41,653 nucleotides of DNA from Robiginitomaculum sp. (GTDB lineage Bacteria; Pseudomonadota; Alphaproteobacteria; Caulobacterales; Maricaulaceae): contig JAESUG010000167.1 in the NCBI GenBank assembly GCA_016763185.1, forward strand, positions 1-41,653, in the 5' to 3' direction. A model generated the notes under the pieces. The model was not told the DNA's origin, did not search any database, and was given only the letters and a program-made list of their open reading frames with translations. The translations under genes and the position numbers were made by a program. Shown here in pieces: positions 1 through 41,653 of the stretch (the first letter of the stretch is position 1; every line of letters begins with the position of its first letter).

Positions 1-96
1 CGTTACGAAAATATCGATGCCCGGGTAAAGCCCGCCGACCACCGTTTCCAGCAGATCCGCCAGCAATGTGTCATCTTCCAGAATAAGTGCCTTCAT
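1..96 (-). CDS. Response regulator, N-terminal receiver fragment (partial, runs off left edge)
   Basis: Reverse complement reads MKALILEDDTLLADLLETVVGGLYPGIDIFVT; the ILEDD acidic pocket is typical of REC domains. Truncated at the window edge. Confidence 0.6.
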   Translation of the reverse strand, partial: MKALILEDDTLLADLLETVVGGLYPGIDIFVT

Positions 97-107
97 AACG
101 TTACGCG

Positions 108-1805
108 TCATCCCTGATGGAAAATCGTTACGCCGTTACGGCCCCCTTTCTTTCGCTCGTAAAGGGCCTGATCCGCTGCATTGAGCGCATCACCGCCGGA
201 CTCAAATGCTTCCAGCGCGGCAATACCAACGCTGAGGGTAACCGACAGGCTGGCGCCATCATTGTTGAACGACAGGTCTGAGAATGCCTCACAGATCTGA
301 GTCATGACTGACTGCCCTTCCTGCGTCGTACACTCCGGTAAAACCACTGCAAACTCCTCTCCGCCATACCGCCCGATCATGTCGGTGGAACGCAATCGTT
401 GCCTGAGCAGGCTAGCGAGCGCTTTGATGACAATATCGCCCATTCTATGCCCGTATTGATCATTGACCTTCTTGAAATGATCAAGGTCCAGCATGGCGAC
501 AACGGAGGAATGTGACAATCGCTTGCAGCGGGCCTGCTCCTTATCAACTTCCTGCTTTATATACGAATGCTTCAACAGGCCCGTAAGGCTGTCCCGTATC
601 AGAAGCTCGTTAAGCTGACGGGCTCGATAGCAGCGGATCTGAGCCGCGCGCACGAGATAGCTGTCGGACACGGGCTTGGTCAGAAATTCATCCGCCCCTT
701 TTGCCATGGCTTCGAGCTGAACCTGCTTATCCTGCTCAGAGGACAGGTAAATGATCGGCAGACTGACCCATTCGGGATCAAAACGAACCAGCTTCGCCAC
801 CGTGGGTCCGGAATAAGCCCCCATACGAACATCCAGCAGCATTATGTCGGGAGAGAACTCCGAGAGCTCCAACAGCACCGTCTCGGGATTACTGATGGCG
901 CGGACGTTAAAGCCAGCTCCTTCAAGAACCGCTTGGTAGTGCGCTGCAAGATCTTCATCGTCATCCAGGATCAGGATTTTCCCGGAAACCGTTCGGCTCT
1001 GCTCGCTGACCAAGCGTTCGATGCTTTCCGCCAGCAGGGTTGCATCAACCGGTTCCGTAATGAGTGCATCTGCCCCGTTATCAGCCAGAGCATACCGATT
1101 CCTGAAATCGTCCTTGCGCCCGATGCAAATGAGCGGTGGTTTCAATGTGTTCTCGTTCCCGGCCTTGGCTTCAAGCACCGCAGACACCTCTAAAAGTGCC
1201 TCCTCACCGGTCACCACGAGGGTTACTCCCTGCGTCCCGTTGAGTGAGAGGCTGGAGACCTCCTGGCGCGATATCGAGAAACCGTAGTTTGAGAGCGCGT
1301 ACTCCAGAAAAACCTGAGAACCTTCTGACAATCCACACAGGACAACCCGGATATCCGGGGCCGTCAGACTATAAGGATCGTCTAACCGCTCAGAGCCTTG
1401 GTTACTGTGGGGCGCTGACACCGACGTTTCATCCAGCAAAGAACGCAGGTGCCCTGCCTGTGTCAGGGTATCGATAATATGCGGGGTTTCCTCACCCGGA
1501 ACCTCATGGCTACTGTCGGGATGTAACGGGTACTTTTCCACCAATGGCTTCAGGCGTTGTTCCAGCCTTCGCGCCTCTGCCCCCAATGCCTCATATCCGA
1601 AGGTTCCGGCAGAGCCGGCCAGACGATGAAGTAGCTGGTAGGCCGACATCACATCTTCACGCAGCAGTCGCTGCTCCTGACCACCCCCGGTTACCCGTGA
1701 AGCAACTTCGCTCAACTGATCGAGTTCCCCCTCCGACTTACCACGGAAGCTGAGTCGCAATTGCGCGAGTTTATCCGCGATATCCGCTTTTGGATCTTTT
1801 CCCAT
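108..1805 (-). CDS. Diguanylate cyclase with Hpt-REC(degenerate)-REC-GGDEF architecture
   Basis: Hpt motif HRLAGSAGTFG; receiver ILILDDDEDLA...DIMLLDVRM; GGEEF active site with RSTD (RxxD I-site) five residues upstream. Confidence 0.9.
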   Translation of the reverse strand: MGKDPKADIADKLAQLRLSFRGKSEGELDQLSEVASRVTGGGQEQRLLREDVMSAYQLLHRLAGSAGTFGYEALGAEARRLEQRLKPLVEKYPLHPDSSHEVPGEETPHIIDTLTQAGHLRSLLDETSVSAPHSNQGSERLDDPYSLTAPDIRVVLCGLSEGSQVFLEYALSNYGFSISRQEVSSLSLNGTQGVTLVVTGEEALLEVSAVLEAKAGNENTLKPPLICIGRKDDFRNRYALADNGADALITEPVDATLLAESIERLVSEQSRTVSGKILILDDDEDLAAHYQAVLEGAGFNVRAISNPETVLLELSEFSPDIMLLDVRMGAYSGPTVAKLVRFDPEWVSLPIIYLSSEQDKQVQLEAMAKGADEFLTKPVSDSYLVRAAQIRCYRARQLNELLIRDSLTGLLKHSYIKQEVDKEQARCKRLSHSSVVAMLDLDHFKKVNDQYGHRMGDIVIKALASLLRQRLRSTDMIGRYGGEEFAVVLPECTTQEGQSVMTQICEAFSDLSFNNDGASLSVTLSVGIAALEAFESGGDALNAADQALYERKKGGRNGVTIFHQG

Positions 1806-1911
1806 AAAAGGTCTGAGGCCTCGATTTTTTACTAATATAACCGGTTCAACTAGGCTAATCTTCTTTCATCACAGAACATTATCCGGAAAAACGCAACAGC
1901 GAGGCACTTCA

Positions 1912-3726
1912 TTGCGATCAGGCAAATCGCTCTCCCTTAGTAGTCGCGTAGCCATAATCATTGGCGGCGGCAGTCTTGTAACCGTCCTGGCCATTATTGC
2001 GATCGCCTACCAGGCCCTGGTACAGGACTTTGAAGACCTGCTCACCCATCGTCAGATTCTCGAAGCTGCAAGAACCTCGGATCAGGTCGACCAGAAGCTT
2101 CAGCTTCGACTGAATTCTCTGTCAGCATTCGCCTCACAGCTCGCCGACGACAACCTTCCGGACCAGGCTGCTCTGGAGATCGCGCTGAATCGCCAAACAA
2201 CAATCCAGGATCTGTTCCCGGCGGCGCTTCTCATTTTCGATGAGAACGGATGTGCCGTGGCGGAGAATGTTTACGTCCCAAATCGTATTGGTACCTGCTA
2301 CCTGGATCGCCCTCACTTCCGGGAAGCCCTGGAGAAACGAACCCCCATCGTCAGCAAGCCTATTATCGGACGAACCACTGGCAGACCCCTGCTCTCGTTT
2401 CTTGCACCCATCGAAACGGATGAAGGGGATTTTCTCGGGTTCGCAGGCGGCACCCTGGATCTGGGCAAGACCAGTCTATTACCCGAAAACCGCAACATGG
2501 GTTTGTATGAATCACAGGGTATCGAGAAAATCATCGACACGGAAAACTTTCTGTACGTGGATGCCGGCAATGGCTCCCAGAACATCGAACCCCTGCCGCC
2601 TCCTGGCGCAGACGCGCTGACAGACGCAGCGCTATCCGGCATCACGTTCGGACAGGTCAACGGCCAGGATGGTCAGCCCCTGATATACGCCACCAATCAC
2701 CTGCAACGGCTGGGGTGGGTCTTCGTCCGTGCTGTTCCCTATGATCAGGCAACAACACCCGCCCGACAATCCTTTCTCCAGTTCTTCAGCATCAGCCTGC
2801 TGATCACTCTGGTGATCGCCGCGTTAAGCTACCTGCTGGTCAAGAGCACCATGTCGCCACTGGACCGAATGACGACGCGTATAAAGCACATGGCTGAACA
2901 ACCGGATTCTGCCATGCGGTTGGGCGAGTCCGGCATTCCGGAGGTCAGCAACCTGGCCGGGGCCTTCAATCGACTTCTGGAGGAACGTGACGGCCTGGAC
3001 AGGCTCAAAGATCATTTCATGTCCTCGGTCAGTCACGAACTTCGTACGCCACTGACGTCACTGACTGGCGCTCTGAAGCTGCTCTCTTCCGGCACCACCG
3101 GACCACTCAGCGAAAAAAGCCAGAGCATGGCAAACCTCGCCCTGAGAAATGGCGAGCGTCTGCAACTGCTGGTGTCGGATTTGCTCGACTTCAACAAACT
3201 GTCCGATGGCAGTCTCAAAGTGCGAATTCAAAGCGAAGCGATCCAACCGATACTTTACGGCACCGTTGAGGACAACAACACGATGGCTGCTGAACATCAT
3301 GTCCGGTTGATGTCAGACAGCGGTGAGCTACCACATATACTCTGTGACAAGCACCGGCTGAGGCAGATTCTGGACAACTACGTCAGCAACGCCATCAAGT
3401 TCTCCCCCAGGAACGGAGTGGTCAGGATAAAAGCCCGGCTCCACTCACCGGAATACGTCAGAGTCACCGTTAGTGATCAGGGCTCTGGAGTACCGGATTC
3501 TTTTGCCGACAGCGTGTTCAAACGATTTGCACAGGCCGAAACCGGCACCACCCGTTCGGTAAAGGGCACGGGGCTGGGGCTTGCCATTTGTGCCGAACTG
3601 GCAACGCTGATGCATGCAGAGGTTGGCTACTACAATGATCAGGGCGCGCATTTCTGGGTCGATATGCCCACATCCGGATCCAGTGAGGCATTGTCGACCG
3701 TCGCTGATGAGGAAACAGACTCGTGA
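1912..3726 (+). CDS. Membrane sensor histidine kinase (periplasmic sensor, HAMP, HisKA, HATPase_c)
   Basis: N-terminal TM, second TM near residue 300, HAMP-like region, SSVSHELRTPLTSLTGAL H-box, DNYVSNAIKFSP N-box, GTGLGLAI G-box. TTG start. Confidence 0.88.
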   Translation: MRSGKSLSLSSRVAIIIGGGSLVTVLAIIAIAYQALVQDFEDLLTHRQILEAARTSDQVDQKLQLRLNSLSAFASQLADDNLPDQAALEIALNRQTTIQDLFPAALLIFDENGCAVAENVYVPNRIGTCYLDRPHFREALEKRTPIVSKPIIGRTTGRPLLSFLAPIETDEGDFLGFAGGTLDLGKTSLLPENRNMGLYESQGIEKIIDTENFLYVDAGNGSQNIEPLPPPGADALTDAALSGITFGQVNGQDGQPLIYATNHLQRLGWVFVRAVPYDQATTPARQSFLQFFSISLLITLVIAALSYLLVKSTMSPLDRMTTRIKHMAEQPDSAMRLGESGIPEVSNLAGAFNRLLEERDGLDRLKDHFMSSVSHELRTPLTSLTGALKLLSSGTTGPLSEKSQSMANLALRNGERLQLLVSDLLDFNKLSDGSLKVRIQSEAIQPILYGTVEDNNTMAAEHHVRLMSDSGELPHILCDKHRLRQILDNYVSNAIKFSPRNGVVRIKARLHSPEYVRVTVSDQGSGVPDSFADSVFKRFAQAETGTTRSVKGTGLGLAICAELATLMHAEVGYYNDQGAHFWVDMPTSGSSEALSTVADEETDS

Positions 3727-6185
3727 TAGCACCCGAAAGCCCATTGAATGAGGCTGTACGGCTTCTCGCGCTGAAGCGAACTCACCTGCTCGATACGTCA
3801 CCAGAGGAGCGATTTGATCGCTTTACTCGCATGGCCAAACTGGCCTTCGACGTCCCCATTGCCCTGGTGTCACTGGTCGACGACAAGCGGCAATGGTTCA
3901 AATCCTGTCAGGGACTGGAGGCCAGGGAGACCCCCAGGGACATCTCTTTCTGCGGCCACGCCATCCTCAGTGATCGTCTGTTCATTGTCGAGGACACCCA
4001 CGAGGATTCACGATTTGCCGATAACCCGCTCGTTACCGGCCCGCCACACATTCGCTTCTACGCCGGTGCTCAACTCCGCAGCCATGAAGGTTATCGCCTG
4101 GGCACTCTCTGCATCATAGACACCCGGCCACGATCGCTCGACGGCGATCAACGCATGCTTTTGGAAGAGCTGGCCCGATGTGTCGATGAAGAGATCAATG
4201 ACTTCGAAGCGAGTAAATCCCGCCAGGAACAACTCGAGAAGACCCGGATTCTGAGTGCACTGAACAACCTGACGGTGGACGCCTCCGCGCCCCTGGAACA
4301 AAAAATAGACATGGCCCTGGATCTGGGGCGCCAACACCTTGAACTGGAAACCGGCATCGTCAGCGAAATCACCACCGATGTCTATACGGTTCGCTGGTTC
4401 AGAGCGCCGGACGACTCTCCACTGGAGGCCGGCCTGTCACTACCGGTGGAGCAAACCTATTGCGCACTGATGCTCGCAAAAGGCGACCATCTGGCGATCA
4501 GCCATATGGGCGACTCGCGCTATCGCCATCAGTCGTGCTATGCCCAGATGGGCCTCGAGAGCTATATTGCGGCGCCCATAGAGTTTGATGGCAAGCTCTT
4601 CGGCACGCTTAATTTTTCCTCGGTATCGCCAAGATCCAGACCGTTCACGGATCTGGATCGCCTGTTTATCGTATGGCTGGCACAGTGGATGGCAGCCCTT
4701 CTCCAGCAACATTCCCATGAGGATACGCTGCGAAAGCTGTCCGAAAACGTGCCTGGAATGCTTTATCAGTATCAGGTACTCCAGGATGGTGAGTCGAGGT
4801 TCCTCTACAGCAGCGACGGCATACGTGATATTTACGGCGTTTCTCCGGAGACTGTTATAGAGGATGCCAGCATTGCCTTTGATGCCATACACCCCGACGA
4901 CATTGAATATGTAGCCGCTTCCATCGACCGTTCCCAGGAGGCACTGGCGGTTTGGGAGTCCGAGTTTCGGGTCAGAGCTCCGGATGGGAACTGGATTTGG
5001 GTCGAGGGCCGGGCCACGCCGGAACGGCGCCCGGACGGTAGCGTCATCTGGCATGGGTTTCTCGCCAACGTCGATGAAAAGAAGCGCTCGCAGCTTGCAC
5101 TCGCGGAACGAGAGCAACTGCTGCGTACCTTATTCGAACTGTCACCGATTGGCATTCTTCTGACCAGTTTCAGAAGCGGACAGAACTTTGATGTTAACGC
5201 GGCATTGCTCGAGTACAGCGGGTACTCACACACCGAGTTCCTGGCACTGAACTACTGGGACGTCACTCCCGGGGACTACATGGAACAATCTCAGCAAGCC
5301 ATCGCTGATTTGAAAGAACACGGGCGGTTCGGCCCCGTGGAGCAGGAGTTTATCCGCAAGGATGGCACCCGGTTCCCGATTCTCTTCCAGGGCGTTCTGG
5401 TGGAGCGTGCCGACAACGAACCACTGGTGTGGTCGCTGGTTGAGGACATATCAGAGCGCCGCAAGGTTGACCGGATGAAAAACGAGTTCATCTCCACCGT
5501 CAGCCATGAACTACGAACCCCCCTGACGTCAATATCTGGCTCCCTTGGATTGATCGCGGGCGGGGTTTTTGGCCATCTACCTGAAAAAGTCAAAGCCATG
5601 GTGGCTATCGCAGCCCGCAACAGCGACCAACTAAAGCATCTGATTGATGATCTGCTGGATATGGAAAAGCTGGTCTCCGGAAAAATGGAACTGCGGATGC
5701 ACAGTGAGAACCTCAGCGCGATCATTCAGGACAGCCTGGATCGAACATCAACCTACGCGGTTGATCGGCAAATCTCACTTCGGTTCGAAAATCACCATCC
5801 CTGGGTCAAAGCCGTTATCGATGCCCGGCGCCTGGGCCAGGCACTCGACAACCTGCTGTCCAACGCCATCAAGTTTTCTCCGCCGGAGGCCGAGGTTGTC
5901 ATACTGACACACCTTCATGACGGCCTTTTTCGCATCGAAGTCACGGACTATGGCACAGGCATACCGGAAGCCTTCCGAGCCAGGATATTCGAAAAGTTCG
6001 CCCAGGCTGACAGCTCCGATACCCGAGGCCGTGGCGGTACGGGCCTCGGGCTGGCCATTACCCGGGAGATCATGTCGCAAATGGGCGGCGGCGTGGGGTT
6101 CAAATCCACCGAGGGATACGGCTCGACGTTCTGGCTGGACATCAAACCCGATGAGAGTGACAAACCCGATGAGAGTGACGAGTAA
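3723..6185 (+). CDS. GAF/PAS multi-sensor histidine kinase
   Basis: Two GAF-like regions, two PAS regions, STVSHELRTPLTSISGSLGL H-box, [24 protein letters not shown] start overlapping the TGA of the previous gene. Confidence 0.9.
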   Translation: MIAPESPLNEAVRLLALKRTHLLDTSPEERFDRFTRMAKLAFDVPIALVSLVDDKRQWFKSCQGLEARETPRDISFCGHAILSDRLFIVEDTHEDSRFADNPLVTGPPHIRFYAGAQLRSHEGYRLGTLCIIDTRPRSLDGDQRMLLEELARCVDEEINDFEASKSRQEQLEKTRILSALNNLTVDASAPLEQKIDMALDLGRQHLELETGIVSEITTDVYTVRWFRAPDDSPLEAGLSLPVEQTYCALMLAKGDHLAISHMGDSRYRHQSCYAQMGLESYIAAPIEFDGKLFGTLNFSSVSPRSRPFTDLDRLFIVWLAQWMAALLQQHSHEDTLRKLSENVPGMLYQYQVLQDGESRFLYSSDGIRDIYGVSPETVIEDASIAFDAIHPDDIEYVAASIDRSQEALAVWESEFRVRAPDGNWIWVEGRATPERRPDGSVIWHGFLANVDEKKRSQLALAEREQLLRTLFELSPIGILLTSFRSGQNFDVNAALLEYSGYSHTEFLALNYWDVTPGDYMEQSQQAIADLKEHGRFGPVEQEFIRKDGTRFPILFQGVLVERADNEPLVWSLVEDISERRKVDRMKNEFISTVSHELRTPLTSISGSLGLIAGGVFGHLPEKVKAMVAIAARNSDQLKHLIDDLLDMEKLVSGKMELRMHSENLSAIIQDSLDRTSTYAVDRQISLRFENHHPWVKAVIDARRLGQALDNLLSNAIKFSPPEAEVVILTHLHDGLFRIEVTDYGTGIPEAFRARIFEKFAQADSSDTRGRGGTGLGLAITREIMSQMGGGVGFKSTEGYGSTFWLDIKPDESDKPDESDE
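6144..6179 (+). repeat. 18-bp perfect tandem duplication (2 copies) at the 3' end of the GAF/PAS kinase
   Basis: aaacccgatgagagtgac repeated twice, encoding KPDESD-KPDESD. Confidence 0.9.
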
Positions 6186-6191
6186 TCGATA

Positions 6192-8111
6192 GTGGCGGCA
6201 CAAACGCGGGCTAACGTGTTTCATCGTTTGATCTGGGCTTCAAGGCTGGGCGTTCTGCTGTTGGTCATTGTAGTCGCGGTTTCCCTTGATGCATCCAGCT
6301 CTTCCAGCCACCGCAACGATGTCCGTCAGCAGTGGCAGGAAAAAACGGATGAGATAAGCCTCAAGCTGCAAAGTGCCATACTGCAGAACATCCAGACCGT
6401 GTGGGGACTGGCCGCCAACGTCGCGATACAACCCGATATCGACGGCCAACGCTTCCGGGAACTGGCCTCGGTCATCTTCAGCCTGGCACCGGAACTCCGA
6501 AACATCGGACTGGCTCCGGATTTCGTGATTCGCCATGTCTACCCACTGGCCGGCAATGAGGCTGCGATCGGTCTCGACCTGACCGCACAGAGCTTGTCGC
6601 AAGATCAGATCGAGATGCTGCTCAACACCCGTCGCGTGGTGTTCACCGGCCCCATTGATCTGGTTCAGGGCGGGCAGGGGCTGGCGGGGCGTGTTCCCAT
6701 ATTCGAACAGGCCTCGGGCGATTTCTGGGGGGTTATTTCAGTGATACTGGACCTTCAGAAACTGTACTCGTCGATAGGGCTGGATAGGTTGCAAGACGAC
6801 TTCAATGTAGCGATCTCGTCGTCGGCCGACGTTAATGACACTCAGTCGGTTTTTTTCTCCACACGCCCCTTTCAATGGGAAGATCCAGTCACCAGCACGA
6901 TTCGCATGAGAGGCGCTACCTGGGTGGTGTTTGCCGAACCAGTCGGGGGCTGGCCAAACCACCCCAGTCAGCCCTGGATATTCCGCGGCAGCCTGTTCGC
7001 GATGCTGGTCATTGTCAGCGGTGCTGTTTTCTGGCTCACCAGCCTGATGTCACGGGATCGCGAAATGCAGCGGCGGCTCTGGGGACTCTTCGAACTGGCC
7101 CCCATGGGCATCGGGCTGTTCAGTGTCACCTCCAATCGACTGCTCCGGGCAAACCCAACGTTCGAAAACCAGTTTGGCAGATCCGTCCAGTCACTGGATT
7201 TCTTCGACCAACCGCTTGATGTCCATGGAGAGCCGCTGGCCAACAAGCCCAGGGTTCAGGAAACCCTTCGGGAACATGCCAGACTCAGCGGCCTCGAAGG
7301 CTACTTCATGACGCCAGGGCAGGAACTGGCCCCCGTCATGCTCCACGGGCTGCAACTGGACGATGACGGCAACGAACCCGTTGTCTGGCTGATCACCGAG
7401 GACATTTCAGAGCGGAAGAAAGTCGACCACCTGAAGAACGAGTTCATTTCCACTGTCAGCCACGAGCTTCGCACCCCACTGACCTCGATTTCCGGCTCCC
7501 TCGGGCTACTGGCCAACAATGCCGTCGGCGAGCTGCCGGAGAAGGCCTCGAAACTGGCGCACATCGCCTATCGGAACAGCCAACAGCTTACGTTCCTGAT
7601 CAACGACTTACTCGATATGGAAAAGCTTGTGGCCGGCAAAATGCCCTTCCGTAGCGAACACCATGTTCTGCAAAATCTTGTTCACGAGAGTGTTGAAAAC
7701 ATCGCAACCTTTGCCCAACAGCGAGACATTCATCTTCAGGTGGCTGAACTGCCAGCCGTGACAGTTCATGTGGATCGTCAGCGCCTGAACCAGGCCATCA
7801 CCAACCTGTTGTCCAACGCCATCAAGTTTTCTCCGGCAGGGTCCTCCGTCGACATTTTCGCCAGCCAGCGCGGAGAGTCGGTTCGGCTGTGTATCAGAGA
7901 CCATGGTGAGGGCGTCGCCCCGCATTTTCGGGAGCATATTTTTAAGAAGTTCTCACAAGCTGATTCGTCGGACCGAAGAGCCAGTGGCGGAACCGGGCTC
8001 GGTCTGGCCATCACACGGGAGCTGATGGCGCGTATGAAGGGCACGGTGGACTATGAATCCGTTCCGGGCGAGGGGGCTACGTTCTGGCTGGAACTGCCAG
8101 TGGCGGGGTAA
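6192..8111 (+). CDS. CHASE-domain sensor histidine kinase
   Basis: CHASE-like motif (IRHVYPLAGNEAAIGLDL), flanking TM segments, [44 protein letters not shown] start 6 bp after the previous stop. Confidence 0.88.
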   Translation: MAAQTRANVFHRLIWASRLGVLLLVIVVAVSLDASSSSSHRNDVRQQWQEKTDEISLKLQSAILQNIQTVWGLAANVAIQPDIDGQRFRELASVIFSLAPELRNIGLAPDFVIRHVYPLAGNEAAIGLDLTAQSLSQDQIEMLLNTRRVVFTGPIDLVQGGQGLAGRVPIFEQASGDFWGVISVILDLQKLYSSIGLDRLQDDFNVAISSSADVNDTQSVFFSTRPFQWEDPVTSTIRMRGATWVVFAEPVGGWPNHPSQPWIFRGSLFAMLVIVSGAVFWLTSLMSRDREMQRRLWGLFELAPMGIGLFSVTSNRLLRANPTFENQFGRSVQSLDFFDQPLDVHGEPLANKPRVQETLREHARLSGLEGYFMTPGQELAPVMLHGLQLDDDGNEPVVWLITEDISERKKVDHLKNEFISTVSHELRTPLTSISGSLGLLANNAVGELPEKASKLAHIAYRNSQQLTFLINDLLDMEKLVAGKMPFRSEHHVLQNLVHESVENIATFAQQRDIHLQVAELPAVTVHVDRQRLNQAITNLLSNAIKFSPAGSSVDIFASQRGESVRLCIRDHGEGVAPHFREHIFKKFSQADSSDRRASGGTGLGLAITRELMARMKGTVDYESVPGEGATFWLELPVAG

Positions 8112-8174
8112 TGGGTAACTGAGTATTGAGAGGCCCGGCAGGTTGCCCTGCCAGACCAACGCCAGACCAAACAG

Positions 8175-10859
8175 TCACGCCGACTTGAGCATCTCCCGCA
8201 CGACGTAGTGCAGGATACCGCCGTGGCGGTAATAAACCGCTTCGTTGGCGGTGTCGATCCGGGACAGTAGTTCACAGGTCTCGGTCTTGCCGTCCGGATA
8301 GGTCACCGTCATTTCGAGTGTCTGACCCGGCTTGATGTCACCGGACAGGCCCTTGATGCTGATGGTTTCCTCGCCCGTCAGCTTCAGGCTCTTGCGGTCG
8401 ACCCCGTCCTTGAACTGCAGCGGCATCACGCCCATACCGATCAGGTTGGAGCGGTGGATACGCTCGTAGGACTCGGCAACCACGGCCTTCACGCCCAGCA
8501 AGCGGGTACCTTTCGCAGCCCAGTCACGGCTGGAGCCAGTGCCGTATTCCTTGCCGGCAATGACCACCAGGGGGGTGTCCTCTTCCTGATACTTCATGGC
8601 CGCATCGTAGATCGGCATCTGCTCGCCAGTGGGGATGTGTTTGGTGAATCCACCCTCAACGCCATCAAGCATCTCGTTTTTAATACGAATATTGGCAAAT
8701 GTGCCGCGCATCATCACCTCGTGATTGCCCCGGCGCGAGCCGTAGGAATTAAAATCTGTTGGCGATATTTGATGTGATTTTAGATAATTGCCTGCCGGTG
8801 ATGAAGCAGCAATGGCACCTGCCGGAGAAATATGGTCCGTGGTAATACTGTCGCCAAACAAACCCAAAATCCGGGCGCGAGACACATCTTCAATTTTTGG
8901 TAAATCCAGCGTCATGCCGGTAAAAAACGGTGCGTTGCGAATATACGTAGACCCCGGCGCCCAGTCATAGGTATCACCGCCCGAGGTTTCAATTTTCTGC
9001 CAACCCTCATCCCCTTTGAACACGTCCGCATAGCGAGCGGTGAACATTTCAGGCGTTACACTATCGCGCACGGTTTTGGCGATCTCGGCAGAGGATGGCC
9101 AAATATCGCGCATGTAAACCGGATTGCCGTCGGTATCCATGCCCAAGGGCTCTGTGGTCAGATTAATATTCATGGTCCCGGCAATCGCATAGGCCACCAC
9201 CAACGGCGGCGAGGCCAAATAATTGGCGCGAATATCAGGACCGATCCGGCCTTCAAAATTACGATTGCCCGAAAGTACTGAACACGAGGTGATATTGTTC
9301 TCGTTCACTGCCTTTGAGATGGCGGGCGGCAACGGGCCTGAATTCCCAATACAAGTCGTACAGCCATAGCCGACCAAATTAAACCCAAGCGCATCTAAAT
9401 CGTCTTGCAAACCGGCTTTGAGCAAATAATCGGTGACCACTTTCGACCCCGGCGCCAATGAGGTTTTTACCCACGGCTTGACGGTTAATCCCTTGGCCCG
9501 CGCATTTCGTGCCAACAGACCCGCACCCAGCATCACCGATGGGTTCGAGGTATTGGTACACGACGTAATCGCCGCGATGACCACATCGCCATGGCCTAGA
9601 TCAAAATCCTCGCCCTCTACGGTAAAACGCTCGTCGCCACCGGTTTTTATACCAAATTCACCGGCCAGTGAACCGGCAAAACTTTGTGGGGCTTCGGACA
9701 ATAACACTCGATCTTGCGGGCGTTTTGGGCCAGAAAGTGACGGCACAACCTCGTCCATATTGAGCTGTAAGCTGTCGGTAAATACGGGTTCAACCCCGCG
9801 TTCGCGCCAGAGACCTTGGGTCTTGGCATACACTTCAACCAATTTGACCCGCGCCGGATCGCGCCCTGTGGACCTTAGATAAAGCAAGGTGTCATCATCC
9901 ACCGGGAAAAACCCGCAGGTTGCCCCATATTCCGGTGCCATATTGGCGATGGTTGCTTGGTCTTCGAGCGATAAATGGTCCAGCCCATCGCCATAAAATT
10001 CAACAAATTTACCAACCACCCCACGCTTGCGGAGCATTTGCACCACGGTGAGCACCAAATCGGTGGCGGTTGCCCCTTCGGGGAGCTTGCCTTCTAGTTT
10101 GAAGCCGATCACTTCGGGGATGAGCATGGATATTGGCTGACCCAACATCGCAGCTTCGGCCTCAATACCCCCAACACCCCAGCCCAAAACTGAAATGCCG
10201 TTGATCATTGTGGTATGGCTATCGGTGCCAACCAAACTATCAGGATAAGCCATGGTTTCGCCGTCCACATCTTCCGTCCAAACGGTTTTGGCCAAATATT
10301 CAAGATTGACCTGATGACAGATCCCAGTGCCCGGTGGCACCACCCGTAAATTTTTGAACGCCGAACCACCCCAGCGTAAAAACGTATAGCGCTCGTTATT
10401 TCGCTCATATTCGCGGGCGACATTTTTCTCGAAACTGTCCTCACCCGCAAAATAATCAACCATCACCGAATGATCAATCACTAGATCCACCGGCACCAAC
10501 GGGTTAATCGCTGCCGCCCCTGCCCCCAGCGCCAGCGCCGCATCGCGCATGGCGGCCAGATCAACCACCGCTGGCACCCCGGTAAAGTCTTGCATCAACA
10601 CCCTGGCCGGAGAAAACGCAATTTCATGGTTCGAGCTTTGGGTTTCCAGCCAAGTCGCAATCGCCGTAATGTCCTCGCGCTTCACATGTACACCGTCTTC
10701 TTTACGCAGCAGGTTTTCCAGCAAAACTTTTAACGAAAACGGCAATTTTGAAATACCGGCCAAGCCATTGGCCTCGGCTTTTTTCAAGTCGAAATAGACA
10801 TATGATTTACCATCAACGTCCAAATTTGAACGACAATTAAAACTATCAGGATGAGCCAT
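8175..10859 (-). CDS. acnA: Aconitate hydratase A; nucleotide composition suggests a mosaic gene with a breakpoint near 8.65-8.70 kb
   Basis: Full-length AcnA with AAITSCTNTSNPSVM and GCTTCIGNSGPLP Fe-S motifs. Start at MAHPDSFN, preceded by aggaaatga. The track ORF extends upstream to 11228, but 10859 is the likely start. Confidence 0.92.
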   Translation of the reverse strand: MAHPDSFNCRSNLDVDGKSYVYFDLKKAEANGLAGISKLPFSLKVLLENLLRKEDGVHVKREDITAIATWLETQSSNHEIAFSPARVLMQDFTGVPAVVDLAAMRDAALALGAGAAAINPLVPVDLVIDHSVMVDYFAGEDSFEKNVAREYERNNERYTFLRWGGSAFKNLRVVPPGTGICHQVNLEYLAKTVWTEDVDGETMAYPDSLVGTDSHTTMINGISVLGWGVGGIEAEAAMLGQPISMLIPEVIGFKLEGKLPEGATATDLVLTVVQMLRKRGVVGKFVEFYGDGLDHLSLEDQATIANMAPEYGATCGFFPVDDDTLLYLRSTGRDPARVKLVEVYAKTQGLWRERGVEPVFTDSLQLNMDEVVPSLSGPKRPQDRVLLSEAPQSFAGSLAGEFGIKTGGDERFTVEGEDFDLGHGDVVIAAITSCTNTSNPSVMLGAGLLARNARAKGLTVKPWVKTSLAPGSKVVTDYLLKAGLQDDLDALGFNLVGYGCTTCIGNSGPLPPAISKAVNENNITSCSVLSGNRNFEGRIGPDIRANYLASPPLVVAYAIAGTMNINLTTEPLGMDTDGNPVYMRDIWPSSAEIAKTVRDSVTPEMFTARYADVFKGDEGWQKIETSGGDTYDWAPGSTYIRNAPFFTGMTLDLPKIEDVSRARILGLFGDSITTDHISPAGAIAASSPAGNYLKSHQISPTDFNSYGSRRGNHEVMMRGTFANIRIKNEMLDGVEGGFTKHIPTGEQMPIYDAAMKYQEEDTPLVVIAGKEYGTGSSRDWAAKGTRLLGVKAVVAESYERIHRSNLIGMGVMPLQFKDGVDRKSLKLTGEETISIKGLSGDIKPGQTLEMTVTYPDGKTETCELLSRIDTANEAVYYRHGGILHYVVREMLKSA

Positions 10860-11047
10860 TTCATTTCCTTTTTTGCCAAAGCGATGCGAGGTGGGTAAGA
10901 ATCGCTCCCTTTGTATCGCAACCGGCAACCACGGTCTATCAGGCGAATGTGATAAATCAGCTCGCATTAACCTTGCCCTAACGAGCTTGTGGCAAAGTTT
11001 ACCGGTGATTAACCATAAATTTTCCCATAGCAGAAGCGCTTGATTTA

Positions 11048-11323
11048 ATGAAAATTGACCCCCATGCCGCCCTATTGGCCGCGCAAAGCCTACGTACCGG
11101 CGATGCCACCGCCCGTGGCCGCCAAGCCTCGGCCCAGTTTTTTGCTGAACTAAATAAAGCCCAAGGCACAACCACCCCACCGCCAGCAAAGACGCGCCCC
11201 ATCCGCACCCAGAATTTCGAAGCACCAACCCAAACCAACAAAATCATCCGCGAAGCACCTTTACGTGCCATTGACCCCTCGCGACCAACACCGCCGGGGT
11301 CTTTGCTGAACATTTTGGTGTGA
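11048..11323 (+). CDS. Small hypothetical protein (91 aa)
   Basis: ATG ORF MKIDPHAALLAAQSLRTGDATARGR...PPGSLLNILV between divergent acnA and the EF-hand gene, with plausible promoter spacing. No family recognised. Confidence 0.5.
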   Translation: MKIDPHAALLAAQSLRTGDATARGRQASAQFFAELNKAQGTTTPPPAKTRPIRTQNFEAPTQTNKIIREAPLRAIDPSRPTPPGSLLNILV

Positions 11324-11422
11324 TGGAAATCCAATCTTACCAAACTGTATGATAGAGCATACTGGTATTTGGGAAGCTAAGAGGATACACTTCGGTATGA
11401 CATACATGAAAGAAGATACGAA

Positions 11423-12259
11423 ATGACCAAAAAAACCCGCTTTATATTTCCACTTTTGGCATCTGTTGCTTTGTTGGGGCTAACTGCATGTGAGCATTAT
11501 GGTACCGCAGCAAAGGTTGAAACCCCGGTGGCTGCAAATGTTACGCCAGAGCCACGCGCGGACCAGATCAAGCCACACAAGCATAAAAAAATGAAGGCCC
11601 GGTTAGCAAAAATGAAAGCTCATTTTGCAAAAATGGATACCAATAGCGATGGCATGGTAAGTGCCGCCGAGCATGAAGCTAAGCATATTGCCAAATTTGA
11701 AACGCTTGATCTGGATGCATCCGGCACTGTTTCATTGGAAGAGTTTGCGACGAAACGTAAAGGTCCGAAGCCAACAGAAGAAGCTCATTTGAAAAAAATG
11801 CGCAAAGCGCACATGAAAAAGAAACACAAGTTTTCCAAAATGGACGCAGATACCAGCGGCGATATTACCCAAGCCGAATTTTTGGTTTTTCCTGGCAAAA
11901 TGTTTGCCAAATTGGATGCCAATGCCGATGGCTCCGTCGATATGGCTGAGTATAAAGCGCACAGATCACACAAAAAAAACATAGGCAAAGGTAAGCATAA
12001 GGCTATGGGCAAACACAAGCGCCATAAGAAACATGCTAAAATGAAAGCTCATTTTGCCAAAATAGACGCCGATACAGATGGGTCGATCAACATGGCTGAG
12101 TTCAAGGCCTATAAGGTAGCCAAAAAAACCAAAACTGAAAACAATGACGGCAAAGACAAAGCGGCAAAAATGAAATCCTACTTTGCCAACATGGATGCTA
12201 ATGACGATGGCTTAGTGAATTGGGACGAGTTTCACGCCAAGCACATGTCTAAAAAATAA
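11423..12259 (+). CDS. EF-hand repeat lipoprotein, Lys/His rich
   Basis: Signal peptide with lipobox LTAC; six EF-hand-type loops (DTNSDGMVSAAE, DLDASGTVSLEE, DADTSGDITQAE, DANADGSVDMAE, DADTDGSINMAE, DANDDGLVNWDE). Confidence 0.85.
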   Translation: MTKKTRFIFPLLASVALLGLTACEHYGTAAKVETPVAANVTPEPRADQIKPHKHKKMKARLAKMKAHFAKMDTNSDGMVSAAEHEAKHIAKFETLDLDASGTVSLEEFATKRKGPKPTEEAHLKKMRKAHMKKKHKFSKMDADTSGDITQAEFLVFPGKMFAKLDANADGSVDMAEYKAHRSHKKNIGKGKHKAMGKHKRHKKHAKMKAHFAKIDADTDGSINMAEFKAYKVAKKTKTENNDGKDKAAKMKSYFANMDANDDGLVNWDEFHAKHMSKK

Positions 12260-12288
12260 CAAATCAGTTCACCAAACAAAATAAATCA

Positions 12289-12318
12289 GAGGGCCAATAG
12301 CAATGTTGGCTCTTTTTT
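12289..12318 (+). terminator. Rho-independent terminator after the EF-hand gene, overlapping the 3' end of the convergent yciB/ispZ
   Basis: GAGGGCCAA-tagcaatg-TTGGCTCTT stem (two G:U pairs) followed by TTTTTT. Confidence 0.75.
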
Positions 12319-12877
12319 ATTCAGCGGGACTGTCATCTTCCTTGGCAATATATTTCATCATCAACGGCAAATTCACCATCGCAAACAACAAAGTTAGCGG
12401 TAAAAAGCCAAACAGCTTAAAGCTCACCCAAAAACTTTCGCCAAACGTGCGCCAAACAAACTCATTCACCCCAGCCAACACCACAAAAAACCCGGCCCAG
12501 CGCCACGTAAGCTGCGCCCAGATCGCATCTGGCATGTCAAACCCACCTTCAAAAATGACTTTTAAGAAATACTGGCCAAACCATAACCCGCCGACCAAAC
12601 CGGCGGCAAACAACCCATAAATAATCGTCGGCTTGATCATGAAAAACACTGGATTATCAAAATAAAGCGCCAACCCGCCAAATACCATGACCATGACCAA
12701 GGTGATCACCGGCATCACCCGCACTTTTTTGGTTTGCATATACGCAACGCCCAACGCAATACAAGTCGTCACCATGATCACCGGCAAAGCGATCATAAAG
12801 TTTTTACCGGACAAGAAATACGCCGCCAAAAATGCGATAAGCGGACCAAGGTCCAGTAAAAGTTGATTATTTTTCAT
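12317..12877 (-). CDS. yciB: Inner membrane-spanning protein YciB / septation protein A
   Basis: Family sequence LLLDLGPLIAFLAAYFLSGKNFMIAL...VWRTFGESFWVSFKLFGFLPLTLLFA; downstream of ftsY as in many alphaproteobacteria. Confidence 0.88.
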   Translation of the reverse strand: MKNNQLLLDLGPLIAFLAAYFLSGKNFMIALPVIMVTTCIALGVAYMQTKKVRVMPVITLVMVMVFGGLALYFDNPVFFMIKPTIIYGLFAAGLVGGLWFGQYFLKVIFEGGFDMPDAIWAQLTWRWAGFFVVLAGVNEFVWRTFGESFWVSFKLFGFLPLTLLFAMVNLPLMMKYIAKEDDSPAE

Positions 12878-12889
12878 CAGGGTAACTCT

Positions 12890-14053
12890 CTATTCGATCA
12901 AACCGGTCAGTGAACCGGCAAAGGCTTCAGCATTAAAATTTTCCAAATCAGCAATGTTTTCACCAATGCCAATAAAGTGAATGGGTAATTGGTATTTTTG
13001 CGCGACAGCAACCAATACCCCGCCTTTGGCCGTGCCATCAAGCTTGGTCATGATTAAACCGGTAACACCGGCTTTTTGCGAAAACACTTCTGTTTGTGAC
13101 AAGGCATTTTGGCCGACACTGGCATCCAACACCAACAATACATGGTGCGGGGCGCTGGGGTCATACTTCTTGATCACGCGCACAATTTTTTCCAGCTCCT
13201 CCATCAAGCCTTGTTTATTTTGCAAGCGGCCCGCCGTGTCCATCAGCACCACATCAACACCCGTGTCATTGGCTTGTTTGATCGCATCAAACGCTAAACT
13301 TGCTGCATCCGACCCCAAGGGTCGCGCCAATACTTCGCAACCGGTACGCTCTCCCCAAACCTGCAATTGCTCAACAGCCGCCGCCCGAAATGTATCGCCC
13401 GCCACCAACAAACAACGACTGCCCTCGGCTGTGATCTTGGCCGCAATTTTACCCAAGCTGGTGGTTTTTCCAGACCCGTTCACCCCAATAAACAACACCA
13501 CTTGTGGCCGCGCGCCCGACAGGTCCAACGGTTGCTCCAAAGGCACCAAGGTATCGGCAATTAACGTCGCTAGTTCTTCACGGATCACCCGCTCGTCAAC
13601 TTCCCTCTCAAACCGGTCTTTGGCGAGTTGCTTTGTAAATTTTTGCGCCAAAGGCGTACCCAAGTCCGACATGATCAACAGGTCTTCTAGCTCTTCAAGC
13701 GTTTGGGCATCAAGCTTGCGCTTGGTAAAAATATCACTAACCCCGCGCCCCAATTTTGACGAAGACCGCTGTAATCCCTTGGCCATCCGCCCAAAAAATC
13801 CGGGCGCGATTTCTGATTCCGGCTCTGATTCTGGCTCTGGCTCTGGCTCTGGTTCTGGTTCCGGCTCCGGCTCTGGTTCCGGTTTTATGATTTCTTGTTG
13901 TTTTTCGCCGAGAAATTTTGCAAAAATCCCTGAGGTTTCAACGGACGTTGGCTTGGTTGCTTCCATCGCCGAAGCTTCCGGTTCAACTATTGGAACTGTT
14001 TGTTCTTCCTTCGCAGGCTCTTCCGGTTTCTGTTTTTGCCAGAACCATTTCAT
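12890..14053 (-). CDS. ftsY: Signal recognition particle receptor FtsY
   Basis: NG domain motifs GVNGSGKTTSLGKIA, DTAGRLQNK, TKLDGTAKGG; acidic N-terminal extension. Confidence 0.95.
   Translation of the reverse strand: MKWFWQKQKPEEPAKEEQTVPIVEPEASAMEATKPTSVETSGIFAKFLGEKQQEIIKPEPEPEPEPEPEPEPEPESEPESEIAPGFFGRMAKGLQRSSSKLGRGVSDIFTKRKLDAQTLEELEDLLIMSDLGTPLAQKFTKQLAKDRFEREVDERVIREELATLIADTLVPLEQPLDLSGARPQVVLFIGVNGSGKTTSLGKIAAKITAEGSRCLLVAGDTFRAAAVEQLQVWGERTGCEVLARPLGSDAASLAFDAIKQANDTGVDVVLMDTAGRLQNKQGLMEELEKIVRVIKKYDPSAPHHVLLVLDASVGQNALSQTEVFSQKAGVTGLIMTKLDGTAKGGVLVAVAQKYQLPIHFIGIGENIADLENFNAEAFAGSLTGLIE
13811..13884 (-). repeat. Hexanucleotide microsatellite in ftsY encoding (Glu-Pro)n / Glu-Ser repeats
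   Basis: ggctctggctctggctctggttctggttccggctcc... encodes EPEPEPEPEPEPEPEPESEPESE on the minus strand. Confidence 0.85.
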
Positions 14054-15309
14054 TGAGCAATCTTTCCTGACAATCGTTGCCCATCATGGCTGTCAATTTG
14101 AACCGTCAGCAGAGCACCGGGCCGGGCCGTATTTGCGTTGCCTACGGCAATTTGCGTAAAATCAGCCAAGCGACCCATACCATTTCTTTCCATCAGAACC
14201 TCGGCAGCTTTTCCCACATGATGCGCCAAATGCTTGGCCAACATCACCGCGCCAAGCGCCCGCAGGCGAGCGGCGCGTTCGCGAATTACCGGTTTTTCAA
14301 CTTGTGGCATTTTCGCTGCTGGTGTGCCGGTGCGCGGACTAAATGGAAATACATGTAAATAGGCCAAGCCAATTTCCTCGACCAGTTTACAGGTATTTTC
14401 AAACATAGCTTCGGTTTCGGTGGGAAAACCCGCAATTAAATCCGCGCCAAACGCAATTTGCGGACGCGCCGCAATTAAGCGCCCACAAAGGTCAATTGCG
14501 TCCTCGCGACTATGACGGCGCTTCATCCGTTTTAAGATCATATTATCGCCGGCTTGTAGGGACAGATGCAAATGTGGCGCAATCCGGGGTTCGCTCACCA
14601 ATAGTTCAAACAGCTCATCATCAATTTCAATGGCATCAATGGACGACAACCGCAAACGGGGCAGGCCGGGCGCACCGCGTAATATTTGTTTGACCAAGCG
14701 CCCCAAACGCGGCCTTCCCGGTAACTCGTCACCCCATGAGGTTAAATCAACGCCGGTAAGCACCACCTCGCCAACCCCTTGCTCGGCTAGATGCGAAATT
14801 TGCCGCACCACTTCACCCGCCGGCACCGAACGCGCATTGCCCCGGCCATAGGGGATAATGCAAAATGTACAGCGATGATCACAGCCATTTTGCACCTCAA
14901 CATAGGATCTAGCCCGATGGGAAAATGCATCGATTAGATGACCAGCATTTGTCGTGATACTGGTGATATCATTGACCCGCACCCGCGCCGGTTCGTGCTC
15001 AAAATTCCACGAAGCGCTTTGCATTTTTTCGCCATTGCCCAGAACAAAATTTACTTCGTCCATAGCAGCAAAACTATCCGGATCAATTTGCACGGCGCAA
15101 CCGGTGACCACAATACGCGCATCCGGATGATCGCGTCGCGCCAAGCGCACACTACGCCGCGCCGCCCGCACCGCTTCATTGGTAACCGCACAGGTGTTGA
15201 TAATAATGGTTTCGTGCGACGTTGCAGCCCGTGCATGACCAGCCATCACCTCGGATTCAAAGGTGTTCAGGCGACAGCCCTGGGTGATGATGGAAACCTG
15301 TTCTTTCAT
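14050..15309 (-). CDS. mtaB: tRNA (N6-L-threonylcarbamoyladenosine(37)-C2)-methylthiotransferase MtaB
   Basis: TQGCRLNTFESE, INTCAVTNEAVRAARRSVRLARR, radical-SAM CDHRCTFCIIPYGRG; overlaps the ftsY start. Confidence 0.92.
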   Translation of the reverse strand: MKEQVSIITQGCRLNTFESEVMAGHARAATSHETIIINTCAVTNEAVRAARRSVRLARRDHPDARIVVTGCAVQIDPDSFAAMDEVNFVLGNGEKMQSASWNFEHEPARVRVNDITSITTNAGHLIDAFSHRARSYVEVQNGCDHRCTFCIIPYGRGNARSVPAGEVVRQISHLAEQGVGEVVLTGVDLTSWGDELPGRPRLGRLVKQILRGAPGLPRLRLSSIDAIEIDDELFELLVSEPRIAPHLHLSLQAGDNMILKRMKRRHSREDAIDLCGRLIAARPQIAFGADLIAGFPTETEAMFENTCKLVEEIGLAYLHVFPFSPRTGTPAAKMPQVEKPVIRERAARLRALGAVMLAKHLAHHVGKAAEVLMERNGMGRLADFTQIAVGNANTARPGALLTVQIDSHDGQRLSGKIAQ

Positions 15310-15376
15310 AATGGCGATAGGTGGACGAGACAGCGCAACAAATCAAGGTGTTCTAGTCAGTTCCGGTTAAGGTCTG

Positions 15377-15648
15377 GCATATCTTCTGTTCTCGCTTCCC
15401 TCCGGCTTAAGCGGTGGGTTCAGCTCTTTGAGGGCAAGAAATTTTTCCCAAAAGGCTGGACCCCGGATTAAATCCGGGGACTGAAATAACAGCATTGACC
15501 ATGGTTTATTTGTCGTTACGAGCGCAAACACCCCATCCCGGTCCCCGGCCTTCGAGCCGGGGTCCAGCCTTTTGGAAAATTGTTCATGCGGCCAAAAAGG
15601 CTGGGCCCACCGGTCAAGCCGGAGGGAACCGAGAAGAAAGATGCATCA
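15377..15648. repeat. Composite intergenic palindromic element: four GC-rich palindromic units forming a nested imperfect inverted repeat
   Basis: Left arm (gcttccctccggcttaagcggtgggttcagc...aatttttcccaaaaggctggaccccggattaaatccgggga) is an imperfect reverse complement of the right arm (gtccccggccttcgagccggggtccagccttttggaaaatt...ggctgggcccaccggtcaagccggagggaacc). Noncoding on both strands. Confidence 0.8.
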
Positions 15649-15688
15649 AACGAAAGGCGCTATTTATATGCGCTTTGGCACGAACCCT

Positions 15689-17281
15689 TCACCCCCGCGC
15701 ATCTTCGAGGATCATTTGTGCGGCTTTTTCGGCGATCATCAAGGTTGGGGCATTGGTATTGCCGGATGTGAGGCGCGGCATAATCGAAGCATCAACCACT
15801 CGTAAACCACCAATGCCATGCACCCGTAACCGCTCGTCGACCACCGCTAGTTTGTCTTGACCCATTTTACAGGTTCCAACTGGATGGTATAAAGTCGAGC
15901 CAGCGCCGCGCAAATAACCCTCCCAATCCGCATCCGTTTGCACTTGCTGTCCGGGTGTGTCTTCAAAATCTCGAAAATCATCAAAGGCTTTGCCATGGAA
16001 CATCTCACGCATCCATTTTAGTCCGTAAACGGTAGAGCGAACATCTTCTTCGGCGGAGAGATAATTGCAAAACACTTTGGGTTTGGCCGCAGGATCGGAT
16101 GAACCGGCGCGCACCCAGCCGCGGCTTTGCGGGCGCATTTGGTAGACCGCGCCTAACATGCCCGGATATTTGCGTGGCTTCATACCGCCGCTTTCAAGGC
16201 TGGCACCCAGAAAATGAAACTGTAAATCCGGGGTTTCCAACTCTGGGCGCGATTTTATGAACGCCCCAATATGCGCCGGTGCAATCGCCATCGCTCCGGT
16301 TTTCGTCGTCAAATAGCGCAGCACCTCCCAAACCAATGGCAGACCTTGCACCCGATGGTTATAGCCCACGCGTTTGGTTAGTTTGTACGATACTGCACCA
16401 CTAAAATGGTCCATCAAATTTTCACCAACACCGGGCAGTTCATGGCGCACCTCGACCCCGATATCTCGCAAGACCTGCGCCGGGCCAATACCGGAAATTT
16501 GCAGCAAATGCGGACTGTTAAATGCGCCGCCAGAGACGATAACTTCAACGTTGGCACGGGCGGTTTTGGGTTGACCCTTGTCAACGAAATTTACCCCCAC
16601 GCATTTTTTACCTTCCAAGATCAAACCACCGGCTTGGGCTTCGGTCAGCACGGTTAAGTTGGGGCGAGATTTTGCGGGGTTCAAATAGCCAGTGGCGGCA
16701 CTAAAGCGCTTACCGTCTTTGATCGAGGTTTGAAAATAGCCAACCCCCTCTTGGTCAAGTTGGTTCAGGTCCGTATGGCGCGCAACGCCCATATCCGCCA
16801 CGCCATCTATTACCCGATCCGAGACAAAATCGGTTTCAGCAAAATCCGTAACCGCCATGGGTCCGCCGGCCCCGCGAAGCTGGCTTAGCCCCTGTTGGTG
16901 GTCCTCAATCGCCTTGAACAACGGCAATACCTGTTCCCAGCTCCACCCGGTATTTCCAGCTTGCGCCCATAGATCAAAATCTTGCGGCTGGCAGCGCACC
17001 CACAACATGCCGTTGATCGATGATGAGCCACCCAATACCTTACCCCGTGGTTGCGGAATTTTACGGTTGTTCAATTGCGGTTCGGCCTCGGTTTCATACA
17101 TCCAGTTATGGTTTTTATCGTCCAGCAATTTCATAAAACCTGCTGGCATATGGATGATTGCAGCCGTATCCGCAGGGCCAGCCTCTAGCAATAACACGTT
17201 GGTTTTAGGGTTTTTCGAGAGCCGATTGGCCAACACACAACCCGCAGAACCCGCCCCAATAATGATATAATCAAACTGCAT
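15689..17281 (-). CDS. GMC family FAD-dependent oxidoreductase (choline/alcohol dehydrogenase-like)
   Basis: FAD-binding DYIIIGAGSAGCVLANRLS; GMC signatures PRGKVLGGSSSINGM and VIVSGGAFNSPHLLQISGIGP; C-terminal GLRVVDASIMPRLTSGNTNAPTLMIAEKAA. Confidence 0.93.
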   Translation of the reverse strand: MQFDYIIIGAGSAGCVLANRLSKNPKTNVLLLEAGPADTAAIIHMPAGFMKLLDDKNHNWMYETEAEPQLNNRKIPQPRGKVLGGSSSINGMLWVRCQPQDFDLWAQAGNTGWSWEQVLPLFKAIEDHQQGLSQLRGAGGPMAVTDFAETDFVSDRVIDGVADMGVARHTDLNQLDQEGVGYFQTSIKDGKRFSAATGYLNPAKSRPNLTVLTEAQAGGLILEGKKCVGVNFVDKGQPKTARANVEVIVSGGAFNSPHLLQISGIGPAQVLRDIGVEVRHELPGVGENLMDHFSGAVSYKLTKRVGYNHRVQGLPLVWEVLRYLTTKTGAMAIAPAHIGAFIKSRPELETPDLQFHFLGASLESGGMKPRKYPGMLGAVYQMRPQSRGWVRAGSSDPAAKPKVFCNYLSAEEDVRSTVYGLKWMREMFHGKAFDDFRDFEDTPGQQVQTDADWEGYLRGAGSTLYHPVGTCKMGQDKLAVVDERLRVHGIGGLRVVDASIMPRLTSGNTNAPTLMIAEKAAQMILEDARG

Positions 17282-17288
17282 AAAAACC

Positions 17289-18839
17289 TCAAATTTCCGC
17301 AACAATCAGATGCGGGCCAGGCGTGGCCAACGCGTTCACCAACGCCGCATCAAACTCGCCAGCCGTTTTGGTGGAAACCGCTGGAACCCCAAAGCCTTCG
17401 GCCAATTTCACCCAGTTCATTTTTGGGTTGGATAAATCGAGCATGGAGCGCGCCACTGGCCCCGGCTCGCCGGCGCCAACTCTGGCCAGTTCAAAGTTTA
17501 AGATCAAATACGAATGATTGGCAAACACCACATTGATCACATTTTGCTTCTCGCGCGCTTGGCTCCACAGAGCCTGACAGGTATAGGCCGCCGCGCCATC
17601 GCCGCACAAAGCAAATACTTGTGCGTCGGGACAGGCCAGCGCCGCACCCACCGCTTGCGGCATGCCCGAACCAATAGCACCGCCGGTCAAACACAGCCAC
17701 TCGTGTTTCGGTCCGTTCTCTAACCAAGGAAACATCCCCAAACCGGACGTGGTAGCATCATCGCAAATGATCGAATTTTCCGGCATATGGCGCAGCAATG
17801 ACAAACCAACAAACCCCGGATTTAGTTTTTGCTCCGGGTCGAGCTTTGGCGCTTCTGCCCGTGTTGCCAATACCAAATCCGCCGGACAACCCAAAAAATC
17901 GGCCAACGCCACCAACCCTTGGGCGCTATCGGTATTGGCACCGCCAAGGGTGAAAACTTCCGCCGTTTTCGGTGTTAGTTCTGATGGCGCATCCGGATAG
18001 GCAAAAAATGAAACTGGTGGTTTGGTTCCGGCGATGAACAACAGATCGCAATCGGCCAGCTCTGTTTGTGCCTCCTCGCCAAAATAGCTAAGACGCTGGG
18101 CGCTAAAGCGGCCAACCCCACGTGAAATTCGAGCACTAAACGTTTCCGTCACCACGCGGCAATCTAGCAATTTGGCAATCCGTCCTGCCGCAAACAAGCC
18201 CATTTCTTGTACGGCGATATCGCCCAAATACAGCACGGGATTGGTGGCGGATTTTAATTTGGCGGCGGCTTCTTGTATGCGCTCCTCATCAATGGTTTGG
18301 CGGGTTGGCATGGGTTGTTTTGCAATGATTTTAGGTTCTTGGTCGGACCAAGCGCAATCGGCGGGCAAGATCAGTGAAGCAACACCCGGCTCCGGCCCAT
18401 AGGATTGTTGCACCGCTTCGACCGCCATTGCGGAAACTTGCGTTGGCGATGACACCGTGCCGGTCCAGCGCGACACTGGGGCGCAAAATCCAACAATGTC
18501 CGAGGTTAATGGCGCATCCAATTGCAAATGATCGCGGGCGTGATCGCCAACAATATTGACCACCGGTACTTTGGCGCGGCGCGCATTGTGCAAATTGGCC
18601 AAACCATTGGCCAATCCCGGCCCCAAATGCAGCAAGGTACACGCCGGTGTTCCCGTCATTCTAGCATAGCCATCCGCAGCACCACTGGCCACGCCTTCGA
18701 ACAAGCACAAGACGGACCGCATTTTTGGGTTGCGGTCCAGTGCCGCCACCATGTGCATTTCCGATGTTCCAGGATTGGTGAAACAAACTTCGACCCCTTG
18801 TTCGACCAAGGTTTTTACTAAGCTTTCGGCTGCAAACAT
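17289..18839 (-). CDS. Thiamine diphosphate-dependent enzyme, acetolactate synthase large-subunit-like / benzoylformate decarboxylase-like
   Basis: N-terminal FTNPGTSEMHMVAAL and LFEGVASGAADGYARMTG; ThDP motif GDGAAAYTCQALWSQAREKQNVINVVFANHSYLIL. ATG at 18839 with ggagag upstream. Confidence 0.85.
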   Translation of the reverse strand: MFAAESLVKTLVEQGVEVCFTNPGTSEMHMVAALDRNPKMRSVLCLFEGVASGAADGYARMTGTPACTLLHLGPGLANGLANLHNARRAKVPVVNIVGDHARDHLQLDAPLTSDIVGFCAPVSRWTGTVSSPTQVSAMAVEAVQQSYGPEPGVASLILPADCAWSDQEPKIIAKQPMPTRQTIDEERIQEAAAKLKSATNPVLYLGDIAVQEMGLFAAGRIAKLLDCRVVTETFSARISRGVGRFSAQRLSYFGEEAQTELADCDLLFIAGTKPPVSFFAYPDAPSELTPKTAEVFTLGGANTDSAQGLVALADFLGCPADLVLATRAEAPKLDPEQKLNPGFVGLSLLRHMPENSIICDDATTSGLGMFPWLENGPKHEWLCLTGGAIGSGMPQAVGAALACPDAQVFALCGDGAAAYTCQALWSQAREKQNVINVVFANHSYLILNFELARVGAGEPGPVARSMLDLSNPKMNWVKLAEGFGVPAVSTKTAGEFDAALVNALATPGPHLIVAEI

Positions 18840-18905
18840 AGTTCTCTCCAATTTCGTCAGATGCTAAGGCCTTGCCGTGCCTTGGTCTAGCTGTAGTATT
18901 TGCCC

Positions 18906-19397
18906 ATGCGCAAAATACCGACATCTGATGAACTGATCCGTCTGCTTGCGCTTTCGCCATTGCCCGGTGAAGGCGGTTATTTTCGGCGCACCTATGCTGG
19001 CCAGCTGGACGCAAATGACCGTCCGGCCCATTCAGTGATATATTACCTACTCACCTCCACCCAGCCGTTTTCAGAACTACATTGGCTGCCGACGGCGGAA
19101 ACCTATCATTTTTATCTGGGCGAGCCGGTGCAAATGTTGATTTTGGAACCAGACAAACCTGGGCGCACATTGCGGTTGGGGCCGGATGTGCAAAACGGGC
19201 AACACGTACAATTTATGGTACCGGCAAATTGTTGGCATGGCTCAAAACTGGGCGGGGATGGGTACGCGTTATTGGGTACAACCATGACACCGGGGTATAT
19301 GGACGAAGATTACCGCGCTGGGGTCCGGGGTGACTTGCAACAACAGTTCCCTGAACACGAACACCTGATCCAACAAATGACGAAAGACCCACAATGA
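18906..19397 (+). CDS. DUF985 cupin-fold protein
   Basis: LPGEGGYFRRTY...HSVIYYLLTSTQPFSELHWLPTAETYHFYLGEPV...VPANCWHGSKL matches the DUF985 cupin pattern. Confidence 0.85.
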   Translation: MRKIPTSDELIRLLALSPLPGEGGYFRRTYAGQLDANDRPAHSVIYYLLTSTQPFSELHWLPTAETYHFYLGEPVQMLILEPDKPGRTLRLGPDVQNGQHVQFMVPANCWHGSKLGGDGYALLGTTMTPGYMDEDYRAGVRGDLQQQFPEHEHLIQQMTKDPQ

Positions 19398-20140
19398 AAC
19401 TATCTCAAAAAACCGCATTGATAACCGGAGCCAGCGGTGGAATTGGCGCGGTGATCGCACTTTGCTTTGCCGAAGCCGGGGCCAAAGTTTTGTTAGGGTA
19501 TGGGCAAAACCAACAAGGCGCAATTGATGTCAAAGCCAAAATAGAAGCCGGTGGCGGCCAAGCCGAACTCGCTGGCTTTGACGTCACAGATGAAGCCCCA
19601 GTCGAAGCCGCGTTTGCCAAGTTTGCGACCCAAAACCAAACGCCGGGTATTCTGATCAATAATGCCGGTGTGTTCAGTATCCAACCCTTGATGGACATGC
19701 GCGCTAAAGATTGGGATGAAGCCATGCGCCTTAATTTGCGCGGAACGTTTTTGTGTTCTCGCGAGGCGGTGGCCAGCGGCACGTGCCGGGTCATTGTCAA
19801 TATCGCATCCATTGCCGCCAATCTGTCCCACGAACATCTTAATCATTATTGTGCGGCCAAAGCCGGTGTGGTCTCTCTTACTCGCAATATGGCCCGCGAA
19901 TTTGGACCAGCCGGCGTGCGGGTCAATGCAGTATCTCCGGGATTGGTTTGGCGCGAGACCTTGGATGATGAATGGCCGCAAGGGGTGGAAAAATGGAACA
20001 ATACGGCCCCGTTGGGCCGCGTGGTCCAGCCCAAAGAAGTGGCCAAGGCTTGTTTATTTTTGGCTTCGGATGATGCAGCAGCGATCACCGGTATTGATCT
20101 AACCATTGATGCCGGGATTTCGGTGGTATTGCCGTTTTAG
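19394..20140 (+). CDS. SDR family oxidoreductase
   Basis: TGASGGIG Rossmann motif, NNAG, catalytic YCAAK; ATGA overlap with the upstream cupin gene. Confidence 0.9.
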   Translation: MKLSQKTALITGASGGIGAVIALCFAEAGAKVLLGYGQNQQGAIDVKAKIEAGGGQAELAGFDVTDEAPVEAAFAKFATQNQTPGILINNAGVFSIQPLMDMRAKDWDEAMRLNLRGTFLCSREAVASGTCRVIVNIASIAANLSHEHLNHYCAAKAGVVSLTRNMAREFGPAGVRVNAVSPGLVWRETLDDEWPQGVEKWNNTAPLGRVVQPKEVAKACLFLASDDAAAITGIDLTIDAGISVVLPF

Positions 20141-21234
20141 ACGTTAAAGCGGAACAACATTACATCACCATCGGCAACCACGTACTCTTTGCCCTCCGAT
20201 CGCATTTTGCCGGCATCGCGGGCGGCTTGGTCGCCGTTACACGCGACATAATCCTCATAGGCGATGGTTTCAGCACGAATAAAGCCTTTTTCAAAATCAC
20301 CGTGGATCACCCCGGCAGCTTTGGGGGCGGTATCGCCAATGCGAATGGTCCATGCACGAGTTTCTTTGGGACCCGCCGTGAAATAGGTTTGTAAATCCAA
20401 CAACCGGTATCCGGCATGGATAAGCCGGTTTAACCCCGGCTCGTCCAGCTCTAAATCCGCCAAATACTCCGCGCGTTCATCGCTGGCCAGCATTGCCAGC
20501 TCTGCCTCAATTTGCGCCGAGATCACCACCGCATACGCCCCGTCTTTGGCGGCATGTGCCACCACAATATCGGAAAATGCATTGCCGGTAGCGGCGGAAC
20601 CCTCATCAACATTACAAACATACAGCACCGGTTTGGAGGTCAGCAATTGCAAGGCTTTCCACGCCGCACGTTCGGCTTTTGGCACATCTGCATAGCGAGC
20701 AGGTTGGCCGTTGTTGAGCTGGCCCAAGGCTAAATCGATTAAAGCAACCATCTGTTTGGCCTCTTTGTCACCGGAACGAGCTTTTTTCTCATGAGCAATT
20801 TTGCGTTTTTCCAAGCTTTCCAAATCAGCGAGCATAAGCTCGGTCTCGACGGTTTCCAGATCGGGCAAGGGATCAATTTTACCTGCAACATGGGTGATGT
20901 CATCGTCCTCGAAACAACGAAGCACGTAAATCACCGCATCGACCTCGCGGATGGTGGCCAAGAACTGATTACCCAAGCCTTCGCCTTTGGAGGCACCGGC
21001 AACCAGGCCCGCAATATCAACAAAGTTCATCTTCGCTGGGATCACCTCTTTGGAGCCTGCGATCTGGGCTAGTTTTTCCAACCGGGGTTCCGGCACCGCC
21101 ACCTCGCCGACATTTGGCTCGATGGTGCAAAACGGATAATTGGCCGCTTGGGCATTGGCGGTTTGGGTGAGCGCATTAAACAAGGTCGATTTGCCAACAT
21201 TGGGCAGGCCGACAATACCGCATTGAAATCCCAT
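20137..21234 (-). CDS. ychF: Redox-regulated ATPase YchF
   Basis: MGFQCGIVGLPNVGKSTLFNALTQT...NYPFCTIEPNVG...FVDIAGLVAGASKGEGLGNQFLATIREVDAV...GDVMLFRFNV. Confidence 0.95.
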   Translation of the reverse strand: MGFQCGIVGLPNVGKSTLFNALTQTANAQAANYPFCTIEPNVGEVAVPEPRLEKLAQIAGSKEVIPAKMNFVDIAGLVAGASKGEGLGNQFLATIREVDAVIYVLRCFEDDDITHVAGKIDPLPDLETVETELMLADLESLEKRKIAHEKKARSGDKEAKQMVALIDLALGQLNNGQPARYADVPKAERAAWKALQLLTSKPVLYVCNVDEGSAATGNAFSDIVVAHAAKDGAYAVVISAQIEAELAMLASDERAEYLADLELDEPGLNRLIHAGYRLLDLQTYFTAGPKETRAWTIRIGDTAPKAAGVIHGDFEKGFIRAETIAYEDYVACNGDQAARDAGKMRSEGKEYVVADGDVMLFRFNV

Positions 21235-21852
21235 TTACTTATTTCCTTTTGGGTTTGGAGCTGGGGCAAGATGGGTGACTTTGGTTTGAAAAGCGTCCAT
21301 TTCACTGTCCAAAAATAACGGCAAAGCGCCGACGATGGCTTCGCTCAAATCACGTACCCAAGCTTGATCATTTTTGGGAAAATCATGCAACACATAAGGT
21401 GTGACTTTGTCTTTGGACCCCGGATGGCCAATACCAATTCTAACTCGCCAAAAATTTGGCCCCAAATGGGCACTGATGGACTTAATGCCATTATTACCGG
21501 CGGAACCCCCACCAAATTTGGTGCGAAACTTACCCGGCTCCAAGGCCAGTTCATCATGAATGACACAAACTTTATCTATTTCTATTTTATGAAAATCCAA
21601 AGCAGCGCGCACCGAGCGACCGCTTTCATTGTAATAGGTGGCGGGCTTTAGCAATAAAACCTTGGTCCGGCCGGTTTTGGTTTCAACAAAAATCTCCGCA
21701 CAGGCACCAGAAAATTTAGAGCGCCACGGGGCCGCGCCAAAGGCGTTGGCCCCAAAAGCATTGGCCAATGCATCAACAATTTGAAATCCGACATTGTGCC
21801 TATTTCCAGCGTATTTACTGTCCGGATTACCAAGACCAACAATTAAATACAC
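21235..21852 (-). CDS. pth: Peptidyl-tRNA hydrolase
   Basis: (M/V)YLIVGLGNPDSKYAGNRHNVGFQIVDALA...PATYYNESGRSV...VIHDELALEPGKFRTKFGGGSAGNNGIKSI. GTG start with ggagg RBS. Confidence 0.93.
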   Translation of the reverse strand: MYLIVGLGNPDSKYAGNRHNVGFQIVDALANAFGANAFGAAPWRSKFSGACAEIFVETKTGRTKVLLLKPATYYNESGRSVRAALDFHKIEIDKVCVIHDELALEPGKFRTKFGGGSAGNNGIKSISAHLGPNFWRVRIGIGHPGSKDKVTPYVLHDFPKNDQAWVRDLSEAIVGALPLFLDSEMDAFQTKVTHLAPAPNPKGNK

Positions 21853-21919
21853 AGGTGCCTCCTTTGTTCGAAACAACAAGGATCGCAGCAAACTTTCAAA
21901 CCAACGAACGAAAATGTTG

Positions 21920-22585
21920 TTAGTCTTCAGATGGGGTTTCGCCGTCAGCAGCTTCGGCAGCAGCAGCGGCAGCTTCTGCGGCAGCGGCTTCTTCGGCGGC
22001 CTCTTCGGCTTCGACGACCGCAGCACGAGACCCGGTAATGGTGGCAATGGTAAAGTCACGATCGGTAATCGCCGAGGTCACGCCTTTTGGTAGCTCGATG
22101 CCAGAGATGTGTATCGAATCACCAATATCAAAGCCGGTAAGGTCAATTTCAATCGATGACGGAATATCGCCAGCTGGACACATCAACGCAATATCATGAC
22201 GCACCACATTTAAAGCACCACCTTTTTTCAGGCCCGGGGCTTCTTCGTGATTGATGAAATGAACGCTCACATCCATTTGGATGATCTGATCGGCATCAAC
22301 CCGATATAAATCCACATGCAAGGCGCGATCATTGACCGGATGAAATTGCACATCACGAGTAATCACCAACTGCTTTTCGCCTTGATGATCAATGGTAATT
22401 GTATTGTTGATAAAATCACCCGAATGAATGGCCTTAAAAACCTCATTGGCCTTTAAGCTAATCGGCACATTGCCCAACGAACCACCATATAAAATACCCG
22501 GCACCAATCCAGCTCTACGATCGGCTCTGGCGCCACCGGTACCCGTGTGTTCGCGAAGTTCTACATTCAGACAAATATCGGCCAT
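21920..22585 (-). CDS. rplY: 50S ribosomal protein L25/general stress protein Ctc
   Basis: N-terminal L25 domain (REHTGTGGARADRRAGLVPGILYGG...RDVQFHPVNDRALHVDLYRV) and Ctc C-terminal domain; Ala/Glu-rich tail. Confidence 0.92.
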   Translation of the reverse strand: MADICLNVELREHTGTGGARADRRAGLVPGILYGGSLGNVPISLKANEVFKAIHSGDFINNTITIDHQGEKQLVITRDVQFHPVNDRALHVDLYRVDADQIIQMDVSVHFINHEEAPGLKKGGALNVVRHDIALMCPAGDIPSSIEIDLTGFDIGDSIHISGIELPKGVTSAITDRDFTIATITGSRAAVVEAEEAAEEAAAAEAAAAAAEAADGETPSED

Positions 22586-22742
22586 AATAAAGGTGCCTCT
22601 TTCTCAAAATTAATATTTTAGCTGTCAACACAGCTCTGCGCGTAAGACATCCGCCGCACAGACAAATTCGAGCCGGGTCTATAAGCGAAGAAACGAGCCG
22701 GTGCAAGCCGCAAAAGCCGTAGTTTTTAATTTTACCACGTCC

Positions 22743-23675
22743 CTAATCAAACAATGCCGAGACACTTTGTTCGTTGGCAATGCGCGAAATGGCTTCGGCC
22801 AGCAGTGGCGCGATATCCAATTGGCGAATATTAGACGTTGACGTTACTTTTTGCGGTTGCTCGATAGAATTGGTAATAACTAGCTCGGTTAAGTTCGAAG
22901 CAGCAATGCGAGCAGCGGCACCGTTTGATAATACACCGTGCGAACAATAGGCCGAAACTTCGGTGGCGCCTTGGGCTAATAATGCGTCGGCCGCGCCAAC
23001 CAACGTTCCGCCGCTATCGACGATATCATCGACCAGAATACATTTTCGACCCCTTACGTCACCAATAATATTCATCACTTTCGACTGGCCAGGTTCCGGG
23101 CGGCGTTTGTCGACAATAGCAATATCAGCACCCAGACGCATGGCAATGCCTCTGGTTCGGACCACACCGCCGACATCCGGGGATACCAGCACTAGGTCTT
23201 TAACGTCGTATTTGCCGCGAATGTCTTCGCGCAATACCGGGCCAGCAAATAAGTTATCGGTTGGAATATCGAAAAAGCCTTGAATTTGCCCGGCGTGCAA
23301 ATCCATGGTTAGCACCCGATCCGCACCGGCAGTTGTGATCATATTTGCCACCAATTTCGCCGAGATCGGGGTTCGTCCTTCGGATTTTCGGTCTTGGCGT
23401 GCATAGCCAAAATACGGCAGCACTGCTGTGATCCGTTTGGCACTGGCACGGCGTAAGGCATCAATACAGATCAGCAATTCCATCAAATGATCATTGGCCG
23501 GATAGCTGGTCGACTGGATGATAAAAATATCTTGACCGCGCACATTTTCGTCAATGCTGACGAAAATTTCCTTGTCGGCGAAACGCTTCACATTGGCGTT
23601 GCTAAGGGGCAGATTAAGGTGGGTGGCAATACTGATCGCCAAGCTTCTATTTGAGTTGGCACACAGAACTTTCAT
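22743..23675 (-). CDS. prs: Ribose-phosphate pyrophosphokinase
   Basis: [22 protein letters not shown]...[23 protein letters not shown]...[22 protein letters not shown]...[14 protein letters not shown]. Confidence 0.95.
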
Positions 23676-23744
23676 CGGTCTTCTCCTGCCCAAGGGTTTT
23701 GAACCCGTTTATCATCTGGTAGCACCCTAAAGTCGGTGGTCAAC

Positions 23745-24500
23745 CTAGATATTGTGTTTTGGCAAACAAATAACACTGATATTGCGTCCATACCCTGATT
23801 CGTGTTGGCCCCGCGCTCTGCGATAGCTAAAAAACCGGTTTTTTTCATCAAAAGTATCAATCGGTAACAATTCGCTGGCAAAAATACCGGACGCGCTCAG
23901 TTGCTCCTGACAAAAACTCCCTAGATCAAAATGTGGTTTTTCCCCTTCGTCTTGCGTAAAAAACCGAGCGAATTGTTCACTTGCGTCAATAAACCCGTCT
24001 TGAAATTCCGTACCTACTTCGTAATGCACCGGCGCAATACATGGCCCGATCGCGGCGACAATCCGTTCTCGTTGCGCCCCCAAAAACGTCATATGCATCA
24101 CGGTTTGCTCCAATATCCCGGCCAAAGCACCCCGCCAACCCGCATGGGCTGCACCCACTACGCCAGCTTGCGGGTCGACCAGCAAAACCGGCGCACAATC
24201 AGCCGTTTTTATTACCAAAGCCAGCTCAGGCTGATCGGTAACCAAGGCATCAGCTTCGGCCTCCGCTTTCCCCCAAGAGGCAGCAACCATCCGCACTTTT
24301 GCCGAATGGAGCTGTGTCACACCGATCATCCTGTTGGGGGCAATAGACAACTGCTGGGCGATCATTTTTATTTGTTGATCAAAATACTCTGGCGAAGCCG
24401 CCCCATCCATAGGCGGCTCTGGCATCCCATAAAACCCATGAAACAAGCCCGCTTGAGCGCCAAGCAAGGGCGAGCGACATAATTCTGAACGCTCAAACAT
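23745..24500 (-). CDS. pgeF: Peptidoglycan editing factor PgeF / laccase-domain (YfiH-like) protein
   Basis: VTQLHSAKV, ADCAPVLLVDPQAGVVGAAHAGWRGALAGILE, AAIGPCIAPVHYEVG. Track ORF starts upstream; ATG at 24500 overlaps the upstream gene by 8 nt. Confidence 0.88.
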   Translation of the reverse strand: MFERSELCRSPLLGAQAGLFHGFYGMPEPPMDGAASPEYFDQQIKMIAQQLSIAPNRMIGVTQLHSAKVRMVAASWGKAEAEADALVTDQPELALVIKTADCAPVLLVDPQAGVVGAAHAGWRGALAGILEQTVMHMTFLGAQRERIVAAIGPCIAPVHYEVGTEFQDGFIDASEQFARFFTQDEGEKPHFDLGSFCQEQLSASGIFASELLPIDTFDEKNRFFSYRRARGQHESGYGRNISVICLPKHNI

Positions 24501-25581
24501 CAAAGCCCACCGACAGTTTCGTGCCCGGCGTGCCGATAGCCAAACACTGAAATAACACCCCCATTTCGTCCGCATCTGTTAGCCGGTGAATTTGGCGAGC
24601 GATTTTAGCGCGCTGGGGCGTGTCTGTAGCGCTCAAGGCAGCGGCCCGTTCCAAAAGGCCCATCTGCTGCAGCCAAGCCCGCTGCGACGTAGGGCCAGCG
24701 ACCTCAAACCCAAATGCGCGAGCCGTGCGGGCCAGTTCCGCAAAATCCACCCGTGTCGTAAGATCAACATCACCCGGTTGCAATAATGGGTTCACTTTTT
24801 TATGGGCACGAACGGCTTGTAGGGTATCGCCAAGCTCGCTCACCACCGGGCCGTAATCAATGAACAAGGCCGCTACCGGGTCGGTTTTTGCCCGTTCGGC
24901 AAGCATGGAAAACAAATCGGCTAAACCGGGGCGCACTTCTACCAAGCTGTCATCAGAGGCACCGCGTAAGTCTGGCGGGATCAGCTCCAAACTGGCTGGA
25001 CTAAGTGGCGTTGGGTCCAGCACAAATTGAAACCCGCCACCCTCGTCACAATCAACCAAACGTTCAAACCAACTTCCCTGTTGGCGGATAAACTGGCGCA
25101 CCGGCAAACAATCGAGATACTCATTGGCCACCACCAGCAACGGGCCCTGGCCCGTATCCGCAAGGCTATCACTCCAGCGTAACGGTGTGGCAAAAGACCC
25201 CAAGGTTTTGGCTTGCACCGCAATTAACGCAGCACTGACCTCGATAAAATGCACCTGCAAAGCAGTGGAAAAATCTGGCACAGCGCGGGCGGCCCGTAAA
25301 ATATCGCTCATCATCGTGCCTTTGCCTGGGCCAAGTTCGGCCAAGTGCAACTGGGATGGTTTGCCCGCATTTTCCCACGCCGAGATCAGCCATATCCCGA
25401 TAAGCTCACCAAACATTTGGCTGATCTCTGGTGCGGTAATAAAATCTGCACCCGCCCCAATCGGATCGCGGGTTGGGTAATACCCATCATTGGGGTCAAG
25501 CATGCACAAGGTCATATAGTGCGCAACAGACATCGGTCCGCTAGAGCGGATATGGCGTTGTAATCGTTCGTGCAAACTCAT
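24493..25581 (-). CDS. COG1565 class I SAM-dependent methyltransferase (NDUFAF7/MidA-like)
   Basis: GPMSVAHYMTLCMLDPNDGYYPTRDPIGAGADFITAPEISQMFGELIG; LAELGPGKGTMMSDILRA; ANEYLDCLPVRQFI. Confidence 0.9.
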   Translation of the reverse strand: MSLHERLQRHIRSSGPMSVAHYMTLCMLDPNDGYYPTRDPIGAGADFITAPEISQMFGELIGIWLISAWENAGKPSQLHLAELGPGKGTMMSDILRAARAVPDFSTALQVHFIEVSAALIAVQAKTLGSFATPLRWSDSLADTGQGPLLVVANEYLDCLPVRQFIRQQGSWFERLVDCDEGGGFQFVLDPTPLSPASLELIPPDLRGASDDSLVEVRPGLADLFSMLAERAKTDPVAALFIDYGPVVSELGDTLQAVRAHKKVNPLLQPGDVDLTTRVDFAELARTARAFGFEVAGPTSQRAWLQQMGLLERAAALSATDTPQRAKIARQIHRLTDADEMGVLFQCLAIGTPGTKLSVGFDV

Positions 25582-26495
25582 TTGCTAGGGGCAGCTACCG
25601 GCTGGCGCAACGCCCAAATGATCAGCCCTAAGCCGATCATCCACATCGGGGCCGAATACACCATGCCACGGGTCAAGCCAAAAATCAGCTCGGCATCTGG
25701 TTCACGCACATTTTCCACCAAGGTACGAAACACCCCATAGCCCAGCAAAAAGATACCGGCGGTCAGACCAGGCCGAGCCAAGGAACGAAACCAATGGGTA
25801 GCCAGACGTAAGATAACCCACAACACCAAACCCTCTAAAATCGCTTCGTATAACGGACTGGGGTGGCGCAAAATGGTTCCACCGCTGGGGTCGCACGGAA
25901 ATGTCATCGCCAACGGGCCGTCCCATGCCCGGCCATATAACTCGCCATTGATGAAATTAGCCAAGCGAACTAAGCCAATTCCGATGGGGGCGACCGGGGC
26001 CACAGCATCGGCCAAGCGCAGCAAGGGCAATTTGGCCCGCACTGCCACAAACACAACGGCCAAGCTCACCCCAAGCATGCCGCCATGAAACGACATGCCG
26101 CCATCCCAGGTGCGAAGTACGGACAATGGTGTAGCAAACATCATCGGGTCATACAGGGCCACATAGCCCAACCGACCGCCAATGATCACGCCCAATGTGG
26201 CATAAAATAACATGTCCTCGGTGATGGATGGGGCAATTGGCGAGCGCGCTACTTGCCCCTTTGCGCCCCATAATTGATGGTTTTTAATCAATCGGTGGAA
26301 ATACATGGCCCCAAAGATCAATCCCATTAAAAATCCCAGCGAATACCAGCGTAAGGATATCGGTCCCCAAATATGAAAGATCACCGGATCAAACCCGGCC
26401 ACGGGCGAGCAGCTTTCGATCACGGCTTGTCCGGCGCTGATGAGGTTTAAAATTATCATGGATGATCCATTGCGAAGTTTGCTAATCTTGTCCAT
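25578..26495 (-). CDS. lgt: Prolipoprotein diacylglyceryl transferase
   Basis: GPISLRWYSLGFLMGL, GGRLGYV, MSFHGGMLGV, RLANFINGELYGR, HPSPLYEAILEG. Start could instead be the ATG at 26459. Confidence 0.93.
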   Translation of the reverse strand: MDKISKLRNGSSMIILNLISAGQAVIESCSPVAGFDPVIFHIWGPISLRWYSLGFLMGLIFGAMYFHRLIKNHQLWGAKGQVARSPIAPSITEDMLFYATLGVIIGGRLGYVALYDPMMFATPLSVLRTWDGGMSFHGGMLGVSLAVVFVAVRAKLPLLRLADAVAPVAPIGIGLVRLANFINGELYGRAWDGPLAMTFPCDPSGGTILRHPSPLYEAILEGLVLWVILRLATHWFRSLARPGLTAGIFLLGYGVFRTLVENVREPDAELIFGLTRGMVYSAPMWMIGLGLIIWALRQPVAAPSK

Positions 26496-26532
26496 AACCT
26501 ATTTCGCAATTGCAGAATAGCCGAGAACCACA

Positions 26533-26799
26533 ATGCAGACAAAAAATCCGATATTTGATGATTTGGCACAGATCATGACCGGTGCCGCTGGCGCTGTTGC
26601 CAGCGCCGGCGAAGAAGTACGCGGGTTGGCCCGCTCTCGAATGGACCGCTTCATCGTTGAAATGGATCTGGTCAGTCGTGATGAGTTCGAACTGGTCAAA
26701 GAAATGGCAGTCCAAGCTTTGGCCGAAAACAAAGCATTGCGAGCCGAGCTAAAGACCTTGAAACTCACGAAATCTCGCAAATCTAGTGGTGTGAAATAG
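26533..26799 (+). CDS. UbiK-like accessory factor (BMFP domain, COG2960)
   Basis: NPIFDDLAQIMTGAAG...EVRGLARSRMDRFIVEMDLVSRDEFELVKEMAVQALAENKALRAEL; coiled-coil BMFP pattern. Confidence 0.78.
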   Translation: MQTKNPIFDDLAQIMTGAAGAVASAGEEVRGLARSRMDRFIVEMDLVSRDEFELVKEMAVQALAENKALRAELKTLKLTKSRKSSGVK

Positions 26800-26914
26800 A
26801 CACGCTTTTGCAACATTTACTTGTCTTCATCGGATTTGATTGGATGGACAAGTGCCGCAAGGCTATTGCAGAAGAACAAAAAATAAATATCAATCAATTG
26901 GCTGGGAGCCAGGT

Positions 26915-27415
26915 TTGAAAACTGATTTTGAAATGACCGCAACTTATGATGATCCGCTTGATGAAGTAGAACAATTCTTGGTTGACGAGCAAATTTTATT
27001 TGAACGACCCAGCGAGTTTGAAATTCAGTTTTCGATCGCTGGAACTTGGTGCGATTATCCGCTATGGTTTCGTTGGCTGCCCAATCCTAGCCTGTTACAG
27101 ATTGAGCTAGGTATCGAAGCCAAAGTACCGCAAAATCGACATTTAGACGTTGCCGATTTAATCATTCAGATCAATGAACGGTTATTGATCGGTCATTTTG
27201 ACATGTGGAAAACCGATCGGACATTGGTATTTCGCCATGGCCAAATCTTGTCCTCTGGACAAGCTCCGTCCGAAACACTGGCCAAGCAAATGAGCCGCGC
27301 CGCAACCGATGCCGCTGAAGTTTTGGTACCGGCTTTGAATTTTTTATTATGGAGCGAAAAAACCGCGGCGCAATCAGTCGAAGCCGCCATGTTTGAAACC
27401 TTAGGGGAAGCTTGA
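26915..27415 (+). CDS. YbjN domain-containing protein
   Basis: MTATYDDPLDEVEQFL...FSIAGTWCDYPLWFRWLPNPSLLQIELGIEAKVPQNR. Start uncertain: TTG 26915 with gggagccagg upstream, or ATG 26933. Confidence 0.78.
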   Translation: MKTDFEMTATYDDPLDEVEQFLVDEQILFERPSEFEIQFSIAGTWCDYPLWFRWLPNPSLLQIELGIEAKVPQNRHLDVADLIIQINERLLIGHFDMWKTDRTLVFRHGQILSSGQAPSETLAKQMSRAATDAAEVLVPALNFLLWSEKTAAQSVEAAMFETLGEA

Positions 27416-28245
27416 TGCTCAGAAAACCTCGCACAGCTTTGATCGGCGCTGGACGTATGGGCGCGGCGTTATTACGCGGATGGGGTGCGGTTCATAGCTT
27501 TGAGCCAGCAGGTTCAGTATTGGTAGTTGATCCAAACTTGTCCGAAAAGGTCGAAGACTTGGTCAAACAAAATAGCGCGCGCTCAAGCGCGACAACCGAC
27601 AAAGACATGTTAGCCAAGCTCGAAACCTTAGTCTTGGCGATAAAGCCGCAGAAATTTGAAGAGATTGCCCAAACCCTAGCACCGATCTTGCCCAAAAAAG
27701 TGCTGATCATCTCGGTCATCGCTGGGGTGTCATTACAGCGGATCGAGCATTATTTTGGACCCGGTCCCCATGTTCGCGCCATGCCAAACACGGCTGCCGA
27801 AGTTGGCAAATCCATTAGCGTGATCTGTGCCAATAAACACGTATCAACCGCCCATACCCAGCGCGTATTCGAATTATTAGAAGCCGTTGGCCAAGTTGAG
27901 CAACTGGATGATGAGCGTTTAATGGATGTTGTCACTGCGGTTTCTGGCTCTGGGCTGGCTTATTTTTTCTTGCTGGTAGAAGTATTAGCCGCCGCCGGTC
28001 AAGCCGAAGGCCTGCCCAAAGACTTGGCGCAAAAACTAGCCAAAGAAACCTTAGTTGGCTCCGGCGCTTTGATGGACCAGCTGGATCAATCACCGGCTGA
28101 TTTACGCTCTGGCGTCACCTCGCCGGGCGGGACAACCGCCGCCGCTTTGGATGTAATGATGGGCAATGGCGCGTTTGCTGAAATGATGCGAAATGCGGTT
28201 TCGGCGGCTACCCGCCGAGGTGGACAATTGCGTAATGTGAGCTGA
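27415..28245 (+). CDS. proC: Pyrroline-5-carboxylate reductase
   Basis: ALIGAGRMGAALLRGW; VIAGVSLQRIEHYFG...VRAMPNTAAEVGKSISV; VSGSGLAYFFLLVEVL; LRSGVTSPGGTTAAALDVM. Confidence 0.94.
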   Translation: MLRKPRTALIGAGRMGAALLRGWGAVHSFEPAGSVLVVDPNLSEKVEDLVKQNSARSSATTDKDMLAKLETLVLAIKPQKFEEIAQTLAPILPKKVLIISVIAGVSLQRIEHYFGPGPHVRAMPNTAAEVGKSISVICANKHVSTAHTQRVFELLEAVGQVEQLDDERLMDVVTAVSGSGLAYFFLLVEVLAAAGQAEGLPKDLAQKLAKETLVGSGALMDQLDQSPADLRSGVTSPGGTTAAALDVMMGNGAFAEMMRNAVSAATRRGGQLRNVS

Positions 28246-29601
28246 TCACACCCAAACTGGTAAAACCAGCTCGACGCGCAAGCCACCGTGTTCGGAACGC
28301 GAAAAATGTATTTCGCCGCCATGGGCGCGCACCGCATCTCTGGCAATGGCCAAGCCGAGGCCAACGCCTTCGGTGTTTAAGTTTCTGGCCTCATCAAGCC
28401 GATTAAACGGACGAAAAGCATCCTCAAACTCGGCTTCATCAATCCCTGGGCCATCATCCTCAATATAAATCTTGGCCAATTCGGAGGATTTTACGCCCGA
28501 TACCCACACATGGCTGGCATAGCGAACCGCGTTCTCCAGCAAATTGGTAATGCAACGCTCAATGCTTTGCGCCCGCACAACCACCGTTAGCTCGCTGGGT
28601 AGTGCGACATTAGATAATCGGTTGGCCGGGACCATTTTTTTAGCCAATTTGGCCACTAAACTCGATAGATCAACTTGTACTGGTTCTGCTATCGCATCGC
28701 CTCTGGCAAAATCAAGATAGCCTTCGAGCATGGCCTGCATTTGATTTAAGTCCTCACGAGCGGCCTCGACATCGGGGGTTTGTTCCATCATCGCGAATTG
28801 TAATTTCAGCCGGGTCAACGGCGTTCGCAAATCATGGCTAACCCCGGCCAGCATTTCGGTTCGTTGGCTAACAAAGCGTGAAATACGCCGTTGCATTTCA
28901 ATAAAGGCTTCGGAGGCCTGGCGAACTTCAAGAGCCCCGGAGGGCTTAAAGCCTGGATTGTCTTGGCCTTTGCCCAAACGTTCAGCCGCTTTGGCTAGCT
29001 TTTGAATGGGCCGCAATTGAGCGCGGGTAAACACCAATGCCACACCGGTCAACAGCAAGGTTGTCCCGACCAACCAAATCACAAAAATGTTCCCCGTGGT
29101 GGCATATACCTTCTCACGCGGCGCAATAAAACGCATCACCCCTTCGTCCACCTGTACTTGGATATCAATATATGCCGGATAGCGGGTGGTATCAAACCAA
29201 AATGGCTCGGTAATTTTGCCGGCCAGCGCCCGGTGTAATGTACGGTCGAGCCGCGAATTAAACTTCAGATGGCTGGACGTTGGCAGTAAATCACCGGCCA
29301 ATAAAGCAACGCTTAAATCCATTTTCTCAAAGGCCAAAGCCGACACCCGATGCAGCGCCTGTTGGCTGGGGTCTTCACCATATAGCTCGAGCACAATGGC
29401 AATATTGCCGACCACGCCCTCGGAAAGCGACGTGCTTACCGATTGCCAATGGCGGTCAAAAAACATGAAGACAACGGCGATCTGCATCACAACCACGGGC
29501 AATAAAATGATCAACATCGAACGCGCCAACAAGGTTTTCGGCATAAATTCGCGCAAAGATGGAAGCTTATTTCGAAGCTGTTTCCAGCTTGGGGTTTTCA
29601 T
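28246..29601 (-). CDS. EnvZ-like membrane sensor histidine kinase
   Basis: TM-periplasmic-TM-HAMP layout, AGVSHDLRTPLTRLKLQFAM H-box, TNLLENAVRYASH, GVGLGLAIARDAVRAHGGEI. Confidence 0.92.
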   Translation of the reverse strand: MKTPSWKQLRNKLPSLREFMPKTLLARSMLIILLPVVVMQIAVVFMFFDRHWQSVSTSLSEGVVGNIAIVLELYGEDPSQQALHRVSALAFEKMDLSVALLAGDLLPTSSHLKFNSRLDRTLHRALAGKITEPFWFDTTRYPAYIDIQVQVDEGVMRFIAPREKVYATTGNIFVIWLVGTTLLLTGVALVFTRAQLRPIQKLAKAAERLGKGQDNPGFKPSGALEVRQASEAFIEMQRRISRFVSQRTEMLAGVSHDLRTPLTRLKLQFAMMEQTPDVEAAREDLNQMQAMLEGYLDFARGDAIAEPVQVDLSSLVAKLAKKMVPANRLSNVALPSELTVVVRAQSIERCITNLLENAVRYASHVWVSGVKSSELAKIYIEDDGPGIDEAEFEDAFRPFNRLDEARNLNTEGVGLGLAIARDAVRAHGGEIHFSRSEHGGLRVELVLPVWV

Positions 29602-30317
29602 GAAGAGCTGTCTTGGTCTGTGGCAAACTCAGGCCGCGCCAACAACCGATACCCGGCACCGCGAATGGTTTGTAAAAACCGTGGGTTTTTCGGGTTCTCT
29701 TCAATTTTACGGCGTAACCGCGCCATTTGTACATCTACGGAGCGCTCTGCCGCATCCGTATCGCGTGACAAACTAAGGCGCGACACCGCCTCGCCGGGGG
29801 TTTTGGCCAAGGCCCGTAATAAATTAGCTTCGCTATCGGTTAAGGCGATGCGGCCATTTGCACCGTCCAAACCACCGGTAGCTGGATTAAAGCGCCAATC
29901 GCCAAACACCAATATAGAGCCGTCTAATTCGACGCGCATGGAGCGGCGTAATATCGCTTGCACCCGCAATACCAGCTCTTCGGGTTCGAACGGTTTGGAC
30001 AAATAATCATCGGCGCCAACGCGCAGACCCGCAATGCGTTCCTCGGCCTCGCCCCGTGCGGTCAGCAGTAAAATCGGTACATTGTTCTTCTCGCGCAAAC
30101 TGTTGGTTAGATCCAACCCGCTTTCGCCGGGCATCATGATATCTAATATCAACAGATCAAAGCTGAGGGTTTTCATCAGTTTTCGCGCTTTGGTCGCATC
30201 CGCCGCCGTCGATACACGAAAGCCTTGTTGGGTTAGATATTTCTTCAAAAGATTGCGAATACGATCATCATCATCAACAACCAGCAAATGGGTTTCCGGA
30301 TCGGGGGGTCTGCTCAT
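29598..30317 (-). CDS. OmpR-family response regulator
   Basis: LLVVDDDDRIRNLLKKYL, LLILDIMMPGESGLDL, LSKPFEPEELVLRVQAILRR, winged-helix C-terminus VDVQMARLRRKIEENPKNPRFLQTIRGAGYRL. ATG overlaps the kinase gene by 4 nt at the stop. Confidence 0.93.
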   Translation of the reverse strand: MSRPPDPETHLLVVDDDDRIRNLLKKYLTQQGFRVSTAADATKARKLMKTLSFDLLILDIMMPGESGLDLTNSLREKNNVPILLLTARGEAEERIAGLRVGADDYLSKPFEPEELVLRVQAILRRSMRVELDGSILVFGDWRFNPATGGLDGANGRIALTDSEANLLRALAKTPGEAVSRLSLSRDTDAAERSVDVQMARLRRKIEENPKNPRFLQTIRGAGYRLLARPEFATDQDSSS

Positions 30318-30424
30318 AACTTGACAACTCCAGGCTAGCGAACGACAAGGTGCGCCCGTAAAACTAACAAGCCCCGCCCCGTTTTGCAAAGAACATAAGG
30401 GTAAAGAGGGCAGAAAGATGCATC

Positions 30425-31306
30425 ATGACCAAAAACCCACGCCCTTTCACCCAAAATGATGGCGATATATGGTTAAATGGCAACTTTGTCCCGGTAGCCG
30501 AGGCCAATATTCCATTATTATCACACGGCCTGCATTATGGATCGACCGTTTTTGAGGGTGAACGCGCCTATGATGGCAAAATTTTCAAATCAGACCAACA
30601 CACAAGACGGCTCATGAGATCGTGTAATTTGTTGGGGTTTGATCTACCGTTTTCGTTTGAAGAATTTGAACAAGCCAAACGGGAGGCACTGGCACGCTCT
30701 GGTTTGAGCGAGGCATATTTTCGAGCGATTGCATGGAAAGGCAGTGGCGCATTAGGGGTTGGCTCAAGCAATAATCGGGCCAATGCCGCCATCGCATTAT
30801 GGCCGATGGATCCGTATTTTAGCGAAAATGCTGCGGGCATTCGCCTCGACATTGCCACTTGGCGTAGGCCACCTTCCGTCTGCGCACCGGTAAAGGCAAA
30901 AGCTGCCGGACTTTATGCCATTTGTACCCTGTCAAAGGATGCGAGCAAGGAAAATGGGTTCGATGATGCGTTGATGCTTGATATAGAGGGGCGGGTTTCT
31001 GAATGTACCGGCGCCCATATTTTCTTTGCCCGCGACGGGGCGCTGTTCACCCCCAAAGCCGACTTTATGATCGACGGCATTACCCGCGCCACCGTAATGG
31101 AAATTGCCCAACATCGACAGATCAAAGTTACCGAACAAACTATTCAGCCAGACGAGATCGCAAATTTCACCGAATGTTTTATTGTTGGTTCCGCTGTCGA
31201 AGTGGTACCGGTGATGGAAATTAAAGGCACGTCTTTTGTGCCGGGTGAACTTACCCGCGCCATTGTTGATGACTATCAGGCCATGGTCCATGGCCGATTG
31301 TTTTAA
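30425..31306 (+). CDS. ilvE: Class IV PLP-dependent aminotransferase, branched-chain aminotransferase-like
   Basis: GDIWLNGNFVPVAEANIPLLSHGLHYGSTVFEGERAY, AGLYAICTLSKDASKENGFDDALMLDIEGRVSECTGAHIFF. Confidence 0.88.
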   Translation: MTKNPRPFTQNDGDIWLNGNFVPVAEANIPLLSHGLHYGSTVFEGERAYDGKIFKSDQHTRRLMRSCNLLGFDLPFSFEEFEQAKREALARSGLSEAYFRAIAWKGSGALGVGSSNNRANAAIALWPMDPYFSENAAGIRLDIATWRRPPSVCAPVKAKAAGLYAICTLSKDASKENGFDDALMLDIEGRVSECTGAHIFFARDGALFTPKADFMIDGITRATVMEIAQHRQIKVTEQTIQPDEIANFTECFIVGSAVEVVPVMEIKGTSFVPGELTRAIVDDYQAMVHGRLF

Positions 31307-31308
31307 AA

Positions 31309-31851
31309 CTAGCTTCGCGCAAATCCATTTACATAATCGACCAGCGAATAGAGCGTCACCAACACCGCCACTGCCACCAGCCAAAACGCCCATGGGCCGC
31401 CAATTCCCAGCGCAAACAACACCAATACAGCGATTTGGGCCACCCCTTGCACCACGGCTTTGACCTTGCCGGACCATCTAGCCCCAATGCTAACCCCACG
31501 TCCCGCCGCCGCAATACGGGCATAAGAAACAATAATATCGCGAAACACAAACGGCAGCACCATCCATAACGGGATCCACCCAGCTGCTGCAAACCCCAAA
31601 AATACTGTGAACCGGTACAAGCTGTCACACAACGGGTCCAGCGCCGCCCCCAGTTTGGAGCTCATGCCAAATTTGCGTGCCAAAAACCCATCAGCCACAT
31701 CGGTGATCTCGCCAATAACCGCCAAAGCCACCAACGCCCACGCATAGGGCGCCGGCCCCGTGCTTAACATCCAAAATATCACCAATCCGAGGCCGACCCT
31801 AGAAACAGTTAGCACATTTGGCATGGTGACTATCGGTTCGCTCTGGCTCAT
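31309..31851 (-). CDS. CDP-alcohol phosphatidyltransferase family protein (PgsA-like)
   Basis: CAP signature D-VA-DG-FL-AR-KFGMSSKL-G-AAL-D-PLC-D intact; multiple TM segments. Confidence 0.88.
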   Translation of the reverse strand: MSQSEPIVTMPNVLTVSRVGLGLVIFWMLSTGPAPYAWALVALAVIGEITDVADGFLARKFGMSSKLGAALDPLCDSLYRFTVFLGFAAAGWIPLWMVLPFVFRDIIVSYARIAAAGRGVSIGARWSGKVKAVVQGVAQIAVLVLFALGIGGPWAFWLVAVAVLVTLYSLVDYVNGFARS

Positions 31852-32648
31852 TTTTGTGATTCATTATTCTGCAAAATCCGGTTGGCAACCTCCATAAACC
31901 CATCGGCGCCATCGCCGACGGTAACATATTTGGGCAGCTCGCCCGGCTTCATGGCATAGCGGGTGACGCTGTGAACGCCAATAGACATTTCAAAACGGCC
32001 AAACATCGGCGCGTCATTCGGCGAATCACCCGTATAAATGGTTTGGGCTTGAACTTGGTCGACCTGCAGCCCGTATTCATCGGTCAAAACCCGCTCGAAC
32101 ATTGAAAGCTTGTCATAATTTCCGATCCACGCATTGACGTGAATGGAGCTTACTTTGGCCGTTGCACCTTGGGCTTCAAACTTTTCGCGAATTTGCTCGG
32201 CAATGGATAAGGGAAGCTTTGCTACGTCCTCGGCAAAATCCACGGCCACATCCGTGGCCCGCCATGGATTATCTTGGGCCAAAGCGCTGCCTGGAAATTC
32301 GGTGATAATCTGCTCGGCCATTTTTTGTAATTTAACTAAATTCGCCTGCCGCACAGCCGCATCATCGACCCAAACCCGTTTTATCTGGCCAGATGTCGGG
32401 CGAAAATAGAAACTACCATTTTCACCCACCACAATATCAACCGGAAAAAACCGCGCGATCATATCGCACCAACCTGCCGGACGACCGGTGATCAAAATCA
32501 CCGCAACACCCTTGGCGCGCAAAGCTTCTAATGCCACATAAACTGGCGCAGGCCAAACCCCGTCCAAGGTCAAGGTGTCGTCGATATCAGACACCAAAAA
32601 GCGCACATCGCGCAATTGGTTATCGCCAAGCTCGGAAAAGCGCTTCAC
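31848..32648 (-). CDS. HAD-superfamily (IIB-like) hydrolase
   Basis: Motif I FLVSDIDDTLTLDG, motif II VILITGRPAGW, cap region, motif IV-like YTGDSPNDAPMF; start of the PgsA-like gene overlaps its stop by 4 nt. Confidence 0.85.
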   Translation of the reverse strand: MKRFSELGDNQLRDVRFLVSDIDDTLTLDGVWPAPVYVALEALRAKGVAVILITGRPAGWCDMIARFFPVDIVVGENGSFYFRPTSGQIKRVWVDDAAVRQANLVKLQKMAEQIITEFPGSALAQDNPWRATDVAVDFAEDVAKLPLSIAEQIREKFEAQGATAKVSSIHVNAWIGNYDKLSMFERVLTDEYGLQVDQVQAQTIYTGDSPNDAPMFGRFEMSIGVHSVTRYAMKPGELPKYVTVGDGADGFMEVANRILQNNESQK

Positions 32649-32669
32649 GAGGCGTGGGTCATTTCGTCA

Positions 32670-34523
32670 CTATTGCTCATGGAACCAGTCATAAATCGTC
32701 CGCGCTGTTTGTTTCGACAATCCTTTTACGGCCTCCAGATCAGCAAGGGAAGCACCAGAGGCTTGTTTGGCCGAACCAAAATGCGCCAATAGTGCTTTTT
32801 TGCGAAGGGGTCCAACCCCAGGAATACCATCCAATACACTGCGCACCAAGGCACCGGCTCGTTTTTGGCGATGCACACCAATGGCATAGCGGTGCGCTTC
32901 GTCGCGCAATTGTTGCAAGAAATAAAGCACCGGATCATTGTGCGGCAAACGAAACGGTGGCTTGCCGGGCACAAAGAACTGTTCACGGCCCGCATCGCGG
33001 TCGGCACCTTTGGCAATCCCTACCAGATTGATCTTCCCCTGTAGCCCCAAACCCTCCAACACCTGTATGGCTGCTGATAGCTGCGCCGCACCACCGTCGA
33101 GGATCACCAGATCGGGCACATTTGCAGTACCCGCTTCCATTTCAAGCGCCAATCGGGAAAACCTGCGGGTCAACACTTCTTGCATCATCCCAAAATCATC
33201 GCCGGGGTTTAGGGCTTGATTTTTGATGTTAAACTTGCGGTATTGCGCTTTTTCAAAGCCTTCTGGTCCTGCGACAATCATTGCACCTACTGCATGGGTG
33301 CCTGAAATATGAGAGTTGTCATAGGTTTCAATACGGACCGGCAGTGCCGGCAGATCAAACAGCTCTTGCACACCGGTCATTTGCCGAGCGCGACTGGCAC
33401 TGGCCGCCAAGCGCCGCTCCAAGGCGTTCTTGGCGTTCACACAGGCATTTTGCACCAATTTGGCTTTTTCACCTTGTTTGGGCCGGACAATTTTTACATT
33501 GCGCCCGGCCCGCACCGACAAAGCCTCGGCCAGCAATGCATTGCCCGGCACGTCCAAATTGACCAACACCAAGCCGGGCGGGGTTTTGTTTTCATAAAAC
33601 TGCCCCAAAAATGCTTCCAAAATATCCTCAGCGCTGGCATCGGTATCATGGCGTGGGAAAAATGCACGCTCGCCCCAGTTCTGTCCGGCGCGAAAGAAAA
33701 ACACGCGAACACAGCTAATGCCGCTTATGATCTCAATGGCGATAATATCAGCATTTGTTATGTGCAGTGGGTTGACATTTTGATTGGCGGTAATGGTCGC
33801 CAAAGCGCGAATTCGATCGCGCAAATCGCCGGCTTTTTCATAGTCATGCGCCTCGGCAGCTTCGGCCATATCTTGGTTCAATTTTTCATTTAATTTCGAG
33901 GATTTTCCGCGCAAGAAATCACTGGCTTGGGCGACCAGTTGCGCATAATCCTCCGGCAAAATCTCTTGGGTACAAGGCGCCGCACAGCGTTTAATTTGAA
34001 ACTGCATACAAGGACGAGTGCGGCTTTCAAACATGCTGTCCGTACAGTTTCGCAGCAAAAACGCCTTTTGCAACGTATCCAGCGTCCGACGTACCGCACC
34101 CGCACTGGCGAACGGTCCAAAATACTCGCCTCGTTGTTTTCGTCGCCCGCGATGGGTCAAAATTTGCGGAACCGGATGGTCTTTGCGGATCAAGATATGC
34201 AAAAAGGACTTATCATCGCGCAGTAAAATATTATAGCGCGGTTTTAGACGCTTGATTAAATTGCACTCCAACAACAAAGCCTCAGTTTCGGTTTCGGTTA
34301 GGATAAATTCCATCTGGTGAGTGGCACTGATCACCCGCTGGATCCGCCGGGGATGCCCGTCCAATTTCGTATAGGCTTTGACCCGCTGTTTTAGCTGTTT
34401 GGCCTTGCCAACATATAACAGATCACCAGCCTCACCCAGCATCCGGTACACCCCCGGCGTGTTGGGCAATTGCCGAACATGGGCCGCGATCAACGCCATA
34501 CCGGTTTTTGTCGATGATTCCAT
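32670..34523 (-). CDS. uvrC: Excinuclease ABC subunit UvrC
   Basis: GIY-YIG domain NTPGVYRMLGEAGDLLYVGKAKQLKQRVKAYT; UvrC C-terminal DILDGGAAQLSAA, HxH fold IPGVGPLRKKALLAHFGS. Alternative ATG at 34559. Confidence 0.95.
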   Translation of the reverse strand: MESSTKTGMALIAAHVRQLPNTPGVYRMLGEAGDLLYVGKAKQLKQRVKAYTKLDGHPRRIQRVISATHQMEFILTETETEALLLECNLIKRLKPRYNILLRDDKSFLHILIRKDHPVPQILTHRGRRKQRGEYFGPFASAGAVRRTLDTLQKAFLLRNCTDSMFESRTRPCMQFQIKRCAAPCTQEILPEDYAQLVAQASDFLRGKSSKLNEKLNQDMAEAAEAHDYEKAGDLRDRIRALATITANQNVNPLHITNADIIAIEIISGISCVRVFFFRAGQNWGERAFFPRHDTDASAEDILEAFLGQFYENKTPPGLVLVNLDVPGNALLAEALSVRAGRNVKIVRPKQGEKAKLVQNACVNAKNALERRLAASASRARQMTGVQELFDLPALPVRIETYDNSHISGTHAVGAMIVAGPEGFEKAQYRKFNIKNQALNPGDDFGMMQEVLTRRFSRLALEMEAGTANVPDLVILDGGAAQLSAAIQVLEGLGLQGKINLVGIAKGADRDAGREQFFVPGKPPFRLPHNDPVLYFLQQLRDEAHRYAIGVHRQKRAGALVRSVLDGIPGVGPLRKKALLAHFGSAKQASGASLADLEAVKGLSKQTARTIYDWFHEQ

Positions 34524-34665
34524 GACCCAAACAATACGGTCTGCCCGCAGCAATGTCATCTCTCTACAGATGATGCACTTGTGCTCATTTGCTGAAGTTT
34601 GCGCTTATTTAACTTTTTTTGTTCATGATAGTCATTCTAAACTTTGAAAATTGGTGGAGTAGCTT

Positions 34666-36588
34666 ATGTCCCCATTACGCCTAAAAGAGCTGTCTATTTT
34701 CAAGTCGCGAACTTCGTTAGTTCTACTGGCGGTGATCATGACCGTCGGTATGGTGATCGTATTGGGGACGACTTTGCGCGGCAGTGCGGTGCGGATTTCA
34801 GCAGCAGCAGAAAAAACTTCCGGGCTGGAACAAAACCGCGGCGATCTTATTGCAACCAAGCGTGAACTTAGTTATGTGCTCTCCTTGGCCAGAGAAAGCG
34901 GTGATCGGCGCTGGGAAACTCGCTATCGAACATTATCGGCACAATTAAACGGCCAAATGCAAACCACGCGCAAGGTGACACAATTTAACACCATCGGCAA
35001 GGTAACCGACCAAGCGCAACTCGCACGCGATGCCATGATCCCGTTTGAAGAAAAAGCCTTTGAATATATCCAGCGCGGTGATAAAAATCGTGCGGCGCAG
35101 ATCATTAGTGATCCAGCCTATAATTTAGCGGCCAGCCAATTTGATTACGCCCTAAATGCAAAAATAATTCAGGCCCGTGCCGATCTGATTGCCGAGCGCG
35201 AAGATGCCTTAGCAACATCCAACATCGCCATGTCCGGTGCAGTGGTGGCATTATTGGTGTTGTCGTTGATCTGGTATATGATTTTGCGTGACGCACAAAA
35301 GCGCGGGCGGGCTTTGGCCTCAGCGCAAGCGGAGTTATTGTCCTATCGAGATGAACTAGAAGACCGGGTTCGCAAACGCACCGACGATCTTCGATTGTCC
35401 AAAGAAAAAGCTGAAAGCGCCAACAAAGCCAAATCCGAATTTCTGGCGGTTATGAGCCATGAGATCAGAACACCCCTAAACGGAGTGATGGGCATGTCGA
35501 CGGCGCTGGGTGCGACAAATTTGGACACAGAGCAAACCGATATGTTAGGGACCATTCAACGCTCTGGACAAGCTTTGCTGACGATTTTGAACGACGTGCT
35601 TGATTTATCAAAAATTGAAGCTGGCGAGTTTCGTTTGGCCCAAGAGGCGTTCGGGATTGAGGATGTAATTGCACCAGTACGCGAATTATTTTCACAGATG
35701 GCGAGCGAAAAATCACTGAGCTTGGATGTGAATTGCACCATTGCAAAAGATAGCCGCTTTGAAAGTGATCCAGCGCGCCTGCGCCAGATCTTGAGTAACC
35801 TGGTCAGCAATGCGCTAAAGTTTACCGAAACCGGTTCCGTCAAAATCATCGCCGCCGAACAGGTGGATGGGGATGGCAATCATGTCCTGTCGTTCAATGT
35901 CATCGACACGGGTATTGGTATTCCGGCGGCAGCGCAACAAACGCTGTTCGACAAATTCACCCAAGTCGACAGCTCTTTAAGCAGATCTCATGAAGGCACT
36001 GGATTGGGCTTGGCCATTTGCCTGCAATTGTCCGAACAAATGGGTGGCGACATCAGCGTCACAAGTACACCTGGCACTGGCTCAAACTTCTCTTATTGTA
36101 TTCCCGTAATTCGTCTCGAAGATGAAGTTGCGCCCATTTTAACAACTGCAACACTACAAGCAGAAAAACAAGTAAGCGGCACTCGTATTTTGATCGCCGA
36201 GGACAATCAAACCAATCGGATGGTAATCAAAGCCATCTTGGCACCGTTAAATGCCGAACTGGTGTTTGCCGAAGATGGCGCCCAAGCCGTAGATATCTGG
36301 AAATCCAGTACATTTGATTTGGTGTTGATGGATATTCAAATGCCCAATATGAACGGTGTCGATGCCACCCGCGCCATTCGCGGACTTGAACGGTCTGAAA
36401 ACCGGTTAAAAACACCGATTGTCGCGGTTACCGCCAATGCCATGCCGCACCAGCGCAAAGAATATTTGGCCGCGGGTATGGACGATCATGTGGCCAAACC
36501 TATCCAACCCAAATTGCTCTATGATGCCATGAAACAAGCCATGGCCGCCAATACCAATGCCAAAGACGAACAGCAAAACACGGCATAA
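34666..36588 (+). CDS. Hybrid sensor histidine kinase/response regulator
   Basis: Two TM helices with periplasmic helical domain, [66 protein letters not shown]...[14 protein letters not shown]. Confidence 0.93.
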
Positions 36589-36591
36589 ATT

Positions 36592-38778
36592 TTACAAAAA
36601 GCTATATGGATCAATATCTATTTTGATCCGCACATTGCCCCGGACCTTATACCGCGCTCGCCAGTCGTGCATATAGGCGGACAAATCCAACTGTCGTGGT
36701 GCGCGGATCAATAGCCGTTGGCGCCAGCGTCCTCGAACCACCGCAAATACCGGTTCCGACGGCCCCCATATCTCGATATCATTGGCAAAGGGCGCACAAG
36801 CTGCAAAATTACGAGCAGCGTGCAATGCCTCATTTGCCGTACCCCCCGAAACCACCACCGCCGCCAAGCGTCCAAACGGCGGAAATCCCATCTGTTCGCG
36901 CAAGCTTAGCTCGGCACTGATAAATCGCTCCACATCATTGGCCAACAAGGCCTCAATCGCTTCATGTTCGGGCTGGTGGGTTTGCAACATGGCCCGGCCC
37001 GCTAAATCGGCGCGACCAGCGCGGCCTGCCACTTGCACCAAGGTTTGATAGGTGCGCTCGCCTGCGCGAAGGTCAGCGCCATTTAACCCCATATCCGCGT
37101 CGATGACCCCGACCAAAGTTAGTTTTGGAAAATTATGCCCCTTGGCGGCCATTTGAGTACCGATCAGAATATCAATCTCGCCGTCTTCCATGCGCTTGAT
37201 CAAGCCGCGAATTTGTTCTGGGTTTTGGGTGGTATCCGATGAAAATACTTCGCGCCGGGCGCTGGGAAATAACACGGCCACTTCTTCGGCCAACCGCTCA
37301 ACGCCAGGACCAATGGCATGCAAGCTGTCTGGAGTTGCGCAAGCTGGACATTTATCCGGCTTGGCCATCGAAAACCCGGTTAGATGACAAACCAATCGCC
37401 CCGAAAACCGATGTTCGACCAAATAGCTATCGGTATCGGGGGTTTTCATTCGCTCGCCGCACGCCCGGCAAATGGTCAATGGCGCATATCCACGGCGGTT
37501 TAAATACAATAATACTTGCTCATTTTTCTCAAGTGTCTGGTGCATGGCCGCCAGCAACGGCGCCGAGATCCATTTGCCAGTTTCCGTCGGGTGCGCTTTT
37601 AAATCGATCGCATGCACGCTGGGTAATTTTGAAATGCCGGGCCGACTGGGTAACATCAAATGACCATAGCGACCGGCTCTGGCATTGTGCACGGTTTCAA
37701 GTGATGGCGTGGCGGAGGCCAAGATGATGGTACAGTTTTCAGTTTGTGCCCGCACCACGGCCATATCGCGAGCGTGATATAACACCCCTTCTTCTTGCTT
37801 GAACGAGCTATCATGTTCCTCGTCGACCACAATCAATGACAAGTTGGCAAAGGGAAGAAACAACGCCGAGCGCGCGCCGACCACAATGCGGGCATTGCCC
37901 GCCGCCACTTGCCGCCAAACCCGGCGGCGTTTGGCACCGATAATGTCTGAATGCCATTCGGCGGGCTGCGCTCCAAAGCGTTTGGCAAAGCGCTCCAACA
38001 CATCTTGGGTTAGCGCAATTTCAGGCAGCAAGATCAATACTTGGCCGTCAGGGTACTGGGTTAAAGCCTGCGCCACCGCCTCGAAATACACCTCTGTTTT
38101 GCCAGAGCCGGTAATGCCATCCAGCAAAACCGGTGAAAACTGGCCGGCTTGCACAGTTTGTTTGAGCGAAGCAGCCGCACTGGTTTGCGAGGGGGTCAAC
38201 GTTAGGGGCGTTTGGTGGGTCTCTGGCACCGGCTCGGCAAACGGCAGGTCAACAATTTGCGGGACATTTCGTAACGCCTTCATTTTTACCAAGCCCGTGA
38301 TCACACCGGTGCTGACATGTGCTGCCTCTGCCAATTTCGAGGCTGACCACAGCTTTACCCCCACAATCTCCATCACTTTTTGCCGGGCCGGGGTCATTCG
38401 AGCCGGTGCATCATCACCCTTTTGTACCACATTTCGAACCGGCGATGGCTGTAATGCATCCAAAGAGGGCAGACACATCCGCAACACCGGGCCAAGGCCA
38501 GCACATGAATACTTGGCGACAAAACCAACAAACTGTCGCCCAGCGGCGCTCATTGTTGGCGCCGGCAAAACCTCGATTATTTGTTTTAGTTTGCGGCCCT
38601 TGGGCGGGTGTTCAAGTTCAATTATTTTCCACACCACGCCCACAGCTTCGCGGCTACCCAAGGATGCCAAAACATAAGAGCCGTGCCTGATATCCAAACC
38701 ATCTGGCACTAAATAATCAAACGGTTCCGGCACCGGTAACGGAAAAAGAACTTGTGCCAGCAATAGCCTGTTCATCAT
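36592..38778 (-). CDS. priA: Primosomal protein N' (replication restart helicase PriA) with a depleted zinc-binding region
   Basis: VLFPLPVPEPFDYLVP, LLDGITGSGKTEVYFEAV, LIVVDEEHDSSFKQEEG, VLLYLNRRGYAPLTICRACG, DIDILIGTQMAAKGHNFPKLTLVGVIDAD. Confidence 0.95.
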   Translation of the reverse strand: MMNRLLLAQVLFPLPVPEPFDYLVPDGLDIRHGSYVLASLGSREAVGVVWKIIELEHPPKGRKLKQIIEVLPAPTMSAAGRQFVGFVAKYSCAGLGPVLRMCLPSLDALQPSPVRNVVQKGDDAPARMTPARQKVMEIVGVKLWSASKLAEAAHVSTGVITGLVKMKALRNVPQIVDLPFAEPVPETHQTPLTLTPSQTSAAASLKQTVQAGQFSPVLLDGITGSGKTEVYFEAVAQALTQYPDGQVLILLPEIALTQDVLERFAKRFGAQPAEWHSDIIGAKRRRVWRQVAAGNARIVVGARSALFLPFANLSLIVVDEEHDSSFKQEEGVLYHARDMAVVRAQTENCTIILASATPSLETVHNARAGRYGHLMLPSRPGISKLPSVHAIDLKAHPTETGKWISAPLLAAMHQTLEKNEQVLLYLNRRGYAPLTICRACGERMKTPDTDSYLVEHRFSGRLVCHLTGFSMAKPDKCPACATPDSLHAIGPGVERLAEEVAVLFPSARREVFSSDTTQNPEQIRGLIKRMEDGEIDILIGTQMAAKGHNFPKLTLVGVIDADMGLNGADLRAGERTYQTLVQVAGRAGRADLAGRAMLQTHQPEHEAIEALLANDVERFISAELSLREQMGFPPFGRLAAVVVSGGTANEALHAARNFAACAPFANDIEIWGPSEPVFAVVRGRWRQRLLIRAPRQLDLSAYMHDWRARYKVRGNVRIKIDIDPYSFL

Positions 38779-38855
38779 TTGGGTGTTCCCTGTGGGTTGA
38801 ACAGAATCACTGAACACGGGCGCTTGTCGCCAAAATGAACCAAGGGGATATGCCA

Positions 38856-39521
38856 ATGAAGTTTTTTCTGGATACAGCAATTGTCGATGAAGTGGCGCAA
38901 ATGGTCGATACCGGCTTGGTTGACGGCGTGACCACCAACCCGTCTTTGATCGCCAAAACCGGTGCTGATATGCGAGATACCATTGCCCAGATGTGCGCCT
39001 TGGTTGATGGCCCGGTCAGCGCCGAAGTTACCGCAACCGATTGGCAGGAAATGGTTCGTGAGGGCGTGTCTTTGCGTACCATCGCCGATAATGTCTGCGT
39101 CAAAGTCCCGCTGACGATGGAGGGTTTGCGCGCTACTCATGCTTTAACCCAAGCCGGGCATCCGGTAAATGTCACCCTTTGTTTTTCCGCCAACCAAGCC
39201 TTGCTCGCCGCCAAAGCCGGGGCCAGCTTTGTCTCGCCGTTTATTGGTAGGCTCGATGATATTGGCTTGGATGGGATGGAACTGATATCAGACATTCGTC
39301 TTATCTATGACAATTACCCGGAACTTGAAACCGAAATTCTAGCGGCCAGCATTCGCTCTACCGGTCATATGCGCGAAGCGGCCCTGATCGGCGCGGACGT
39401 GGCGACCTTGCCGGTTAAAGTCATGCAAGACATGGCAAAGCACCCATTAACCAGCTCTGGCCTTGAGAAATTTCTGGCCGATTGGCAGGCGACCGGTCAA
39501 CAGATATTGAAAGACGCATAA
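38856..39521 (+). CDS. Transaldolase / fructose-6-phosphate aldolase-like
   Basis: [82 protein letters not shown]. Confidence 0.93.
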
Positions 39522-39523
39522 GA

Positions 39524-40078
39524 ATGGCGAAACAAGCCGTTATCCTTGATTTTGAAGCCGCCAGCCGGGTACGGATGTTGGAGCGGGTCCGGGCATTGAC
39601 CTCGACCCGCGATGCCTTGATGGCCAATGCTCGCGATAATCACGCCATCCAAGCGCAAATTCATGGTGCAATATTGGCCTTGCTCGATGCCAAAGACTGG
39701 GCCGGGCTGGATGCACGCTTGCAACGCAGTGTCCGCGCCGCGTTAAACATTGATTTCTTGGGGCTGTTTGTCGAAAACGCCAAGTTGCCCAACGGCTTAA
39801 TTGGCGTTCATGCCAAACCAGAAGGCTTTGTTGCCCATGTTATGCAAGGAAATTTCGAACGCCTTGGCCCGTGTTCGTCCCAAGGCGCATTGGTCTATGG
39901 CGATCAAATTAGCCAAATGCACTCCGAAGCTTTTTTGCGGTTGGACTGGGGGCCGGGCGAAGCTTTATTGGTGTTTGGTAGCAAAGACCAACACGCCTTT
40001 GTCGCCGCCCAAGGCACTGAACTTATCGCGTTTTTTGCCAAAACCGTGGAGCGGTTGATCTCTCGCTGGGCCAGCTAA
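39524..40078 (+). CDS. DUF484 family protein
   Basis: VILDFEAASRVRMLERVRALTSTRDALMANARDNHAIQAQIHGAILALLDAKDW, followed directly by xerC (stop/start overlap TAATG). Confidence 0.85.
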   Translation: MAKQAVILDFEAASRVRMLERVRALTSTRDALMANARDNHAIQAQIHGAILALLDAKDWAGLDARLQRSVRAALNIDFLGLFVENAKLPNGLIGVHAKPEGFVAHVMQGNFERLGPCSSQGALVYGDQISQMHSEAFLRLDWGPGEALLVFGSKDQHAFVAAQGTELIAFFAKTVERLISRWAS

Positions 40079-41010
40079 TGACTGATGCCAACCAAATGGC
40101 AAATACTTTATTGACAGATTTTTGTGCATGGCTAGCTGGCGAGCGGCGCTTGGCACCCAAAACGGTGGAAGCCTATCGGCGCGACATTGGTTTCTTTTTT
40201 TCGTTCCTTGCCGGGCATCGACAATCCTTGGTTGATGCATCGATGTTGTCCGGTTTGACGGTGGCTGATTTTCGAGCGTTTTTAGTGGCACGGCGCTTAG
40301 GGCCACCAGTGGCAGGCTCGCGCACATTGGCCAGAAACCTTTCAGCATTGCGAACTTTTTTTGGCTGGCTTGAACAACGCAGAGACATTGCCTGTCCCGC
40401 ATTGGCCTTGGTCGATGGGCCAAAACTGCCCAAAAGCCTGCCCAAAGCGCTCAGCGTGCAAGTCGCAGGAGAGGTTATCACCGAGGCAGGAAGGGCCGAG
40501 CGTACAAAAATGCCTTGGGTTGCGGCCCGCGACGAAGCCTTGGTATTGCTGCTCTATGGGGCGGGATTGCGGATCGCCGAAGCGCTGGCGATCACCGGTG
40601 CAGAGCTGCCGATGGCTGATGTGCTTCGGGTCACCGGCAAAGGCGGCAAAATGCGTATTGTGCCGATATTGCCTGCCATTTGCTCGGCAATTACCCGCTA
40701 TACCAAATTATGCCCGTTTCCAATACAGGCCAACCGGGCCGTGTTTCGCGCCAAACGCGGCGGAGCGATGGGGGCCAGAGACGCGCAATATCTGATGCAG
40801 GAAATTCGCTCTGGCTTGGGGCTACCGGCCTCGGTGACACCGCATGCCATGCGCCATTCGTTTGCCACGCATTTGTTGGCCGGTGGCGGCGATTTACGCA
40901 CGATTCAGGAGCTGCTTGGCCATGTCTCATTGTCATCAACCCAGATTTACGCGGCGGTTGATGAAGCGCATTTAATGGCCGTGATCGCAGCGGCCCACCC
41001 ACGAGCTTAA
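40078..41010 (+). CDS. xerC: Tyrosine recombinase XerC
   Basis: SAM-like N-domain; catalytic R (YGAGLRIAEAL), K (TGKGGKMRIVPI), HAMRHSFATHLLAGGGDLRTIQELLGHVSLSSTQIYAAV (H-x-x-R...H...Y). Confidence 0.93.
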   Translation: MTDANQMANTLLTDFCAWLAGERRLAPKTVEAYRRDIGFFFSFLAGHRQSLVDASMLSGLTVADFRAFLVARRLGPPVAGSRTLARNLSALRTFFGWLEQRRDIACPALALVDGPKLPKSLPKALSVQVAGEVITEAGRAERTKMPWVAARDEALVLLLYGAGLRIAEALAITGAELPMADVLRVTGKGGKMRIVPILPAICSAITRYTKLCPFPIQANRAVFRAKRGGAMGARDAQYLMQEIRSGLGLPASVTPHAMRHSFATHLLAGGGDLRTIQELLGHVSLSSTQIYAAVDEAHLMAVIAAAHPRA

Positions 41011-41653
41011 GCGCCCAATTCGGCCAAGGCTTGGGTGAGTGCATCATCGGATAATTCGAGTACCGGTAACGCCAATAATGCCGTAATGCGTTCTTCTAAT
41101 TCATCATACACTTGTTCCAACAAAGCCGTTGTTTTGGCTGTGCCGGTCTTGGGCTTAATCGGATTGTTGATTGCCCAATGAGCCAGAACCGGTGCACCGG
41201 GCCAAGGCATGTCGGTTTTTTTAGGAGGCTTTGCGCCAATGGTGATGACCATGTCCAGCTTTGTGGCCGTGGCGGCAGCAAATGGCTTCCAGCTTTTCGA
41301 AGCCAAGTGACGCACTGCATAGCCATGTTCTTCGAGCAATGCAGTGGTCGCTCCATGCACCTTGCCGGTGGGCATCACCCCTGCAGAGCGAGCATGAAAA
41401 TTATGGCCGCCCAACCGGTTCAAAATACACTCGGCGATGATGGTGCGGCTGGTGTTTGCGGTGCCTACAAACAGTATTTGACACGGGTTTGTACGGGTTT
41501 TTACGGGCGCTGTCGGTTTCGGTGTGGTCGGTTTCGGTGTGGTCGGTGTTGGTGTTGGCGCAGGTGCCAATGCTTGAGCGCTCCCCAGTTCAATATATTG
41601 CGCCAAGCCTGCCAAACCTTCTGGATGTAAGGCATAGTGCAAACTGGTGCCGC
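41007..41653 (-). CDS. ArsR-type regulator fused to a degenerate ArsC/LMW-PTP-like domain (partial, runs off right edge)
   Basis: N-terminal part reads GTSLHYALHPEGLAGLAQYIEL (end of an ArsR winged helix), Pro/Thr/Lys linker, then CQILFVGTANTSRTIIAECILNRLGG...ARSAGVMPTG...DMVITIGAKPPKKTDMPWPGAPVLAHWAINNP aligning by eye to the ArsC fold. Confidence 0.75.
   Translation of the reverse strand, partial: GTSLHYALHPEGLAGLAQYIELGSAQALAPAPTPTPTTPKPTTPKPTAPVKTRTNPCQILFVGTANTSRTIIAECILNRLGGHNFHARSAGVMPTGKVHGATTALLEEHGYAVRHLASKSWKPFAAATATKLDMVITIGAKPPKKTDMPWPGAPVLAHWAINNPIKPKTGTAKTTALLEQVYDELEERITALLALPVLELSDDALTQALAELGA
41515..41560 (-). repeat. Short tandem repeat encoding the Thr-Pro-Lys linker of the ArsR-ArsC-like fusion
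   Basis: ggtttcggtgtggtc x2 followed by ggtgttggtgttggc; encodes TPTPTTPKPTTPKPT. Confidence 0.8.

Follow-up and report, generated by a model that had tools for sequence, protein, structure and literature searches.

The window analysed here is the whole stretch of 41,653 nt, which constitutes an entire contig (C120) of a draft genome bin of 207 contigs totalling 2.47 Mb, with 93.6% completeness and 2.1% contamination. It contains an acnA open reading frame of 894 amino acids on the minus strand, in which Pfam identifies an Aconitase (PF00330) and an Aconitase_C (PF00694) domain. To the left of acnA, Pfam assigns a protein with GGDEF, receiver and Hpt domains (108-1805, minus strand) and three sensor histidine kinases (1912-8111, plus strand). 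To the right, positions 10860-41653 carry genes for an EF-hand protein, ispZ, ftsY, mtaB and further genes. The reading frame had been described as preserved across an internal joint, and translation confirms that it is open from 10859 to 8175.

The first-pass annotation had placed a break in composition inside acnA, between 8590 and 8770. The break is real and lies at 8664-8711, and the GC counts made by hand are exact (36/60 at 8401-8460 and 24/60 at 8641-8700). GC content amounts to 0.563 over 1-8663 and to 0.517 over 8712-41653. The reported change from CTG/CAG-rich to TTG/CAA-rich sequence is equally evident in codon usage. CTG accounts for 0.52 of the leucine codons in the left-hand genes and 0.64 in the C-terminal part of acnA, against 0.20 in its N-terminal part and 0.19 in the right-hand genes; the corresponding TTG shares are 0.09, 0.07, 0.39 and 0.42, and the ratio CAG/(CAG+CAA) is 0.68 in the left-hand versus 0.28 in the right-hand genes. 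Tetranucleotide z-profiles point the same way, with right-hand blocks correlating better among themselves (0.31-0.56) than with the two left-hand blocks (0.01-0.32). Since GC also drifts elsewhere in the window, from 0.43 to 0.58, a GC window alone is insufficient to pin the joint, and its position is instead pinned by comparison with relatives.

The comparative analysis of the left arm identified positions 1-8663 as a foreign segment resembling the chromosome of Marinobacter salarius. Positions 1-8757 (8.76 kb) are collinear with the M. salarius R9SW1 chromosome (CP007152.1) at 95.65% DNA identity, and in 250-base steps the identity is mostly 98-99% between 5.0 and 8.5 kb. The histidine kinase encoded at 6192-8111 shares 99% protein identity with its R9SW1 counterpart, with Marinobacter ranking top in a scan of named genomes. 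The 3' end of acnA (8175-8663, minus strand) is of Marinobacter type: it differs from R9SW1 at only three bases (8226, 8475 and 8628), divergence begins at 8664, and its codon usage equals that of Marinobacter. The Marinobacter sequence extends to the contig end with no return to native sequence. Neither a continuation of this region nor a 5' part of a Marinobacter acnA was found on any other contig of the bin, an absence that is not absolute at 93.6% completeness. Phage records gave no match to positions 1-24000 of the window. A local dip in identity to M. salarius, to 83-88%, is seen at 1001-1750, in the region of the GGDEF gene, with flanks at about 90-98%; such a dip is expected for another strain of the same species or a sister species of M. 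salarius, and would reflect either strain-level variation at this locus or a recombination tract within the genus.

The right arm, in turn, is native to the genus of the bin. The 5' part of acnA (8712-10859, about 716 amino acids, minus strand) encodes a product with 74-87% identity to the N-terminal parts of AcnA in same-genus genomes. From acnA to about position 34.6 kb, gene order is collinear with one contig of a relative (G016), which carries DUF1223-acnA-EF-hand-ispZ-ftsY-mtaB and further genes in this order, and the composition of the flank resembles that of C155, a second contig of the bin described below. A change in gene context had also been proposed, and the separate comparison of the two sides upholds it: kinase and GGDEF genes matching M. 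salarius lie on the left, and genes matching same-genus genomes, in G016 order, on the right. Collinearity with G016 is broken at 15689-20140 by a GMC oxidoreductase, a thiamine-pyrophosphate enzyme and two small genes; these would represent an insertion specific to the lineage, placed between mtaB and the gene at 20137. The EF-hand-repeat protein upstream of acnA (11423-12259) has 39% identity to its positional counterpart in G016 and appears to be fast-evolving.

Phylogenetic trees of the two acnA halves (17-18 rows) conflict. In the N-half tree, the window gene groups with three genomes of the bin's own genus (G014-G016; support 100/100); in the C-half tree it groups with Marinobacter (100/100), and the acnA fragment of C155 groups with G016 (93/90). 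Among named plasmid-borne sequences, those closest to the N-terminal part come mostly from alphaproteobacterial large replicons (about 66%), and those closest to the C-terminal part from Halomonas and Acinetobacter; on this evidence the bin would be alphaproteobacterial. Both halves are ordinary AcnA domains, as in any AcnA-type aconitate hydratase, but in this case they stem from different bacterial classes. The open reading frame is hence an artificial hybrid.

A native counterpart of the missing acnA end was located elsewhere in the bin. Contig C155 (14,173 bases) has its start precisely at the joint: bases 1-26 of its plus strand, ATGCGCGGCACATTTGCCAATATTCG, are identical to window positions 8711 to 8686 read on the minus strand, and divergence from the window starts at base 27. 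In the whole 2.47-Mb bin, exact matches to this word occur only at C120:8686-8711(-) and C155:1-26(+). Positions 1-534 of C155 encode the last 177 residues of AcnA (Aconitase_C), followed at 609-1370 by a DUF1223 protein. All 13 same-genus loci compared carry acnA C-terminal parts that resemble C155 (70-85%) more than they resemble the window (63-67%), and DUF1223 directly follows acnA in 12 of them, the exception (L022) lying near a contig end; a kinase next to acnA is absent from all 13. Outside the genus, acnA C-terminal parts are about equally distant from C155 and from the window, as would be expected. The codon usage of C155 (TTG 0.45, CTG 0.17) equals that of the right half, and its tetranucleotide profile is also of the right-arm type. 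On these comparisons, the native acnA is best taken to continue into C155. The converse arrangement, in which C155 would be the foreign piece and the window acnA native throughout, might draw on the presence of both contigs in the same bin, but the sequence, order and codon usage of the C155 acnA end and DUF1223 gene correspond to those of same-genus genomes, and it is the left arm of the window that matches M. salarius; we give this arrangement almost no credence.

Beyond DUF1223, C155 carries (L005:1622-13542) genes for an outer-membrane efflux protein, HlyD-type and AcrB-type efflux genes and an M13 peptidase; these efflux and peptidase genes were not present in the G013-G016 regions read. 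At its far end (L005:14092-14173), C155 holds an 82-nt exact copy of sequence in contig C93 (L179, G000:C93). The copy contains ...CACCCCACGACTTGTTCGGGGGGTCC...CTGGACCCCCCG, and C93 has repeated CACCCCACGACT units; this is a dispersed, partly inverted repeat of the native genome, which probably breaks contigs. A fixed overlap of k=27 was considered and dropped, given that the far-end overlap of C155 is this 82-nt repeat and that the right-end word of C120 is unique.

Base-by-base comparison resolves the fine structure of the joint. The shared word (8686-8711, minus strand) is native, an exact match to C155:1-26, and marks the point at which the assembly would have left the native gene. It lies within the conserved MRGTFANIR motif, among the best-conserved parts of the housekeeping gene acnA, where the switch falls, in agreement with the earlier placement of the joint in a highly conserved stretch. 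It is separated from the Marinobacter-type sequence by a transition patch of 22 nt (8664-8685, minus strand) that is identical to neither M. salarius R9SW1 nor C155 and shows seven mismatches to R9SW1 (8664, 8667, 8679-8682 and 8685). Searches of 369 genomes from the class to which M. salarius belongs (allowing up to three mismatches) and of 124 Marinobacter genomes found no match to the patch. The 26-nt word, present in the window and in C155, is likewise lacking in the acnA of four Marinobacter references, including R9SW1. Because the patch fits neither parent and the Marinobacter references lack the word, the jump may have run via a third acnA present in the sample; alternatively, the local allele of Marinobacter may differ at the patch. 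Positions 8712-8757 also resemble Marinobacter (43/46 bases), but native relatives match much of this stretch too, and the likeness mostly reflects common conservation of the motif.

With the two ancestries, the exact start of C155 and the native acnA-DUF1223 order observed directly, we infer a graph mechanism of the following kind. The assembler, as it extended the native acnA in the 3' direction, would have met a short word, the 26 nt of ATGCGCGGCACATTTGCCAATATTCG, common to another acnA in the sample. It would then have taken the wrong branch, via the 22-nt patch, into a chromosome resembling that of M. salarius and continued for 8.66 kb to the contig end, and the native branch would have been emitted as a separate contig, C155, starting at the same word. 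The event has the appearance of a mis-join of de Bruijn type at a short word within a conserved gene. As in other inter-species chimeric metagenome contigs, two genomes are joined in a conserved gene and the abandoned native branch starts at the joining word; nothing functional sets this contig apart, the one oddity being the patch that fits neither parent.

Homologous recombination yielding a hybrid aconitase had been put forward as the alternative. It would require a fragment of at least 8.7 kb, with the Marinobacter acnA 3' end and the kinase cluster, to have been transferred between classes and recombined into the native acnA, producing a working enzyme; C155 would then represent the far side of the insertion, displaced by it. 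The preserved reading frame and the switch in a conserved stretch agree with such a transfer, and a single-crossover insertion could leave the native acnA 3' end elsewhere. An insertion does not, however, predict that C155 starts exactly at the switch word, which would need a coincidence. The Marinobacter segment runs to the contig end with native sequence never resuming, no second junction or 5' part of a Marinobacter acnA lies on any contig of the 93.6% complete bin (where absence is not absolute), and no same-genus genome examined contains the segment. Furthermore, only a very recent transfer would account for a segment that is still of Marinobacter composition and locally 98-99% identical. 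With C155 starting at the switch and no second junction in the bin, this alternative is not supported, and we regard it as very improbable. The reading favoured in the first-pass annotation, a metagenome-assembly or contaminant chimera through a conserved gene, is instead supported by the M. salarius-like left arm, the start of C155, the conflicting trees and the gene order. Taken on sequence comparison, the hybrid acnA is almost certainly the product of a mis-assembly that joined a piece of an M. salarius-like chromosome to a native contig.

The hybrid acnA is hence an assembly artefact and a feature of no organism. As a gene it is without biological meaning, but it serves as a clear caution. 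The species of the bin should not be assigned some 8.7 kb of the contig, including the three histidine kinases and the GGDEF protein, and window positions 1 to approximately 8685 should be removed from the bin. The hybrid AcnA should likewise be kept out of protein databases and should not be taken as a case of gene transfer.
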